Of a DNA stretch of 64,000 bases, positions 1 to 64,000 are shown piece after piece. The translations under genes were made by a program, and so were the position numbers. Source of the DNA: Bdellovibrio bacteriovorus str. Tiberius (GTDB lineage: Bacteria; Bdellovibrionota; Bdellovibrionia; Bdellovibrionales; Bdellovibrionaceae); NCBI RefSeq assembly GCF_000317895.1, contig NC_019567.1, forward strand, positions 2,542,001-2,606,000, given 5' to 3'. Numbering within the stretch: position 1 is the stretch's first letter; the number at the start of each line of letters is the position of its first letter. The notes beneath the pieces were generated by a model. That model searched no databases, was not told where the DNA came from, and saw only the letters and a program-made list of their open reading frames with translations.

Positions 1-2
1 AC

Positions 3-344
3 AGCAATGCCGAAAGCCACGTGCTGCGCGCTGGCCCGGTGCTGTTACCCGGAGATTCCCCTAAATCCCAAGAGCTTTTATGGCGCCAGCAAAGCTTCGT
101 GCGCACATCCACAGTGCTGGTGTTGGGTCACCATGGCAGTAAAACCAGCACCTCCACGGAACTACTGACGTCACTGCCGCACCTGCGACAAGCCGTCACC
201 TCGGCGCGCTGGTCGCGCTACAAACATCCTCACCCTTCGGTCGTGCAACGACTGCAAGTGTCTCGCGTTCCCCTGCTGCGCACTGAGGACTGGGGGCACA
301 TCTGGATTGAAGGGAACACTTGGGACCACAAAAGTCCCCTGTGA
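3..344 (+). CDS. ComEC/Rec2-like competence protein, C-terminal end (partial)
   Basis: The reading frame is open from the window edge to a TGA at 342-344, so only the C-terminal part of about 113 residues is present. It contains VLVLGHHGSKTSTS, the typical end of the metallo-beta-lactamase-like domain at the C-terminus of ComEC/Rec2 proteins, in which a His-His-Gly-Ser segment is followed by a short strand and helix. In that family the full protein is an inner-membrane channel that brings single-stranded DNA into the cytoplasm during natural transformation. The membrane and OB-fold parts would lie upstream of the window. The assignment rests on this one motif and its C-terminal position; another MBL-fold hydrolase is possible. 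Confidence 0.65.
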   Translation, partial: SNAESHVLRAGPVLLPGDSPKSQELLWRQQSFVRTSTVLVLGHHGSKTSTSTELLTSLPHLRQAVTSARWSRYKHPHPSVVQRLQVSRVPLLRTEDWGHIWIEGNTWDHKSPL

Positions 345-455
345 AACTTTTAATCAACCTTTTCAACTTCGACAACTTTCTCCAGCAGGCCGCCCGCCAA
401 TTTCGCAATACCAAGAACGGCGTTTGCAGGTCCTTTTCCCTGGGGGACGATTCAA

Positions 456-3400
456 ATGAAAATTTTCAAGACAAGCCTGATACTGACGACCTTAAGCGTT
501 TCATCTGCGGCAGCTGATGTAACGGGCTATATTGATACAGTGAAGGAACTTGAAGACGGAACCGTGTCCATCCGTGGCTGGGCCTGCGATAGTGCGGTGA
601 GTTCCACCATCAATGTGCATTTGTACGCCGGCGCACCGGCTGGCAATAAAGACACCCAGTTTGTCACCTCCACGGCTGCAAATCTTGCTTCCGAATCGCA
701 GGTCAGCAGTGCCTGCCAGACCCAAAAAGTTTCTCATCGCTTTGAAGCACGCCTGCCCCGCGCCACCGCCTTGAAATATTCCTCTCAGCCTTTGTATGCC
801 TATGGCATTTCACTTTCCAAAAAAGCCAATCTGCAACTGGCACAATCTGGAAAGCACAGCATTCCCAGCCGCCGCGAAATCGCTGGCCAGATTGACTCCG
901 TTCAGGAACGCACGTCTGACGGTGCGGTGGTGATCCGAGGCTGGGCGTGCGATCGCTTCAACGATAAAAGCATTTCCGTGCACCTTTACGCCAATGCCGC
1001 GGCCGGTGGGGCTTCCGCCATTTTTGTGAAGTCTGCCCTAACAGGCAAATCTTCAGAATCCGCGATCAAAACCATTTGCGGCACAAAAGCCTCTGGCCAC
1101 CGCTTTGAATCCGTGATCCCAAAAGGGGTGGCGTTGCGCTTTGCCGGAAGCCCCGTATTTGCTCACGGCATTTCCACTTCCGGCGGCGCCAACAGCCTGA
1201 TCGGAAATGCCGGGCGTTTTTCCATCCCGAACTACCCTGCCGATCAAAAGCTGTCGCAGCTGATGCTGAACGCCGATGGCAGTTCAATCAGTGGTGATTT
1301 TGTGATTCCCGCCGGCTTTCGCGTGGAAATGGACCGCAATATCAACGTCAGAAATCTGACCATTCAGGGCCGCTTATTCTGCCCGGCAAAGGGTCATTTC
1401 ACCCTGAAGGCCTCCTCCCTGCATGTGCATGGATCAGAGGCATTACTTCAGTGCGGAACCAGCATGACGCCGTTTCAAGGACAACTGAAAATCGCCATCA
1501 AAGGTGGCGTGTTTCTCAAGGACAACTGCGACGGCGCTTTGGTCCCGTGCAGTGATCGCAACATCATGGCCATGAAAGGCGGGACCATCCGTCTGATTGG
1601 CAACAAGGCAAATTCCAAATGGCTGAAACTAAATAAAACAGCCGAACCCGGTTCTGCGGAAATAGTTCTGACCGAAGCCGTGCAATGGAAAGCAGGCGAC
1701 CGCATTGCCATCGCCCCCACGGCCTACCGCTATCTGGAAGCTGAAGAAGCCGTGATCAAATCCGTACAAGGCACACGCGTGATTTTGACGGCTCCGCTGA
1801 AGTATCGCCACAACGGGCAAAGTCACAGCTATAAAACCCCCACCAAAACCTGGGTTGTGGATGAACGCGCCGAAGTCGCCAACCTCACCCGCAATATTCA
1901 TATCACTTCTGATGGCAACACCGAGGCCATGAACTTCAAGGGCGCACATCTGATGATCATGCCCTCTTCCTATGGTTACATCGACGGAGTGGAATTTTCC
2001 CATATGGGCCGCATGGGTGAAATGGCCCGCTATCCTTTCCACTGGCACCGCGTCGGGGATGCTGCCGGTCAGTACATCAAAAACTCCAGCATTCACCATT
2101 CTTTCCAGCGCTGTATTACGGTGCATGCCACCAACAATGCGCTGGTTGAAAATAACGTGTGCTATGATCACTACGGGCATGGCTTCTTCCTGGAAGACGG
2201 CAATGAAGTTGGCAACACCTTTGCCAAAAACCTGGGCATCCTGTCCCGCCGCCCACTGCCAGATCGCCATATCCTTCAATCAGATATTGATGTCAGCAGC
2301 CCCGGCCGCTTCCCAGGACCTGCGACTTTCTGGGTGTCCAATCCCAACAATATCTTTAAAGACAACGTGGCAGCCGGCTCCCAGGGCACAGGCTATTGGA
2401 TGAGCTTTGCGCGCGGTGTTTCCTGCGAAAAATTCAACTGTTCCTTCCCGGACAGCCGCAAACCTGCCAATGTCTTCCCCCGCCTGGAAGTCACCCGTCA
2501 GTTTGATAACAATACCGCCCGCACCACCACCGTGGGCTTCACTTGGGATGGAGTGGCCGATGGGGCTCTGACAGAAAACCCCCGCAATCCTCACGATCGA
2601 AAAATCGTGACGGTTCACTATGCTCCCGCAAAAACTCCGACCATTCGCAATATGAAGGCTTTCAAAAGTGTGGAAGCCGCAATGTACACCCGCGCTCAGA
2701 CCATGAACTTCGTCAATGCCCTGTTTGCCGATAACCGCTCTAATATCTGGGCAGCCTACAATCTGGTTATGCGTGACAGTGCCGTGATTGCAATCAGCGG
2801 CAATCACCAGCCCGCTGAGTTTAAGGACAATTCCCACTTCACAGGTGCGCGCATCTATGACGGTCCGATGGATCTTAGCGGCATTGATTTCATCAACTTC
2901 AATGACGTGTCATATGGAAGCACCGTCATCAAACCCACTCCCTTTCGTTCAGTGGGCGCCTCAGAACGTTTTGCCAATGTCGCGCAAAAGCTGCGCTTCT
3001 TCCCCGAGCCATCAAGGAAAATCGTCTTTGATGCAGTCAGTGGTCCCACATCATTGGGCGGCACTGAATCTGCCAGCATCCGCGACTTGGATGGCAGTCT
3101 GACCGGCACACCCCAAAGCCTGCTGGTGCCAACTCATGCCTTTAACAATGCTCCGGGATGTGCTGCTCCAACTGACGAAAGTGTTCGTGCCATGCTTTGC
3201 AACTACGAAGTCGGCAGTCTGTATTTGTTTAATCCCAATAAAGCCACAACTGCGTTTGGCACCTCACGCAGTGATGGCGTAAAGCTGACCACCAACAACT
3301 TCATGAACAAAGTGAATCTGATCTATGGTGGTAAATATGAATACAACATCCACTATAATGAAGAACTGGATCTGGAGCGGATCACCGTAGTCTTTAAAAC

Positions 3401-3647
3401 CGCGAATCAAGGAGCCCTCAGTCCTGTTGTTGCCATCCGCGATCTGCCAGGCCGCCATTGCAAGATGTCGCAAGGTCGCTCCGTGGCGTCCTTATCCGAA
3501 CTGAGAAACGCACAGGACAGCGCCTATTACAGCGCCCCAGATGTGCTCTACATCAAAAACAAAGCCACGGGTAAGGCCGGCTATGTCACGGGTACCTCTA
3601 ACGCCCAGATCGGCCAGGGCGTGATGGGAAAAATTCTTTGCCAATAA
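456..3647 (+). CDS. Large secreted G8-domain / beta-helix protein with two N-terminal repeats
   Basis: This 1063-residue protein has a clear signal peptide (MKIFKTSLILTTLSVSSAAA). Two tandem repeats of about 116 residues follow (roughly 21-136 and 142-258), each with G-x-I-D near its start, IRGWACD in the middle, S-V/N-V-H-L-Y-A, a paired Cys and an HRFE segment. From about 265 to 400 the sequence resembles a G8 domain (FVIPAGFRVEMDRNINVRN), then a long right-handed beta-helix-like stretch rich in His and Asn. G8 plus beta-helix is the architecture of CEMIP/TMEM2-type hyaluronan-degrading and PKHD1-like surface proteins. Start ATG 456 follows a GGGGGA ribosome-binding site. Polysaccharide degradation or surface binding is an inference; no catalytic residues could be assigned. 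Confidence 0.8.
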   Translation: MKIFKTSLILTTLSVSSAAADVTGYIDTVKELEDGTVSIRGWACDSAVSSTINVHLYAGAPAGNKDTQFVTSTAANLASESQVSSACQTQKVSHRFEARLPRATALKYSSQPLYAYGISLSKKANLQLAQSGKHSIPSRREIAGQIDSVQERTSDGAVVIRGWACDRFNDKSISVHLYANAAAGGASAIFVKSALTGKSSESAIKTICGTKASGHRFESVIPKGVALRFAGSPVFAHGISTSGGANSLIGNAGRFSIPNYPADQKLSQLMLNADGSSISGDFVIPAGFRVEMDRNINVRNLTIQGRLFCPAKGHFTLKASSLHVHGSEALLQCGTSMTPFQGQLKIAIKGGVFLKDNCDGALVPCSDRNIMAMKGGTIRLIGNKANSKWLKLNKTAEPGSAEIVLTEAVQWKAGDRIAIAPTAYRYLEAEEAVIKSVQGTRVILTAPLKYRHNGQSHSYKTPTKTWVVDERAEVANLTRNIHITSDGNTEAMNFKGAHLMIMPSSYGYIDGVEFSHMGRMGEMARYPFHWHRVGDAAGQYIKNSSIHHSFQRCITVHATNNALVENNVCYDHYGHGFFLEDGNEVGNTFAKNLGILSRRPLPDRHILQSDIDVSSPGRFPGPATFWVSNPNNIFKDNVAAGSQGTGYWMSFARGVSCEKFNCSFPDSRKPANVFPRLEVTRQFDNNTARTTTVGFTWDGVADGALTENPRNPHDRKIVTVHYAPAKTPTIRNMKAFKSVEAAMYTRAQTMNFVNALFADNRSNIWAAYNLVMRDSAVIAISGNHQPAEFKDNSHFTGARIYDGPMDLSGIDFINFNDVSYGSTVIKPTPFRSVGASERFANVAQKLRFFPEPSRKIVFDAVSGPTSLGGTESASIRDLDGSLTGTPQSLLVPTHAFNNAPGCAAPTDESVRAMLCNYEVGSLYLFNPNKATTAFGTSRSDGVKLTTNNFMNKVNLIYGGKYEYNIHYNEELDLERITVVFKTANQGALSPVVAIRDLPGRHCKMSQGRSVASLSELRNAQDSAYYSAPDVLYIKNKATGKAGYVTGTSNAQIGQGVMGKILCQ

Positions 3648-3672
3648 GCCGGCAAAGAATTGAAAATAAGAT

Positions 3673-4662
3673 ATGAAAAAAATCCTCCTGTCAGTTCTGG
3701 TTTTGGTTCCAGTGGTGTTTTTTCTGTGGAACAAGCACGCATCGAAAACCGGCCTGAACCCCAAAGCCGTAGAATTCAAAATGCCCACCGGAGGTGATTT
3801 TCAAATCCCCTCCACTCTAGGGCTCTTTAATTCTTCGGATAAAAAAGGCAAAGTGCTGTTTGTCTTTTTTGGTTTCGCCCTCTGCCCGCATATCTGCCCG
3901 ATGACGCTGACAAATCTGGACCGCATGATCCAAAGTCTGCCGGCCGACAATCAGAACAAAGTCGAGGTCCTTTTCATCTCAATTGATCCCGAGCGTGACA
4001 CGCTGGAATCCCTGCAAAAACATTTAAATAATTTTAAATCCCCGATGGTTGCCGCCACGGATACCCACGAAAACCTGAAAGCCATCACGGCTCTTTTTGG
4101 CGCACGCTATTCACGCATACGAACCGGCAGTTCTTTCTTTGTGGATCATACCAGTCAGGTTTTTGTGATCAACAGTCGTGGCGAATGGGTCGAGACTCTG
4201 GATTACAATGTCCCGGCTGAAGAATATCGTCAGGCCCTGGAGACCGCGGATGACAAAAAACCTCTGGCTGAACGACAAATCTCTTTGAAAAACGTCAGCC
4301 TGCTAGGGGAAAATTTGAATTGCGATCTGGCCTCGCAAACCTTCTGCGAAATCAGCACTATTCAGAACACCTATCGCATCGAGATGACACCTCAACCGGT
4401 GCAGGAAGCACAGCCCACCACGGTCACCGTCCATATCAAAAACTCTATATCAACACCCCTGCTGCTAGATTTTGAAGGCGTTGAGCAGGACATGGGCTTT
4501 ATCCGTCCGGTACTGACCGGATCCGGCAACACCTATCAGACCTCTTTTGAGCTGCCTGTTTGTGAACTCAGCGAGATGCAGTGGCGCGTGCGTCTGGTAC
4601 TTGAAAGTCAGAACAGGGAAAGAGCTGCCCTTCAGTTCTATATGAAAACCAAAAGGCAGTAA
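3673..4662 (+). CDS. SCO1/SenC family copper/thioredoxin-fold protein with C-terminal extension
   Basis: 329 residues. An N-terminal membrane anchor (about 4-19) is followed by a thioredoxin fold with the SCO copper motif CPHIC (Cys71, Cys75), the ISIDPERDT segment and the later His in VDHTSQVF. In the family these three residues bind copper for assembly of the CuA site of cytochrome c oxidase or act as a redox switch. The SCO domain ends near residue 200. Another 125 residues or so follow, with beta-strand character (TVTVHIKNS, DMGFIRP) and look like a YtkA/FixH-type immunoglobulin-like domain, which is not part of standard SCO proteins. It starts 25 bases after the G8-protein gene and may be co-transcribed with it. 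No oxidase genes are nearby. Confidence 0.85.
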   Translation: MKKILLSVLVLVPVVFFLWNKHASKTGLNPKAVEFKMPTGGDFQIPSTLGLFNSSDKKGKVLFVFFGFALCPHICPMTLTNLDRMIQSLPADNQNKVEVLFISIDPERDTLESLQKHLNNFKSPMVAATDTHENLKAITALFGARYSRIRTGSSFFVDHTSQVFVINSRGEWVETLDYNVPAEEYRQALETADDKKPLAERQISLKNVSLLGENLNCDLASQTFCEISTIQNTYRIEMTPQPVQEAQPTTVTVHIKNSISTPLLLDFEGVEQDMGFIRPVLTGSGNTYQTSFELPVCELSEMQWRVRLVLESQNRERAALQFYMKTKRQ

Positions 4663-4679
4663 CTTGGCACCAGCAACGG

Positions 4680-4952
4680 TTAATTCCCGTCCCCGCGATC
4701 GTCGCCGATCTTTTTACAGATGACTCCGCATTTATTGAAAACATTCTTCGCGCGGTCCCAGCAGTACTTGTTGATTGGCGCGGTCCCCCGGGGGCAGGAA
4801 ATGCGACTGCCACCCGAGATAGGCTCAACCACAAAGTCCTCTTGAAATTCCTGAATCAGCTGCACCTCGTGCAGGGCCTGATCATCAGCTTGTTCGTCCG
4901 CAAAGGCAGACAGACTGATAGCCACTGTAAATAAAAGAATCCATTTGATCAT
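4680..4952 (-). CDS. Small secreted cysteine-containing protein, unknown function
   Basis: A 90-residue protein beginning MIKWILLFTVAISLSAFA, a typical signal peptide cleaved before DEQADDQ. The mature part has four cysteines (CPRG, YCWDR, KCGVICKK), which could form two disulphides, and ends in a short charged tail. I prefer the ATG at 4952 over an in-frame ATG at 4967 because GGAGG at 4961-4965 sits 8 bases before it. No family is recognised. It is convergent with the SCO-like gene, only 17 bases apart. Confidence 0.6.
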   Translation of the reverse strand: MIKWILLFTVAISLSAFADEQADDQALHEVQLIQEFQEDFVVEPISGGSRISCPRGTAPINKYCWDRAKNVFNKCGVICKKIGDDRGDGN

Positions 4953-5080
4953 TGGTCCATCCTCCATGGGGCTTAATGCCCGATGAAGAATCTTAGAAAT
5001 GCTTTTACTGGAATAACCACGGGAAACTTTCAGAGCTGCTACAATGCACAGGCACTGCGCCCTTTCCGGAAAACAAAAAA

Positions 5081-5108
5081 ACCCGCATCCTTGCGAGATG
5101 CGGGTTTT
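5081..5108. terminator. Bidirectional terminator after ald
   Basis: A perfect 9-bp stem (5081-5089 with 5097-5105) around a 7-base loop, with an A-run on its left and a T-run on its right, so it can terminate in either direction. It lies just downstream of the alanine dehydrogenase gene. Confidence 0.85.
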
Positions 5109-5130
5109 AAAATTTCAGAATTTTTAAACC

Positions 5131-6237
5131 TTAGATTTTGTAAGGTTTGTACTCCATGTGAAGGTCTTTTGCTACGGGCTCGTAAACAACGTGGCCACCG
5201 TAGGTGTTCAGACCTTTCAACAATGCAGGGGATTTCGCAACTGCATCTTCCACACCCATAGCCGCGATCATGGAACCGTAGCGCAGAGTTACGTTCGTCA
5301 ATGCGTAAGTGGATGTTCTAGGAACAACGCCTGGCATGTTTGGAACGCAATAGTGGATCACACCGTCAACTTCGTAAGTTGGGTTGGTGTGGGAAGTTGG
5401 GCGGCAAGTCTCGATACAACCACCCTGGTCAACTGCAACGTCAACAACAACAGAGCCTTTGGACATGGAAGAAACCATCTCTTTAGACACCAAAGTCGGA
5501 GCTTTGTGACCAGTGATCAGAACGCCACCAACTACCAGATCAGATTCTTTTACGGAATCTTCGATGTTTTTCGCGTTAGAGAACAAAGTCATGCAACGGC
5601 CCTGGAAGATATCATCAAGATATTCCAAACGAGCTGTGTTCACATCAAGGATAGTTACGGAAGCGCCCAAACCTACAGCCATTTTCGCTGCGTTGGTACC
5701 AACAACACCACCACCGATGATAGTGACTTTTGCTGGTTTAACACCCGTTACGCCACCCATCAGGATGCCTTTTCCACCGTGGTCTTTTTGCAGGTAGAAA
5801 GCACCGATCTGAGTCGCCATACGACCGGCAACTTCAGACATTGGAGTCAACAATGGCAAAGAGCCGTTGTCCAACTGGATAGTTTCGTAAGCGATCGCTT
5901 TCACTTTGCGTTCACAAAGAACTTTCGTCAGCTTCGCTTCTGCAGCCAAGTGAAGGTAAGTGTAAAGGATCTGATTTTCTCTCATCAGTTCGTATTCGTC
6001 TGGAAGAGGTTCTTTTACTTTTTGGATCATGTCCGCTTTTGCGTACACTTCTTTTTTGGTGTCGATGATTTTCGCACCAGCTTTTTCGTACTGCTCGTTA
6101 GAGATACCAGAGCCAACGCCCGCATCTTTTTCAACGATCACAGTGTGGCCTTCGCTCACATACTGACGCACGCCCGCTTCGGTCAAACCAACGCGGTTCT
6201 CAGAAATCTTAATCTCCTTAGGAACACCGATAATCAT
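5131..6237 (-). CDS. ald: Alanine dehydrogenase
   Basis: 368 residues, the usual length. It starts with the family signature ([16 protein letters not shown]), has the substrate-side segment LHLAAEAKL and a Rossmann NAD-binding loop [20 protein letters not shown], followed by an acidic residue (ILDVN). The enzyme interconverts L-alanine and pyruvate plus ammonia with NAD(H) in the cytoplasm. For a cell living on the protein of its prey, it would feed amino-acid carbon into central metabolism (inference). Start ATG 6237 has CAGGAG 7 bases upstream. Transcription ends at the hairpin at 5081-5108. Confidence 0.95.
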
Positions 6238-6315
6238 GATTTACTCCTGTTATTCCGGTTTTGAAACTCCGCAACTATGCCAGATCGGTAATAAAAAGCA
6301 AGCGACCCCAAGAAA

Positions 6316-6398
6316 GGTGCCTGGTTGTTTTTTCTGGCGCATATGCATCAAACCAGACACCCATGATGCATTGTAGCCAGAAAAAACAACCAGGCACC
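6316..6398. repeat. Long perfect inverted repeat, REP/MITE-like
   Basis: Two perfect 23-base inverted arms (6316-6338 and 6376-6398) begin GGTGCCTGGTTG and end TTTTCTGGC. Inside lies a second perfect 8-bp pair (6343-6350 with 6364-6371), and the apical loop holds a third, slightly altered inverted copy of the GGTGYCTGGTT motif. It sits between the divergent-side leader of ald and the 3' end of the nitrilase-like gene. It could act as a terminator for the latter, but the nested arms look more like a REP/MITE-type element. Confidence 0.8.
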
Positions 6399-6400
6399 CT

Positions 6401-7192
6401 TTAGGGGTGGTTTATTTCGCTATAGAGCCAGCCGGGTTCGTTCAAGGTGCCTTTGGCTTGGATGCCGTCTTCAGGGTGGCCTTCTTCCAACGGGCTGTAG
6501 ATGGCGGCGTATCCGGTGTTTTCGGTGACGGTGGCGGTCCATGGGGCTTTCCCCAGAAGCTGGCTGACGATCACGAAGGCGTTATTTTCCATGGCGCGGG
6601 CTCTGGCACCCAGATGCACGCGGTTGCAGTCGATGGGGCTTTCGCTGCGGCTTGGGGCCAGAAGAATTTTGGCGCCCTCAGCAGCCATTGAGGCCGCCGG
6701 GCCCGGATATTCGACATCGGTGCTCATGCAAACAGCCATGTCGCCAAGACGGGTTTCAAAAACATTGAAGGCATTGCCACCGCTGACGATCCCCCACAGC
6801 TCTTCTTCAAGTTTGGTGACGTTCTTTTTGTCCTGTACACCCACCCCGCCGCTGGGTCCGACAAAGTAACTGCGGTTGACGAAGGCCTCTTGTTCGTTTT
6901 TGACCGGGATGGACGGAGCCACTATCGCGCACTGGTATTTTTTGGCCAGCTCTTGATAGGTCTCAAGGAATTTGTCTTTCATTTTATCCAGCTCACGAAC
7001 CTGCGCCTTGGGATCCTGCTGAGTGGTTTCCTTCATCAAAGACACTAATTCCATAGAGCCGTATTCGGGGAACACCAGCAGGGTTGCTTTATTTTCAACC
7101 GCTTCGCGCACCCAGGATTCCACCGAATGCTGCCAGCCCTCAAAGCTGGAATGCTTTTGCAACAGGTACTGAGCGGCAGCGACACGAATCAT
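6401..7192 (-). CDS. Carbon-nitrogen hydrolase (nitrilase superfamily)
   Basis: 263 residues. The Glu-Lys-Cys triad of the superfamily can be traced: Glu43 in FPEYGS, a Lys in the DKKNVTKLE stretch, and Cys in VCMSTDVEYP. These cytoplasmic enzymes hydrolyse amides or nitriles; the substrate cannot be read from sequence. I chose ATG 7192 (MIRVAAAQYL) because AAGGAG lies just upstream and the family always begins near this beta-strand; an in-frame start 13 codons earlier would add an unrelated stretch. It runs toward ald and is separated from it by the inverted repeat at 6316-6398. Confidence 0.85.
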   Translation of the reverse strand: MIRVAAAQYLLQKHSSFEGWQHSVESWVREAVENKATLLVFPEYGSMELVSLMKETTQQDPKAQVRELDKMKDKFLETYQELAKKYQCAIVAPSIPVKNEQEAFVNRSYFVGPSGGVGVQDKKNVTKLEEELWGIVSGGNAFNVFETRLGDMAVCMSTDVEYPGPAASMAAEGAKILLAPSRSESPIDCNRVHLGARARAMENNAFVIVSQLLGKAPWTATVTENTGYAAIYSPLEEGHPEDGIQAKGTLNEPGWLYSEINHP

Positions 7193-7344
7193 GGGGTACT
7201 CCTTAAGGGTGAGAAACCTAATCCTTCCCATATAAATTCCAAAAAAACACGCTATTTCCCGCCGTTTTTTGTCCGGTTTTCCCGGGGATCCGGAAGTTTC
7301 TACTGTACAAAATTCTGACAGGGGCGGATTTCCCGGACATCGAG

Positions 7345-7366
7345 TATTCTCCCCGCTCGGAGAATA
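7345..7366 (+). promoter_or_regulatory. Hairpin sequestering the ribosome-binding site of the 7369 gene
   Basis: TATTCTCC (7345-7352) pairs perfectly with GGAGAATA (7359-7366) around a 6-base loop. The GGAG of the right arm is the only ribosome-binding sequence for the ATG at 7369. If transcription begins upstream, the site is buried in an 8-bp stem, which would make translation conditional. Confidence 0.5.
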
Positions 7367-7368
7367 AT

Positions 7369-9021
7369 ATGAAATTAGCAGTACGTGTTTCCGCTATATT
7401 ACTGTTGTCCCTGAGCGCCCAGGCACAAAGCAAAGATGCCGCCACCCAGTGGCGTGTGACTCAGCCTGCGTGGACTGAATATCACGAAGAACAGTTCGGT
7501 CAGTTCGTGGCCCGTCTTGGCGACGCCGTTGAAAAACGCCAGTGCGGCAAGGTCAACACCTGTATGCTCAGCACGGCCAACATGTACTATGGCACCGACC
7601 CGTCGGGTTTGAAGTACTATTCTGATTGCGCGGATCTTCCGTATTATCTGCGTGGCTATTTCGCCTGGAAAAACGGTTTGCCGTTCTCTGTAACGGCAGA
7701 GGTTAAACCAAGTCCGCTGAACACCGACAAGGTGAAGGACGTTCGTTATTCCTCCCAAGGCAACATGGTCACCAAACGTTATGATGTCCTGACTAAAAAC
7801 GGGATTTTCAAAAACACTTATCCAAATGCTTTGGAAATCCTGAATGACGTGGTTCCGGGCCTGACTTATTCCGCGACCCTGCGCATGTCCGGCAGCGAAG
7901 ACGCGGAACTTTACACGGATTTCTATCCGGTGAAAATTGACCGCCAGGGCATCCGTCCCGGCACCGTGATCTATGATCCAAACGGCCACGTGGCTGTTGT
8001 CTATAAAGTCACTGATGACGGCCGTGTGTTCTATATCGATGCTCACCCGGACAATTCTTTGACGATGGGTATGTTCACGCCGAAGTTTGTGCGTTCAAAC
8101 CCAAATCAGGGTGCGGGCTTTAAAAAATTCCGTCCTTTGTCGCTGGTTGATGCAAAACAGGATTCTTCGGGCGCTTATGCTGGTGGCAAAATCGTGGCAG
8201 CAAACAACTATCAACTGCGTGACTACAGCCTGGAGCAGTTCTATGGAACTCAACCGGACAGTGCCGGCTGGAGCAAAGGAAAGTTCCTGTTCCGCGGTCA
8301 GCAAGTCACTTATTACGATTATATCCGCCTAAGCCTGACAGAAGGTGAAGCCCACATCGACCCATTGAAAGACATGGCGCAACTGACTGATGATATTTGC
8401 GTCAGCCTTAAAGACCGTGTCGCAGCCGTCGATGCAGCAAGAACTTCAGGTGTGGCGGCGAAACCTCACCCAGAACGTCTGCCGGTGAATATCTTCGGTA
8501 CCGAAGGCGAGTGGGAAAACTATGCGACCCCTTCCCGTGATGCCCGTTTGAAAGTGGCGTACATGGATCTGGTGACGTCGACACGCGCGAACATTGAAAA
8601 GTACAAAAAACGTGATCCATCCATCCGCTATAACGGCGGCAACCTGGCTCAGGATCTGTTCAATATCTACGCGCAAAAAGCCCAGGCTTGTCAGTTCTCT
8701 TACACCACTACCAGTGGCAAAACTGTGATGATGAATCTGGAAGCTGCAAGACAAAGACTGTTTGCCATGAGCTTTGACCCGTATCACTGTATCGAGCTTC
8801 GCTGGGGCGCTCGCATCCCGGCAGAACTTGCATCCTGCCAGGACGACGCGAACAAACGTTCCTGGTATGAGCGCGAACAATGGTTGCGCAACCAGTGGGA
8901 ACGTCGTTATGACGTCCGCATGGACTACAGCCTGAATGAACTGACCGGTCCCATCCAAGGCGTTGGTATCGCGAATCCACCGGATGTAGATATCGTTGGT
9001 TACTTGAAATCCCAGAGATAA
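7369..9021 (+). CDS. Secreted NlpC/P60- or CHAP-like protein, putative cysteine hydrolase
   Basis: 550 residues with signal peptide MKLAVRVSAILLLSLSAQAQ. The middle section has features of a papain-like NlpC/P60 or CHAP fold: a Cys at the start of a helix (SDCADLPYYLRGYFAWK, about residue 87), then NGHVAVVYKV with the candidate catalytic His (about 207) and YIDAHPDNS after it. Enzymes of this fold cut peptidoglycan peptides or other amide bonds. The C-terminal half is alpha-rich, with several Cys and Trp, and is not recognised. In a periplasmic predator, a role in remodelling prey or own cell wall would fit, but this is inference. Translation may be regulated by the hairpin over its ribosome-binding site. 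Confidence 0.6.
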   Translation: MKLAVRVSAILLLSLSAQAQSKDAATQWRVTQPAWTEYHEEQFGQFVARLGDAVEKRQCGKVNTCMLSTANMYYGTDPSGLKYYSDCADLPYYLRGYFAWKNGLPFSVTAEVKPSPLNTDKVKDVRYSSQGNMVTKRYDVLTKNGIFKNTYPNALEILNDVVPGLTYSATLRMSGSEDAELYTDFYPVKIDRQGIRPGTVIYDPNGHVAVVYKVTDDGRVFYIDAHPDNSLTMGMFTPKFVRSNPNQGAGFKKFRPLSLVDAKQDSSGAYAGGKIVAANNYQLRDYSLEQFYGTQPDSAGWSKGKFLFRGQQVTYYDYIRLSLTEGEAHIDPLKDMAQLTDDICVSLKDRVAAVDAARTSGVAAKPHPERLPVNIFGTEGEWENYATPSRDARLKVAYMDLVTSTRANIEKYKKRDPSIRYNGGNLAQDLFNIYAQKAQACQFSYTTTSGKTVMMNLEAARQRLFAMSFDPYHCIELRWGARIPAELASCQDDANKRSWYEREQWLRNQWERRYDVRMDYSLNELTGPIQGVGIANPPDVDIVGYLKSQR

Positions 9022-9038
9022 TTTCCTGGCTCCCGGGC

Positions 9039-9207
9039 GGGAGCGGGCCCGCACTGGTCTCGCCGGCCTCCTGCCTGCGACTTCGCGACACGCCGTCCGG
9101 GCTCTGCTGTGGCCCGCGCTGCGCGCGGGTGCGCGCCATCCGGGCGCCCACAGAGGTCGCTTTCGTCACTGGCATGAGTCCGTCGTGCCCAGCGCAGCCC
9201 CACTCCC
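9039..9207 (-). repeat. Type II GC-rich palindromic element, copy A
   Basis: Outer arms 9039-9057 and 9189-9207 match at 15 of 19 positions, and three of the four mismatches become G-U wobbles if the minus strand is transcribed. Inside are a 7-bp hairpin (9113-9129) and a hairpin with an ATCC loop, followed by CAGAGGTC. The last two motifs recur in copy B at 31812-31950. Confidence 0.6.
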
Positions 9208-9300
9208 CCGATGCGATTTACGAATCAACTTGTAGAATAATTAATTTCAAAGATGTAACTGCGGATTTACGCTTTGGCGTATTTGCAGTAAAACGTTTTC

Positions 9301-9555
9301 ATGATTTTGGCTTTAGTGACAGCACTTCAACTTCAATGCGGCATTCAACAGGCCGGCGATCAGTCGCTGAGCTACGGGACTGTCATCTATGTCACCGCAG
9401 AAAATTCAGCGCCACAACTGGCTTACTTTGAACTGACCGGCAACGATTTCACCAGCCATCCCTACTGCGAATTCATTCAAGACAAAATGAACTCAAATTC
9501 ATCCTTCACGATCAAACTCGAAAAGTCCGCCAAAAAAATCCTAGGCCTCAAATAA
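9301..9555 (+). CDS. Small hypothetical protein
   Basis: 84 residues; no family recognised. The frame closes upstream at a TAA at 9289-9291, so ATG 9301 is the first possible start, but no ribosome-binding site is visible. The N-terminus is hydrophobic with one Cys (MILALVTALQLQCG) but is not a clear signal peptide. A strong terminator immediately follows the stop, which supports a real transcription unit. Confidence 0.4.
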   Translation: MILALVTALQLQCGIQQAGDQSLSYGTVIYVTAENSAPQLAYFELTGNDFTSHPYCEFIQDKMNSNSSFTIKLEKSAKKILGLK

Positions 9556-9588
9556 AAAAGGGCCGGCGATGCCAACCCTTTTTTTATT
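9556..9588 (+). terminator. Rho-independent terminator
   Basis: A-run, then GGGCCGGC, a 3-base loop, GCCAACCC and a run of seven T. The stem has a 2-base internal mismatch. It lies between the convergent 9301 gene and the 9606 lipoprotein gene and can serve both. Confidence 0.75.
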
Positions 9589-9605
9589 CATTTTTACTGT
9601 TTTAA

Positions 9606-10331
9606 CTAGAAGGTACGACTGGTCGAAGTGCCGCAGCGGTTATAGCCGTTGATCGTGAGCGTTTTTGAGGCCCAGTCAGACGGCCATGCGGGCGTGTTCA
9701 GACAATCCACCGATGTACCGCCGAAGCTGCATTCCAGGGAGCCCACACCGGCACCGTTATCAAAGACGATAAGAGCATCAGCTGCGGACTTACTTGGATC
9801 GTAAATGAATGTCGGCACATAGCTTCCACGACTGTCACAGATTTCGGTCGCCATGTCGGATGAATAGTGGGAACCATAGGCGGAAGAATCCACGCGAATA
9901 CCCAAGCCTGTTGTATCGGCGTAGGAGTAATCAGAGATTTTCAAAATATACAGGCGCATGTTCTTGGCCGAGTTGTAAGACGCCTTCACCGTCAACGACA
10001 CATAGATATAGCCGTCGATTTCAGTGAACAGACCATAATAAGAAGCCAGCGCATAATCATCCCCTGGAACCATCCAGATATAGTCGGCGGCACTTCCCAT
10101 ATAAGAAGGCTTTTGCAGTTTCAGTGTCACAGCCTGACCCGGAACCAGAACCACCGGTGTGCCGGAGTTTGGATAAGTTAAAATGCCGGAACCGTCAGTA
10201 CTGCTTGTATTGGAATCATCCTTGGAAGCAGAGCCCGAAGAGCTCGGCGCGCAGTTTTGGAAACTAAGGGTACAAACGACAAGGACAGCAAACACAAGGG
10301 CACTGCCCCAGATTTTCTTTTGATTCTGCAT
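9606..10331 (-). CDS. Lipoprotein with FQNC-type lipobox, unknown function
   Basis: 241 residues. The N-terminus has a basic segment, a hydrophobic core and TLSFQNC (Cys27), followed by a Ser/Thr/Gly-rich linker as in surface or periplasmic lipoproteins. The remainder is beta-rich and rich in Tyr, Ser and Gly, with four later cysteines, and resembles no family I know. ATG 10331 is preferred over an upstream in-frame start because GGGGGA is 5 bases before it. The FQNC signal is shared with three lipoproteins near the right end of the window. Confidence 0.7.
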   Translation of the reverse strand: MQNQKKIWGSALVFAVLVVCTLSFQNCAPSSSGSASKDDSNTSSTDGSGILTYPNSGTPVVLVPGQAVTLKLQKPSYMGSAADYIWMVPGDDYALASYYGLFTEIDGYIYVSLTVKASYNSAKNMRLYILKISDYSYADTTGLGIRVDSSAYGSHYSSDMATEICDSRGSYVPTFIYDPSKSAADALIVFDNGAGVGSLECSFGGTSVDCLNTPAWPSDWASKTLTINGYNRCGTSTSRTF

Positions 10332-10406
10332 ACATTCCCCCACCAGAAGCACAGTATTGCTACTTTACCATTATACTGATCGGCAAATGTTGAGAAAAAA
10401 TGGAAT

Positions 10407-10428
10407 CAGTCTGATTCGTCTCAGACTG
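10407..10428 (-). terminator. lpxC terminator containing its stop codon
   Basis: A perfect 8-bp stem (10407-10414 with 10421-10428) is followed, on the minus strand, by a T-rich tract. The lpxC stop codon (10421-10423) lies inside the stem, so a ribosome finishing lpxC would cover the hairpin. Confidence 0.65.
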
Positions 10429-11329
10429 GGACAGTCCAGCCCGTATAACGGCGAACTTCGTCGGAAATATCCGCACCCAGTTCAACGTGACGATAGCTGG
10501 TCGGAGAATCCCAGATCTTGCGCACCAGTTTGTTCATGACATCATGGCCGGCCTTATAAAGAACCACATGGCCCATCAATGGCATTTCCAAAGTAACCAG
10601 ATCACCCAGCGCATCCAGCAGCTTGTGACGAACGAATTCATCCGCCCAGCGCAAGCCTTCCGGATTCACCACATTTTCGCCATCAAGGACGATGCAGTTA
10701 TCAAGACTGCCCCCCTTGGCAAGACCGCGGGACTTCAACGCTTCCACATCCTTCATAAAGCCAAACGTGCGGGCATTGGCCACGTCACGGCCAAAGGATT
10801 GTTCGTTGATATCCAGATCGATGGTTTGTTTTCCGATGGTGGGATTTGGAAAATCAATGGTCACTGTCAAACGCAGTCCATGATACGGAACCACGTAGGC
10901 ATGCTTTTCGCCTTCACTGAAATATATCGGCTCAGTGATATAGCAATATTTGCGGGGCTGATCTTGTTCTACGATTCCAACAGCCAGCAAAGCTTCCAGG
11001 AAAACTCGGGCGCTGCCGTCTCCGATAGGAATTTCGGGACCGTCCAATTCAATGAACAGATTGTCGATACGCAAGGCTGACAAAGCAGACACGCAGTGCT
11101 CGATGGTTGCGACAGAAAAAGCCGCACCGCCAATGGTGGTCTGATGAGATGTCGCCTGCACGTTGCGGGCTGTGACTTTCAAAGAAGGACTGCCAGGCAG
11201 ATCCGTGCGAATGAAGTAAACCCCCGTGTCAGCCGGAGCCGGGCGGAAGGTCAATGTACAAGGATCGCCGGAATGAATCCCGATCCCCTGAACCACAGTC
11301 TTTTTACGAATTGTTTTTTGCAAGAACAT
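10421..11329 (-). CDS. lpxC: UDP-3-O-acyl-N-acetylglucosamine deacetylase
   Basis: 302 residues, the normal length. Zinc-site motifs are present: His78 in TIEHCVSAL and the pair in FVRHKLLDALGD. LpxC removes the N-acetyl group from UDP-3-O-acyl-GlcNAc, the committed step of lipid A synthesis, in the cytoplasm. It starts 21 bases after the asparaginase gene on the same strand, yet a candidate promoter (TTGCGA, 17 bases, TAAATT) overlaps the asparaginase 3' end and puts transcription start only 2-3 bases before the ATG. There is no clear ribosome-binding site, so the mRNA may be almost leaderless. Confidence 0.95.
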   Translation of the reverse strand: MFLQKTIRKKTVVQGIGIHSGDPCTLTFRPAPADTGVYFIRTDLPGSPSLKVTARNVQATSHQTTIGGAAFSVATIEHCVSALSALRIDNLFIELDGPEIPIGDGSARVFLEALLAVGIVEQDQPRKYCYITEPIYFSEGEKHAYVVPYHGLRLTVTIDFPNPTIGKQTIDLDINEQSFGRDVANARTFGFMKDVEALKSRGLAKGGSLDNCIVLDGENVVNPEGLRWADEFVRHKLLDALGDLVTLEMPLMGHVVLYKAGHDVMNKLVRKIWDSPTSYRHVELGADISDEVRRYTGWTVPV

Positions 11330-11350
11330 CTTGGATTCAATTTAGCCTAA

Positions 11351-12355
11351 CTAAGAGCCCTTCGCAATGCGGATTTGCCCGACAACGTCGCCCCGCCAGT
11401 TTGTGACAGGAGACAAGGTGAATTTAGAAAGCGCCTTGAATTCGCTTTCGTTCAATCCCCCCAACTTCAACAAAAGCATGGCTGTCGCGGCCTGAGCAGC
11501 CCTTCCCGCTCCGTCCGCGGCTTTCACCGCGAAGGCCACCTTCTTTTCTGGCAGCACACCACAGAAAACACCTTCCGCCCCGCCTTTGATCACGGCGCGA
11601 CCTTGTGTCTTTTCAATCACAGCTGTGGCGAAATTGTCACTGCCAGAGATATAGAACGGATTAGATCTGACCGCGTGCAAAATACGATCTGCGGCGGCTT
11701 TGCGCGCGGACGCTTCCTTCGGATTGATAAACGTCGACATCCCGATGGCCATATTCTGCAACGGAACGGCATACGTCGGAATACCACACCCATCCACCCC
11801 ATACGGCAGTTTGGAATGATCAATGCGCATTGTTTCGCTCAGAACCTTGCGCAGTCTTTTCTGCGCATTGTGTTCGTACTTTTCATATCCTGTGGGATCT
11901 TCGCCCAAGTGCAGACAGGTTGAAATAATCGCAGAATGCTTCCCGGCACAGTTGTTACAAAGCACAGTGGGTTTTTGACTTTTACGAATCATATCGTGAG
12001 CACTGGCTTCATCGTAAGGCAGATGCGGCCCGCAGACATATTGAGCCTCTTTTAAACCGGCTTTTTCCAGCCATTGTGAAAGCGCTGCCAGGTGATCTTT
12101 TTCCCCGCGATGGGAGGCACAGGCCAAAGCAATGTGCTTATCTTCAAGATTGAATTTTTCTGCCGCGCCCGATTCAATCAACGGCAACGCCTGCAACATC
12201 TTGATCGCACTGCGAGGCATGGTCAGATACTGAGGATGCCCCCAGTACTGCACAAGGTTGCCGGCCTCATTCACGACAACGGCCATCACCTGATGCTGAC
12301 TTTCCACCACGGGACCGCGCAACACCTCAATGATCAACGGCTGTTTTGATGCCAT
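11351..12355 (-). CDS. L-asparaginase II family (Rhizobium/ReAV type)
   Basis: 334 residues with the hallmarks of the Asparaginase_II family, which is unrelated to E. coli AnsA/AnsB: RGPVVESQHQ near the start, CASHRGE, NNCAGKHSA, GCGIPTYAVPL, and a terminal FAVKAADGAGRA. The enzyme hydrolyses asparagine to aspartate and ammonia, probably in the cytoplasm since no signal peptide is seen. Start ATG 12355 has GGAGAG 6-7 bases upstream. With alanine dehydrogenase nearby it fits an amino-acid-burning lifestyle. Confidence 0.9.
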   Translation of the reverse strand: MASKQPLIIEVLRGPVVESQHQVMAVVVNEAGNLVQYWGHPQYLTMPRSAIKMLQALPLIESGAAEKFNLEDKHIALACASHRGEKDHLAALSQWLEKAGLKEAQYVCGPHLPYDEASAHDMIRKSQKPTVLCNNCAGKHSAIISTCLHLGEDPTGYEKYEHNAQKRLRKVLSETMRIDHSKLPYGVDGCGIPTYAVPLQNMAIGMSTFINPKEASARKAAADRILHAVRSNPFYISGSDNFATAVIEKTQGRAVIKGGAEGVFCGVLPEKKVAFAVKAADGAGRAAQAATAMLLLKLGGLNESEFKALSKFTLSPVTNWRGDVVGQIRIAKGS

Positions 12356-12525
12356 ATACGCTCTCCAAAAGAATTAATGCCAGGATTCTCATATCAAAAC
12401 GATTCCGAAAGATTGTCCCGCAGAACATCGCCCGAACATCGCAGGCGAACCGCTGATCAGTCTAGCAGGATGCAGGGGACCCCAATATAAAAACCTGCAA
12501 AAGGCTCAAAATACGACAGACGACA

Positions 12526-12546
12526 AAGCCGGCGGTATGCCGGCTT
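12526..12546 (-). terminator. Probable terminator of the RCC1-repeat gene
   Basis: AAGCCGGC and GCCGGCTT (12526-12533 with 12539-12546) form a perfect 8-bp stem with a 5-base loop. It is downstream of the minus-strand gene ending at 12590. The T tract is weak. The rest of the 12356-12589 gap shows nothing else recognisable. Confidence 0.5.
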
Positions 12547-12589
12547 CGAATAGTAATCACGTTTTTAAGATATCCCTGGCCTCTTGATT

Positions 12590-15500
12590 CTACAGTCCCC
12601 AGACCGTGCGCGGGAATGGGAAGCGATCTGCAGTTCCAACAACACCTTTGTTATTATCACCCATGCATTTCATTTCACCCGTTTCCAGAACGAAACAGGT
12701 ACTGTCACTGCCCGCAGAGACAGCACGAACACCTTCCGCAACCACGGTTGCGGGGCCGGAAGAATAACATTTATCAACCGTCGTCCCTATTCCAAGTTGC
12801 CCCTTCGGGTTCTGGCCCCAGCAAACCAAGCGGCGCTCGTCACCCACGATCGCGCACATATGGGAACGCCCCACAGAGACTTTCTTAACATCCGTCAGCA
12901 ATGTTGTGGGAGTGTCGCCGTTCGTCCCCATACAAGCCAAGCCACTCCCCCAGCACTTCAAGTCCCCGTTTTTCATGACGGCACAAGAGCCCGGACTGGT
13001 TTCATGTCCCCCCATAGAGACAGAGTCAACCCCGGACAACAACGGCGTCGCTGGTATCGTTGTTCTATCAACAGTGTCTCCCAGTCCCAGTTGCTTTTGG
13101 GTGTTATCCCCCCAACAGAACAAATCATCATTGGTTGCGATATAACAGGCTGCCTGGTAAGACGTTTCAACATCCCGAACTCCGGACGACAACACCAGAT
13201 TTGGAAGAGTGTTGCTGCTGGCACTTCCTGGCTTGCTCTGGCCGCTGTTATTGTCGCCCCAGCAATTCAGTCCGCCGGTAGTCAACAGCGCACACCCACC
13301 GTCATCATTCAATGCCACCTTGCTGACATCTTTACCAATCACAATCTTCGGAGTTTTAAAGCTTGTGAAGGCAGGACTGACACCCAAACTCAAGTTTGCG
13401 GAGTTATATCCCCAGCATCTCAGTTCCCCGTAGGTTGAAACTGAGCAACTGCGTTCTCGCCCTGTGGCGATCTGTCGCTGATTGCGTGACAAGGCTTGAG
13501 TCGGAACCAAGCGAGGCAACAACGTTCGATCACCCACTTGCCCCACCGAGTTTTGCCCCCAGCAAAGAACTTCGCCCGAAGACATCAAAGAACAGGCCGA
13601 ATAGTAGTTTTCATGGAATACATTGCTGACCGAAACTGATTCTACACCCGCAGGAATGACCGTCACAGGCAGTGTTTTATTCACTGGCAACGGCGAGGCC
13701 ATCCAACATTGAACCGAAGAATCCAGCATCAACACACACCGTGGATCCAGACCATCTGTTGGGCCATATCTATTAGACATTCGCAGCAGACTTTTCACTC
13801 CGCCGCTGATCAATTGCACCGGTGCCGAAGCCGCCACAGCCGGATTGCCCCCTGGGATTCGGCCACCCGAGCCCCATGTCCATACACTTCCGTCATTTTT
13901 CAAAGCTATGATCGACTCTTGCGATGTCATCATATCCTTGTATTCGGAACTCATCTCCACCGGAACAGTTGAACCGGCCCCGCTGGCTCCAGGGGTCAAC
14001 TGACCATTACTGCCACTACCCCAACAATAGCTCTTGCGCACTGTCGGCGCACCTTCATCTTTTTGCACACAGATATTGTCATTGAAAAGGTCATAGGAAA
14101 CGATATTGGTTGCCAAGGGCGTCGCGGGCACAGTGGACGTGCTTCCTGAAGAGTACCACGTCGATCTGTTACCCCAGCAGAAAAGATTTCTTTGCGACGG
14201 AGTTACGGAATCCAACTTAACCGCACACAAGGTGTTTCCGGTAACAGCCGCGATAAGACGCATTTCCTCCACCTGCCCCGTGACAAGCTGTGGAGCAGCC
14301 AGAGTGCGCGAAGCATTGGTCGATCCAGTACCAAATATACCTGAATAGTCATCGCCCCAGCACACCAGGTCTTTATTGGTTTTCAGGTAACAGAGGGCAT
14401 TCGAGCTGACCGCCACCTGAGTGACTCCGGAATTCACATATTTCGTTGGCTGCAGCACTCTGCCACCGACGGATCCCGGCAGGGCACTCGCATTATCCCG
14501 TCCCCAACACCACATCTCGCCTGAAGTGTTCGCTGCGCAGACGGTGTATCCGCCCACCTCAAAATGTGCCACATTCTGCATAACAGGTGTGGCGGAAGGT
14601 TCATTCGTGTTGACCACAGTCCCATTGCCAAGCTGGCCATAGTCGTTGGCACCGAAACATTTCAGGTCATTGTTGTCATACAGTGCACAGGCAAAACCCA
14701 CGCCCTGCTTGAACGACACAACCTTCGGCGCCACAACAGCGGAATCATCATCCCGGATCAATACCTCATGCACCGAGAGCATCCCCCCGTTTCCGAGAGA
14801 GTTTTTTGCCAGAATCAGACGAATCCGTTTTTCAGGCTCTGCAACAGCATCATCCAGAATGGTCAGCGGAATATATTTCGTTGTTTCATTAATGGCAAAA
14901 TTAACTTCTTTGGACGCCAGGATGAAGTCCCCCGCACCAGCGTCACCCATGACCGCAATTGTAACTTTAAAGGCGATCGGAGCTGGAGTGCTCAGAACCA
15001 CCGGAATATTCAACGTACCCGCATCTTCATTCACAATCTGACTGCTGGACACAAAGGATGCCGTCAAAGCCGACGTGTAAGTCAAAATCCCCGTCGTGTC
15101 TTTGGCTGGAAGATCTGTGACTGCAACCTCATTGGCAGGATTCAAAACCGTGGCACCATTCAGCTCGATTGCCGCCGGCATTTCAATTCCGTCGGTGTCA
15201 TCATCCCCCGGTACAACCTCATAGCGGAAAAGCAATTCCGATGGGGAAACTTTTGTCACATAGTTGGCGATACGGTTGTTACTTCCGATACGAATGGTGA
15301 TGCGCGGACTTCCCGTCACCGTCACGGGCTGATCATACTTCACAATGACTTCAAGACTGGTTCCATCCAGATACACATCCGTGTCCGGAGTGCTCAGTCT
15401 TTTTACTTCAGGAACTGTGCGAATTAAAACAGGAGTATTATTTGCCAAAGATTCATCCGAACCTGGCGCTGGCAAGGTCAAAAGATTTGCAACCTCGTCA

Positions 15501-15976
15501 GCAGTGCCCGTCACATCTTCAGCGGGCTCAATCGTGCCGCCGTTCAGATTCAAAGCCTGAACACCTGTGTAATCCAGTGTCAGCGCAGAATCCCCGGCCA
15601 CAACTTCATATTCAAAGATCAGGATATTAGTGCCGGAACCCGAAGCATAAGTGGCCAGACGTTTCGTAGTGCCAGTCTCAAGTTCAATCGTAGGATTTCC
15701 AGTCACATTCACTGGGCCCGTGAAATGCACCTGAATAGGAACAATCCCCGCCGTTGTATAACGAGGCAACGCCAAAGTGGAAACGGAAGAAGCACCGGTG
15801 GTGTCTGCATCGACTTTCAGAATTTTTGGATATTGCAGTGGTGCCGGACCTGGCACCGACGGCGCCAGAATAGATCCCACTTTCCCAAACATTTCAGCAT
15901 TCAGATTTCCGCAGCCGGCCAAAGCCAGCATCAGAAAAACTGACGCGAAAATACGGAATACATTCTGATAAACCAT
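12590..15976 (-). CDS. Large RCC1-repeat lipoprotein with Calx-beta and Ig-like domains
   Basis: 1128 residues. The signal peptide ends in a canonical lipobox (LALAGC, Cys22). Residues of about 55-300 are beta-rich, Ig-like repeats (VTGNPTIELETG, VTGSPRITIRIG). About 305-405 is a Calx-beta domain (VNEDAGTLNIPVVLSTPAP, ILDDAVAEPEKRIRLILA). The rest is a chain of RCC1-type repeats, each with C-A-x-x...L-x-C-W-G-x-N (LKCFGANDYGQLG, MWCWGRDN, LNCWGDNNSG), which should close one or more beta-propellers. Such proteins are surface adhesins or protein-binding platforms. ATG 15976 has AGGGGC upstream, and GCCGATAA lies 34 bases before it (minus strand, 16018-16011). Confidence 0.85.
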   Translation of the reverse strand: MVYQNVFRIFASVFLMLALAGCGNLNAEMFGKVGSILAPSVPGPAPLQYPKILKVDADTTGASSVSTLALPRYTTAGIVPIQVHFTGPVNVTGNPTIELETGTTKRLATYASGSGTNILIFEYEVVAGDSALTLDYTGVQALNLNGGTIEPAEDVTGTADEVANLLTLPAPGSDESLANNTPVLIRTVPEVKRLSTPDTDVYLDGTSLEVIVKYDQPVTVTGSPRITIRIGSNNRIANYVTKVSPSELLFRYEVVPGDDDTDGIEMPAAIELNGATVLNPANEVAVTDLPAKDTTGILTYTSALTASFVSSSQIVNEDAGTLNIPVVLSTPAPIAFKVTIAVMGDAGAGDFILASKEVNFAINETTKYIPLTILDDAVAEPEKRIRLILAKNSLGNGGMLSVHEVLIRDDDSAVVAPKVVSFKQGVGFACALYDNNDLKCFGANDYGQLGNGTVVNTNEPSATPVMQNVAHFEVGGYTVCAANTSGEMWCWGRDNASALPGSVGGRVLQPTKYVNSGVTQVAVSSNALCYLKTNKDLVCWGDDYSGIFGTGSTNASRTLAAPQLVTGQVEEMRLIAAVTGNTLCAVKLDSVTPSQRNLFCWGNRSTWYSSGSTSTVPATPLATNIVSYDLFNDNICVQKDEGAPTVRKSYCWGSGSNGQLTPGASGAGSTVPVEMSSEYKDMMTSQESIIALKNDGSVWTWGSGGRIPGGNPAVAASAPVQLISGGVKSLLRMSNRYGPTDGLDPRCVLMLDSSVQCWMASPLPVNKTLPVTVIPAGVESVSVSNVFHENYYSACSLMSSGEVLCWGQNSVGQVGDRTLLPRLVPTQALSRNQRQIATGRERSCSVSTYGELRCWGYNSANLSLGVSPAFTSFKTPKIVIGKDVSKVALNDDGGCALLTTGGLNCWGDNNSGQSKPGSASSNTLPNLVLSSGVRDVETSYQAACYIATNDDLFCWGDNTQKQLGLGDTVDRTTIPATPLLSGVDSVSMGGHETSPGSCAVMKNGDLKCWGSGLACMGTNGDTPTTLLTDVKKVSVGRSHMCAIVGDERRLVCWGQNPKGQLGIGTTVDKCYSSGPATVVAEGVRAVSAGSDSTCFVLETGEMKCMGDNNKGVVGTADRFPFPRTVWGL

Positions 15977-16086
15977 CGACGCCCCTTAAAATCAAAGTGT
16001 TCCTTTGAATTTATCGGCGCCAATGATGAGCTTCTGAAGCTTCAATGTGAGATTTTAATGGTTATTCCGCGAATTTCCGAAACTCG

Positions 16087-17076
16087 CTATTTGTCTGCGA
16101 GCACTGAGTTTTTCGCAAATTCGGTGATTACACGGCCACGCTGGGTTTTCTGGATGAACCCCTCCTGAATCAGGAAAGGTTCGTAAACCTCTTCCAGGGT
16201 GTCTCGCTCTTCACTGAGGGCCGCGGCGATCGTATCGATCCCCACCGGACCACCGGCGTATTTGTCCTGTATCAGACTGAGAATACGGCGATCCATCAGA
16301 TCCAAGCCATACTGATCCACACCCAGTTGGTTCAAAGCATAGACGGCGATATCTTTAGTCACCACTCCGTTGCCTTTGACCTGAGCATAGTCACGCACAC
16401 GCTTTAGAAGCCTGTTAGCTACGCGCGGAGTCCCGCGGGAACGACGGGCCACTTCTTCAGCGCCATGCTCGTCAATTTCAACTTTCAGGATTTCCGCTGA
16501 CCGCATCAGAATCTGGCGAAGAGCATCTTTATCATAGAACTGCAAACGTTCGACAATGCCGAAACGGTCACGGAACGGAGGATTCAACAAACCCGCACGC
16601 GTGGTTGCGCCTACCAAAGTAAACGGCGCCAAAGTAAACTTCATGGATCGTGCGCCCAGGCCTTCACCGGTCACGATGTCGATGTAATAATCTTCCATCG
16701 CGGTGTAGAGGTATTCCTCCACGTGACGGCTTAAACGGTGAATTTCATCAATGAACAAAACTGAATGCGGTTTCAGTGACGTCAGAATCGCCGCCAAATC
16801 ACCTTTTTTGTCGATCGCTGGCGCGGAAGTCATTTTGATTTCCGCACCCATGTCGTTGGCGATGATTTTGGAAAGTGTCGTTTTACCCAAGCCCGGAGGC
16901 CCGCACAACAACACGTGATCCAGGGACTCGCCACGGAATTTCGCAGCGGCCACAAAGACCTTCAGTTTTTCCTTCACATCATCCTGACCGGGAAAGTCCT
17001 CAAACTTCTGGGGACGCAGTTCGTTTTCCCAGCTTTTTTCGCCTTCAACCGGATCGCCTTCAAGAATACGACTCAT
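16087..17076 (-). CDS. ruvB: Holliday junction branch-migration helicase RuvB
   Basis: 329 residues, full length. It shows the N-terminal [12 protein letters not shown] motif, Walker [10 protein letters not shown], Walker [10 protein letters not shown], sensor GATTRAGLL and the winged-helix TQRGRVIT at the C-terminus. RuvB is the hexameric AAA+ motor that RuvA loads on Holliday junctions. Its start overlaps the ruvA stop by 4 bases (ATGA), giving the order ruvC-ruvA-ruvB with translational coupling. Confidence 0.98.
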
Positions 17077-17663
17077 GACAAGCCTCCGGAAAGGGTCTGG
17101 AAGCCTTTGCGAATACCGTCTTCAACGGACACGTCCGTTGGCAACGAAGATACAAACTGATCCACCAACTGGGACTTGTAACCCAAGTTCAAAAGTGCAG
17201 AAGTGATTTGAGTGTGCGCCACAGATTTGGCATGGCCGATAACGCCACCGTCTTCGATCGACACAAGCTTGCCTTTTAAGGTCAGAATAATTTGTTCAGC
17301 GGTTTTTTTGCCGACCTTAGGCAGACCGGACAAAGCCTTGGCATCGCCCGCTTCGATCATCTGCTGGATTTGCGCCGGACGGCCGCCGGAAAGAATGCTC
17401 AAGGCCATCTTTGGACCGACACCGTTAACTTTCAGCAAAGACAGGAACATGTTTTTTTCTTCTTTGTCGTGGAAACCGAAAAGTTGCAAAGCATCTTCGC
17501 GCACATGCGTGTGCACCCAGACGATGATGTCTTTGCCCAGAAGGGTCTGCAGGTCCCCCAGCGTGTTGCCGGAAGCAAGGATTTCATAACCCACACCACT
17601 GACATCAATCAAAGCGGAGTCATTCATCACTTCAATAATTTTACCGCGCAGATATCCAATCAT
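17073..17663 (-). CDS. ruvA: Holliday junction DNA-binding protein RuvA
   Basis: 196 residues. It has the N-terminal OB-fold ([25 protein letters not shown]), then two helix-hairpin-helix motifs ([35 protein letters not shown]) and the short C-terminal domain that binds RuvB. RuvA tetramers hold the four-way junction. Start ATG 17663 overlaps the ruvC stop by 4 bases. Confidence 0.98.
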
Positions 17664-18160
17664 AAACTCACCGCTCTTTGCATTAGGGCTTTCTTTTTCA
17701 TTTCAAAGGCATGGTAACAAGCCATGGCCAGGGCGTCCGAGGCATCGATGCGGCTGATGGTTTTTAAGCTCAGCATGACTTTCAAAATGGCCTGCACGTC
17801 TTCTTTGGAGGCGCCGCCGTTGCCGGTGACACCTTTTTTTACGGACCGGGTGGCGTATTCCTGAACTTCGGCTCCGCCTAGACCGGCTTCATACATGATC
17901 ACGCCGCGGGCGTGACCCAGCTTGAAGGCACTGTCGGCATTTTTACCCAGGAAGATTTTTTCGATGACGACCTGTTCAGGTTTGTACTTTTCCATGACTT
18001 CACGGAACGCAGAACCCAGTTCGGTCATCCGGCGCGGGAAAGCGTCGTCACCGTCCATGACGATCACGCCGTGATTGATATGCTCAATCTTTCCGTTCGC
18101 CACGCGAACGACACCGAAACCTGTAATGCGGGAACCGGGATCGACCCCAAGAATAATCAA
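17660..18160 (-). CDS. ruvC: Crossover junction endodeoxyribonuclease RuvC
   Basis: About 166 residues. The RNase H-like fold starts IILGVDPGSRITGFGVV, with the first catalytic Asp in DPGSR. VVIEKIFLGKNADSAFKLG carries the next acidic residue, and SDALAMACYH the C-terminal Asp-Ala-Leu-Ala. RuvC dimers resolve Holliday junctions by symmetric nicking. No ATG is available. Two TTG codons are possible (18166 and 18160); I chose 18160 because an AGGGTGG ribosome-binding site lies 6 bases upstream, whereas it would touch the TTG at 18166. Confidence 0.93.
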   Translation of the reverse strand: MIILGVDPGSRITGFGVVRVANGKIEHINHGVIVMDGDDAFPRRMTELGSAFREVMEKYKPEQVVIEKIFLGKNADSAFKLGHARGVIMYEAGLGGAEVQEYATRSVKKGVTGNGGASKEDVQAILKVMLSLKTISRIDASDALAMACYHAFEMKKKALMQRAVSL

Positions 18161-18210
18161 AGACAACCACCCTGTTTTTAAACTCTCGCCCCTATTTGAA
18201 GCTGAAGCTA

Positions 18211-18239
18211 TTGCTTAGTCAATCAATCTGCTTTAGTAT
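18211..18239 (+). promoter_or_regulatory. Promoter of the 18246 TPR gene (predicted leaderless mRNA)
   Basis: TTGCTT (18211-18216), 17 bases, TAGTAT (18234-18239), then 6 bases to the ATG. Transcription start would fall on or next to the ATG, and no ribosome-binding sequence exists there. Confidence 0.6.
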
Positions 18240-18245
18240 CTGTTC

Positions 18246-19076
18246 ATGCCCAAAATTGAAGCAAGCACCATTGAAAAGTACCAAAGCCTCCTCGAGAAAG
18301 ATCCGAATTCTCAGGTTTTTGCTCCGTTGGCAGAGGCTTATCGTGAAATGGGAATGCTTCAAGAAGCCCGTAAAACCGTGACTGCCGGCGTTCAACGCCA
18401 CCCGCAATTTGTGGGTGGACTGGTGACTTACGCCAAGGTGATGCGCGACTTGGGAGAGCTTGCCAAAGCTCTGGACACTCTGAAAAAAGCCACTGCTTTG
18501 TCTTCTGAAAATATTCTGGCGCACCAACTGATGGCCGAAGTTCATCTGGCGCAAAAGAATCCGAAGGATGCTTTAAAGTCCTTTAAAATGGTTTTATTCC
18601 TGAATCCAAATTCCAAAAGCGCCCAAAAGGCGGTGCAAAAACTGGAATCCCTGACGGCGGACGAGTACGACGAAGACGTCTTTGCCATGACCAAACTGCC
18701 GGAAGTAAATCTGGAAAGTTCAGCCGCCCCCCCCGTGGGGCGCGAACCGGATTTTGGCATCGAAGAAGTGGTCATCCGTCCGGCACCGATCACCACCAAC
18801 AAGGCTTTGGAGCGCATGCTTTCCCTGATTGATGCCTTTATTGTGCGCAACGATCTGGAAAAAGCCCATGCCCTTTTGAAAGACACCCGCGTGGAGTTCG
18901 GCGACCATCCCGAGATCCAAAGACGCATGAAAACCCTTCAGGTCCGCTATAACGACACTGATGAGGCCATTCCACTGAAACCTATCCAACCCCGTGAGCA
19001 GTTGATCCGCGAACGAAAGCTGGAAGTCCTTGAGATGATGCTTCGCAAAATAGAAGACTACCGCGCCCAAGGTTGA
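18246..19076 (+). CDS. Tetratricopeptide-repeat protein
   Basis: 276 residues, cytoplasmic (no signal peptide). Residues 5-125 form three to four TPR units (NSQVFAPLAEAYREMGMLQEA, VTYAKVMRDLGELAKALDTL, HQLMAEVHLAQKNPKDALKS). After an acidic linker there is another helical pair (LERMLSLIDAFIVRNDLEKA) and a basic C-terminus. TPR arrays are protein-binding scaffolds; the partner is unknown. No ribosome-binding site precedes ATG 18246, but a good promoter ends 6 bases before it. The next gene is efp. Confidence 0.75.
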   Translation: MPKIEASTIEKYQSLLEKDPNSQVFAPLAEAYREMGMLQEARKTVTAGVQRHPQFVGGLVTYAKVMRDLGELAKALDTLKKATALSSENILAHQLMAEVHLAQKNPKDALKSFKMVLFLNPNSKSAQKAVQKLESLTADEYDEDVFAMTKLPEVNLESSAAPPVGREPDFGIEEVVIRPAPITTNKALERMLSLIDAFIVRNDLEKAHALLKDTRVEFGDHPEIQRRMKTLQVRYNDTDEAIPLKPIQPREQLIRERKLEVLEMMLRKIEDYRAQG

Positions 19077-19102
19077 CCTCTGACGCCCGTTTAGGACATT
19101 AT
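19073..19102 (+). promoter_or_regulatory. Promoter upstream of efp
   Basis: TTGACC (19073-19078), an 18-base gap and CATTAT (19097-19102). The -35 box overlaps the stop codon of the preceding TPR gene. The AGGAAGG ribosome-binding site for efp is downstream. Confidence 0.5.
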
Positions 19103-19142
19103 AGCTCTTCCTTGATTTATCTTATTCAGGAAGGATTTTACA

Positions 19143-19709
19143 ATGTACGAAACGTCGGACTTTAGAAAAGGTCTAAAAATCATGCTCGAGGGCAAGCCTT
19201 ACATCGTCGTGGACTTCCAACACGTGAAACCAGGCAAAGGCAATCAGTTCACTCGCACTAAGCTGAGAAACATGCTGACAGGCCAAAATCTTGAATCCAC
19301 CTTCAAATCCGGTGAAAAATTCGAAGTTCCAAACGTAGAAAACAAAGAGATGTCTTTCTTGTACAAAGACGACTCTGGTTACAACTTCATGTCTCAGGAA
19401 ACTTTCGAACAAATCGCCATGTCTGAAGAAGACCTGGGCGAATCCAAGTACTACCTGACTGAAAATCTGAAAGTTGTGATCTTGTTCTACAACGAAAAAG
19501 CCGTTGCTTGCGACGTGCCAAAAGCGGTGAACTTGAAAGTGGCTCAAACAGACCCAGGTATCAAAGGTGACCGTGTGACTGGCGCGACTAAGCCAGCAAC
19601 TATGGAAACCGGCCTGACTGTAGGTGTTCCATTGCACATCTCCGAAGGCGATGTTCTTCGTATTGACACCTCCACAGGTGAATACGTAGAGCGCGTCAGC
19701 CAAAAGTAA
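19143..19709 (+). CDS. efp: Translation elongation factor P
   Basis: 188 residues, the normal length. The three-barrel EF-P fold is recognised from YETSDFRKGLKIMLEGKPY, the exposed loop VKPGKGNQ with Lys32 at the position that EpmA beta-lysylates in E. coli (Lys34 there), and the C-terminal GDVLRIDTSTGEYVERV. EF-P enters the ribosomal E site and rescues stalling at consecutive prolines. No epmA or epmB is in the window, so the modification route is unknown. A strong AGGAAGG ribosome-binding site precedes the ATG, and a terminator-like hairpin follows. Confidence 0.97.
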   Translation: MYETSDFRKGLKIMLEGKPYIVVDFQHVKPGKGNQFTRTKLRNMLTGQNLESTFKSGEKFEVPNVENKEMSFLYKDDSGYNFMSQETFEQIAMSEEDLGESKYYLTENLKVVILFYNEKAVACDVPKAVNLKVAQTDPGIKGDRVTGATKPATMETGLTVGVPLHISEGDVLRIDTSTGEYVERVSQK

Positions 19710-19724
19710 TTAACGCCTAGTATT

Positions 19725-19797
19725 AAGTCTCCGCAACCACTGAATTTTATCGCAAAATAATGAGATAAAGTTTCAGATGAATTGCGGAGGCTTTTTT
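19725..19797 (+). terminator. efp terminator that carries the ribosome-binding site of the next gene
   Basis: A 12-bp stem with one G-U pair (19725-19736 with 19782-19793) is extended inward by CTGAA/TTCAG and TTATC/GATAA pairs and followed by a T run. The right arm contains GCGGAGG, the ribosome-binding site for the TTG at 19799, and the T run fills the spacer. It looks like an attenuator as much as an end of transcription. Confidence 0.75.
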
Positions 19798-19798
19798 C

Positions 19799-20860
19799 TT
19801 GTCCACATATGTTGAGTTAGAAATCCAGAATTTACTCAATCAAAGCTCAGATCAAGCTATCGATCTGGCTGAAGTGGCATCTCGTCTTGTCTCCAGCATC
19901 GAATCTTCCCCGGATCATTTTACTCTTGATAACATCACCGCTCTTTCTCGTTTTCTGATTCAATCCGGAAATGAACTGGTGCTGGTTGAATTCGTTTTGC
20001 GCCATCTTGAAAATGAATCTTTCCCGATTCCCTGGCCGTACTTTCTGGAAGCGCTGAGCGCGTTCAACCAGGAGCTGGATGAAAAATCCGTGCGCGCCCT
20101 GATTGACGGTATCGAAGAAGACGGCGCGCAGGAAGAAGCGTCCCGTTCCCTGGCTTTGCGCCAGACGATTCAAACTCTGGGCGAGTGGCGCAGCAACCGC
20201 AAATACAAAATTCACAAAGACTATCTGAACAACAAACGTCTGTTGCTGGATCAGTTGATCACGCTGCGCACTCAGCAGTTGTATGAGCAGGAAAAATCCC
20301 TGTTAGCCCGCCTGCAGAAACTTTATCCGGGCGACACTGACATCCGCCGCGAAGTGAACGAACACAAGCAGCGTTATGCACTGGAAATTCTTTCCCGCCG
20401 CACGCCACGTTCGCGTGGTGTGAAGACCGAGGATTTCTCTGTGAAAGATCCGGAAACAGAGCAGGCATTGCAGGTGCTGATGCAAAGTATGCACGAGCAC
20501 GCCGAGGCCGATCCTGCCATGGCCTTTGATTTCGCCATTGCCGCTTATATGCTGGAAAGCTACGAAGACGCGCTGTCTTTGCTTTCCTTCAGTGATGAAT
20601 CGGAGGCTTTGATCTGGTTCCGTCTGGAAGTACTGCTCAAGTGCCGCCGCTTTGTAGAGTTGCTGACAGATCTTGCCAAAGTCGAAGTCGTCTTTGCCCA
20701 TGAACCAGAAACTTTCTTTGCCACGGCTTACCTGCGTGCCCAGGCCCTGTGGGGACTTGGCCAAAAACACACGGCCGTTGAAGTGATGGAAGGACTGCTG
20801 GCAGCCCGCCCGCACTATCGTGCGGCCAGTGCGCTGTTAAGCATCTGGGGTGGCCAGTGA
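19799..20860 (+). CDS. Helical-repeat (TPR-like) protein in the tamB operon
   Basis: 353 residues, no signal peptide, almost wholly alpha-helical with TPR-like pairs toward the C-terminus (ALIWFRLEVLLKCRRFVELL, ATAYLRAQALWGLGQKHTAVEVMEGL). No named family. The start is TTG 19799, with GCGGAGG 8 bases upstream; no in-frame ATG is available near it. Its last codons overlap the GTG of the TamB-like gene (GTGA), so the two are coupled. Being first in an operon with TamB and Omp85 proteins suggests a cytoplasmic or membrane-associated accessory role in envelope assembly (inference). The upstream terminator-like hairpin may limit its expression. Confidence 0.75.
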   Translation: MSTYVELEIQNLLNQSSDQAIDLAEVASRLVSSIESSPDHFTLDNITALSRFLIQSGNELVLVEFVLRHLENESFPIPWPYFLEALSAFNQELDEKSVRALIDGIEEDGAQEEASRSLALRQTIQTLGEWRSNRKYKIHKDYLNNKRLLLDQLITLRTQQLYEQEKSLLARLQKLYPGDTDIRREVNEHKQRYALEILSRRTPRSRGVKTEDFSVKDPETEQALQVLMQSMHEHAEADPAMAFDFAIAAYMLESYEDALSLLSFSDESEALIWFRLEVLLKCRRFVELLTDLAKVEVVFAHEPETFFATAYLRAQALWGLGQKHTAVEVMEGLLAARPHYRAASALLSIWGGQ

Positions 20861-23800
20861 GAAGGGCCTTTTGGATTTTACTGACGCCGCTGGCGTGCTT
20901 TCTGGTTTTGTGGGCCGTGGGATCAACTTACCTTGCACCCAAGCTTGAAACCTGGACGCTGAATAAAATCCACAGCTATTCCGATGAAAATCTGCCGGTC
21001 AGTATTCGTGCCAAAAAATTGTCGTTAAGATTTCTGCGCCCGTCTGTTGCCATGGAAGGAATTGAAATCCGCGGCAAAGGTGAATTGGCTGAATCCCTGC
21101 CCTTGATTGAAATCGGCAGTGTGCGCGCCTTCGTTGATGTGTTTCACCTTTTGGGGGGCCGCCTGACCTTGTCAGCGGTGGTGGCAGAATCCCCGCGCGC
21201 GCAAATCAATATTGATCCTTTCCTGAAAGATGACTCCCCGGCCAAAGAACTTCCGATGGATGAGATCTTTGCCCTGCTGGAAAAACTGCCTTTGCAGCGC
21301 GTGTTCCTGCAAAACATCCTGGTGAATGTTTCTTCCAAACAACTGAAGCTGAATGTGGATATTGAAAGCGGCGATCTGCTTTTGACCAACATGGGTAAAA
21401 ACCTGACAGCGAAAGCCAACATCCCGTCCCTGCAGGTCAAACTGGGTGGTATCGGGGATTTTGCCGGATCTTTGGACACGCATCTTTATCTGACCCGCCA
21501 GTCCCTGAAAATCATCCAACTGGGTGTGCGCCTGGGCGAATCTGAGATTCTGACCCGCGGGGAGCTGACTCACTTTTCCAAGATCGCAATCAAACCTTCC
21601 GGCGTTCTGGATCTGAGTGCCAAGGTCAATCTGACTGACATCTACAACGAGATGAAGCGCCTGCGCCCCGACATCAAAATGCCGGTGATCAATGGCGAGC
21701 TGGTCACCGAAATGGATGCCAAGTTCAACGGCCTTGATGATGTCAAAGCTTCGGCCGACATCAACACCCGTTCAGTGACATTGGGCAAACTGGAACTGGG
21801 CGATGCCCGCATTCAGGGTGAATACCAAAATGGCGTGATCAGCCTTTCTGAAATGCAGGTCAATCACCCCGCGGGCGAAGCGACCCTGACCAAGTCACAA
21901 CTGGAGCTTGATGGCAATTACGGCTTCAAGTCCCTGATCACGGTTCATTCCCTGGATCTGTACAAACTTTTCCAAAGCCTTGATCTGGCAAACATCCCGG
22001 TGGGCATCGGACTTGACGGCGAACTGCCGTGCGAAGGGCGCATCCGCCCGACTTTCCAAGTGACCTGCACCAACGCTTCCATCGCGGGCAAAGACCTGTG
22101 GGTGAAGACCGATCTGAAACCAAAAACAAAACCTTTGGTGAATATCGACAGCATGAAAGCCAAAGGTCAGTTCCAGGTCACCACTCAAAGCGTGACCTAT
22201 GCGGCCATTCTGAACGTCGGCAGCAGTCAGGGCACCACCGATGGCGTGATTGATTTCAACAAAGGTTTTAAGATCAATTTCAAGACCGACAAGCTGGATC
22301 TTAAGAACATCCGCAATCTGGCAAATCTGAAAATGATCGGGGCCACTAGTATTTCCGGATCGACATCCGGGGATTCTGATGCCGCGATCTTCGATATGAA
22401 ATTGAACGCGCGCAATTTCATCTTTGAAGACTTTGCCCTGGGAAATCTGATTGCGGATCTTAAATACCGCAAAGGTCACCTGATCTTTGAAGACATCGCC
22501 GGGGCCATCAACAAAACCCAGTATCTGGGTGATCTGAATGTGAACCTGAACAATGAAACCCTGAACGGTGATTTCAGCGTGCCGACGGCCGACATCGCTG
22601 ATGTGGCCCAGGTCTTTGAGCCCATCTACAAACTGCCGATTCAGGTTCAGGGCGTGGGGGCCGCCAAAGCCCACGTTGAAGGTCCGCTGAACTTCTGGAA
22701 GCTTAACTACAAACTTGAATCCGCCTTTAAGAATGTTTTCATTGGTCTTGAAAACTTTGACTCGCTTCAGTTCAATGCTTCCGCGAATCAGGGAAACATC
22801 AAAGCTGACAAGGTTGTTTTGCAAAGAGCCAATTCCACCGTCACCCTGCAAGGGGGCATTTCTTCTGACAAGATCATGAATCTGCATGCGGATGGAAAAA
22901 ACTGGCGTCTGGAAGAATCCGACATCATCAGCAAGATCAATTCCAATATCACCGGCAACCTGAATTTTGCCGCCGAACTGAAAGAATCCGTGACTCAGCC
23001 GCAGATTCTTTTGAAAGGCGCAATCACCGACACCCTGTTTGAAGATCAGGAAATTCCTAATTCAAACCTGATCCTGAAAATCAACCGCCAGAGCTTTGGC
23101 GGTCAGATGACCCTGTTTGGAAACAAGGTCAAAGCAGACTTCCAGGTGCCTATCGCCAACAGCCGCACGCCGCTGGTGATGAAGGTCAACACCAACAACT
23201 GGAACTATTCCACCCTGCTGGGGCTGATCGGTGGAGCGAATCTGGCCAACGAGTATGATTCCGCACTGACCTCAACTGTGGACCTAAGATCTGACAGCGG
23301 CGAACTGTTTAAAGCCACCGGCAAAGTTCACATTGATACGTTCACCCTGAAACGTGGTCCTTTGAGTTTTGCCAATAACGGCCCGATCGACATCACCATG
23401 GATCACGGCGTGGCCAGCATCCGAAACTTCACCCTGCAAGGCCCGAACAATCTGATCCAGATCCGCGGCACCAACTTCACGGCGGAAAATCTAAATGTGG
23501 GTGTGACTGCCAATGCGGACCTTCGCCTGCTGCAGATCTTCACCCCGTTCCTGGAAGACATGGGGGGACCGATTCATGTTTCCACCAATGTTTCCGGCTC
23601 TGTTATGAAGCCTGAAATTCTTGGTAACGCCAATGCCAAGGATACATTTGTGAAAATCAAAGGTTTCCCGCATCCACTGGAAAAAGTGTCTGCGGAAGTC
23701 GTGTTCTCGCAAAGCCGCATTTTGATTAATTCCATCAACGGTCAGATTGCCGGTGGAACTTTAACTGGTGACGGCGGCATTCAGATCAATGGCATCAAGG

Positions 23801-24825
23801 ACATCCCGACCACCATTCGTGCCCGTTTGGAAGGTGTGACCTTCAATGTGCCGGACAAAGTGCGCAGCAGCGGCAGTGCTGATTTGCTGTTCTCGGGACG
23901 CTGGTTCCCGTTCACGCTTTCCGGCACCTATCATGTGACCAGCGCCATGGTTGAAAAAGAATTCACCGAAGATGGCGGCGGTGTTACCGGCGTTCGTCAA
24001 AGTCTGTATCTGCCAAAACTTCTGCGTGAAGGTCAGTTTGAAGCCATCCTGCTGGATCTGCAGATTCTTTTGAATCGCAATATCGTGATTAAGAATTCCC
24101 TGATTGATGGATCCGTGACCGGTCAGTTGCAAGTCAAGGGACCACCGACCAATCCGGTTTTGCTGGGTAAGATCAACATGGAAAGACGATCGAAGATCAT
24201 CTTTAAAGACAAAGTCTTTGATGTTCAAAGCGGTATGATCGACTTCAATGATCCGGATGAAATCAATCCGAACCTGTACATTTCAGCCGCGTCCCGCATC
24301 AATGAATACGACATCACTCTGCTGGCGCAAGGGCCGTCCAAGAATCTGACCATCCATCTGAACAGCGTTCCACCGCTGTCAGAACAGGACATTATTTCTT
24401 TGATCGCCTTGGGGGTTACGTCTTCGGCAATGGATCAGAATCTGCAATCCCGTCAGCAGGCCGAACAATTGGGGGTTGAAATCGGTGGCGCTGTTTTGGC
24501 AAAACCAATCAACAAGCAGCTGGAAAGCACTTTGGGCCTGAATCTGGCCGTGACGTCCCAGTATGATTCCACCCGCAATATCTCGGTTCCTAAAATCACC
24601 CTGAGCCGCCGCCTTTCAGAAAAAATGAAAGTGTCTGGCAGCCGTCCGGTGGGTGACACTCAGTCTTATGACATCAAACTTGAATACTTCCTGAACAGCA
24701 ACATTACGGCCATCGGTTCATTTGAAACCCGTGGTTCTGAGGAAAGCACCAACGTGCAGTCCACGCAGCAGGAATCCCAAAGCATCTTCGGTCTGGATCT
24801 GGAATTCAAAAGGGAGTTTAAATGA
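20857..24825 (+). CDS. tamB: TamB-like (AsmA-clan, DUF490) envelope protein
   Basis: 1322 residues. One N-terminal membrane anchor (FWILLTPLACFLVLWAVG) precedes an AsmA-like start, then about 1000 residues of repetitive amphipathic beta-strands typical of the bridge-forming TamB/YhdP group. The C-terminal DUF490 domain ends in a barrel-like IGSFETRG...EFKREFK. In the family such proteins span the periplasm and move phospholipids, or help insert outer-membrane proteins with TamA. Start GTG 20857 overlaps the previous stop; its own stop overlaps the Omp85 start by 4 bases. The tight tamB-then-Omp85 order supports the assignment. Confidence 0.88.
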   Translation: MRRAFWILLTPLACFLVLWAVGSTYLAPKLETWTLNKIHSYSDENLPVSIRAKKLSLRFLRPSVAMEGIEIRGKGELAESLPLIEIGSVRAFVDVFHLLGGRLTLSAVVAESPRAQINIDPFLKDDSPAKELPMDEIFALLEKLPLQRVFLQNILVNVSSKQLKLNVDIESGDLLLTNMGKNLTAKANIPSLQVKLGGIGDFAGSLDTHLYLTRQSLKIIQLGVRLGESEILTRGELTHFSKIAIKPSGVLDLSAKVNLTDIYNEMKRLRPDIKMPVINGELVTEMDAKFNGLDDVKASADINTRSVTLGKLELGDARIQGEYQNGVISLSEMQVNHPAGEATLTKSQLELDGNYGFKSLITVHSLDLYKLFQSLDLANIPVGIGLDGELPCEGRIRPTFQVTCTNASIAGKDLWVKTDLKPKTKPLVNIDSMKAKGQFQVTTQSVTYAAILNVGSSQGTTDGVIDFNKGFKINFKTDKLDLKNIRNLANLKMIGATSISGSTSGDSDAAIFDMKLNARNFIFEDFALGNLIADLKYRKGHLIFEDIAGAINKTQYLGDLNVNLNNETLNGDFSVPTADIADVAQVFEPIYKLPIQVQGVGAAKAHVEGPLNFWKLNYKLESAFKNVFIGLENFDSLQFNASANQGNIKADKVVLQRANSTVTLQGGISSDKIMNLHADGKNWRLEESDIISKINSNITGNLNFAAELKESVTQPQILLKGAITDTLFEDQEIPNSNLILKINRQSFGGQMTLFGNKVKADFQVPIANSRTPLVMKVNTNNWNYSTLLGLIGGANLANEYDSALTSTVDLRSDSGELFKATGKVHIDTFTLKRGPLSFANNGPIDITMDHGVASIRNFTLQGPNNLIQIRGTNFTAENLNVGVTANADLRLLQIFTPFLEDMGGPIHVSTNVSGSVMKPEILGNANAKDTFVKIKGFPHPLEKVSAEVVFSQSRILINSINGQIAGGTLTGDGGIQINGIKDIPTTIRARLEGVTFNVPDKVRSSGSADLLFSGRWFPFTLSGTYHVTSAMVEKEFTEDGGGVTGVRQSLYLPKLLREGQFEAILLDLQILLNRNIVIKNSLIDGSVTGQLQVKGPPTNPVLLGKINMERRSKIIFKDKVFDVQSGMIDFNDPDEINPNLYISAASRINEYDITLLAQGPSKNLTIHLNSVPPLSEQDIISLIALGVTSSAMDQNLQSRQQAEQLGVEIGGAVLAKPINKQLESTLGLNLAVTSQYDSTRNISVPKITLSRRLSEKMKVSGSRPVGDTQSYDIKLEYFLNSNITAIGSFETRGSEESTNVQSTQQESQSIFGLDLEFKREFK

Positions 24826-27611
24826 TCTGCACACCCCTTTTGAAACCCGCATTGATTCTGGCTCTGTCCCTGGGACTTCCTGCGTGGGCGGCGAAGAAAA
24901 GCCTGAACTATTCCACCCTGCCGCAGGAACTGCAGCTGGATCTGGAAAAAAGATTCCCGGACGCCCGAAAAGAACGCCTGAGCCAGGATCAGGTCGACGA
25001 AATCCTGCGCTTTATGCAGCAAAAGCCGCAGCTGCAACGCCTTCGCGTTTTTGATGAAGGCAATGGCAGCCCTTGGCGTTTGGACTTCCAGCTGACCCGC
25101 CGTATTTCCCAGGTTCAGATTGAAGGCAATAAAACCATGTCCTCTTCTGAAGCGGAAAACCTGTTTGGCGTGAAGGCCGATGACGTCTTTGACCAGCAGA
25201 GCTTGATTGAGGGCGGTGAAAAGCTGCACCAGGCCTATCGCGACATCGGTTTTTACAATGCAGTGATTGATATCGAAATGCCGCCTGAAAGCCCGGAGTC
25301 GGTTTCGATTCTGGTGCGTGTGAATGAAAACAAAAGAACCCGCGTTCACAATATCGTGCTGCAAAGCCCGAATGATGACCTGAACAAGCGCCTGATGAAA
25401 GAAGTCGACGGCGCCCTGAATGACCCCTACACCGATGCGACCCTGTCCAAGATTCAAAAAGACGCCCGCGAGTTTTTGACCAAGAATCGCTATGTCCGTG
25501 CGGATCTGGTCGGTCCCACGGCGGACTTCAATGCCGACGAATCCCAGGTGACTTTGACCTATAGACTGGAAAAAACAGAAAAGTACAACTTTGACTATCA
25601 AGGTGTGCGTTTCCTGGCGATTCGTGGAATCGAAAACGCCCTGGATCTGGATAGCTATTATTCAGCCAGCCCGTCGGTCAGCGCCGAACTGGCCGCCAAG
25701 ATTCGCGGCTATTATCTGTCCAAGGGTTACGCCCGTGCGGAAGTGAAAGCGGATGAATCCGAACTGCGCAACTTCCAGCGCAAGGTGACCTTCCACATCG
25801 AGGAAGGCCCCCAGGTCAAGGTGCAAAAGTACAACCTGACCGGCCGCTACAGTAAAAAAGACAGCTATTATATCAACTTTATCGAAGAACACAGCTCGCC
25901 CGTCGTTGACAGTGGTTACTACAACAAGGACGACATCGATGCGGGCCTGAAGAATCTGATTCTGGAGCTGCAAAACAACGGTTACCTGCAAGCCAAGATT
26001 CTTTCCACGCGCACACAGTACAATAAAGACCGCGACGCCGTCACGATTTACATCAATCTGGATGAAGGCCCGCTGACCGTGGTGGAATCCGTCACCTTCA
26101 CCGGCAATCAGGCCTTTCCTGCGGAAGAGCTTTTAAAAGTCACCCGTCTGCGCCCGGGCCCGCTAAAACTGGGTCAGATCGAAGAAGCCGTGGCCCGTTT
26201 GAAAAATCATTACCGCGAGCAGGGCTATATCGAAATGCTGCTGCTGAACGAACGCGCGGATCTGGTGACCTATGATGAAACCAACACCAAGGCGACTTTG
26301 AATTTCAAAATCTTTGAAGGCCCGCAAGTCCGGGTGGCTTCAATCATTCTGGAAGGCAATACCTTTACTTCTGATTATGTGATTCACAAGGAACTGGAAT
26401 TCGACAAAGGGGATCTGCTGACACCTTCCAATTTGGAAGAATCCGTCGCACGCCTGCAAAGAACCGGATTCTTTGGCTCCGTGGAAATCCGCACACTGGA
26501 AGAAAAAACCAACGTCGCCAACCGCACCGTGCTGGTGAAAGTGACCGAACGTGATCCGGGCGTCTTTACTTTGGGGGCAGGTGCCACCAATGAAAGAACC
26601 CTGACCTTGCGTGGATACACCGGGATTGCCTATCGCAACCTGTGGGGCACCGGCCGCGGGATTTCCCTGCGTCTGGAAGGAAACTATAACGTAGCTGACA
26701 TCAAGTATCTGGAAAGCCGCGTGGTCCTTGGATACCTTGAGCCTTACATCTTTGATTCCCGCGTGCGTGGCCGTATCAACGTCACTCGTTCCAGCACCGT
26801 GACTGACTACGACATCAAGCAGGTGTCGGATGTTCGTTCGACCACTTATTCTCTGGAAAAAGACTTCACTTCGCGCATTCTGGGGATCTGGGATCTTTGG
26901 TCTTTGGCGACCATCCGTGACTTCGGTTTGGATGACTCTTACCCGTACGATACTCTGGAACAAAATATCGCAACCACCGGCCCCCAGCTGGATCTGGATT
27001 TCCGCGACAACCCGTTCAATCCGACTCGCGGCACGTTCACACGCTGGAACGCTGAATACTCAACTCCGGAAATTGGCTCAAGCCCCACGATTGAATACTG
27101 GCGTTCGACTTTAAGCTTTACGCATTATTGGACTGTCGGTCAGCTTTCCAAGCAGCCGGTCGTCTGGGCCAACCAGGTGCGTGGTGGTTATCTTAAAAAC
27201 CTCAGCAAGGACGGCGGCGTTCCCTGGGATAAAAAAGGCTTTACGCTGGGTGGTCAGTCCACCGTGCGCGGATACGAGGCCGGAACCCAGGAAGTCTTCC
27301 CGAACCGTCAGGATCTGGGCTTAAGCGACACGGATCCGACTTACTATCTGACGACGGATTCAACCATGTATCTGATTAAGTCAGAACTGCGTTTCCCGGT
27401 TTGGGAAAGCCTGGGTGGAGCTTTATTCTATGATGGTGGCTCAGTGAAAATCCAGGATCTGCATTTCTCAGATCCGTATCGCGATTCAACGGGGTTTGGT
27501 ATTCGCTACAACACTCCAGTGGGTCCTTTAAGTCTGGAGTGGGCTTGGAAGCTGGATGCGCGACCTGGTGAAGAACCATGGCGCTTCCACCTGTCCATCG
27601 GGACGTTCTAA
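24822..27611 (+). CDS. Omp85-family outer-membrane assembly protein (TamA/BamA-like)
   Basis: 929 residues. Signal peptide MICTPLLKPALILALSLGLPAWA, then several POTRA-like repeats (VQIEGNKTMSSSEAENLFGV, VTFTGNQAFPAEELLKVTRL, IILEGNTFTSDYVIHKEL) up to about residue 575. A 16-strand beta-barrel follows, with LDFRDNPFNPTRGTF, a GGQSTVRGY lid-loop signature and a C-terminal Phe (HLSIGTF). Omp85 proteins fold or insert outer-membrane proteins. It is longer than E. coli TamA (3 POTRA) and has more POTRA domains, so by length it is closer to BamA, but its partner gene is tamB-like. I call it TamA-like by context. No other bam genes are in the window. Confidence 0.88.
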   Translation: MICTPLLKPALILALSLGLPAWAAKKSLNYSTLPQELQLDLEKRFPDARKERLSQDQVDEILRFMQQKPQLQRLRVFDEGNGSPWRLDFQLTRRISQVQIEGNKTMSSSEAENLFGVKADDVFDQQSLIEGGEKLHQAYRDIGFYNAVIDIEMPPESPESVSILVRVNENKRTRVHNIVLQSPNDDLNKRLMKEVDGALNDPYTDATLSKIQKDAREFLTKNRYVRADLVGPTADFNADESQVTLTYRLEKTEKYNFDYQGVRFLAIRGIENALDLDSYYSASPSVSAELAAKIRGYYLSKGYARAEVKADESELRNFQRKVTFHIEEGPQVKVQKYNLTGRYSKKDSYYINFIEEHSSPVVDSGYYNKDDIDAGLKNLILELQNNGYLQAKILSTRTQYNKDRDAVTIYINLDEGPLTVVESVTFTGNQAFPAEELLKVTRLRPGPLKLGQIEEAVARLKNHYREQGYIEMLLLNERADLVTYDETNTKATLNFKIFEGPQVRVASIILEGNTFTSDYVIHKELEFDKGDLLTPSNLEESVARLQRTGFFGSVEIRTLEEKTNVANRTVLVKVTERDPGVFTLGAGATNERTLTLRGYTGIAYRNLWGTGRGISLRLEGNYNVADIKYLESRVVLGYLEPYIFDSRVRGRINVTRSSTVTDYDIKQVSDVRSTTYSLEKDFTSRILGIWDLWSLATIRDFGLDDSYPYDTLEQNIATTGPQLDLDFRDNPFNPTRGTFTRWNAEYSTPEIGSSPTIEYWRSTLSFTHYWTVGQLSKQPVVWANQVRGGYLKNLSKDGGVPWDKKGFTLGGQSTVRGYEAGTQEVFPNRQDLGLSDTDPTYYLTTDSTMYLIKSELRFPVWESLGGALFYDGGSVKIQDLHFSDPYRDSTGFGIRYNTPVGPLSLEWAWKLDARPGEEPWRFHLSIGTF

Positions 27612-27621
27612 AATTTAAAAA

Positions 27622-28290
27622 TTAAATTGTGAAATCAGCCAGATCCCAGACACAGTCTTCGATGGCGATCAGTCCTTCGACTTTGCCATCTTTGATCAAA
27701 GGCTCAAGATACAGACGAGTCATATACATCTGCAGTCGTTCCAGCGACACCCGCTCTTGAATCTTATGAACTTCCGTGATGATCACCGGCTGATTCAGTC
27801 GACCCGACAAAACGTAGTTGGCTTGTTCCAGAATACGCAGGGTCACTTCTTCAGCGCGGGAATACAGATGAGGCCAGCTGCGACAGAAGATGTCTTCGAT
27901 CGTGTAGCTGCAGAATTCAAAGAAGTTGAATGAGCGGAAGAACTGCGTGTGCTTGTGGGAATAGAATTCGACAATGCGACCGTCCAGATTCACCAACTGC
28001 TCAAGGCCCTCATCGCTGATTTTGTATCCGTAATAGTCCAACGCCGTTTTCACCAGGAACGCCATGTCCTTGATCCGGCGACCCTGACGGTGCACGGAAC
28101 GGCAGACTTCCAGGTATTGATTCATCAGATCCGTGGACTGAGCCTGCTCTTCTTCGCTGAGCTGTTGAAAGTACGGCAGGGTTTCTTGGGAGTAAGGACG
28201 AACGGACCACCCCTCCAGCTCAAGCATGGAGGCCAACTCTTCACAGAGAAGTTTGAATTTTTGCAGATGCCCTTGGGTTGCTACACTCAT
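27622..28290 (-). CDS. Hypothetical protein, helical
   Basis: 222 residues, soluble and helix-rich with many aromatic residues (HTQFFRSFNFFEFCSYTIEDIF). No family is recognised. An in-frame TTG at 28311 could extend it by 7 residues; ATG 28290 is preferred, though its ribosome-binding site is weak. It ends 10 bases from the Omp85 stop (convergent) and lies downstream of the XRE regulator, from which a terminator separates it. Confidence 0.65.
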   Translation of the reverse strand: MSVATQGHLQKFKLLCEELASMLELEGWSVRPYSQETLPYFQQLSEEEQAQSTDLMNQYLEVCRSVHRQGRRIKDMAFLVKTALDYYGYKISDEGLEQLVNLDGRIVEFYSHKHTQFFRSFNFFEFCSYTIEDIFCRSWPHLYSRAEEVTLRILEQANYVLSGRLNQPVIITEVHKIQERVSLERLQMYMTRLYLEPLIKDGKVEGLIAIEDCVWDLADFTI

Positions 28291-28337
28291 GCCGCGCCGC
28301 TCTCGAAACAAAATCGTATTTATATCTCTTAAACAAA

Positions 28338-28359
28338 AAGAGCCCCCAAAGGAGCTCTT
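28338..28359 (-). terminator. Terminator of the XRE regulator gene
   Basis: AAGAGC (28338-28343) pairs with GCTCTT (28354-28359). On the minus strand the stem is followed by CTTTTTGTTT. Confidence 0.65.
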
Positions 28360-28389
28360 CGATAATCAAGTTTCTAAAAACTTGGTAGC

Positions 28390-28668
28390 TTAGCGAGCTT
28401 TGCTGCTAGCGAACTTACGGCGAAGATCCTGAGTCACCTCATGGATAGTCGCATTCAAGGTCACTTCGAAAAGATCGTCAGCTGAAACTTTGTAAAGCTC
28501 GCCCAATCTTTTTAGTGCGTTGATTGGAGGATGAGATACACCACGCTCCCAGTTAGAAATAAACTGTGGAGTGGAGTAACCCAATTTATCCGCAACGTCT
28601 CTCTGAGAAAGACCTGCCGATACACGTTTTTGCTTCAAAAAATCAGCTAACATATTTTTTTGTCTCAT
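28390..28668 (-). CDS. XRE-family helix-turn-helix regulator
   Basis: 92 residues. The N-terminal 65 residues are a Cro/CI-type HTH (LADFLKQKRVSAGLSQRDVA, then GYSTPQFISNWERGVSHPP, the usual turn and recognition helix), followed by a short helical tail. The start is ATG 28668 with AGGTGG 7 bases upstream. It is divergent from the acyl-ACP thioesterase gene with a 219-base AT-rich gap, so it may regulate that gene or itself; no clear operator palindrome is visible. Confidence 0.85.
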   Translation of the reverse strand: MRQKNMLADFLKQKRVSAGLSQRDVADKLGYSTPQFISNWERGVSHPPINALKRLGELYKVSADDLFEVTLNATIHEVTQDLRRKFASSKAR

Positions 28669-28887
28669 GTGATTTCCACCTAACGATGAATTTATTTATA
28701 CACATCATGACGAGTGTGACAAGCCCTTTGCATTCAAAAAGCTTTCAAAATATCCTCATCCAGATAAATACATTATAGCTTATTTGATCTAAATTACTTC
28801 CTGTTTTTTTGCAATTTCTAATCTTTTTCGTGTTTGAGATGTGAGCCATTTCTTGTTTTGTAGCAGAAAAGATTGAAGGATATGAGC

Positions 28888-29661
28888 ATGGTAAACATTA
28901 GCAACAACCCTTGGGTTGAGAATTTCCACATTACAAGTCTGTTGGTAAATCCCTTAGGACGCTTGGGATTGTACGGATTGTTGAACCTGCTGCAGGAAAC
29001 TGCATGGATCCATGCCGAGAAAATGGGTTTTGGCATGCAGGATATGGAACAACAAGGACTGTTCTGGGTTCTGACCCGCCAAAGCCTGCAAATGAAGACC
29101 TGGCCCCGTTTTGGGGAAAACATCCAAATTCAGACCTGGTTGCGCGCTCCGGAAGGTGCTTTCGTGGCTCGGGAGTTTGCAATTCTCACCCAGTCGGGGG
29201 ACGAAATCGGACTGTGTTCCACAAGTTGGCTGGCTCTGGATCGCCACAGTAAAAAGATTCTGCCGGCGGAAAACCTGCGCCCCTGGGATCAGATTGCCCA
29301 TGCCCGTTCCACAGGCATCAATCCGGAAAAAATCCCGGTGACCGGCACTTACGAAAAAATCGCCAAGTACCGGGTGCGCAATTCAGATCTGGATATCAAC
29401 CAGCATGTGAACAACACCAAATATGCGCAGTGGATTCTGGATGCCATTCCTTATGACCTGCATAAAAGCCTGAAGCTAAACACCTACTCCGTCAACTTCC
29501 TGGCGGAAACTCATCTGGGTGATGAAGTTGAAGTTCACCGCAACTGCTCAAGCCCCGATGTGCAACTGGCAAATCAGGGCGAAAGCGCCTACAAAGGCCT
29601 GCGTGTGGGGGATGAAAAGGTCCTCTTTACTGCCGTTCTGGGTTGGGAGAAACGCACGTGA
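28888..29661 (+). CDS. Acyl-ACP thioesterase (plant FatA/FatB-like, double hotdog)
   Basis: 257 residues with two hotdog folds. The second contains NSDLDINQHVNNTKYAQW, nearly identical to the catalytic Asn-His segment of plant FatA/FatB. The first has the helix GLLNLLQETAWIHAEKMGFG and a TRQSLQM strand. The enzyme hydrolyses acyl-ACP to free fatty acid and so sets chain length or turnover of fatty acids. Three starts are close together; ATG 28888 has GAAGGA at the best distance (7 bases), while a TTG at 28873 and an ATG at 28882 overlap or abut that site. It is coupled to the following DOMON-like gene by a GTGA overlap. Confidence 0.88.
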   Translation: MVNISNNPWVENFHITSLLVNPLGRLGLYGLLNLLQETAWIHAEKMGFGMQDMEQQGLFWVLTRQSLQMKTWPRFGENIQIQTWLRAPEGAFVAREFAILTQSGDEIGLCSTSWLALDRHSKKILPAENLRPWDQIAHARSTGINPEKIPVTGTYEKIAKYRVRNSDLDINQHVNNTKYAQWILDAIPYDLHKSLKLNTYSVNFLAETHLGDEVEVHRNCSSPDVQLANQGESAYKGLRVGDEKVLFTAVLGWEKRT

Positions 29662-30191
29662 AATCTTTGACTGCTTTTACCAAAACACCGCTGACCAACA
29701 CCCTGCAGGTTCAAGGCGAAGTCACCCCGCTTTCCGACAGCCGCCTGCTGGTGGAGTTTAAAATCACCGGTTCGACCGACGCCATCAAATGGCCCGAGTC
29801 CTCCAGTTCCGAGCGCCGTGAAGACGGACTTTGGAAGCACACCTGCCTGGAAGTGTTTTTGGGAAATGGTGCGACACCGGAATCACCGTATCTGGAGATC
29901 AACTGCGCCCCGAACGGCCACTGGAATGCTTATTCCTTTAGCAAATACCGCGAAGGCATGGCTCCGGCCACCGACACCCGCGTTCGCCTGCAACCGCGAA
30001 ACTCCGAAGACGCCGAGGCGCGTTTTCAGATTGAAATCGACAGCCGCAAGCCTTTGGATTTCACCTGCCTGGGCCTGACGGCGGTAATCGAATTCGTCGA
30101 TGGCACCTTGAGCTATTGGTCCCTGTTCCACCCGGGACCGCAAGCCGACTTCCATAATAAAGCCGGGTGGACCGCTCTTTCGACGCATTGA
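29658..30191 (+). CDS. DOMON-like / family 9 CBM-like protein
   Basis: 177 residues, no signal peptide. The segments LWKHTCLEVFLG, YLEINCAPNGHWNAYSF and YWSLFHPG match a DOMON-like, carbohydrate-binding-module-9-like beta-sandwich often annotated in Bdellovibrionota and other proteobacteria. The function is unknown; the fold binds haem or sugars in other settings. The start is GTG 29658, overlapping the thioesterase stop (GTGA), so the two are coupled. A slightly longer form from TTG 29643 is possible but lacks a ribosome-binding site. Confidence 0.7.
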   Translation: MKSLTAFTKTPLTNTLQVQGEVTPLSDSRLLVEFKITGSTDAIKWPESSSSERREDGLWKHTCLEVFLGNGATPESPYLEINCAPNGHWNAYSFSKYREGMAPATDTRVRLQPRNSEDAEARFQIEIDSRKPLDFTCLGLTAVIEFVDGTLSYWSLFHPGPQADFHNKAGWTALSTH

Positions 30192-30219
30192 GCGAACCGC
30201 CCATTCCCCGTGGTCATTC

Positions 30220-30277
30220 TTGACCCTTTCTGGAGCCCAAGATAGCTTGGGCTGTTTCATTTTCTTAATCCAGAAAG
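30220..30277 (+). promoter_or_regulatory. prpD promoter overlaid by nested palindromes (candidate operator)
   Basis: TTGACC (30220-30225), 17 bases, TAGCTT (30243-30248). The 8-bp inverted repeat AGCCCAAG (30234-30241) / CTTGGGCT (30246-30253) straddles the -10 box. An outer pair CTTTCTGGA (30226-30234) / TCCAGAAAG (30269-30277) spans from the -35 spacer to the ribosome-binding site. The left arms lie upstream of transcription start, so this is more likely a DNA operator than an RNA structure. Confidence 0.6.
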
Positions 30278-30286
30278 GACCCATTC

Positions 30287-31795
30287 ATGAAGAAACATAC
30301 AGTTCGTGTGTACCCCTCTAAAGAGAAGTTGGATCGCAAAGACCAACTGGCTTGGAAAATTGCTGAAATCGCAACTGACAACGCCCCTATCAAAGCTGAC
30401 GTCACTGACATGGTTATCAACCGTATCATCGACAACGCTTCCGTAGCTATCGCAGCTGCCAACCGTCGTCCGGTGGCTTCTGCTCGTGCGATGGCGATTG
30501 CTCACCCGCGCAACGGCGGTGCGACTGTCTTCGGTATGCCGAATGATCAGAAATTTGACTGTGAATGGGCTACTTGGGCGAACGGCACTGCAGTTCGTGA
30601 GTTGGACTACCATGACACTTATCTTGCCGCAGATTATTCTCACCCGGCTGACAACATCCCTGCTATTTTGGCAGTGGCTCAGCAAATGGGTAAAAACGGT
30701 AAAGAGCTTCTTAAAGGTATCGTGACTGGTTACGAAGTTCACGTGGACCTGGTAAAAGCCATCTGCCTTCACATGCACAAAAAAGATCATATCGCTCACT
30801 TGTGCCCGGCAACGGCGGCAGGTATCGGTACTTTGTTGGCTTTGCCGACTGAGACTGTTTTCCAAGCGGTTCAACAAGCGGTTCACGTGTCCTTCACGAC
30901 TCGTCAGTCCCGTAAAGGTGAAATCTCTTCCTGGAAAGCATACGCTCCGGCACACGCGGGTAAACTGGCTGTAGAAGCCGTGGACCGTGTTATGCGTGGC
31001 GAAGGCGCTCCATCTCCGATCTATGAAGGTGAAGACTCTGTTATCGCTTACATGCTTGATGGCAAAAACGGTAAATACGAAGTTCCACTTCCAGAAGTTG
31101 GCGAAGAAAAACGCGCTATCCTTGAGACTTACACTAAAGAGCACTCTGCAGAGTATCAGTCCCAGGCCCTGATCGACTTGGCTCGCAAAATGAAGCCGTT
31201 GGTTAAAAACTTCGACGATATCGAAAATATCGTGATCCACACTTCTCACCACACTCACTACGTGATTGGTACTGGTGCAAACGATCCACAAAAAATGGAT
31301 CCAAATGCATCCCGTGAGACTCTGGATCACTCTATCATGTACATCTTCGCGGTGGCGTTGCAGGACGGCACTTGGCACCACGTTAACTCTTACGCTCCAG
31401 AGCGTGCGAAGCGTGCTGACACTGTGGCTTTGTGGCACAAAATCTCCACTATCGAAGACAAACAATGGACTGCTTGGTACCACGAGACAGATCCAGACAA
31501 AAAACGCTTCGGTGGCCGCGTAGAAATCACAATGAAAGACGGTTCGAAAATCGTTGATGAGCTTGGCGTAGCTGATGCTCACCCAGCGGGCGCTCGTCCA
31601 TTCAAACGTGCTGACTACATCCGCAAGTTCGACATTCTGACTGAAGGTATCATCACCAAAGCAGAACGCGATCGTTTCATCGGCTTGGTTGAAAATCTGG
31701 AAAACCTGACTGCAGAACAAGTTCAGCAGTTGAACGTTCAGATCCCAATCGAAAAGCTTGTGAACAACAAGAGAGACACTAAAGGTATCTTCTAG
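30287..31795 (+). CDS. prpD: 2-methylcitrate dehydratase (MmgE/PrpD family)
   Basis: 502 residues. Family features include [29 protein letters not shown] and [16 protein letters not shown]. PrpD converts 2-methylcitrate to 2-methyl-cis-aconitate in the methylcitrate cycle, which turns propionyl-CoA (from odd-chain fatty acids, Val, Ile, Met) into succinate and pyruvate. AAAGGA is 7 bases before ATG 30287. prpB follows on the same strand after a 485-base gap filled with structured repeats, and a PrpC-type citrate synthase is at 42282. An uninterrupted 564-codon antisense frame across this gene is a codon-bias shadow. Confidence 0.93.
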
Positions 31796-31811
31796 TCGTC
31801 GCGGGAACGCA

Positions 31812-31950
31812 TGGAGGGCGAAGCGCAGGGCCGGACCTTTACGGGACACGGCCTCGTGCCTCGCTGCTCCAGCCTCCGCTTCGCTCCGGCGGGGGCCATC
31901 CAGGCCCCGCAGAGGTCCCTTCAAGGTCCAACCCTGCACTTCACCCTCCA
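31812..31950 (-). repeat. Type II GC-rich palindromic element, copy B
   Basis: Arms of 28 bases (31812-31839 and 31923-31950) are identical at 24 positions. All four differences are C/T changes that become G-U wobbles on the minus strand, so a minus-strand RNA would pair along all 28. The interior holds a GGGGCC/GGCCCC hairpin with an ATCCA loop (31892-31908) followed by CAGAGGTC, both shared with copy A at 9039-9207. It begins 17 bases after the prpD stop. Confidence 0.75.
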
Positions 31951-32054
31951 CGCTTTTTGCTGTTCAAGAAGATCCCTTCAGCGCATATCTTGAGGTTAAC
32001 TTGGAATCGCGTGTGATAGTATTAACAGCTGAACCGGCGCTGCCGGACATTGAG

Positions 32055-32082
32055 AGCCAAGCAAGAAACGTCGTGCTTGGCT
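32055..32082 (+). repeat. Short inverted repeat between prpD and prpB
   Basis: AGCCAAGCA (32055-32063) and TGCTTGGCT (32074-32082) form a perfect 9-bp pair with a 10-base spacer. No T tract follows. The half-site resembles AGCCCAAG in the palindrome over the prpD promoter, so a shared regulator is possible. Confidence 0.55.
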
Positions 32083-32131
32083 TTGAATGAAGAAAACATA
32101 AATTAAAGACAAACGACCCAGGGGCTGCCTT

Positions 32132-32250
32132 GGGACAGGGGAAGGGCTGCTTGAGCCGTTCGCCGAGTTCCGCAGCAGCTCATCCCAAAGGGATGGCGTC
32201 CGCGAGGACTGTCCGAAGGCGAAAGGTTCAAGCAGCCCTTCCCCTGTCCC
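32132..32250 (+). repeat. Type II palindromic element, copy C, upstream of prpB
   Basis: Arms of 33 bases (32132-32164 and 32218-32250) differ at only two positions, one of which is a G-U wobble on the plus strand. The loop region holds CATCCC-AAA-GGGATG (32181-32195) and GTCC-GCGA-GGAC (32198-32209), the latter with a GNRA-type tetraloop. It ends 30 bases before the prpB ATG, just ahead of its ribosome-binding site. Confidence 0.75.
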
Positions 32251-32280
32251 TAGGTGGTCGCTAGGAAAGAAGAGGCTTGT

Positions 32281-33180
32281 ATGTTGTTTCCTGAAATTAC
32301 TCCTGCGCAGAAACGTAAGAACTTTAGAGATGCTTTGAAGTCTGGCAAGCTTTTGCAGATGCCGGGGTCTTGGTCTCCGCTGGTTTCTATGGCGATTGAA
32401 AAAGCGGGATTTGATGGGGTTTATATTTCTGGGTCTGTGCTTTCTAATGATCTGGGTTACCCGGACATCGGTTTGACTTCTTTGACTGAAGTGGCTCAGC
32501 GTGGTCGTCAGATTGCCCGTACGACAAGCCTTCCGACTATTATCGATATCGACACTGGTTTTGGTGAACCGATGTCTGCAACTCGCACGGTTCAGGAAAT
32601 GATCGAGATGGGTCTGGCGGGTTGCCATATCGAAGATCAGGTCAATCCGAAACGTTGTGGTCACCTTGACGGCAAATCCCTTGTGACTCGCGATGAGGCT
32701 TCCCGTAAAGTGGCGGCGGCGGCTCGTGGTAAAAAGCTGGATGAAAACTTCCTTTTGATCGCGCGCACTGATGCCCGTGCTTCTGAAGGTTTGGATGCAG
32801 CGATTGACCGTGCAAAAGCTTATATCGATGCGGGTGCGGATTGTATCTTCACTGAGGCTTTGGAAAATGAAAAAGAATTTGAAACTTTCCGTAAGGCTGT
32901 GAATGTTCCATTGCTTGCGAACATGACAGAATTCGGCAAAGGCCGCCTGTTCACTTACGAAGAGCTTTCCAACCTTGGTTACAACATCGTGATCTATCCA
33001 GTAACGACATTCCGTCTGGCGATGGGCGCGACAGTGGCGGGCTTGAACGAAATCAAAGCCAAAGGCACTCAGGAAGGCTTGCTGGATAAAATGCAGACTC
33101 GCAAAGACTTGTACGCGCTATCTCGTTATGACGAGTACAACTCTTTCGACACCAGCATCTTCAACTTCACTCTGAAGTAA
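32281..33180 (+). CDS. prpB: Methylisocitrate lyase
   Basis: 299 residues, the usual length. It has the isocitrate-lyase-superfamily core: GVYISGSVLSNDLGYPD, IDIDTGFGEP and the catalytic PKRCGHLDGKSL (KxCGH). PrpB splits 2-methylisocitrate into succinate and pyruvate. ATG 32281 has AAGAAGAGG just upstream; an in-frame GTG at 32254 lies within the preceding palindromic element's tail and is not preferred. It ends in a strong terminator. Confidence 0.94.
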   Translation: MLFPEITPAQKRKNFRDALKSGKLLQMPGSWSPLVSMAIEKAGFDGVYISGSVLSNDLGYPDIGLTSLTEVAQRGRQIARTTSLPTIIDIDTGFGEPMSATRTVQEMIEMGLAGCHIEDQVNPKRCGHLDGKSLVTRDEASRKVAAAARGKKLDENFLLIARTDARASEGLDAAIDRAKAYIDAGADCIFTEALENEKEFETFRKAVNVPLLANMTEFGKGRLFTYEELSNLGYNIVIYPVTTFRLAMGATVAGLNEIKAKGTQEGLLDKMQTRKDLYALSRYDEYNSFDTSIFNFTLK

Positions 33181-33184
33181 TAAA

Positions 33185-33214
33185 AAAGGGAGGCTCCGAG
33201 CCTCCCTTTCTTTT
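33185..33214 (+). terminator. prpB terminator
   Basis: A perfect 11-bp stem (33185-33195 with 33199-33209) with a 3-base loop and T-rich tail. Confidence 0.9.
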
Positions 33215-33347
33215 TCTGTAACAAACTTGCCTTAAGACTGAATGTCGCGGACATTTTCCGAGGCAAATTCAAACCCGGAATTTCGACCAGAGTCTTAATT
33301 GTTTTTTACCCGAAGTCAGACTGAAAAAACTCTTCTACCATAGTCCA

Positions 33348-35162
33348 ATGAGCAAAGAGTTTTCGCTTCAAACCAAGATCGCACTTCCCATTCTGACAAT
33401 CACTTTTCTGGCCCTGGGACTTCTGACCTACTTTTCCGCCTCGACAAGTTTTCAAACGGCAAAGGCCGATGCCGAATTCAAAGTATCAAAATCTGCTGAA
33501 GCCTTCGCCAATGCTTTCAAAGCCGAGCTCGACGCCAGCCTGATGGTGGCCCAGCAGATTGAAGCCTATCTGGGAACACTCAGACATCAAAGTCACAAAC
33601 CGCGCGCTGACGTAAATGCCGTTCTGAAATCGATGTTAATCCAAGCCCCTTCGGTCTTCGGAGTCTGGGCCACTTTTGAACCTGATGCCTTTGACGGCAA
33701 GGACGCCCAATACCTTGGACAACCCGGATACGAAAAAATCGGAGGTTTTGGTCCCTACTGGAACCGTTCAGGCGAAAACGGCGCACTGACCTGGGAAAAT
33801 GACATCAACTATGACGGTGAATTCTACGTTGCCCCGAAAAAAGCCGGGCGTCGTATTCTGACCGAGCCCTACTATGACGAGGTCAACGGAAAGAATCTTC
33901 TGATGACGTCGGCTGCGGCTCCGCTTTTTGAAAACAATCTGATGAAAGGTGTTGTCGGTGTGGATTTGCTGCTGGCGCAGCTGGAAAAACAAATTGCTGC
34001 CGTCAAACCCTATGACACTTCGGTCGGTTATCTGATCTCGGATCACTTTAACTATGTCACCAATCCCGTGCCGGATTTGGTGGGAAAACCCGTCAACCTG
34101 CCCTTTGCAAACGAGGAATTTAAAAAAGCCCTGCAGGCCGGAAGCCTGCTTTTAAAATTCGGCACCGACCCACAAACCCAGCAGGAAATTTTAAACATCC
34201 TCGTTCCCGTCTCCATTCCTTATTCAAACACTCACTGGGGTGTTCTTATCTCAACACCGGTGAAAACCGTTCTGGCCAGTGCCTATTCCCTGCTGTGGAA
34301 TCAGCTGATTGTCTTTGCCATCTGCCTTCTTGTCATGGGGGCTGCGGTGTATATTATTTCCCGCCGTATTTCCCGCCGCTTCACGGGCTTAACACAAAGT
34401 CTGGAGCAATCTGAAAACGTTCTGACATCGGCAATTGATCAGCTCAGTCGCGCGGGACAGAATCTGGCCCAATCCGCCACTGAATCAGCCGCTTCCATCG
34501 AAGAAACCGTGGCCAGCCTGGAAGAAATGACATCCATGGTGCAAATGAATGCCGGCAACGCCAAAGAGGCTGCCCGTTTGTCGTCAGACTCCAATCAAAG
34601 TGCAGAACGCGGCAACACCGAAATGGGATCTTTGGTGGGTGCCATGACGGAAATCTCTGATTCATCCAGGAAAATTGCCGAAATCAACAGTGTCATTGAC
34701 GACCTGGCTTTCCAGACCAATTTGCTGGCGCTGAATGCATCCGTGGAAGCCGCCCGTGCCGGTGAACATGGCAAGGGCTTCGCTGTTGTCGCAGAAGCCG
34801 TCAGAACTCTGGCGCAGAAATCAGCATCCGCAGCCAAGGACATCAATGTGCTGATCAATGACTCCATCGAAAAAGTCCAGCGCGGCAGCCAGAAAGCGGA
34901 AAGCTCCAATTCAAACTTGAAAGAAATTGTCGAATCCGTTCGCAAGGTCAGTCACCTGAACGGGGAAATCTCTTCTGCCAGCAACGAGCAATCCACGGGC
35001 ATTCAGCAGATCAGCAAAGCGATGAATTCTCTGGATCAGTCGATCCAGACAAACGCCGCTTCCGCTGAAGAAATTTCAGCCACAGTTCAGGAAATCCTGA
35101 ACCAGGCTCTGGTGATGAAAAAAGTTGTTACGGAGATGAACTCTGTGGTTCACGGGAACTGA
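33348..35162 (+). CDS. Methyl-accepting chemotaxis protein, Cache sensor, no HAMP
   Basis: 604 residues. A first membrane helix (about 10-30) is followed by a periplasmic dCache-type sensor ([39 protein letters not shown]) and a second helix at about 318-340 ([18 protein letters not shown]). The coiled-coil signalling domain follows directly, with the conserved hairpin [21 protein letters not shown] see no HAMP domain between helix and coil, and no C-terminal CheR-binding pentapeptide. It senses small molecules outside the cell and controls CheA. Its close paralogue is convergent, with 11 bases between the stops. Confidence 0.93.
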
Positions 35163-35173
35163 CGCCGAATATT

Positions 35174-36979
35174 TTAAGCGGCGCTTAGTACTTTCACAGT
35201 CGAATTCATGACTGCGGATTTTTCACTGATATGCGCGGCCGTGTTCACGATCTCGCCGGCTTCAGCGGCATTGCCTTGAATGACCTGATCCAGCTGGTTT
35301 ATTGCCACATTGATTTGTTCAATCCCCGCCGACTGCTGTTGGCTGGCGCTGGCGATTTCAGAATTCAGCGTCGCCACTTTTTCAATACTTGAAGACATTT
35401 GCTTTAATACATCACCATTGGCACGAACCAGCACGGTCCCCTGCTTAACCTGCACCACACTGGTGGAAATCAGCTGGGTGATGTCTTTGGCGGCCACCGC
35501 AGATCTTTGCGCCAGGGAACGCACGGCTTCCGCCACAACCGCAAAACCCTTGCCATGCTCGCCTGCGCGGGCGGCCTCTACCGAAGCGTTTAAGGCCAGC
35601 AGATTCGTCTGAAAGGCAATGTCGTCAATGATGGAAATGATCTCTTCAATTTTCTGGGAAGAGGATTCAATCTGGGTCATGGTCTGCACCAGCTCCAGGA
35701 TCTTTTCTTCCCCGGTTTTAGCCAGACGTGCCGAATCTCCGGAAAGCATCGCTGCATTCTGGGCGTTGCCGGTGTTCAGACGAACCATGGAAGTGATCTC
35801 TTCCAAAGACGCCACGGTTTCCTCAATCGAAGCCGCCGCGCGAGTCGATGATTCCGCCAGCTGCCCGCCCGTGGAATTCAAATGCTGAATGTCCTCGGTG
35901 ATCCCGGCAGAGGATTCACTCAAACCCTGGGACAATGTTGAAATCTTTTTCTCGGAACGTTTGGCGCCAAAGTACACCACGGACATCAGCATCATAAGCC
36001 CGACCAGGGAAAACCCCAGCTGCCTCCAAAGTGATGCATAGGCTGACGCCAGAATGGTTTTTTCCGGAGTGCGAATGACCAAGGTCCACTTCTGAGAAAG
36101 ATCATAGATAGATACCGGCATCACCAGGAAAAACTCTTTGCCGCGTTCGGTATTGATATCAATGCCACCAACTTCATGTTTTTGCAGCAGGGCCTGCAAA
36201 GCGCTGTCGGCCCTGAACTCCTGCATCACTTCGTCCTGATTTGGCCCTGCGACCACCATCATTTTGTCAGAGACCAGGAACGACTGGGAATCCGCAAAGG
36301 GACGGATTTCTGCCACCAGCTCTTTGATTGTATCAAGACTGATATCAATACCCACCAGGCCCTTGGCGGTTCCATTTTGCACAACGGTATAAACTGCAGA
36401 CGTCATCACCAGCTCTTTGCCATTGACGGTGTCTTTGTAAGGTTCCACCAGCATGCTTTGTTTGGTTTGCATCGGCTGGAAGTACCAATCCCCCAGATCC
36501 GGGGTTTCTTCGTTCAGCAAAGTTTTATAAATGATCTGATCACCCTGGCGCACCCACCACGGGTACACGCGTCCGGTCTTTTCATGGAATTCGGTATTGG
36601 CAAACTGCGCATCTTTACCGTCATAGGCATTGGGCTCCCACGCCGACCATGTGGCTAGATACTGGGAATCACTTTTTAGAACTTCACGCAGCAACTGATA
36701 GCTTTTCTTGCGATCCTGCTGGTGAGTTTCAGCTTCCATCGCCAGATGACGGCCCACAACTTCGGCCTGCGCAAAGGATTTATCCAGATATGATTTAATC
36801 TGCTGTGCATACTTGCGGCCCATCTCTTCAGACATCGTGTGCGCTGATTTCTTGGCGTCTTTGAACGAGTCTTGCACCGCCAAGAAGGCAATGCCCCCAA
36901 GCACCAGTGTGCCTACAAGGGCGATAGGCAAAGTTAACTGTTGAGTGAACGAAAGTTTTCTGAATCCACGGATGAACAT
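35174..36979 (-). CDS. Methyl-accepting chemotaxis protein, Cache sensor, paralogue
   Basis: 601 residues with the same plan as its neighbour: helix 1 ([19 protein letters not shown]), dCache sensor ([38 protein letters not shown]), helix 2 ([18 protein letters not shown]), no HAMP, and signalling hairpin [20 protein letters not shown]. Start ATG 36979 has GGAG 7 bases upstream; an in-frame ATG 23 codons earlier would displace the first membrane helix. The tail-to-tail arrangement suggests an inverted duplication followed by divergence of the sensor. Confidence 0.92.
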
Positions 36980-37111
36980 ACGACAACTCCAGCTTTTTCC
37001 GAACCTTGACAGATTCGGATTAAAAACTGGCAACAGAGAGAGGGCCATAGTCCAGATCCCCTCTCAAATTTGATGTTTTTTCAGAATACTCCCCCGTTGG
37101 AATGAGGGACT

Positions 37112-37447
37112 TTAGTGCCCGCCCGCTGTCGCTTTCAACCCAATGATGGAAACAAGCAACAACGCTAGGAAGAACAGGCGAGCTGGGGTCGCGGCCTCAT
37201 TAAACAGGAAAATCCCCAGAATCGCTGCACCCAAAGCACCGATCCCCACCCACACGCCGTAAGCTGTACCGATGGGAAGCACTGTCGCTGCCCGCGCCAG
37301 CAAAAACATACTGCCCGCCAATGCAACCAAAGTGAGAACACTGGGTACGAGTTTTGTGAAACCTTCGGTGTATTTAAGGCCGATGGCCCAACCGACTTCA
37401 AGAAGACCTGCGATTGCCAAAATGATCCATGCTACTGTGTTAGACAT
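37112..37447 (-). CDS. sugE: Guanidinium exporter, SMR family (Gdx/SugE)
   Basis: 111 residues, four membrane helices. It has the Gdx/SugE signature, as opposed to the EmrE multidrug one: [21 protein letters not shown] with the proton/substrate-coupling Glu, then [19 protein letters not shown]. Dimers export guanidinium in exchange for protons across the inner membrane. ATG 37447 has AAAGGAG 7 bases upstream; a longer in-frame start would run back into the riboswitch. A guanidine-III aptamer lies directly upstream, which independently supports the substrate. Confidence 0.94.
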
Positions 37448-37473
37448 ACCAACACTCCTTTCGTTAGAAAAAA

Positions 37474-37515
37474 GCGTCGTCTTGTCCTTACCGGGTACGT
37501 CGCACATCGTCCGGG
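37474..37515 (-). promoter_or_regulatory. Guanidine-III (ykkC-III) riboswitch aptamer
   Basis: On the minus strand the segment starts CCCGGACGA and continues with GTGCGACGTACCCGGT and AGGACAAGACGACGC, matching from memory the known ykkC-III consensus almost base for base. The P1 stem is CCGG/CCGG. The pseudoknot GCGaCGT / ACGaCGC keeps six Watson-Crick pairs around one A-A opposition. It ends 26 bases before the sugE start codon. Bound guanidinium should turn on export. Confidence 0.92.
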
Positions 37516-37546
37516 CACATCAGTCGCAGAACTGAGATACAAGGCC

Positions 37547-37575
37547 ATTAAAGCCCATATTGCGCAAAAAGTAAA
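37547..37575 (-). promoter_or_regulatory. Promoter of the sugE riboswitch RNA
   Basis: On the minus strand, TTTACT (37575-37570), a 17-base spacer and TTTAAT (37552-37547). Transcription would start about 25 bases before the aptamer. It is divergent from the lplA promoter. Confidence 0.55.
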
Positions 37576-37596
37576 GGGTCGCGCGCCGCCTCGTTC

Positions 37597-37625
37597 TTGA
37601 CCCCTTCCGCGGGGGCGATTAGGTT
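37597..37625 (+). promoter_or_regulatory. lplA promoter (predicted leaderless mRNA)
   Basis: TTGACC (37597-37602), a 17-base spacer and TAGGTT (37620-37625), then 7 bases to ATG 37633. No ribosome-binding site is present, so the mRNA is expected to start at or beside the ATG. Confidence 0.65.
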
Positions 37626-37632
37626 CAAACCC

Positions 37633-38652
37633 ATGCAAAAGCTTAAAGTGTTTCTGTCAGACAGTTTGAATCCTCACCTTAACCTGGCCACGGAAGAATG
37701 GATCTTTCACAATCTGGATCCATCCCAGCAGGTGCTGTTTTTGTGGCGCAATGAAGAAACCGTGGTGATCGGGCGCAATCAGAACCCTTGGTCGGAATGC
37801 AACCTCGCCAAAATGAAAGATGAAAAAGTTCATCTGGCCCGTCGCACGACCGGTGGTGGTGCCGTCTTCCATGATTTGCAAAACACCAATTTCACATTCC
37901 TGTCGCCGAAAGAATCCTATAAGCGCGAAAACAATGTTCAGATCATCTTTGATGCTTTGAAAACTTTCGGCATTCAGGGCGAAGCTTCCGGGCGCAATGA
38001 CCTGCTGATCCCATTCCCGGATGGACCCCGCAAATTCAGCGGCAGTGCTTACCGCGAAAAGAAAGACCGCGCTTTCCACCACGGCACTTTGTTGCTAAAT
38101 ACTGATCTGACCCGTCTGGGAAATTACCTGACACCCAATCCAAAAAAACTTCAGGCCAAAGGCAAAGAATCCGTCCGTGCCCGCGTGGCGAACCTGACGG
38201 AAGTATCCCCGGGGATCAACCACGATCAGATCGTGACGACATTGGTAAAGTCCTTTGAAAACTTCTATGCCGGTAAAGCCGAAGTGGAATCCCTGACCAT
38301 GGACAGCCTGAAACTGATCCCGCAGCTGAAGGAACAGTATGACCTGCTCAGCTCTTGGAACTGGCTGTATGGCAACACTCTGGAATTCAGCCACAAGATG
38401 GATGAATATCTGTCCCTGGGTTTCTTTGATTTCCATTTCAAAGTGGAAGATGGTCAGATCAAGGATTTGAAAATCTATACCGACTGCCTGTACCCGCATG
38501 TGATTGAAGATTTGACGGAGGCTTTGCGTGGCAAAGCTTATCGTGGCGACGCTGTTCGCGAAGCACTTATGAGTGTTCGTGGCAAACACAGCGAATTGAA
38601 TCTGGGCCTTTCCGAAGTGGAAGAATGGCTCTGCAAAAATATTGAAATCTAA
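37633..38652 (+). CDS. lplA: Lipoate-protein ligase A
   Basis: 339 residues: a catalytic domain of about 240 residues plus the C-terminal accessory domain, as in E. coli LplA. Diagnostic segments are VVIGRNQNPWSECN, RRTTGGGAVFHDLQNTNF (the RRxxGGGxVxHD motif), the lysine in KFSGSAYREKKDRAFHHGTLL, and a domain typical of LplA at the end. It activates free lipoate with ATP and attaches it to 2-oxoacid dehydrogenases and GcvH. In a predator it would scavenge prey lipoate (inference). ATG 37633 has no ribosome-binding site, but a promoter ends 7 bases upstream. Confidence 0.93.
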   Translation: MQKLKVFLSDSLNPHLNLATEEWIFHNLDPSQQVLFLWRNEETVVIGRNQNPWSECNLAKMKDEKVHLARRTTGGGAVFHDLQNTNFTFLSPKESYKRENNVQIIFDALKTFGIQGEASGRNDLLIPFPDGPRKFSGSAYREKKDRAFHHGTLLLNTDLTRLGNYLTPNPKKLQAKGKESVRARVANLTEVSPGINHDQIVTTLVKSFENFYAGKAEVESLTMDSLKLIPQLKEQYDLLSSWNWLYGNTLEFSHKMDEYLSLGFFDFHFKVEDGQIKDLKIYTDCLYPHVIEDLTEALRGKAYRGDAVREALMSVRGKHSELNLGLSEVEEWLCKNIEI

Positions 38653-38675
38653 ACAAACAAAAAGAATGCAAAAGC

Positions 38676-38700
38676 CCCGGCAGCGCTCGGTTGCTGGGGT
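38676..38700 (+). other. Hairpin in the lplA to 38872 gap
   Basis: CCCCGGCAGC pairs with GTTGCTGGGG using G-U wobbles on the plus strand. No T tract follows, so it is not a standard terminator. The rest of the gap to 38871 is AT-rich and holds the probable promoter of the next gene (TTGGCT 38832, TACGAT 38857-38862). Confidence 0.4.
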
Positions 38701-38871
38701 AACACGCCGTTCATCCCGTTTATTACAATCACTCTTGTTCTCTCTGTAAATTCACAAAAACTGTCTATAGCTCCAGCAGGAAAATGAACTTAGACCTGAG
38801 TCCATTTTACATACTCACATTCAGCATTAATTTGGCTTAATAAATCAGACCTTTGTTACGATACATACTGT

Positions 38872-40002
38872 ATGAAAACAAAAGTCACCGCCTCAAAAAA
38901 TATTCTTGCGGCCTTTTTGCTCGTTTCAACTCTCGCTGCGTGTGCCCCATCAACCTCTGACGTCCTAAGCACAGCCCTTCCGGGCACGGACACAGACAAT
39001 TCCCAGTCGGTACCGGGGACGGACGAGCCGTCAACACCGACACCCCCCGAGCCTGACGATGAGATCAAAGACAGCGCCAAGTCGCTGAAGATCCATGCTT
39101 TCGCTGATATGAACATCGATACCAGCGGCACTTATGCCAGCGCCACGATCTCAATTGTGAAGTCCATGATCGCGCGTCAGCCGGCGGCCATTCTTGGTGT
39201 GGGTGATTACATCGACGGCGAAAAGAAAAGCCTTTCTGACAGCACCTATGTGAACATGTGGAATCAGTTTTCGAAAAAAGTTCTGTCGTTCATGCGCGAC
39301 GCGAACATTCCGTTCCTGCCGACGCCGGGCAATCACGATGCCTATTATGCGCAGGAACGCCGCCTGTATGATTCGTTCTGGGGTAACAACAAACCCAACG
39401 TGGAATACGTCGATGACGACAACTTCCCGTTCTATTATTCCTTTATCAAAGAAGACGTGTTCTTTGTTTCTTTGGATGACGCCAACTATTCCAAACTTTC
39501 CAACCGCACTGCCCAACTGGCGTGGCTGAAGGAACAGCTGTCTTCTGCTCGCGCCAAAGGGGCCCGTGCTCGCGTGGTCTATGGCCATATTCCGCTGTAC
39601 TCGATCGTCAGCAGCAAAGCCAACAGCTCGACGGTTTATGAAAACGGAGTTCTGGCGGGCGAACGCCGCACTGCTGGCAGCAACACCCTGGAAGCCATCT
39701 TACTAAGTCACAATGTGGACCTGGTGATCTTTGGTCATTCCCATGGATTCTATTCCGGCCACTACACTTATCCGGATGGTAAAAAATTACAGGTTGTTTC
39801 CATGCCGTGTGCAGGAAGCTCTCCACGATATTTGGTGGGCACCAGCACTCGCACTCCGCAGGGATATGTTGAACTTGTCTTTTCTGAAACGAATCAGCTG
39901 ACAATTCGCTATTACAATTCATCTGGCACTCAGCAAAGCCTCAGCTCCCTGCCGGCGTCGCTCACGCTGGATTCCAAAAACGGCGTGAAGTACGTACGCT
40001 AA
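38872..40002 (+). CDS. Calcineurin-like metallophosphoesterase lipoprotein
   Basis: 376 residues. The signal peptide ends in a canonical lipobox (STLAAC, Cys24), then a Thr/Pro/Asp-rich linker. The catalytic fold shows GVGDYID, GNHDAYY, VYGHIPLY and GHSHGFY, the standard metal-binding blocks. The first block, usually Asp-x-His, is ADMN here, so one metal ligand is changed to Asn. It probably hydrolyses phosphoesters on the cell surface or in the periplasm. The -10-like TACGAT ends 9 bases before the ATG and no ribosome-binding site is seen. Confidence 0.85.
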   Translation: MKTKVTASKNILAAFLLVSTLAACAPSTSDVLSTALPGTDTDNSQSVPGTDEPSTPTPPEPDDEIKDSAKSLKIHAFADMNIDTSGTYASATISIVKSMIARQPAAILGVGDYIDGEKKSLSDSTYVNMWNQFSKKVLSFMRDANIPFLPTPGNHDAYYAQERRLYDSFWGNNKPNVEYVDDDNFPFYYSFIKEDVFFVSLDDANYSKLSNRTAQLAWLKEQLSSARAKGARARVVYGHIPLYSIVSSKANSSTVYENGVLAGERRTAGSNTLEAILLSHNVDLVIFGHSHGFYSGHYTYPDGKKLQVVSMPCAGSSPRYLVGTSTRTPQGYVELVFSETNQLTIRYYNSSGTQQSLSSLPASLTLDSKNGVKYVR

Positions 40003-40008
40003 ACAGGC

Positions 40009-40037
40009 TTGCAATAAAGTAACTTGGTTTTTATTTT
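40009..40037 (+). promoter_or_regulatory. Promoter of the 40081 gene
   Basis: TTGCAA (40009-40014), 17 bases, TATTTT (40032-40037). It is followed about 40 bases later by ACGGAGA and ATG 40081. Confidence 0.45.
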
Positions 40038-40080
40038 CACCGGCCCTAGTCTCCGTGTTTCACAATACGGAGACTTTTCC

Positions 40081-41730
40081 ATGCTTGCTGCATTTCTATC
40101 TTTCGCGCTGATCAGTTCAAATGCCTACAGCTTTCTGGATCCTCAATTTGATAAACACGCTGTAAAAACCTACAACATCGAAGTTTCGGGAAAAGCCATT
40201 CCGGAAAAATGCTACATCCTGCAAAGATTCCCGGGGTTGGAAAACAAAATCAACAAAGATGAAGACGCTCTTTGTGCGATGAATCTGTATGCCACCCGTG
40301 GCGACCATCCCAAGACACAGATGTACTATGCCTGCCCGAAGGTGAACAGTACCTCGGTGGCGGTGGAATACTACACCATCCCCAAAGGAATGACCGAGGC
40401 GCAGTTCCAAAAAACAATCTGCCCCCTGACCCGTTCCGCGAAAAAAGCCATGAAGGACAAAACCGGCTATCCGGATAAAGAGGCGAAATTCAAATTTGCC
40501 GCTCCTGGAGTTTCCGTCGGAAGCATTCTGGGCTATTCCCGCCTGACTCAACTTTTCAAATCTGTGGACGTTCCGCCAAGTGTTCTGCGCACGGTGGATC
40601 TGGATACGGTCCTAAATCATTCCCTGGCTGGCCGCTATCTGGGTTTGCAGATGGGTAACACCTATTTGAATCAATACTGGTACGATCAGATCGGCCACCT
40701 GGTTCGCGCCAAACATGGCAACGTGTCGCAACTGCCGGATGTCTATACCAAGCCTCCGTATGGCTTGGGCATCGTACCGGCCTCTTTCTATAAAGACGGC
40801 AAACGCCGAGGACTGTCTGCCAATGCCACCGCTTATTGGACAACACGCATCCTGACTGAAGACAAACGACAGGTTTTTGGCGTGCTGGCAGAAAATCCGG
40901 GTAACGAAGAATTGTATGCGGAAGCTTTCGGTTTAAAATCGGACAAGACGCGTATTGATCAGTTCCGCAACAGCAGCGTGTTCTGGCCTTTGCTGAAAGA
41001 TCCCCGTCCCATCGCGCAGGTTCTGGGCGGCACGGAAATGGCCAAAGCCGGTCAGCGCATGCTGGGCATGCAGGATTCTTCCGACATGCTGGTAATGGAC
41101 TTCCTGCTGGATCAGGCCGATCGCATCGGCAACATCCACTACAAGCGCCGTCAGTTCTTCAAAACCGCACAAGGGAAAGTGGATGATATCTCTGACAAAA
41201 AATACAAAGAACTTCTGGCGAAGCCTGCGAATACGTTGACCCCGGCCGAGCAGGAAGTCCTTAGCGCCATCAGACAAAGTGGAGTTTCTTTGAAAGTCAT
41301 GCTTTTGAAGGACAACGACGGCGGCTTTGACATGAACACGGCGAAAAAATACGCCCTTATTGCCGATGTCAAAAAAACGTCTGCGACCTATGATTCCTGG
41401 AAGGACAACGCGGATCTGTTCCTGAATGCGACTATGGTGGTGCGCCACTTCAGTCCGAAAACTTATAAAGGTGTGATGCATCTTTATGGACAGGTCTTTG
41501 GAACACCGGAATCCCAAGTTGCGATGGAAACGTATTTCCGCAACTCCCTGCAGTTCACGGCGGCGGAATACAAGATCTTCAAAAACAATTTACTCAGCTT
41601 GTACCGCGCTCTTTACAAGAACTGCAAAAGCGGAAACCTGTTCCTGGATTTGGATATGAAGGATTACTTCTCAAATAATCCGAATCCGGTGCTGACGACA
41701 ACACCGGGTGTGTGTGAAGGGCAATTCTAG
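40081..41730 (+). CDS. Secreted protein with kinase-fold-like motifs, unknown function
   Basis: 549 residues. Signal peptide MLAAFLSFALISSNAYS; ATG 40081 has ACGGAGA upstream, unlike a longer in-frame start at 40024. Several Cys suggest a periplasmic or external location. In the second half, MDFLLDQADRIGNIHYK (Asp347, Asn351) is followed by LLKDNDGGFDM (Asp411). This order resembles the catalytic loop (D-R-x-x-N) and metal-binding Asp of atypical kinases of the HipA/PI3K-like/FAM20 type. A secreted kinase is possible, but no convincing nucleotide-binding lysine or glycine-rich loop was identified. The stop overlaps the convergent DUF1304 stop in CTAG. Confidence 0.6.
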   Translation: MLAAFLSFALISSNAYSFLDPQFDKHAVKTYNIEVSGKAIPEKCYILQRFPGLENKINKDEDALCAMNLYATRGDHPKTQMYYACPKVNSTSVAVEYYTIPKGMTEAQFQKTICPLTRSAKKAMKDKTGYPDKEAKFKFAAPGVSVGSILGYSRLTQLFKSVDVPPSVLRTVDLDTVLNHSLAGRYLGLQMGNTYLNQYWYDQIGHLVRAKHGNVSQLPDVYTKPPYGLGIVPASFYKDGKRRGLSANATAYWTTRILTEDKRQVFGVLAENPGNEELYAEAFGLKSDKTRIDQFRNSSVFWPLLKDPRPIAQVLGGTEMAKAGQRMLGMQDSSDMLVMDFLLDQADRIGNIHYKRRQFFKTAQGKVDDISDKKYKELLAKPANTLTPAEQEVLSAIRQSGVSLKVMLLKDNDGGFDMNTAKKYALIADVKKTSATYDSWKDNADLFLNATMVVRHFSPKTYKGVMHLYGQVFGTPESQVAMETYFRNSLQFTAAEYKIFKNNLLSLYRALYKNCKSGNLFLDLDMKDYFSNNPNPVLTTTPGVCEGQF

Positions 41731-42095
41731 ATAAGGAACGGCCCCAAGGCGATGGCCGCTGGTACGATCTGCACCAGCGCTGCCCGCCACAACCGACGTG
41801 ACGACAGAATCAGCACAAAACCCGCAGCAATGATGGACACCAAGCCGTAAATCACCAGTGTGGTGCCTGCGGCCTGGGTGACCTCCCCTGTTCGCAAATG
41901 CAAACCGAGCAAAATCGCCACCGCCAAAAACAAGTTATAAAAGCCCTGATTAAAGGCCATCAATTTGGTGGTCGCAGCTTCCGCTTCTGTGACGCCGAAA
42001 GTCTTATTGGTCCTTTTACGCCCCCAAAGCAGGCTTTCTAAAGCAAAAATGTACACATGAATAAGTGCCGGAACGAGAGCAAATGATATTTCCAT
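41727..42095 (-). CDS. DUF1304 integral membrane protein
   Basis: 122 residues with four membrane helices (ALVPALIHVYIFALESLLWG, NQGFYNLFLAVAILLGLHL, TTLVIYGLVSIIAAGFVLIL, LVQIVPAAIALGPFLI). The spacing and the FNQGFYNLFLA segment match DUF1304. Function unknown. ATG 42095 starts right at the first helix; a TTG 12 codons upstream would add a polar extension and lacks a ribosome-binding site. Stop codons of this gene and of the convergent 40081 gene overlap. Confidence 0.8.
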   Translation of the reverse strand: MEISFALVPALIHVYIFALESLLWGRKRTNKTFGVTEAEAATTKLMAFNQGFYNLFLAVAILLGLHLRTGEVTQAAGTTLVIYGLVSIIAAGFVLILSSRRLWRAALVQIVPAAIALGPFLI

Positions 42096-42169
42096 ACTTA
42101 AAGTGTGCTTAACCCCGGTGGACTTCGTCAATCCCGCCGCTGCGCAAAGTAGAGTCCCTGCACCAACTC

Positions 42170-42198
42170 TTGACCGGCTTCGGGCGCCGCGCTAGCTT
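42170..42198 (+). promoter_or_regulatory. Promoter of the PrpC/GltA gene
   Basis: TTGACC (42170-42175), 17 bases, TAGCTT (42193-42198): the same two hexamers and spacing as at prpD. A 5' untranslated region of about 75 bases follows, ending in CGGAGGAAAAA before ATG 42282. Confidence 0.65.
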
Positions 42199-42281
42199 TG
42201 GTCGTTAATCATTAGCAATATAACGCACCGATTCCTGAATACTTTAGGACGTCGCCTGCGCGGATTTCGCCGGAGGAAAAA

Positions 42282-43448
42282 ATGGCTGAGTATATCAATC
42301 CAGATTATGTTCCAGAACCAGAGAAAATGAACGTTAAAAAGGGTCTTGATGGCGTTGTTATGGATACGTCTTCTGTATCCAAAGTAAACCCTCACACCAA
42401 CTCTTTGATCTATCGCGGTTACCCGGTTCAAGACCTGGCTGAAAACTGCTCTTTCGAAGAAGTGGCTTTCTTGATGTACAATGGCGAGCTGCCAAATGCA
42501 GGTCAACTTGCTGAGTTCTCCAAAAAAGAACGCGCTTCCCGTGAAATCTCCACAACTTTGTTGAACGTGATCAAAGCACTTCCACAAAAATGTCATCCAA
42601 TGGATTCCATCCGTACAGCGGTTTCCTTCCTGGGCGCTGAAGATGCACGTATCTGGGATGCTTCCCCTGCAACGAACATGGACAAAGCCATGATGTTGCT
42701 TGCGAAAATCCCGACAATGGTTGCAGCGGACTACCGCTTCAAAAAAGGTTTGGATTTCATTCCACCTAAATCTGATTTGTCCATCGCTGAAAACTTCTTC
42801 CACATGTGCTTCGGTAAAGTTCCACAAAAAGAAGTTGTTAAAGCTTTCGACGTTTCATTGATCCTTTACGCTGAACACAGCTTCAATGCTTCCACGTTCA
42901 CTGCACGTGTTGTGACTTCCACTCAGTCTGACATCTACTCTGCAACTGTTGCAGGCATCGGTGCCCTGAAAGGTCCTTTGCACGGTGGCGCGAACGAAAT
43001 GGTTATGCACATGATGAAAGAAATCGCTGATCCTGCAAAAGCAGAACAGTGGATGCTGGATGCTTTGGCTCAGAAGAAAAAAGTCATGGGCTTCGGTCAC
43101 CGCGTTTACCGCTCTGGCGATTCCCGCGTTCCAACCATGAAAAAGTACGCTCAAGTTATGGCTGACGTGACTGGCGAACAAAAATGGATGCAGATGTACA
43201 CGGCTTTGGAAAAAGTCATGGTAGACAAGAAAAAGATCTACCCGAACCTGGATTTCCCAGCGGGTCCTGCTTATTACATGATGGGCTTTGAGATCGACTT
43301 CTTCACACCGATCTTCGTAATGGCTCGTACCACTGGCTGGTCTGCACACATCATGGAGCAAACTGCTGACAACCGCATCATCCGTCCTCTTTCCGAGTAC
43401 GTGGGTGCTGAACAGCGCAAAGTGACTCCAATCAGCGAGCGCAAATAG
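42282..43448 (+). CDS. prpC: Citrate / 2-methylcitrate synthase (short, PrpC-type)
   Basis: 388 residues, the short form typical of PrpC and of Gram-positive-like citrate synthases, not the NADH-regulated 430-residue form. Active-site blocks are YAEHSFNASTFTAR, GPLHGGANE and GFGHRVYR. The enzyme condenses oxaloacetate with propionyl-CoA and/or acetyl-CoA. With prpD and prpB in the same window and an identical promoter core at prpD, a methylcitrate role is likely, but it could equally be the sole citrate synthase (gltA). Many such enzymes do both. Confidence 0.9.
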   Translation: MAEYINPDYVPEPEKMNVKKGLDGVVMDTSSVSKVNPHTNSLIYRGYPVQDLAENCSFEEVAFLMYNGELPNAGQLAEFSKKERASREISTTLLNVIKALPQKCHPMDSIRTAVSFLGAEDARIWDASPATNMDKAMMLLAKIPTMVAADYRFKKGLDFIPPKSDLSIAENFFHMCFGKVPQKEVVKAFDVSLILYAEHSFNASTFTARVVTSTQSDIYSATVAGIGALKGPLHGGANEMVMHMMKEIADPAKAEQWMLDALAQKKKVMGFGHRVYRSGDSRVPTMKKYAQVMADVTGEQKWMQMYTALEKVMVDKKKIYPNLDFPAGPAYYMMGFEIDFFTPIFVMARTTGWSAHIMEQTADNRIIRPLSEYVGAEQRKVTPISERK

Positions 43449-43472
43449 TTTTTAACCACAAGTTAAAACGAA

Positions 43473-43500
43473 AAAGGGAGCCTTCTGGCTCCCTTTTTTT
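43473..43500 (+). terminator. Terminator after the citrate synthase gene
   Basis: A perfect 10-bp stem (43473-43482 with 43487-43496), a 4-base loop and a T run. Confidence 0.9.
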
Positions 43501-43519
43501 TATTCCCAAGCATAACATA

Positions 43520-43646
43520 AAGGATGGTCAAAAAGGTCCTTATGCAAGGCGGAGGGGGTTCTCTGAAACGGAGGCGTGCTTCTAGCACGTCGGAGAGAAA
43601 GAGGTCCCCCGACAACGCAGTCAGAAGGGCCTTTTTCACCATCCTT
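43520..43646 (+). repeat. Type I structured palindromic element, copy D
   Basis: Outer stem 43520-43539 with 43627-43646: 18 of 20 pairs, plus one C-C mismatch and one U-G wobble. A conserved unpaired pair of strands follows (GCAAGGCGGA at 43544-43553, GACAACGCAGTC at 43611-43622), then a second stem (43554-43564 with 43600-43610) and an apical hairpin GGCGTGCT-TCT-AGCACGTC. It fills the gap between convergent genes and overlaps the stop codon of the 43645 gene. Same design as the copies at 48357 and 55481. Confidence 0.85.
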
Positions 43647-44217
43647 AATTCAGAGCGATCATTTTGGAATCGTAGCGCATTCTTTCTTCATTATAGTCCG
43701 CCAGCGTTCGCTCGGCTTGGGCCGCGAAAGCCGGATCTTCACTGGAATGTTCCAGCGTTGTGCGGGTCGTATTCACGGACAGTACATAGTCACTTTTTCG
43801 AATCAGATTCTGGAAATCAAATTCATACAGTTTTTTGAACTGCCCGTGACTGGAGCGACGAAGCTTCATCAGCTCGGTCATGGCCTGCAGATGGCCCAGT
43901 ACGCGTTGCGAGTATTCGTCCTTCACCATATCGAAATCGATATTCTTCTGCCAGCGCTGGAACGCACCCATCGAGGCAATCTGCAGATAGCGGCCGATTT
44001 GCAAATCAAGGCCTTCAGCGGATGTTTTGGCTTTATTCAAACCCAGCAGCAGCTTTTGTTTGGATGCCAATCCATGTACAGCGGCGCCCTTTGTCGGCTG
44101 TCTCACGGTGAGACTTTTGCGCTGAAGTGAAGCTAATGACAGTTCACCTGCCAGAAGGGTCAGCCCCACAAAGAAAATCGCCAGAGTTCTGCTGTAAAGT
44201 TTCATTTTATTCGTCAT
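43645..44217 (-). CDS. Secreted hypothetical protein
   Basis: 190 residues with an N-terminal signal-like segment (LYSRTLAIFFVGLTLLAG), then a mostly helical, charged protein with no Cys. No family is recognised. ATG 44217 and ATG 44205 are both possible and neither has a good ribosome-binding site. The stop codon overlaps the outer stem of the type I element. Confidence 0.6.
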   Translation of the reverse strand: MTNKMKLYSRTLAIFFVGLTLLAGELSLASLQRKSLTVRQPTKGAAVHGLASKQKLLLGLNKAKTSAEGLDLQIGRYLQIASMGAFQRWQKNIDFDMVKDEYSQRVLGHLQAMTELMKLRRSSHGQFKKLYEFDFQNLIRKSDYVLSVNTTRTTLEHSSEDPAFAAQAERTLADYNEERMRYDSKMIALN

Positions 44218-44328
44218 ACCAAAGAATCAATACAAGGCCCGTGCCGTGTCTGAAATTGAGACAAAAGAAGGTTGCCAAAAACGCCGGGGTTTATTGAAAT
44301 ACCCCTGAACTGTTTCAAGGAGACTCAA

Positions 44329-45420
44329 GTGAAACGAATGCTGCTGCTGACCCCCGCTTTGACGCTGATTCTTTGCGCCTGCGCCCATACAAACAACGAA
44401 AAGAAAACTTCCCTCCATGGCACCGTGGTGCAGTCCTCCAGCAGCTATGTTTCCAACCTTCCTGCACGCGGGATTGATTATTCCGCCAAAATTGAACGTG
44501 TGGCTTTTGGTTCCTGCGCGAACCAGGATGAACCGCAGCCGATCTGGAAAACCATCGCTGCCACTCATCCGGATCTGTTCCTGTTCACAGGTGATAACAT
44601 CTATGCCAGCTGGTCAGGACAGCAGCCCATCGCCGAACAGTACCGCAAGCTGGATCTGGTCCCGGAATACCGCGCGGTTCGCGAAAAGGTTCCATTCATG
44701 GCGACCTGGGATGATCACGATTTTGGCCAGCGCGACGGTGGTGTGGATTGGACCGGCAAAGATGCCGCCCGTCGTGATTTCATGAACTATTGGACCTACA
44801 CCCGCAACAGCATGCCGCTGGAGCAAGGTGGCGTTTATCACAGCAAAATCATCGGACCGAAAAAACAAACGGTTCAGGTGATCATGCTCGATACTCGTTA
44901 TTACCGCAGTCCACTGAAAGAACGCCCGGGTTTCGAAGGCAAAGCCATGAATTACATCCCCCAGGATGAGGGCACCATTCTGGGCCAACATCAGTGGGAA
45001 TGGCTTGAAACCCAGTTGAAACGTCCCGCCGATGTGCGCTTTATCGTCAGCAGCATTCAGCTGATTGCCAACGATCCGCAATTTGAAAAATGGGGGAACT
45101 TCCCAAAAGAGCGTCAAAGATTCTTTGATCTGGTAAAATCCACGCGTGCCAAGAACGTGATTGTCATCAGCGGCGACCGTCATATTGCTTCCATCGCAAA
45201 AACAGACCTGAACGGTTACGGTCCGATTTACGATGTTACGGCAAGCTCCTTGAATCGCCCGAACAAATACCCGGATTCAGACACTCACTATGTGGGGGCG
45301 ACCTATAATCAGGAAAACTTCGGCCTGGCCGAAATCGACTGGAAAAAGAAAACCGTCTCCCTGCAGATTCGTGACATGGACAGCAAGGTTGTGAACTCTG
45401 TCGAAATCAAATTGAAATAG
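44329..45420 (+). CDS. PhoD-like phosphodiesterase/phosphatase lipoprotein
   Basis: 363 residues. The lipobox ILCAC is preceded by a hydrophobic core. The PhoD/purple-acid-phosphatase-like fold shows VAFGSCANQDEPQPIW, PDLFLFTGDNIYA, ATWDDHDFGQRD, MLDTRYYRSPL and ISGDRHIASIA, the expected metal ligands. Such enzymes remove phosphate from extracellular mono- or diesters, so it would help scavenge phosphate at the cell surface. I chose GTG 44329 because AAGGAGA is 5-6 bases upstream; an upstream ATG in the same frame would ruin the signal peptide. Confidence 0.87.
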   Translation: MKRMLLLTPALTLILCACAHTNNEKKTSLHGTVVQSSSSYVSNLPARGIDYSAKIERVAFGSCANQDEPQPIWKTIAATHPDLFLFTGDNIYASWSGQQPIAEQYRKLDLVPEYRAVREKVPFMATWDDHDFGQRDGGVDWTGKDAARRDFMNYWTYTRNSMPLEQGGVYHSKIIGPKKQTVQVIMLDTRYYRSPLKERPGFEGKAMNYIPQDEGTILGQHQWEWLETQLKRPADVRFIVSSIQLIANDPQFEKWGNFPKERQRFFDLVKSTRAKNVIVISGDRHIASIAKTDLNGYGPIYDVTASSLNRPNKYPDSDTHYVGATYNQENFGLAEIDWKKKTVSLQIRDMDSKVVNSVEIKLK

Positions 45421-46005
45421 CTATTTATCCGAAACACTCCAGTCTTGTCTGCCGGCGGATTCCTGCGAAGGGCCGCCGTTAAACAAGGTGCGAGCCCACA
45501 GGACAATTTCGTCCACTGCTGAATCCAGATGAGTTTCATCCACCACTTGCGTCGGAATATCCAGATGATCCACGGCCAGATTACGGCTGTCATCCATGGC
45601 ACTTTCCACAACCACCAGTCCTTTTAGGCTGCAACCTTCCTGACAGACTTGCGCCAGATATTCGGCCCCGACACTGACGCCCACACCGATGATGCGTTCT
45701 TTATCGACACTCGCATGGCTTTCCAAAAAATCCAGCGCCGCGCGAATATCCTGCAGGCGTTTACTGGGTGACTCCCACGGCTGCGGAGCCTGTTCATCTT
45801 CACTGAAATAGTTGTGATCCATGATCAGGGTGATAAAACCCTCGGCGCTGACTTCTTTGGCCAGCTTTTCGGTCACCTGGGCGGTGGCCCCGGTCATAGA
45901 ACCTTCAAACAGACAAGCCGCAAAAATTTCGGAAGAATCCTCAGGCAAAAACAGAGTTCCTTCCAGCATGCGACCTTGCGAAGTGAAATTGACAGTGAGC
46001 TTCAT
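45421..46005 (-). CDS. Alpha/beta hydrolase (dienelactone-hydrolase-like)
   Basis: 194 residues, cytoplasmic. The nucleophile elbow GVGVSVGAEY (G-x-S-x-G) follows a strand, and the acid/His part (PTQVVDETHLD) is near the C-terminus. The fold fits small dienelactone-hydrolase-like esterases; the substrate is unknown. ATG 46005 has GGGAGG 7 bases upstream, better than an earlier in-frame ATG at 46056. It ends immediately next to the PhoD-like gene stop (convergent, no gap). Confidence 0.75.
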   Translation of the reverse strand: MKLTVNFTSQGRMLEGTLFLPEDSSEIFAACLFEGSMTGATAQVTEKLAKEVSAEGFITLIMDHNYFSEDEQAPQPWESPSKRLQDIRAALDFLESHASVDKERIIGVGVSVGAEYLAQVCQEGCSLKGLVVVESAMDDSRNLAVDHLDIPTQVVDETHLDSAVDEIVLWARTLFNGGPSQESAGRQDWSVSDK

Positions 46006-46108
46006 GGCGAACCTCCCGCTGTCTTTAAAAATAAATCGAGCTTGCGAAAGGCACACAGATATTCAGGCTAAATTGCCGTAAAACAGCAGACGAACCAGAC
46101 GGAGGTCT

Positions 46109-46498
46109 TTACTCCAGACTGAGCAACTGCAAATTGATCATAAAATTACGCGCAATACGATAGGCGCGCTCTTTGGCTTCGTTGGCTTTCAGTCCCACGA
46201 AATGCTCATCAACGGTTTCAACAAAAAGTCGCAACCACTGCTCAAAGTGCCCGCGCTCCAGATTCAATTTCGTATGCGGAGGAAACGGACGGCCGCGATA
46301 GGTGTCTTCGCCTAACAGCAGATCACTCCAGAAATTATATAACTTCGGCAGATGCTCATCCCAGTCTACTTTCGCCACATCCGTAAAAATCGGGCCGATA
46401 TAACCATCAGCGCGAACCTTCGCATAAAAGCTGTCCACCAGGAGCATGACATCCTCGCGGGTTTCCAGGGGTTTTCGTTCTTGTGTCGGTGTGCTCAT
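46109..46498 (-). CDS. Group III truncated haemoglobin
   Basis: 129 residues. LVDSFYAKVRADGYIGPIF, the LPKLYNFWSDLLLG helix, and GHFEQWLRLF with the proximal His identify the group III (trHbP) 2-on-2 globin. These bind O2, NO or peroxide and often aid respiration under nitrosative or oxidative stress. AGGAA is 8 bases before ATG 46498. It lies next to oxyR on the same strand, which suits a redox-stress role. Confidence 0.9.
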   Translation of the reverse strand: MSTPTQERKPLETREDVMLLVDSFYAKVRADGYIGPIFTDVAKVDWDEHLPKLYNFWSDLLLGEDTYRGRPFPPHTKLNLERGHFEQWLRLFVETVDEHFVGLKANEAKERAYRIARNFMINLQLLSLE

Positions 46499-46567
46499 AT
46501 ATTTGTTCCTGCAAAAATTCTTTTTAACACAATCTCCTCATGCGGAACATCCACCGAGGGGCTGTAG

Positions 46568-47527
46568 TTATGCAATCGGAAGAACATCCAGATCCTTGGG
46601 ACGGATCTTGCGCAGTTCTTCCGGAATCGATTTTAAGATCGCTTCGCCCAAAGCCTCAATCAGTTCGTTTTTATAATGTTCGCGCCTGTACACCAGACCG
46701 ATTTCGCGCGCCGGGATCGGGCGTTCAAAGGGCACCAGCTGACTGCGGTCGCCCAGATGCTCGGTCGCCAGATGCGGCAGCAGCGTATAGCCGCCATACA
46801 AGTCGACCAGATTTTTCAAAGTTTCCAGACTGCCGCTTTCAAATTTGTAGCGACGCCCCTGCCCTTTGCCTTTTCTTACCGAACAAATATCCAGCACTTG
46901 ATTGCGCAGACAGTGGCCTTCCTCCAGCAGCCAGATGTCGTCCATCCCCAGGCTCTGGTATTTGATCTTTTTCATGTGCGCATATTCGTGATTCTTTTCA
47001 CACAGAACATAGAAGGGTTCATAGTACAAAGGAAATTCAAACATCTTCGGCATCTGGGTCGGAGTCGCCAAAACACCGACGTCGATTTCATCCCCGTTTA
47101 AAGCCTCAAGAATCTGGTCCGTCTGCATCTCGCGGATATTCAGATCCACTTCCGGGAACATTTCTTCCACCACCGGCAAAAGTCGAGGCAAAAGGTATGG
47201 AGCCACCGTCGGAATGACACCAATAGACAAGCTTCCTTGTTTAGCGCCTTTTTGTTCATGCTGAATAATACTCTCAATTTTTCTGGACTCAAAAAGGACC
47301 GTCTGAATTTGGGATATCAGTTTTTTACCCATGTGTGTCAGTAAAATGGGTTTTTTGGAGCGGTCAAAGATCACGACGCCCAGATCCTCTTCCAGCTTCT
47401 GTATTTGCATGCTGAGCGTAGGCTGAGTAACGTGGCAGGCCTCTGCCGCCTTGGCAAAATGACCGTGCTTATGGACAGCCATGATGTATTCCAGCTGCGT
47501 CAAAGAAAAGTTCACTTTTGGGCTCAT
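46568..47527 (-). CDS. oxyR: LysR-family peroxide sensor OxyR
   Basis: 319 residues. N-terminal winged HTH (FAKAAEACHVTQPTLSMQIQKLEEDLG), then the regulatory domain with Cys206 and Cys215 in EEGHCLRNQVLDIC, spaced as the redox pair Cys199/Cys208 of E. coli OxyR. Oxidation to a disulphide turns it into an activator. It is divergent from ahpC-ahpF, and an ATAG-N7-CTAT box lies between them. AAGGAG is 8 bases before ATG 47527. Confidence 0.94.
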   Translation of the reverse strand: MSPKVNFSLTQLEYIMAVHKHGHFAKAAEACHVTQPTLSMQIQKLEEDLGVVIFDRSKKPILLTHMGKKLISQIQTVLFESRKIESIIQHEQKGAKQGSLSIGVIPTVAPYLLPRLLPVVEEMFPEVDLNIREMQTDQILEALNGDEIDVGVLATPTQMPKMFEFPLYYEPFYVLCEKNHEYAHMKKIKYQSLGMDDIWLLEEGHCLRNQVLDICSVRKGKGQGRRYKFESGSLETLKNLVDLYGGYTLLPHLATEHLGDRSQLVPFERPIPAREIGLVYRREHYKNELIEALGEAILKSIPEELRKIRPKDLDVLPIA

Positions 47528-47558
47528 AAAAGGGCTCCTTGGGGTCCATTATGCCGCA

Positions 47559-47594
47559 ATAGACAAAATCTATCAATGCATATTATTAATCGAT
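47559..47594. promoter_or_regulatory. Candidate OxyR-binding site between oxyR and ahpC
   Basis: A perfect ATAG-N7-CTAT half (47559-47562 and 47570-47573), then 7 bases and a weaker second half (TATT...CGAT, 47581-47594). The layout is that of tandem OxyR half-sites. It lies close to the oxyR start, so it could serve both autorepression and ahpC activation. Confidence 0.6.
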
Positions 47595-47726
47595 TTCCCT
47601 AAAAACTGTTGATCACTTAATCTCAAAGACGAAAGATGTCCACTAACAACTAAACCTGCTGGTGGACCTGAATTTTTATTTAGGCCCTAAGGCCACAACC
47701 TAACCACTTTATTCGAAGGAGAATAA

Positions 47727-48293
47727 ATGCAAACTATCATCAACACGAAAGTGCCAGATTTCAAAGTTCAAGCTTTCCACCACGGCGATTTCAAAACCGT
47801 GACTCAGAACGACCTTAAAGGCAAATGGTCCGTTTTCTTCTTCTACCCTGCGGATTTCACATTCGTATGCCCGACTGAGTTGGGTGACATGGCTGACAAA
47901 TACGCTGAATTCCAAAAAATCGGCGTGGAAGTTTACGGCGTTTCCACTGACACTCACTTCACTCACAAAGCATGGCATGATGCTTCTGAGACAATCAAAA
48001 AAATCAAATACCCAATGTTGGCAGACCCTACCTTCCAATTGACTCGCGCATTCGGCGTGCACATTGAAGAAGAAGGTTTGGCTTACCGTGGTACTTTCCT
48101 GGTGAACCCGGAAGGTAAAATCGTATTGGCTGAAGTTCAGGACAACGGTATCGGCCGTAACGCTGATGAATTGTTCCGTAAAACTCAGGCAGCTCAATAC
48201 ATCGCTGCAAACCCAGGCGAAGTTTGCCCTGCGAAATGGACTCCAGGCAAATCCACTCTGAAACCAGGTCTTGATCTGGTTGGTAAAATCTAA
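47727..48293 (+). CDS. ahpC: Alkyl hydroperoxide reductase subunit C (peroxiredoxin)
   Basis: 188 residues. Peroxidatic Cys48 is in DFTFVCPTELGD and resolving Cys167 in GEVCPAKWTPG, the 2-Cys AhpC arrangement. It reduces H2O2 and organic peroxides and is recycled by AhpF. CGAAGGAG precedes ATG 47727. Its Gln/Lys/Gly codons look highly optimised, which suggests strong expression. A 9-bp hairpin and a type I element lie between it and ahpF. Confidence 0.97.
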   Translation: MQTIINTKVPDFKVQAFHHGDFKTVTQNDLKGKWSVFFFYPADFTFVCPTELGDMADKYAEFQKIGVEVYGVSTDTHFTHKAWHDASETIKKIKYPMLADPTFQLTRAFGVHIEEEGLAYRGTFLVNPEGKIVLAEVQDNGIGRNADELFRKTQAAQYIAANPGEVCPAKWTPGKSTLKPGLDLVGKI

Positions 48294-48315
48294 ATTTTAG
48301 ATTTTCCAAACGCGA

Positions 48316-48336
48316 GTCCCCGCCTATGGCGGGGAC
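48316..48336 (+). other. Strong hairpin after ahpC
   Basis: GTCCCCGCC-TAT-GGCGGGGAC, 9 perfect pairs. No T tract. It may stabilise the ahpC 3' end or slow polymerase ahead of ahpF. Confidence 0.6.
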
Positions 48337-48356
48337 AAGCCTACAACCGCGAAACA

Positions 48357-48456
48357 GAAATTAGCTGAAAGTTGTAAATGCAAGGCGGGAGAAGGAAGCC
48401 GTACTCCTGTACGGCGACGCCGACCAACGCCGCAGTTGCACCTTTCAGGTAATTTC
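48357..48456 (+). repeat. Type I structured palindromic element, copy E, between ahpC and ahpF
   Basis: Outer stem 48357-48371 with 48442-48456 (14 of 15 pairs, one G-G mismatch). GCAAGGCGG (48380-48388) is at the same place as in the copies at 43520 and 55481. The apical hairpin GCCGTAC-TCCT-GTACGGC (48398-48415) is a different sequence with the same fold. The right arm ends 9 bases before the ahpF ribosome-binding site. Confidence 0.78.
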
Positions 48457-48474
48457 CCCCCGAACGGAGGTCCC

Positions 48475-50040
48475 ATGCTAGACTCTTCTCTTCTTGAACA
48501 ACTAAAATCTGTCTTTGGCGCCTTGGAGAATACTGTTGAGCTTGTCTATGAAAACAGCTCTCACGAGGATCAAAAAGATCTTTTGGACATGCTTCAAAGT
48601 GTGGCCAGCACATCAGACAAAATCACGCTGACTCAGAATGCGTCTGGCACTTCGCCGATGCCTCAGTTCCGTATTGACTACAAAGGCAAACACACGGGCA
48701 TCGTGTTCAAAGGCATTCCCGGCGGTCACGAGTTCACTTCGTTGATTCTGGCGATCCTGAATACGGATGGCAAAGGCAAGCTTTTGGACAGCGTGATCGC
48801 GGACCGCGTTCGTCGTCTGAATAAAAATATCACTGTTCAATCTTACATTTCTTTGACCTGCGAAAACTGTCCTGAAGTGGTGCAGGCTCTGAATCAGATC
48901 GCTTTGATTCACGGAAGTCTTCGTCACGAAATCATCGACGGTGGCTATGTTCAGGACGACATCAAGTCCCTGGGCATTCAAGGCGTGCCAAGTCTGGTGG
49001 CGAATGCAAAAATGTTCCACTCCGGCCGTATTCAGCTTTTGGATCTGGTCAGCAAACTGGAATCCACCTTTGGCGTCGACGCCAATGCAGCACCATCCGA
49101 GCCTGTGAACAAAAATCTGGGTCACTTTGATGTGCTGGTGATCGGTGGCGGCCCGGCGGGGGCATCCGCTGCGATCTATACAGTTCGCAAAGGTCTGTCC
49201 ACGGCCATGATCACCGAAAAAATCGGCGGTCAGGTGCAGGAAACCAAAGGCATCGAAAATCTGATTGGTGTGACTTACACTGAAGGCCCGGCTTTGGCGG
49301 CTCAACTGAACCAGCACATCGCCAGCTATCCGGTGAAGGTTCTTGAAAACCGTCGCGTGAAAAAGATCCACACTGAAAACAAGGTCAAAGCCATCGAACT
49401 TGAAAGTGGCGAACACCTGACTGCAGATTCGATCATCGTCACCACGGGGGCGAAATGGCGCGAACTGGGTGTTGAAGGTGAAAAAGAATACCTGGGCCGT
49501 GGCGTGGCTTACTGCCCGCACTGTGATGGCCCCTTCTATAAAGGCAAAAAAGTCGCTGTGATCGGCGGAGGAAACTCGGGCGTGGAAGCGGCGATTGATC
49601 TGGCCGGCATTGTTCGCGAAGTCGTGGTGTTTGAATACAACGATCAGCTGAAAGCCGACAAGATCCTGGTTGATAAACTGAAGTCCCTTCCGAATGTGTC
49701 TATTGTGACCAGCGCCAAGACTGAAAAAGTCATCGGTGATGGCTCCAAAGTTCAGCAGATCCAGTATCTGGATCGTTCCCTCAACAAAGAGGAGAAAATG
49801 GATCTGGACGGCATTTTCGTGCAAATCGGCCTGGTGCCGAACAGCCAGTTCCTGAAAGAAACCGTGGAGCTGACCAAGTTCGGCGAAATCATCGTCGATG
49901 AAAAAGGTCGCACTTCAGCCAAAGGCATTTACGCTGCCGGAGACGTCACCACGACGCCCTACAAGCAGATCGTGATTGCCATGGGTGAAGGCGCGAAAGC
50001 GGCGCTCGCAGCCTTTGAAGACCGTATGTATCACTCTTAG
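48475..50040 (+). CDS. ahpF: Alkyl hydroperoxide reductase subunit F
   Basis: 521 residues. The N-terminal double thioredoxin-fold domain holds CENC (Cys129, Cys132). The FAD/NADH thioredoxin-reductase-like part has the FAD loop VIGGGPAGASAAIYTVRKG and the second redox pair YCPHC (Cys347, Cys350), then NAD loop IGGGNSGVEAAIDLAG and the FAD-ribityl GIYAAGDVTTTPYKQ. Electrons pass NADH to FAD to each Cys pair to AhpC. CGGAGG precedes ATG 48475 by 4 bases. An in-frame ATG at 48436 lies inside the upstream structured element and is unlikely. Confidence 0.96.
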   Translation: MLDSSLLEQLKSVFGALENTVELVYENSSHEDQKDLLDMLQSVASTSDKITLTQNASGTSPMPQFRIDYKGKHTGIVFKGIPGGHEFTSLILAILNTDGKGKLLDSVIADRVRRLNKNITVQSYISLTCENCPEVVQALNQIALIHGSLRHEIIDGGYVQDDIKSLGIQGVPSLVANAKMFHSGRIQLLDLVSKLESTFGVDANAAPSEPVNKNLGHFDVLVIGGGPAGASAAIYTVRKGLSTAMITEKIGGQVQETKGIENLIGVTYTEGPALAAQLNQHIASYPVKVLENRRVKKIHTENKVKAIELESGEHLTADSIIVTTGAKWRELGVEGEKEYLGRGVAYCPHCDGPFYKGKKVAVIGGGNSGVEAAIDLAGIVREVVVFEYNDQLKADKILVDKLKSLPNVSIVTSAKTEKVIGDGSKVQQIQYLDRSLNKEEKMDLDGIFVQIGLVPNSQFLKETVELTKFGEIIVDEKGRTSAKGIYAAGDVTTTPYKQIVIAMGEGAKAALAAFEDRMYHS

Positions 50041-50121
50041 TTTTAACCAGAACGTTCCTGTAAAATCCATGGGCCCCACCCTCTTGGGGCCCATTTTCCA
50101 TTTCTGCGCAAAGCATCTCTC

Positions 50122-50149
50122 TTGACTCCGATGACGCCTGACCTACGAT
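50122..50149 (+). promoter_or_regulatory. Promoter of the S9 peptidase gene
   Basis: TTGACT (50122-50127), 16 bases, TACGAT (50144-50149). ACAGGAG and ATG 50176 follow after about 20 bases. Confidence 0.5.
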
Positions 50150-50175
50150 AAGTCTGCAAAACAGGAGTCCATTTA

Positions 50176-52155
50176 ATGAAAACAGCATTGAAAATGCCAC
50201 TATTAGCAGCTCTGGTTTTTTCCATGAGTGCCTGCCAAACCCTGAACAAGAAGGAAGCCGTGAACGCAGAATACATTCCGCGCGAAGTTCTTTTTGGAAA
50301 TCCCGACATCACCGGGATCAAGATCAGCCCTGACGGAAAATACGTCACTTATCTTTCCGCCCACAAGGGTGTACTGAATATCTGGGCTCAGGAATTCGGC
50401 AAGCCGGAAACGGCAAAGCCTGTCACCCACGACACCAAACGCGGCATTTTCAGATACAATTGGACTTACACTCCGGGAATTCTGACCTTCGCTCAGGACG
50501 TTGCCGGTGATGAAAACTTCGGCCTGTACACCCTGAATGTCTCCACTGGCGAAATCACTGAAATCACCAAGCCTGGCAAGGTCACTTCCCAGATTGCTGA
50601 AACCAGTCATCTGCGCCCGCAGGAAGTGGTCATCATGACCAACGAGCGTGATCCAAAGTTCTTTGATTACAAGATCCTGAATCTGACAACCAAAGCCACC
50701 ACGGATCTTTTCACCAATACCGAAAACTATGCCGGGATCATGTTCGACAAGAACTTCCACCCGATCATCGCCAGCCAATCGAACAAAGATGGTTCTTCCA
50801 CAATCTTCCTGTGGAACGCCGGCAGCAAAAAGTTTGTTAAAAAGACTGTCGTCCCATTCGAAGACAGCATGACTTCTTCCGCAGTGGACGTTTCTCACGA
50901 TGGCAGCAAAGTCTATTTGCTGGACAGCCGCAAACGGGACAAAGCCGCTTTGATCGAATGGGATATCAAGTCTGACCAAAGCAAAGTGGTTGCCTCGGAC
51001 GAACGCTCGGATATTCAGGGTTTGCAAATGCATCCCCAGACCGGAAAACTTCTATGGGCGTCCTCTTACTATCTGAAACGTGATATCCAGTTCTTCGACA
51101 AGGACTTCCAGAAACACTTTGAAGGGATTGAGAAAAAGCTCAACACCGAAATCAATGTGACCTCCATGAGCCTTGACGGAAATCAGTGGGTTCTGTTTGC
51201 AGATTCTACCGACAAACCTGTGGCGTTCTATTTCTATGACGCCAAAACCGGAACTTTAAGTCAGCCTTTGTATCACACCAAAGCCATGATTCCTTACGGC
51301 AACCGCCTGAGCGCCATGGAAGCTATTGAGATCCCATCCCGTGATGGCTATCAGCTGGTGTCCTATCTGACTCAAGCCCGCAAGCCGGCTGGCAAATCCC
51401 TGGTTTTGCTGGTGCATGGGGGTCCTTGGGGCCGCGATGACTATGGATACAATCCTTATCATCAGTGGCTGGCGGATCGTGGGTATAATGTACTGAGCGT
51501 GAACTTCCGCGCCTCGACAGGTTTTGGGAAAAAGTTCCTGAATGCGGGCGACAAACAATGGGGCCGCAAAATGCACGACGACCTGATTGACGCCGTCAAC
51601 TGGGCTGTTAAAAATGACTATGCCGATCCGAAACAAATCGTGATCATGGGCGGATCCTATGGTGGTTATGCCGCGTTGGCGGGTGTAACCTTCACTCCGG
51701 ACACTTTTGCTGCCGCGGTGGATATCGTGGGCCCGTCCAATCTGGAAACTTTGCTTGCCACAGTTCCGCCGTACTGGGAAAGCTTCCGCGCGAATCTTTA
51801 CAAGCGCGTGGGCGATCCGACGACAGCGGCTGGCAAAAAGCTTTTGAAAGAGCGCTCTCCGCTGACTCATGTGGATAAAATCAAAAAACCACTTTTAATC
51901 CTTCAAGGGGCCAATGACCCGCGCGTGAAAAAAGCGGAAGCTGATCAGATCTATAACGCCATGGTGGCTAAAAAGATTCCGGTGGAATATGTATTATTCC
52001 CTGATGAAGGACACGGTTTTGCCAAGGCTGCCAACAACATGGGGGCTAACGCAATCACCGAGGAATTCCTGCAAAAATACCTGAAAGGACGCCTGGAGCC
52101 GATTGAGGCTCAGGTCAAAGCCTCTTCAGCGCAAATGATCACTACGCCTCAGTAA
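50176..52155 (+). CDS. S9-family prolyl-oligopeptidase-type peptidase, lipoprotein
   Basis: 659 residues. The signal peptide ends in a canonical lipobox (FSMSAC). An N-terminal seven-bladed-propeller region (ITGIKISPDGKYVTYLS and later blades) shields a C-terminal alpha/beta hydrolase with nucleophile Ser494 in GGSYGGYAALAG, Asp in GANDPRVKKAEADQ and His in FPDEGHGFAK. It is an acylaminoacyl/dipeptidyl-peptidase-like enzyme. Anchored outside the cytoplasm, it would trim peptides released from prey proteins (inference). Ends in a strong terminator. Confidence 0.9.
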   Translation: MKTALKMPLLAALVFSMSACQTLNKKEAVNAEYIPREVLFGNPDITGIKISPDGKYVTYLSAHKGVLNIWAQEFGKPETAKPVTHDTKRGIFRYNWTYTPGILTFAQDVAGDENFGLYTLNVSTGEITEITKPGKVTSQIAETSHLRPQEVVIMTNERDPKFFDYKILNLTTKATTDLFTNTENYAGIMFDKNFHPIIASQSNKDGSSTIFLWNAGSKKFVKKTVVPFEDSMTSSAVDVSHDGSKVYLLDSRKRDKAALIEWDIKSDQSKVVASDERSDIQGLQMHPQTGKLLWASSYYLKRDIQFFDKDFQKHFEGIEKKLNTEINVTSMSLDGNQWVLFADSTDKPVAFYFYDAKTGTLSQPLYHTKAMIPYGNRLSAMEAIEIPSRDGYQLVSYLTQARKPAGKSLVLLVHGGPWGRDDYGYNPYHQWLADRGYNVLSVNFRASTGFGKKFLNAGDKQWGRKMHDDLIDAVNWAVKNDYADPKQIVIMGGSYGGYAALAGVTFTPDTFAAAVDIVGPSNLETLLATVPPYWESFRANLYKRVGDPTTAAGKKLLKERSPLTHVDKIKKPLLILQGANDPRVKKAEADQIYNAMVAKKIPVEYVLFPDEGHGFAKAANNMGANAITEEFLQKYLKGRLEPIEAQVKASSAQMITTPQ

Positions 52156-52180
52156 TTCCCTGAAGAAGGCCTGAAAGCAA

Positions 52181-52207
52181 AAGCCCCGGTTTCCGGGGCT
52201 TTTTTTT
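52181..52207. terminator. Bidirectional terminator
   Basis: A perfect 9-bp stem (52181-52189 with 52193-52201), a 3-base loop and a T run. It lies between the convergent S9 peptidase and VOC genes. Confidence 0.9.
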
Positions 52208-52211
52208 GTTT

Positions 52212-52568
52212 TTATAATTCGCAAAGTTCTATGGAATGCCCGTCGGGATCCAGCACGATGGCCTTTTTGCCATCAGGCATGTCTGTCGGGTCTAATATGC
52301 ACATGGCACCGGGAACTTTGACAAGTTCCTGCACGGTTTTCTCCAAATCCGTAATCTTAAAACCCAGCTGCAGGCTTGGAATCTGAGATCTTTGAGGATT
52401 TTGGATGTTGTACAGTGAAAATTCGACGCCGTTATGAACGGCTCTGTGAACTTCACTCCCTTTATCAACTTTTGACGCTGTAAATTGAAAGCCGATAATT
52501 CGATAAAAACCCAGCATGCCCTGTAGCTGCGTGGTGTTTATTGTGATAGAAGTGAATAGCAAACTCAT
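52212..52568 (-). CDS. VOC (glyoxalase/dioxygenase-superfamily) protein
   Basis: 118 residues with two beta-alpha-beta-beta-beta modules: LLFTSITINTTQLQGMLGFY...VEFSLYNIQ and SLQLGFKITDLEKTVQELV...IVLDPDGHSIEL. The C-terminal DPDGHSIEL is typical. The N-terminal strand lacks the usual metal-binding His, so the activity is uncertain. The start has no ribosome-binding site; the -10-like GATAAT ends 6 bases before the ATG, with TTGTTT 17 bases further up. Confidence 0.82.
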   Translation of the reverse strand: MSLLFTSITINTTQLQGMLGFYRIIGFQFTASKVDKGSEVHRAVHNGVEFSLYNIQNPQRSQIPSLQLGFKITDLEKTVQELVKVPGAMCILDPTDMPDGKKAIVLDPDGHSIELCEL

Positions 52569-52574
52569 CCGTCT

Positions 52575-52603
52575 ATTATCTGAACCGAGGCCGTATGAAA
52601 CAA
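52575..52603 (-). promoter_or_regulatory. VOC-gene promoter (predicted leaderless mRNA)
   Basis: On the minus strand, TTGTTT (52603-52598), 17 bases, GATAAT (52580-52575), then 6 bases to the ATG. The -35 box lies inside the first codons of divergent pepN. Confidence 0.5.
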
Positions 52604-55213
52604 GAAAAAATTTATCTTAAAGACTATAAATCCCCTGCCTTCACGGTAGATTCCATTAACCTCGACTTCAATCTGAACGAAGACTTTTGTCGAGTCGTGG
52701 CAAAATCCCAGGTTCGCCGCACCCACCTCGGTGAGATGCGCCTGAATGGCGAGGAACTGAAACTGGTTTCCATCAAAATAAACGGCCAGCAGTTAAATGC
52801 CGACCAGTATCAGATCACGGAAGAAGAACTGATTGTTCCGTCAGTTCCCGACAGCTTCACTTTGGAAATCGAAACTGAGCTGCAACCGCAGAACAACACA
52901 TCCCTGGAAGGACTTTACAAATCCAACGGCATCTTCTGCACCCAGTGCGAAGCACAAGGATTCAGAAAGATCACTTACTTCTTTGACCGTCCGGATGTGA
53001 TGACTTCTTATTCCGTGACTATCGAAGCTGACAAAAAGAGATACCCGGTTCTGCTTTCCAACGGCGATCGCATCAAAATGGAAGACCTGGGTAACGGCCG
53101 CCAAAAGGCTTACTGGCAGGATCCGCACAAAAAGCCATGCTATCTGTTCGCACTGGTTGCGGGTGACTTGGGTGTGATCCGTGACACCTTCACAACAGTG
53201 AATGGTCGCAAAGTGAATCTTGAAGTCTACGCGGCTCACGGCAAACAAGAGCGCTGCCAGCATGCGATGGAATCCCTGCACAAATCCATGAAGTGGGACG
53301 AAGAGGTCTTTGGCCTTGAATACGACCTGAACGACTACATGATTGTGGCGATTGATGATTTCAATGCCGGCGCGATGGAAAACAAAGGTCTGAATATCTT
53401 CAACTCCCGCCTGGTGCTGGCTGATTCCAACTCGGCAACCGATGTGGACTTCCATAACATCGAATCCGTTGTGGCTCACGAATACTTCCACAACTATACC
53501 GGCAACCGCGTGACGTTGCGTGACTGGTTCCAGTTGTCCCTGAAAGAGGGTCTGACCGTATTCCGCGATCAGGAGTTCTCTGCTGACATGACGGATCGTG
53601 GGGTTCAGCGTATCGAGGACGTGGATGCTTTGCGCGCCGGCCAGTTTGCTGAAGACGCTGGTCCAAACTCCCACCCGGTTCGCCCGGAATCCTGCATGGC
53701 GGTGGATAACTTCTTCACCATGACGATCTATGAAAAAGGGTCTGAAGTGATCCGCATGATGCAAACCATTGTGGGCCGCAAGGGCTTCCGCAAAGGGATG
53801 GATGAATACTTCAAACGTCATGATGGTCAGGCTGTCACGACGGAAGATTTTGCAGCCGCGATCTCGAACCCTAACAACAAGGACTTCACTCAGTTCCGTC
53901 GCTGGTACAACCAGTCCGGCACTCCGGTGGTTGCGGTTCAGGAAAAATTCGATGCTGACAAAGGCGAGTTCCATGTGGCTTTGGAACAGAGCTGCCCGCC
54001 GACTCCGGGCCAGCCGACGAAAGAACCATTCCACATTCCATTGATGATGGGTCTTTTGGACAAATCCGGCAAAGAGTTGTCTTTGAACTGTGACAAAATC
54101 ACCGTAAACACTGACGGCAAAAATCTGATGGAGCTGAAAGAGCAAAAAGAGACCTTCGTGTTCAAAGGCCTGAAAGAGCGTCCGGTTCTTTCCATCCTGC
54201 GTGAATTCTCTGCTCCGGTAAACTTGCGCTGGGAAGCTTCTGAAAACGATCTTTACTTCCTGATGGAAAAAGACACGGATTCCTTCAACCGTCGTGAGAT
54301 GGCTCAGAAACTGGGGCTTCGTCTGTTCAAAAAGATGATCCAGCAGGCTCGCGCCAAAGAAACCATGACTTTGGATCCTCGTTTCATCAGCACCATGACT
54401 TCCATTTTGGAAGATCAGGCGATGGATCCAGCGTTCAAAGCGAAGATGTTGCAATTGCCAAGCTATGCTGTTCTGGCACAGGAAGAGGCGGTATTGGATG
54501 CGGAAGCATTCTATAAAGCCCGTACAGCTTTGCGCAAAGAGATCGCAACCGCCAACCGCAATCAGTTGCTGAACATCTACAAGAAATTCCATGGCGTGGA
54601 ACCAAAAAGCCGTGATCCAAAAGTCTTCGGTCACCGCTCTTTGAAAAACCAGGCTTTGGCTTATCTGGCAGAACTGCACGATCCGGAAATCATGGACATC
54701 GTGAACAAGCAATACTGGGAAGCTCAGAACATGACCGATCGTATGACGGCAATGTCTTTGCTGGCGGATTCAGACTCTGCTCACCGTGAAAAGGTTTTGG
54801 CGGACTTCTATGCAAACTGGAAAGACGATTCCGTGGTGATCAACAAGTGGTTCACGGCGCAAGCGACCACTCACCGTCAACAGACATTGGAAGACGTCAA
54901 AGCATTGACGAAGCATCCGGCGTTCAACATCACGAACCCGAACAATGTGTATTCATTGCTTCGTGCTTTCGGGGCGAACCTTGTGCGCTTCAACGACCCG
55001 AACACCAACGCTTACGAGTTCTATGCTGACAAGATCCTTGAGATCGATCCAAAGAACCCGCAAGTCGCGGCCCGTTTGTGCGCGGCCTTCAACTTTGTTT
55101 CCAAGCTGGAACCAGCCATGAAGGAAAAGGCCCTGACTCAAATCAAACGCATGGTTGCTGTAGAGTCTTTGTCCAAAAACTCCCGCGAACTTTTGCAATC
55201 GGCTTTGACCTAG
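52595..55213 (+). CDS. pepN: Aminopeptidase N (M1 family, alanyl aminopeptidase)
   Basis: 872 residues, the size of E. coli PepN. It has the substrate-anchoring GAMENKGLNIFNS, zinc motif HEYFH (His295, Glu296, His299) and the distal Glu in SLKEGLTVFRD, then the C-terminal helical DUF3458-like domains. A cytoplasmic zinc exopeptidase that removes N-terminal residues; likely important for using prey protein. Start ATG 52595 is only 26 bases from the divergent VOC start, so the two share a compact promoter region. Confidence 0.97.
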   Translation: MKQEKIYLKDYKSPAFTVDSINLDFNLNEDFCRVVAKSQVRRTHLGEMRLNGEELKLVSIKINGQQLNADQYQITEEELIVPSVPDSFTLEIETELQPQNNTSLEGLYKSNGIFCTQCEAQGFRKITYFFDRPDVMTSYSVTIEADKKRYPVLLSNGDRIKMEDLGNGRQKAYWQDPHKKPCYLFALVAGDLGVIRDTFTTVNGRKVNLEVYAAHGKQERCQHAMESLHKSMKWDEEVFGLEYDLNDYMIVAIDDFNAGAMENKGLNIFNSRLVLADSNSATDVDFHNIESVVAHEYFHNYTGNRVTLRDWFQLSLKEGLTVFRDQEFSADMTDRGVQRIEDVDALRAGQFAEDAGPNSHPVRPESCMAVDNFFTMTIYEKGSEVIRMMQTIVGRKGFRKGMDEYFKRHDGQAVTTEDFAAAISNPNNKDFTQFRRWYNQSGTPVVAVQEKFDADKGEFHVALEQSCPPTPGQPTKEPFHIPLMMGLLDKSGKELSLNCDKITVNTDGKNLMELKEQKETFVFKGLKERPVLSILREFSAPVNLRWEASENDLYFLMEKDTDSFNRREMAQKLGLRLFKKMIQQARAKETMTLDPRFISTMTSILEDQAMDPAFKAKMLQLPSYAVLAQEEAVLDAEAFYKARTALRKEIATANRNQLLNIYKKFHGVEPKSRDPKVFGHRSLKNQALAYLAELHDPEIMDIVNKQYWEAQNMTDRMTAMSLLADSDSAHREKVLADFYANWKDDSVVINKWFTAQATTHRQQTLEDVKALTKHPAFNITNPNNVYSLLRAFGANLVRFNDPNTNAYEFYADKILEIDPKNPQVAARLCAAFNFVSKLEPAMKEKALTQIKRMVAVESLSKNSRELLQSALT

Positions 55214-55224
55214 GGTAAACGCGC

Positions 55225-55368
55225 GGGCCCGGGCGAACCTCTGGGAGCCTGCCGCTACAGAGGGCACGCATCCGTGCTCAGTCGGTGCCGGGGCGTTGCC
55301 CCGGTTCGCGCATCCTGCGCCACCGAAGGCCCTCTTCCGGGCAGCCTCCCAGAGGCTCTCCCGGTCCC
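55225..55368 (-). repeat. Type II GC-rich palindromic element, copy G
   Basis: Arms 55225-55253 and 55340-55368 pair at 25 of 29 positions. Inside are CCGGGGC-GTT-GCCCCGG (55288-55304) and two hairpins with TCC-containing loops (GCACG-CATC-CGTGC at 55264-55277; GCGCA-TCC-TGCGC at 55308-55320). It starts 11 bases after the pepN stop. The strand assignment is weak in this copy. Confidence 0.7.
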
Positions 55369-55412
55369 TCAATCCACACTTGATCAAGCAAATCCAAAAA
55401 TGCGCATAAAAA

Positions 55413-55446
55413 AAAGGGAGTCCAAAGACTCCCTTTCGCTTTTTCA
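55413..55446 (+). terminator. Terminator downstream of pepN
   Basis: A perfect 10-bp stem (55413-55422 with 55427-55436), loop CAAA, T-rich tail. Confidence 0.85.
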
Positions 55447-55480
55447 ATTTTTATTTCCCCATCCCCCTACCCAAGACCAA

Positions 55481-55603
55481 GGCTGGTCAAAAGGGTCGCA
55501 GCGCAAGGCGGAGGGGTTTCTCCGAAACGGAGGCGTGCTCCAAGCACGTCGGAGAGAAGGAGAAGCCCCGACAACGCAGTCGATGGGGCCCTTTTCACCA
55601 GCC
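55481..55603 (+). repeat. Type I structured palindromic element, copy F
   Basis: Outer stem 55481-55497 with 55587-55603 has the same C-C mismatch and U-G wobble, at corresponding positions, as the copy at 43520, but compensated base changes elsewhere. The conserved internal loop (GCAAGGCGGA at 55503, CAACGCAGT at 55572) and an 11-bp second stem (55513-55523 with 55559-55569) follow. The apical hairpin GGCGTGCT-CCA-AGCACGTC differs only in its loop. It ends 1 base from the folE stop. Confidence 0.85.
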
Positions 55604-55604
55604 G

Positions 55605-56327
55605 CTAGTATTTAGTACGGCAGTGCTCGAGGAACTCTTCTCTTGTTTCCATGCGGCTCTTGAAGTGACCGCGCAGGTCGGATGTGGATGTTGTGCTGGA
55701 GGTGTCTTCGATACCTCTCATCATTACGCAGTAGTGTTTTGCGTTGATGTGGACGGCGATGTGTTCGGTGCCCAGGATGTATTGAAGGCAGTCGGCGATT
55801 TGTTTTGTCAGACGTTCCTGCACCTGAGGGCGGCGGGAGAAATACTGGACAATGCGGTTGATCTTGGACAGACCGATTACTTTTTTATTGGGGATATAGG
55901 CCACTGTTGCGAACCCGTCGATTGGCAGGAAGTGGTGTTCGCAGAAAGACAGGCAACCGATGTTTTGCACCACGATCATTTGATCGTAGTTCATTTTATT
56001 TTCGATCACGGTCATTTTTGGGAACTTCTTGGGATCCAATCCTCCGAAGACTTCGTTCACGTACATTTTAGCTACGCGCTTTGGTGTTTCGCGCAAAGAA
56101 TCATCATCCAGGTCCAAACCCAGAGTGTTCATGATGTCGGTGAATTTTTCGGTGATGCGTTCGATCTTTTCTTCGTTGGTCAGACCGTTGTGGATCATCG
56201 GTGTTGGACGGACGTTTTCCAGAATCTGTTTCACCGACGCTGACACGTCCGAGTATTGAGCTTCTGCTTTAGCTTTTACACTCTTTTTGCTGGTTTTCTG
56301 GGTGGTCTTCTTTGTTGTTTTTGCCAT
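55605..56327 (-). CDS. folE: GTP cyclohydrolase I, with lysine-rich N-terminal tail
   Basis: 240 residues. The core shows zinc and catalytic residues in [15 protein letters not shown] and KHYCVMMRG, plus [22 protein letters not shown]. It converts GTP to dihydroneopterin triphosphate, the first step to folate and related pterins. The first 25 residues or so are Lys/Thr/Ala-rich, with a histone-like composition absent from standard FolE. ATG 56327 has AGGGA 6 bases upstream; an ATG 2 codons earlier overlaps that site. The stop lies directly beside a type I palindromic element. Confidence 0.96.
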
Positions 56328-56398
56328 CGTCATTCCCTGCTCGAAAAGCCCACTTATGCCCTAAAATCGGCAGGTTCGCAAAGCTCAAAGCCCGTAAA

Positions 56399-57076
56399 TT
56401 AGGTTTTTTGTAGATTTTGGCTGTTCAACCATTGGCGCAGCAGGTCTTTCTCTGACGAAGACAGCCCCTCAAAATGCACTCTGAGGACGTTGCCTTTCAC
56501 GTCAATGACCTTGGCTTTGCACTGAACATCGTTGATCTCTGACAGAACCATGGTGAAAACCTGATCCTTTTTGAAGGCCTCAACCTCCTCAGGGACGGAA
56601 ATACGAGCTCCCGTATAAGACAGATCCACGGTTTCACCATTTACTTTGCCATTCAAAACAACCGGGGTCACAACGACAAAACGATCCCCTGTCGGGGCAA
56701 ACCAGTTCTGACGGCGATCCAGATAAGGATAACGGAAGAATGAAAACACCGTGCCCACGATAAAGAGCACCAACAGACAATCCAGCACCCTGGCCGTGCT
56801 GATCGCCGGGTCCACCACGCCAAAGCCCTTAAACAGGCTGACCAGCGTGCTGATCACAAAGATCCCGCAAAGGATCATCCCCATAACCCAGGACAGTTTG
56901 TGGCGGATCATCAGCGTCAATCCGGCGCCAAAGACAGACACCCAACCCACCCAATTCAGCACCGCAACTCCGGTTCTTTGCATCATGATGAGGTCAAGCA
57001 CAGGTGTGAACATAAGCACAGCAGCAGCCATTTCCACTGCACGAGGACGTTCTAGAGCTGGTGATTTTGTTTCCAT
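56399..57076 (-). CDS. Membrane PilZ-domain protein (c-di-GMP effector candidate)
   Basis: 225 residues. Four predicted membrane helices fill residues 14-115 (LMFTPVLDLIMM, VLNWVGWVSVFGAGLTLMI, WVMGMILCGIFVISTLVSLF, LDCLLVLFIVGTVFSFF). A cytoplasmic PilZ domain follows, with DLSYTGARISVP (D-x-S-x-x-G) and an Arg-rich stretch YLDRRQNWF before it that could be the RxxxR-equivalent. PilZ domains bind c-di-GMP, which governs the predatory switch in Bdellovibrio (established for the genus). GCCGATAA ends 7 bases before the ATG and no ribosome-binding site is present, so the transcript may be leaderless. Confidence 0.82.
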   Translation of the reverse strand: METKSPALERPRAVEMAAAVLMFTPVLDLIMMQRTGVAVLNWVGWVSVFGAGLTLMIRHKLSWVMGMILCGIFVISTLVSLFKGFGVVDPAISTARVLDCLLVLFIVGTVFSFFRYPYLDRRQNWFAPTGDRFVVVTPVVLNGKVNGETVDLSYTGARISVPEEVEAFKKDQVFTMVLSEINDVQCKAKVIDVKGNVLRVHFEGLSSSEKDLLRQWLNSQNLQKT

Positions 57077-57083
57077 AGGAAAC

Positions 57084-57091
57084 TTATCGGC
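57084..57091 (-). promoter_or_regulatory. GCCGATAA box upstream of the PilZ gene
   Basis: GCCGATAA, identical to the E. coli sigma-28 (FliA) -10 element, ends 7 bases before ATG 57076. No TAAA-type -35 is found at the expected distance. Confidence 0.4.
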
Positions 57092-57119
57092 TAGAGCAGA
57101 GTCAGGGTATAGATTTTTA

Positions 57120-57147
57120 TTGATTATCTCGCTTCAATCCTTAGAAT
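57120..57147 (+). promoter_or_regulatory. Promoter of the haem/porin gene (predicted near-leaderless)
   Basis: TTGATT (57120-57125), 16 bases, TAGAAT (57142-57147), then 8 bases to GTG 57156, with no ribosome-binding site between. Confidence 0.5.
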
Positions 57148-57155
57148 TTCTCATT

Positions 57156-58319
57156 GTGAGACATATAAATTTTCAGCACGTCCTAATTGTCATTGCGTCC
57201 CTTATTTTGACCAGCCAGGCTCAAGCCTATCCTGATTTTATCGGGTACAGCTATTCCTCCTGCATCACCTGCCATTACAACGGTCTTGGCGGCGGAGCCC
57301 TGAATGATTACGGTCGCGCCCTGTTTGCCACCGAGATCACCTCCCGCTCTGTCTTCCCCAAGAACATGGAAGAGGAAGAAATCGCGGAAATGTCCGGCTT
57401 CCTGGGTAAAAAGAAGCTGCCTTGGTGGGTTCGTCCGGGTCTGAAATATCGCGGCCTGTGGCTGAAGATGGAGCCAGGCTCCACTGCCACCACTGAGCGC
57501 TACATCAACATGCAAAATGATGTGAATTTGAACTTCTTCCTGGACAAGAAACAGACTTATTCCATCATCACGACAGTTTCCTACACCGGTATTGAGCCCT
57601 ACTACGGCAAAACCAACACCTGGTTCATGCGCGAATACTATCTGCGCTGGAAACAAAGCAACAACTTCTGGCTGTACGTCGGCCAGATGGACAAAGCTTA
57701 TGGCATCCGCAACGTCGATCACTCGGCCGTCAGCCGTAAAGCCATCACACTGGGGCAGTTTGACCAGTCCCAAGGGGTGATCGGTCATTTCACTTATCCG
57801 GACTGGGATGTGGCTGTGAATGCCTTCTTCGGAAATGCCGCTCAGGAAGACCCGCAAAAACAAAAAGGCTTCTCTGTGGCGGGGGAATACCAGGTCTATG
57901 AAAAGTTCAAAGTCGGTGCTTCTGTACTGACGTCACAAAGTGATTTGCAACAGTGGAACCTGGCAGCCCTGACCACGCGTATGGGCCTGTCCAAGGGTTC
58001 TGCGATCATGGGTGAATTCGGTCTGCGCCAAAAGAAAGACAAAATCGCTGACTCAGAGGCCGAACTGGGCACCTATGCGATTGTTCAGACCATGGTTGAA
58101 ATCCAGCGCGGTTACAACTTCCTGTCGATCCTTGAGCACACCAAAGGTGACATCAACAAATCCTCCGCCGAAGCAATGAAGTGGAGCATGGGCGCGATGA
58201 TGTTCCCTCTGCCGCGCACCGAGCTTCGTGCGATGGCAACCAATGGAAAAACTTATTCTGACACTGGTGGCGTGGACGATGCCTGGGCTCTGCAAGGGCA
58301 GATCCATATTTCCTACTAA
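57156..58319 (+). CDS. Cyc2-like fused monohaem cytochrome c / outer-membrane porin
   Basis: 387 residues. A signal peptide ends at SQAQA, then YPDFIGYSYSSCITCHYN places one haem c motif at Cys36-Cys39-His40, followed by LNDYGRAL. The remaining 330 residues or so alternate as beta-strands with aromatic girdles, like a 14-18 strand porin, ending ...IHISY. This order (Tyr-Pro-x-Phe, C-x-x-C-H, Leu-Asn-x-x-Gly-Arg, barrel) matches the fused outer-membrane cytochromes of the Cyc2 family, which conduct electrons across the outer membrane in iron oxidisers. The start is set at GTG 57156; the frame is open far upstream but overlaps the PilZ gene. Confidence 0.7.
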   Translation: MRHINFQHVLIVIASLILTSQAQAYPDFIGYSYSSCITCHYNGLGGGALNDYGRALFATEITSRSVFPKNMEEEEIAEMSGFLGKKKLPWWVRPGLKYRGLWLKMEPGSTATTERYINMQNDVNLNFFLDKKQTYSIITTVSYTGIEPYYGKTNTWFMREYYLRWKQSNNFWLYVGQMDKAYGIRNVDHSAVSRKAITLGQFDQSQGVIGHFTYPDWDVAVNAFFGNAAQEDPQKQKGFSVAGEYQVYEKFKVGASVLTSQSDLQQWNLAALTTRMGLSKGSAIMGEFGLRQKKDKIADSEAELGTYAIVQTMVEIQRGYNFLSILEHTKGDINKSSAEAMKWSMGAMMFPLPRTELRAMATNGKTYSDTGGVDDAWALQGQIHISY

Positions 58320-58328
58320 GGGACACAT

Positions 58329-58970
58329 ATGAAAAAATGGATGTTTGTACTATTTGTCACCCTTCTAAGTCAGAACGTTCTGGCCCAGGAAGAAACTGAT
58401 TCTGAAGAAACGCCGGCGGCAGAAGCCCCTGCGGCGGCACCGGCCACAACAACGGCAAAAAAACCGGCGCGGTCCCGCCAGGACTGGGGCTTGAGCCTTT
58501 CCACTTTGCAGTGGGATGAAACCCTGCGCGTTCAAGACGGCATCACCAACACCAAGGTGCCAGCCAACTACAACGCCATCACGATCACCATCATGAAAGA
58601 AATCACCTACTATCGCTGGGGCTGGAGTGCCGGGGCCTTTATCGGTGCCGGTCGCGCCAACGGCGGATCCGATGCGGATCCTTACTTGAGCGACAAAGTG
58701 GCCTTCACCACTTACGGGATTTCCCCGCGCGTATTCTATCGCCTGTCCGGTCGAATCAATGCCGGCGTGACGGGAATGCTGTTTTATAAAAATATCGACT
58801 GGCCAAAAGAAACCACCACCCAAACCATTGATTCAGGCCGCAGCCTGAACGTCACAGGTATTGCCGACTTGAATATTCGCATGTTTCAAAAGTGGGATTT
58901 CTATACCGGGATTGGTCCTTTGACTGAAGGATCCACGCTTTGGAAAATCGGTGTGAACTACCGATTCTAA
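58329..58970 (+). CDS. Outer-membrane beta-barrel protein
   Basis: 213 residues. Signal peptide MKKWMFVLFVTLLSQNVLAQ, an acidic/Ala/Pro linker (residues 21-52), then strands that form a small barrel and end in a C-terminal Phe (WKIGVNYRF), the BAM signal. It starts 9 bases after the haem/porin gene with AAGGGA upstream, so they are one operon and may act together. No named family. Confidence 0.8.
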   Translation: MKKWMFVLFVTLLSQNVLAQEETDSEETPAAEAPAAAPATTTAKKPARSRQDWGLSLSTLQWDETLRVQDGITNTKVPANYNAITITIMKEITYYRWGWSAGAFIGAGRANGGSDADPYLSDKVAFTTYGISPRVFYRLSGRINAGVTGMLFYKNIDWPKETTTQTIDSGRSLNVTGIADLNIRMFQKWDFYTGIGPLTEGSTLWKIGVNYRF

Positions 58971-58975
58971 AAGAC

Positions 58976-59003
58976 AAAGGCCCCTTTTCAGGGGCCTTTT
59001 TTT
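58976..59003. terminator. Bidirectional terminator
   Basis: AAAGGCCCC (58976-58984) and GGGGCCTTT (58991-58999) with a T run. It lies between the convergent barrel and YceI-like genes. Confidence 0.9.
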
Positions 59004-59005
59004 AT

Positions 59006-59485
59006 TTATTTTACTGGAACCGTCACTGCCAAAGTCACTTCGTCTTCAACACCGACACCCATATAGTTGATGTCCTCGATGCCAAAGTCGCTCAGCTTCA
59101 ACTTGAATTTCGCTTTCAAGGTCTTGCCTTCGACTTTGTAAACTCCGGAAATGTCTTTTTCAATGCCACGGATTTTGATTTTGCCCGTGCCCTTGCCGCC
59201 TTTACCTTTTGCGGAAAGCAAAATGGCCTCTGGGAACTTTTCAGTCTCCAGATGTTTTTGCGTGTGCTTGTCACGCAGCTCTACGCCGGTTTTCAAAGTT
59301 TTCAGATTCACAACGATGTTTTCCGCGGAAACTTCATCACCGCTCACCACGGCCTGACCTTTAACGTCAGAAGTTTTACCTTTGAAATCCCCCATCGGAT
59401 TCAAAACCACATCCAGAACCACACTTTGCGCCATCGCTGCTGTGGAAATACCCATTGTGACAATCAATGCTGCAACAAATTTCAT
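59006..59485 (-). CDS. YceI-family periplasmic protein
   Basis: 159 residues. Signal peptide MKFVAALIVTMGISTAAMAQS, then a lipocalin-like YceI barrel (VVLNPMGDFKGKTSDVKGQ, DKHTQKHLETEKFPEAIL, LKAKFKLKLSDFGIED). YceI proteins bind polyisoprenoids such as quinone-like lipids and often lie near cytochromes, as here. ATG 59485 is preceded by GGTAGGG. An in-frame upstream start would run into the stop of the next gene. Confidence 0.87.
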   Translation of the reverse strand: MKFVAALIVTMGISTAAMAQSVVLDVVLNPMGDFKGKTSDVKGQAVVSGDEVSAENIVVNLKTLKTGVELRDKHTQKHLETEKFPEAILLSAKGKGGKGTGKIKIRGIEKDISGVYKVEGKTLKAKFKLKLSDFGIEDINYMGVGVEDEVTLAVTVPVK

Positions 59486-59537
59486 TTGCCCTACCCCTTT
59501 TACTTTTGGTGATTGTTTTAAAAACATATTAAATGAC

Positions 59538-60551
59538 TTATTCAATGCTGTTGATCCAGTCAGCCACGGCTTGAACCTCTGCCGCTGACATAGAACCCGA
59601 CGTCGGCATATTGCGGGTTCCCGGACCCACTGTTGCCCCTGACAGGCGATAGTAAAGTTTTGAACCCACCAGATCCTTGGCTTTCGCCAGGCCGCGGGAA
59701 AGAGCTTTGGTCTCTGTCAGATTGCGGAAGTCACCGTAAGTCGAGCTGTTATGACAGCTCAGACACTTGGAATCGATGACCGCTTTGGCCGCCAGGAATT
59801 TTGGATTTTCCACAGTGACTTCTTTGCCGTCGTTGATCAACGCCGGATCATAAATCACGTTTTCAATCAGATTGTTGGTCGCCACATAGCGGGACATCAC
59901 ATTCAGTTCACCCTTGCTCAGCGCAAGACCGTCAGTGTCCGAACCACCATAGACAACATATTCATAGATCTGACCGTTCGCTCCGCCCGTCGCCACACTT
60001 TTCACGGTGAAGGCAAATTCACCCGGAGTTCCGGTCTTTTGAATTTCTGCCGTCTGCACCACTCCATTCACCTGCAAGGTCATTTCGGTGGGTTTCACAC
60101 CAAAGCCTGCAGCCAGTACCATCTTGCTGCCACTGCTTGGAAGATTCACTTCCATGAAGGCGATGTTACTGGAATCCGGAGCCGCACGCACCACGCGGAT
60201 CTTACCCGCAGCGATGTTGATATAGGCGTCTTCTTGATTGGCGCCCGAAGACACCGAGAACACTTTGCCGGTCATGCTTGTATCCAAAGCCACCACGAAG
60301 GACAGCTGATTGGCCATGAAAAGGGCTTTGTTCACATAGGAAGGATTGCCAGGCTTGGACCAGAAAGAAAGTTCGGTAGAGGACAGAAGTTTTGGCAGGG
60401 ATTTTTGATCCAGGGCTTCGCGGGAATCAAAGATCCCCTGTTCGTAAAGAACCTGATCCTGCAAAGCAAAGTCGCTGCAATTCTGGAACGCCAGAATCAT
60501 TGCAAGCCCCGCACTGCCGACCACAACGGTCTTTAAAACCCCTAACTTCAT
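59538..60551 (-). CDS. Monohaem cytochrome c lipoprotein, FQNC lipobox
   Basis: 337 residues. The N-terminus is MKLGVLKTVV...ILAFQNC (Cys25). Residues 60-235 look like a LamG/concanavalin-type beta-sandwich. At the C-terminus SKCLSCHNSSTYGDF (haem His267) and MPTSGSMSAAEVQAVADWI form a class I cytochrome c with a candidate Met ligand. ATG 60551 has GGGGGA upstream, and GCCGATAA is 30 bases upstream. It is the last gene of a cytochrome/DUF1501 operon. Confidence 0.82.
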   Translation of the reverse strand: MKLGVLKTVVVGSAGLAMILAFQNCSDFALQDQVLYEQGIFDSREALDQKSLPKLLSSTELSFWSKPGNPSYVNKALFMANQLSFVVALDTSMTGKVFSVSSGANQEDAYINIAAGKIRVVRAAPDSSNIAFMEVNLPSSGSKMVLAAGFGVKPTEMTLQVNGVVQTAEIQKTGTPGEFAFTVKSVATGGANGQIYEYVVYGGSDTDGLALSKGELNVMSRYVATNNLIENVIYDPALINDGKEVTVENPKFLAAKAVIDSKCLSCHNSSTYGDFRNLTETKALSRGLAKAKDLVGSKLYYRLSGATVGPGTRNMPTSGSMSAAEVQAVADWINSIE

Positions 60552-60580
60552 TCGAAATCCCCCAAAAACATACAGAACTC

Positions 60581-60588
60581 TTATCGGC
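60581..60588 (-). promoter_or_regulatory. GCCGATAA box upstream of the 59538 cytochrome gene
   Basis: Minus-strand GCCGATAA, 30 bases before ATG 60551. The same octamer occurs before the PilZ gene and before the RCC1 gene (16018-16011). A matching -35 is not visible. Confidence 0.3.
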
Positions 60589-60643
60589 ACCAAACACAAA
60601 GAACCCAAGGCCTTCGTGTTTGGTCCACTGTCTCAATATGAGA

Positions 60644-61903
60644 CTATTGCGGCATCCCCAGGTCCACCCATTTCTGAACGATGGCCTTCATCTGCGAAGA
60701 CATCAATCCAGAACGTGGCATCGGAGAGTTCGCATCATTGATACGCTTGATAATCACACCGGCCTTGGCCTTGGAAGCTGCATAGTTGCTAAGGTCCAGA
60801 CCCCCGTCTGCTCCAGCACCCGAGTGACAGCTTAAACACTGTGTTTTAAACACATTCACCTTTGCATCGGAACCAACCAGCATCGCGAATGTCACATTCG
60901 GCGGAGCCTCATCAACTGGCGCCACTTCGGTGGAACCGGTTCCGCAAGTCGCCGTGCTTTCAGCCTTTTCAATGGACGTGAACTGCAAAGCGAACTTGTC
61001 CGTTGTTTTGGTTGTCGACATCACCAAAAGCTGGGCATTTCCGACCGGAGCCAGTGCCAGCGGAGTGCCCGGGCAAACCACCGCATTGATATTGCGATAG
61101 ACCGTGGCAGAATCCAGCATCTTGTCATTCACATAGAAGAACAGACCTTTTACACGGTACTTGGCTGTGCCCGAAGTGATGGACATGGTCGGTGCGCGCG
61201 CGGCATATCCGACTTCAACCCCACCGACTTTTGCCACTTGGAATTCCACCGACATTTTCAAAGGGAATGTCGTGGCTTTTGCCGGCAGGTCCGCAGCCGT
61301 GCTGTAGTTCCATTCAATTTTCGTCCACGTGGCCGAATTGGCTTTGCTGTTCACAATCGTCGCGTTGGTTTTATTGGCTGTCACCACGGACTTATCAACG
61401 CCGTCATCACCCTTACAAGTCAAATAAGCGGCCTGGGCAGAAACCCATTCGGCTTTCAGACTGGACACAGCCCCATTATGATGGGCCCCAGTGTATGGCG
61501 GGTTGTGCGCTGGATTGATCGCATTGTCAGAAATAGCCTGATAGCCTTTGTCTTTGAAGACCTGATAGGACATCAAAGAGTTCTTCGAGGCAAAAGCCGG
61601 CGCTTCGTGATCACCGTTATGGCAACCCGCGCAGTTGTTTTTCAGAAATGTGTAATAGCCGGAGCCGAACTTGGCATAAAGCTGATCTTCACACAGGTCC
61701 CCTGTGCTCTGCTCACCTTCGTCCACTTCTTCTTCCGTGGATCCACCCGACAAATCCGAGCTGCCCTGATTGATCAGCTTCACGGTTTGCGTGTCGATCT
61801 GAAAACCTTCGCCCAGACTTTGAGCGCAGTTTTGGAATGCCACAACCAGGATCAGTCCCCCGGATACGGCCCCCAGAATCTTCAAAGATTGAAGTTTCTT
61901 CAT
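60644..61903 (-). CDS. Dihaem cytochrome c lipoprotein, FQNC lipobox
   Basis: 419 residues. The signal ends VVAFQNC (Cys26), followed by a Gly/Ser/Glu linker. Haem motif one is NNCAGCHNGDHEAP and haem motif two is TQCLSCHSGAGADGG near the C-terminus, with MPRSGLMSSQMKAIV as the likely Met-ligand region. Between them is a beta-rich domain of about 200 residues (SVEFQVAKVGGVEVGY). The two haem modules flanking a beta-domain recall the planctomycete-type cytochromes that accompany DUF1501 proteins. GGGGAAG precedes ATG 61903. It follows the DUF1501 gene after 10 bases. Confidence 0.83.
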   Translation of the reverse strand: MKKLQSLKILGAVSGGLILVVAFQNCAQSLGEGFQIDTQTVKLINQGSSDLSGGSTEEEVDEGEQSTGDLCEDQLYAKFGSGYYTFLKNNCAGCHNGDHEAPAFASKNSLMSYQVFKDKGYQAISDNAINPAHNPPYTGAHHNGAVSSLKAEWVSAQAAYLTCKGDDGVDKSVVTANKTNATIVNSKANSATWTKIEWNYSTAADLPAKATTFPLKMSVEFQVAKVGGVEVGYAARAPTMSITSGTAKYRVKGLFFYVNDKMLDSATVYRNINAVVCPGTPLALAPVGNAQLLVMSTTKTTDKFALQFTSIEKAESTATCGTGSTEVAPVDEAPPNVTFAMLVGSDAKVNVFKTQCLSCHSGAGADGGLDLSNYAASKAKAGVIIKRINDANSPMPRSGLMSSQMKAIVQKWVDLGMPQ

Positions 61904-61913
61904 TCGCTTCCCC

Positions 61914-63326
61914 TTAAGCTACGTGAAGTTTAACAACTTTTTCCACGTCGTCCGCCTGTAAGGTGGCCGGCGCAAGTTGTTTGAACAGCCCCATCTTGTA
62001 ATTCAAATTCAAATAGTTCGCCAGAATCGCCGCCGCCACATAGTCCGGACGGGATCCCACCAGCGTGGATGTATCCACACTCTGATCCGTCAGGTAATGA
62101 CCGATCTGAGTACCACTGGAAGTCACTTTGCCCTTTGGATCAAAAGCAATAATGAACTGCAACGAAGACGAATAGTCACTGGACCAGATGCTGGAAGAAG
62201 TGTCAGACACTTCCGAAGAACAAGCTCCATCAGTGGTCACCATAATGAACAATGGTTTTTTCATCTGACTGGCAAGTTCCAGCATGTTACCGATCTGCAC
62301 ACCCGCAGCGAAGTCTTTCGCATCGGCAGCAGTACGCACACCCGGAGAATGATAGTCATAACCACCCAGCGTGATACGACCGTGGGCGATATTGCCATTC
62401 AATGCATTGTACACCACACCCGCCGTCACCGCTGTTGCGTTGTTGGCTGCTGTTGCCGTATTGATTTTATAAACATTTTGCACAATGGTGTCTTTGCGTG
62501 GATCCACGCCGGAAGCACCACCGGCCGCGATAATATCACCGGACTTCACACCGGCTTCCTGCAAGGCCAGCTTCAAACCGTCATTTTTGGAATTCAGTTT
62601 TGCAACCTGGGACTTGGTCATTTTAGCAACGAAAGAAGCCAGAGTTCTTTTTTGTTTGGCATTCAAAATACCGTTGTCTGCCAAAGTACTGGAATAATTC
62701 AAAGCACCGAACATGTTGTCCAGACTTGCCAGCTCCAGGGAAGAATTGGGAGCTGAAAACACCGGACGGATATTTTCAGCGGTAGAGCCCTGATGCACAC
62801 CCGGCAAAACCTTGCCGATCAGACCTGCTCTTTCCAATGGACCGGAAAGATCATAGAACGGACGAAGAGCGGCCTGACCGTTGGTGTCGTTGGCCGTGTC
62901 CGTGCAAAGAGCCACAAGACGGGCTTTACCCAAAGTCGCAGCACTGGCCACAGACTTGATACCTTTATGCAATTGGGAGCTGGAGGCAAAGTCTGCGCCC
63001 ATCACTTTTTCAGTGGCAAAGCCGGATTTACCCAGACCCAGCTTGGTGTAAGCACCCAGCAGATTGTTGCCTTTGTCTTTCACGACAAAGTTTCCGTGCA
63101 GGGCTGCGCCACCACTCAGACTTAATGTGACAAACGGAATCATCGGGTCGCCTTCGGCCGCTACGGCCTTACTTCCCATGGTCAGAATAGAAGTCACCGC
63201 CCCGGGCACCGCCATGCGGGCCGCGAAGGAGATCACACCTGTTTCAAGCAATTCACGGCGTGAAAGCTTCAGGCTGGAAACGTCGGTTTTTTCATCCAGG
63301 ACTTTTTGCAGTTTATCGTTTTTCAT
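61914..63326 (-). CDS. DUF1501 family protein, Tat-exported
   Basis: 470 residues. Twin-arginine motif SRRELLETG (Arg23-Arg24), with a hydrophobic stretch ending around AVAAEGDP, shows export of a folded protein. The core has features of the DUF1501 family in the alkaline-phosphatase/sulphatase superfamily: FVTLSLSGGAALHGNF at the start, ITLGGYDYHSPG and FIMVTTDGACSSE later. In other phyla DUF1501 genes pair with cytochromes carrying DUF1585/1587/1592. ATG 63326 has a run of six G upstream. The FQNC lipoprotein gene is 25 bases upstream and the dihaem gene 10 bases downstream. Confidence 0.85.
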   Translation of the reverse strand: MKNDKLQKVLDEKTDVSSLKLSRRELLETGVISFAARMAVPGAVTSILTMGSKAVAAEGDPMIPFVTLSLSGGAALHGNFVVKDKGNNLLGAYTKLGLGKSGFATEKVMGADFASSSQLHKGIKSVASAATLGKARLVALCTDTANDTNGQAALRPFYDLSGPLERAGLIGKVLPGVHQGSTAENIRPVFSAPNSSLELASLDNMFGALNYSSTLADNGILNAKQKRTLASFVAKMTKSQVAKLNSKNDGLKLALQEAGVKSGDIIAAGGASGVDPRKDTIVQNVYKINTATAANNATAVTAGVVYNALNGNIAHGRITLGGYDYHSPGVRTAADAKDFAAGVQIGNMLELASQMKKPLFIMVTTDGACSSEVSDTSSSIWSSDYSSSLQFIIAFDPKGKVTSSGTQIGHYLTDQSVDTSTLVGSRPDYVAAAILANYLNLNYKMGLFKQLAPATLQADDVEKVVKLHVA

Positions 63327-63351
63327 TTTCCCCCCAAATCCCCATTGTCCG

Positions 63352-64000
63352 TTACAGAAGGTAAGATTCCGGCACGGACAACATGCCTGAACAGATAAAG
63401 ACCGCCAGTTTGTCAGACTCTGTAGCTTTCCCCAAAGCCGCAGAATCCAAAGTGCTGTAGTACTCGTCCACAGCTTGCGTGATGAAGGACAACTCTTCAC
63501 TGGATGGTTTGCGCATCCAGAAACGGTCAATCATCAGAATATACGTATTGATGGCGCCCATTTTTCCATAAGTGCCAGGACCTTTTGCAAAATCCAGATA
63601 CTTAAAGATGTCACGAGTGCCTTTTTTCTCTTTATTCACGGCTTGCTGACAGACCACACCCGCCAGGGACGTCGTGGCGATGATGCTTGGTGAGTTCACC
63701 AAAGTCAGATCATTCTGCGGAACCAGCAAGTTGCGGCGATAGTTGATCTCGGCGTTCACCGTACCCATATTGATGTCAGCACTTTTCAGATTCAAAAGCG
63801 ACATCATGGATTCCAGGGTTTGCTTCGCATCCACCGGAGCCCCGTCAATATCCGACTGGGTCTTGCTGCTCACGCTGCTGTTGCTGCCATCAACGCTGCC
63901 ACCATTCAAGGTGACTTCCTCAAGGCTGGCAAAATCAGTCTGCTGCGCACAGTTTTGAAAGCCCATTGTCACAAACAGGAAAGAGAAGCTCACACCGATT
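63352..64000 (-). CDS. FQNC lipoprotein (5' end beyond window)
   Basis: At least 215 residues; the frame is still open at the window edge. Near the edge SFLFVTMGFQNCAQQ is the end of a lipoprotein signal with the FQNC lipobox, so little more than the start is missing. A Gly/Ser/Asn linker follows. The rest is helical, with FWMRKPSSEELSFITQAVDEYY, and ends KLAVFICSGMLSVPESYLL. That ending resembles the C-terminal helices of planctomycete-type DUF1592/DUF1800 partners of DUF1501, but I am not certain. It is the first gene seen in this operon. Confidence 0.7.
   Translation of the reverse strand, partial: IGVSFSFLFVTMGFQNCAQQTDFASLEEVTLNGGSVDGSNSSVSSKTQSDIDGAPVDAKQTLESMMSLLNLKSADINMGTVNAEINYRRNLLVPQNDLTLVNSPSIIATTSLAGVVCQQAVNKEKKGTRDIFKYLDFAKGPGTYGKMGAINTYILMIDRFWMRKPSSEELSFITQAVDEYYSTLDSAALGKATESDKLAVFICSGMLSVPESYLL

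Follow-up and report, generated by a model that had tools for sequence, protein, structure and literature searches.

A predicted monohaem cytochrome-porin family on the Cyc2 plan across Bdellovibrionota

The presence of a Cyc2 gene is used as a sign of iron oxidation, and most of what is known of the cytochrome-porin plan comes from iron oxidisers. A gene of similar plan lies in the window analysed here (a 64,000-nucleotide stretch of Bdellovibrio bacteriovorus str. Tiberius, contig NC_019567.1, positions 2,542,001 to 2,606,000), and it raises the question of whether a predator carries a Cyc2, a relative of Cyc2 or an outer-membrane protein of another kind, and of what such a protein might do. 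The gene and its product (hereafter P1) are laid out as follows, in window coordinates:

57156..58319, plus strand: P1, predicted monohaem cytochrome-porin, 387 aa, GTG start, frame open further upstream
57156..57227, plus strand: P1 signal peptide, residues 1–24, ending ...SQAQA, as read from the sequence; the conserved block starts at Y25
57228..57353, plus strand: P1 haem segment, residues 25–66 (YPDFIGYSYSSCITCHYNGLGGGALNDYGR...), the most conserved stretch of the family, homologous to the Cyc2 haem segment
57261..57275, plus strand: CITCH haem-c attachment motif, P1 residues 36–40, in single copy and at the same place in 83 of 83 distinct homologues
57426..58310, plus strand: predicted 16-stranded porin barrel, P1 residues 91–385 (AlphaFold model; PDB porins at Z 20–23)
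57690..57764, plus strand: loop between strands 5 and 6, P1 residues 179–203, at the L3 position and with an invariant H189 (from loop conservation)

The N-terminus of P1 reads, in order, Y25-P-D-F28, C36-I-T-C-H40 and L49-N-D-Y-G-R54. The sequence YPDFIGYSYSSCITCHYNGLGGGALNDYGR follows the signal peptide, and no other cysteine haem motif occurs in the roughly 300 residues after it. A preliminary description of this DNA had pointed to a single CxxCH behind the signal peptide with Tyr-Pro-x-Phe and Leu-Asn-x-Tyr-Gly-Arg flanks, and this is exactly what the sequence holds. Sequence searches of P1 against Pfam, NCBIfam and the PDB returned no meaningful match. Covalent attachment of haem is plausible, since the genome holds a cytochrome c assembly gene.

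A homology search placed P1 relatives in 172 of 291 Bdellovibrionota genomes and in 82 of 163 genera. Each of the 83 distinct members that we aligned, drawn from many families, has exactly one CxxCH at a common position, and Y33, C36, C39, H40, G45, G47, Y52 and R54 are present in every one of them; R99, M119, G176, G183, H189, G254 and G319 are also invariant or nearly so (H189 in 83/83). In a maximum-likelihood tree the family splits into two fully supported clades, sub1 and sub2, the latter with the haem segment pattern FPE-IRHGY-NC-ACH-SP-GGG-L--YGR. Because some genomes carry both (e.g., G057 and G159), we regard the two as old paralogues; the window's P1 belongs to sub1, the only clade found in its genome. 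An exact-peptide scan of genome contigs with P1 returned relatives from Bdellovibrio only, and the named relatives that were fetched came from Bdellovibrio and Bdellovibrionaceae. Plasmids searched with P1 and with a sub2 member yielded no relatives, nor did viral contigs searched with the query A1, and a search of the open literature found no paper describing P1 and none joining Bdellovibrio with YceI. In one genome (L098:5630–7594, G138) the frame of the P1 homologue runs upstream into a signal-peptidase-II-like membrane protein, with comparably long frames in G205 and G256; at locus L041, a separate Peptidase_A8 gene adjoins P1.

The AlphaFold model of mature P1, built from six sequences only, has 16 strands (pLDDT 58.6, i.e., moderate confidence; pTM 0.61) and scores better than a model that included the signal peptide (pLDDT 46). 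Short turns line one side of the model and longer loops the opposite side; the longest loop joins strands 5 and 6, where porins place their constriction loop L3, and no other extracellular loop is so well conserved. Strand number, short periplasmic turns, longer outer loops and the placement of L3 thus all agree with the general porin fold, and the structural matches in the PDB are to general and phosphate porins (OmpT, Z 23.4; OprP, 21.6; OprO, 21.5; OmpU, 21.2). Per-strand tests for alternating hydropathy were mostly not significant, so that support for the barrel comes from the model and the fold match; the porin-like barrel that had been read from the letters does reappear in the predicted structure. 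At pLDDT 22–30 in the haem segment, the model gives no placement of the haem relative to the pore. Elsewhere in this genome, the only match to Porin_O_P (PF07396) is a short one (G000:C1:460043–460336, minus strand) that covers profile positions 3–100 only.

Is P1 then a Cyc2? As reference sequences we took six full-length Cyc2-type proteins from plasmids, retrieved with a consensus built on the published motif of the haem segment. Profiles of P1 and Cyc2 align over the haem segment only, with a probability of 94% when the signal peptide is included; without it, hhalign gives 95.1% (P 3e-8). As a control, unrelated segments of cytochromes encoded at the same loci give 90.0% (P 1.7e-6), a modest gap given that CxxCH is itself common to both. 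The Cyc2 haem profile nevertheless ranks 67 P1 members ahead of the first control, and when the 291 genomes are searched with a Cyc2 profile, P1 members are among the hits, again in the haem segment only, with the window's P1 below the threshold of that search (E ≤ 0.01). The two families also share a signal peptide followed by one N-terminal CxxCH, a 16-stranded porin, adjacent c-type cytochromes, an A-x-P-x-F element whose Pro lies 10 residues from the first Cys in both, and an L-[TN]-x-Y-G-R element behind the haem motif. From these comparisons, the haem segments of P1 and Cyc2 are probably common by descent.

The resemblance stops there. Cyc2 is defined by an AxPxFAR[Q/K][T/Y] signature plus PxL (Keffer et al., PMC8406198), and the same study gives OprO and OprP as its modelled relatives. 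P1 carries half of the signature: AYPDFIGYSY has AxPxF and lacks AR[QK][TY]. In place of PxL shortly after CxxCH, the window reads CHYNGLGGGALNDYGR and relatives read G-PL-TDYGR at longer spacing, a glycine-rich GxG arrangement unlike that of Cyc2 (FeGenie clusters 1–3, including Cyt572). No sequence homology was detected between the porin domains, and local profile alignments end after the haem segment. The length rule of FeGenie for Cyc2 (365 residues) is one that P1 would pass. The Cyc2-like plan seen in the preliminary description therefore stands as regards the N-terminal haem c, the 16-stranded porin and the homology of the haem segment; membership in Cyc2 does not, on either signature or barrel sequence. 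With the published signature incomplete and the barrels failing to align, P1 is, by sequence, a separate phylum-wide family on the Cyc2 plan and not a Cyc2.

The neighbours of P1 form a second line of evidence on what it might do. They comprise a downstream partner, P2, and a convergent operon on the opposite strand:

58329..58970, plus strand: P2, partner outer-membrane protein, 213 aa, with a signal peptide, an Ala/Pro-rich linker and a C-terminal part ending ...NYRF
58976..58999, no strand assigned: terminator-like hairpin, bidirectional, between the P1–P2 operon and the convergent YceI operon (pattern match only)
59006..59545, minus strand: YceI-family periplasmic protein (PF04264, E 3.8e-16), true start likely near 59485
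59538..60608, minus strand: lipoprotein with one C-terminal c-type haem motif, CLSCH (cytochrome c E 3e-4 to 7e-4, just under Pfam cut-offs)
60644..61903, minus strand: lipoprotein with two c-type haem motifs, CAGCH and CLSCH (Cytochrome_CBB3 E 9.3e-8)
61914..63530, minus strand: Tat-type exported protein (SRRELLE), start likely near 63326, no Pfam or NCBIfam match
63352..64000, minus strand: lipoprotein of the YceI-side operon, crossing the window end, 225 aa in full

The two-gene operon proposed for P1 and P2 is borne out, with both frames on the plus strand, 9 nt apart, and the arrangement conserved across the phylum: a P2 homologue lies directly downstream of P1 in 72 of 73 sub1 loci, as against none of 10 sub2 loci. 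In longer P2 proteins from another family and other genera, an N-terminal TPR region precedes the C-terminal part, and a small barrel is a plausible reading of P2. On the convergent side, the YceI protein scores 60.2 bits against PF04264, above the gathering score of 23.7, and the monohaem lipoprotein has a lipobox-like AFQNC; the YceI protein and two c-type cytochrome lipoproteins reported earlier beside P1 are thus present. The DUF1501 label of the fourth reported neighbour, at 61914–63530, was not confirmed: this frame has no Pfam or NCBIfam match at E ≤ 10, and the genome's PF07394 matches all lie elsewhere. Homologues of this Tat-type protein occur near P1 in 18 of 50 sub1 loci. The minus-strand operon continues past the window end to a 618-residue CKSCH protein. 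The Tat-type protein, the lipoprotein and the CKSCH protein together form a minus-strand operon upstream of the cytochromes and YceI (61914–63530 in the window; L104:3353–5890).

The company of cytochromes and YceI is likewise conserved across the phylum. A YceI gene lies within 4 kb of P1 at 32 of 41 loci versus 0.5 expected (32 genomes with 148 YceI genes, related to one another and covering 19 genera), and the remaining nine of the 41 have none inside 4 kb. By clade, YceI is found within this distance at 35 of 50 sub1 and 9 of 10 sub2 loci, and cytochrome-c-type lipoproteins at 42 of 50 and 7 of 10, respectively. The arrangements can be tight: at L040 the genes for YceI, cytochrome c, P1 and P2 overlap in a four-gene operon, most sub2 loci have a dihaem cytochrome and then YceI directly before P1, and at L102:4034–5206 a lipoprotein that fuses c-type cytochrome and YceI domains is encoded 8 nt upstream of P1.

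Taken together, we favour, with a probability of roughly 0.6, the reading that P1 acts in the outer membrane as a monohaem cytochrome-porin, much as Cyc2 does, with YceI and the cytochromes on the periplasmic side and P2 as an outer-membrane partner. The N-terminal segment, with one covalent haem, would sit at the periplasmic side of the 16-stranded pore, and a small soluble redox compound would enter the pore from outside and exchange electrons with the haem. Entry of a soluble compound would be needed because a single haem cannot span the whole membrane, an argument already made for Cyc2, where one haem is held unable to wire the membrane alone (PMC8406198). In the periplasm, the haem would be served by YceI, taken here as a carrier of a quinone-type lipid, and by the lipoprotein c-type cytochromes. 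By analogy, we lean somewhat towards electron export over import, as the two published YceI precedents that we found are both reductive: in Shewanella, a YceJ–YceI route that serves reduction at the outer membrane (PMC8981235), and Cbp2D, a YceI-like and cytochrome protein of Cellvibrio japonicus (PMC12542752). An export route would run from quinol to YceI and/or cytochrome c, then to the haem of P1 and on to a soluble oxidant. We offer the direction, the substrate, the loading and position of the haem and the roles of the partners as proposals. Electron exchange with the prey periplasm, raised in the preliminary description, is not favoured, because the family reaches far past Bdellovibrio, into roughly half of the phylum's sampled genera.

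Three other readings of P1 have to be weighed. An ordinary outer-membrane protein, never loaded with haem and with an accidental CxxCH, is hardly credible. Chance single motifs are indeed common—the CxxCH DNA pattern occurs 429 times in this genome versus 222 for a reversed control, so that a single CxxCH by itself is weak evidence—but one motif at the same place in all 83 distinct homologues rules chance out for P1, and the invariance of the surrounding tyrosines, glycines and arginine and the homology of the haem segment to Cyc2 tell the same way. An inward conduit is the reading closest to strict Cyc2 function: P1 would oxidise Fe(II) or another soluble reductant and feed periplasmic cytochrome c and terminal oxidases. 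Its Cyc2 architecture and related haem segment would suit this role, and the six Cyc2-type plasmid genes likewise have c-type cytochromes annotated alongside. However, the published signature is incomplete in P1 and the barrels do not align; HiPIP, which lies beside Cyc2 in one of the six (L058), was not seen in the scanned P1 neighbourhoods; and YceI, the constant partner of P1, is not annotated beside any of the six. We regard this role as unlikely.

Still less probable, in our judgement, is a solute porin that is no electron conduit and whose haem segment acts as a structural plug or gate, or as a haem-based sensor of small ligands, although several features of P1 would accommodate one. General solute porins have the fold predicted for P1; among the outer loops, the one at the L3 position is the most conserved and bears the invariant H189; and a haem-less paralogue exists. 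This copy (L056:16091–17122, genome G145) is a tandem relative of P1, 65% identical to a haem-bearing neighbour about 10 kb away, that has lost the whole haem segment with its CxxCH and kept the barrel; R99, M119 and H189 are retained, and R194, E356 and H384 are lost. The barrel of the family can apparently persist without haem. H189 and M119 may be candidates for the second haem ligand; as the haem-less copy keeps both, and as H384 is absent from three haem-bearing members, no second ligand can be singled out. Against a solute porin, the haem motif is invariant in the other 83 of 83 members, the recurrent cytochromes and YceI indicate redox work, and the branch leading to the haem-less copy is far longer in the tree than that of its haem-bearing sister (0.57 versus 0.022), as if constraint had been lifted.

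A Cyc2-like working of P1 can be set beside other known systems. In YceJ–YceI and Cbp2D, a YceI-type domain and cytochromes deliver electrons past the inner membrane (PMC8981235, PMC12542752), and a cytochrome–YceI fusion is found here too, at L102; unlike for P1, no haem-porin has been described in these systems. The window has no cytochrome b561 in the vicinity of P1; the genome's single PF01292 match is at 1,464,967. MtrAB, MtoAB and PioAB transfer electrons at the outer membrane with a porin and c-type haem, as proposed for P1, but theirs are 26-stranded barrels with a separate decahaem wire, whereas P1 has one haem motif fused to a predicted 16-stranded barrel. OmpT and OmpU of Vibrio and OprP and OprO of Pseudomonas have the 16-strand fold predicted for P1 (Z 21–23), with about 10% identity and no haem segment. 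The partners differ as well, being a second outer-membrane protein and YceI for P1 and HiPIP for Cyc2. A more far-reaching and tentative proposal, which we hold at less than even odds, is that the monohaem porin, its outer-membrane partner, YceI and the lipoprotein cytochromes form an undescribed outer-membrane module of Bdellovibrionota, distinct from both Cyc2 and Mtr, that carries reducing equivalents out of the quinone pool, by way of the pore, to a soluble acceptor.

A family found in about half of the sampled genera suggests that the cytochrome-porin plan is broader than iron oxidation. P1 would give predators an outer-membrane redox route and, if the module is real, an as yet undescribed kind of electron transfer, extracellular or, when inside prey, trans-periplasmic. 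What YceI proteins do may also become clearer through their constant link to P1.

The Cyc2 profile search of the 291 genomes also picked out one true Cyc2 (L106:1474–2841, genome G098; E 7.6e-127), in a stretch that includes a multi-motif cytochrome-like frame. Further monohaem proteins (L107:1465–2793, L108:1480–2742 and L109:382–1740) combine a Cyc2-type N-terminus (e.g., VSQWTRKYKTSCTTCHTMFPRLNYYGEKFKMNGYQ) with a barrel-like remainder, which suggests a wider superfamily of haem-tipped outer-membrane proteins.
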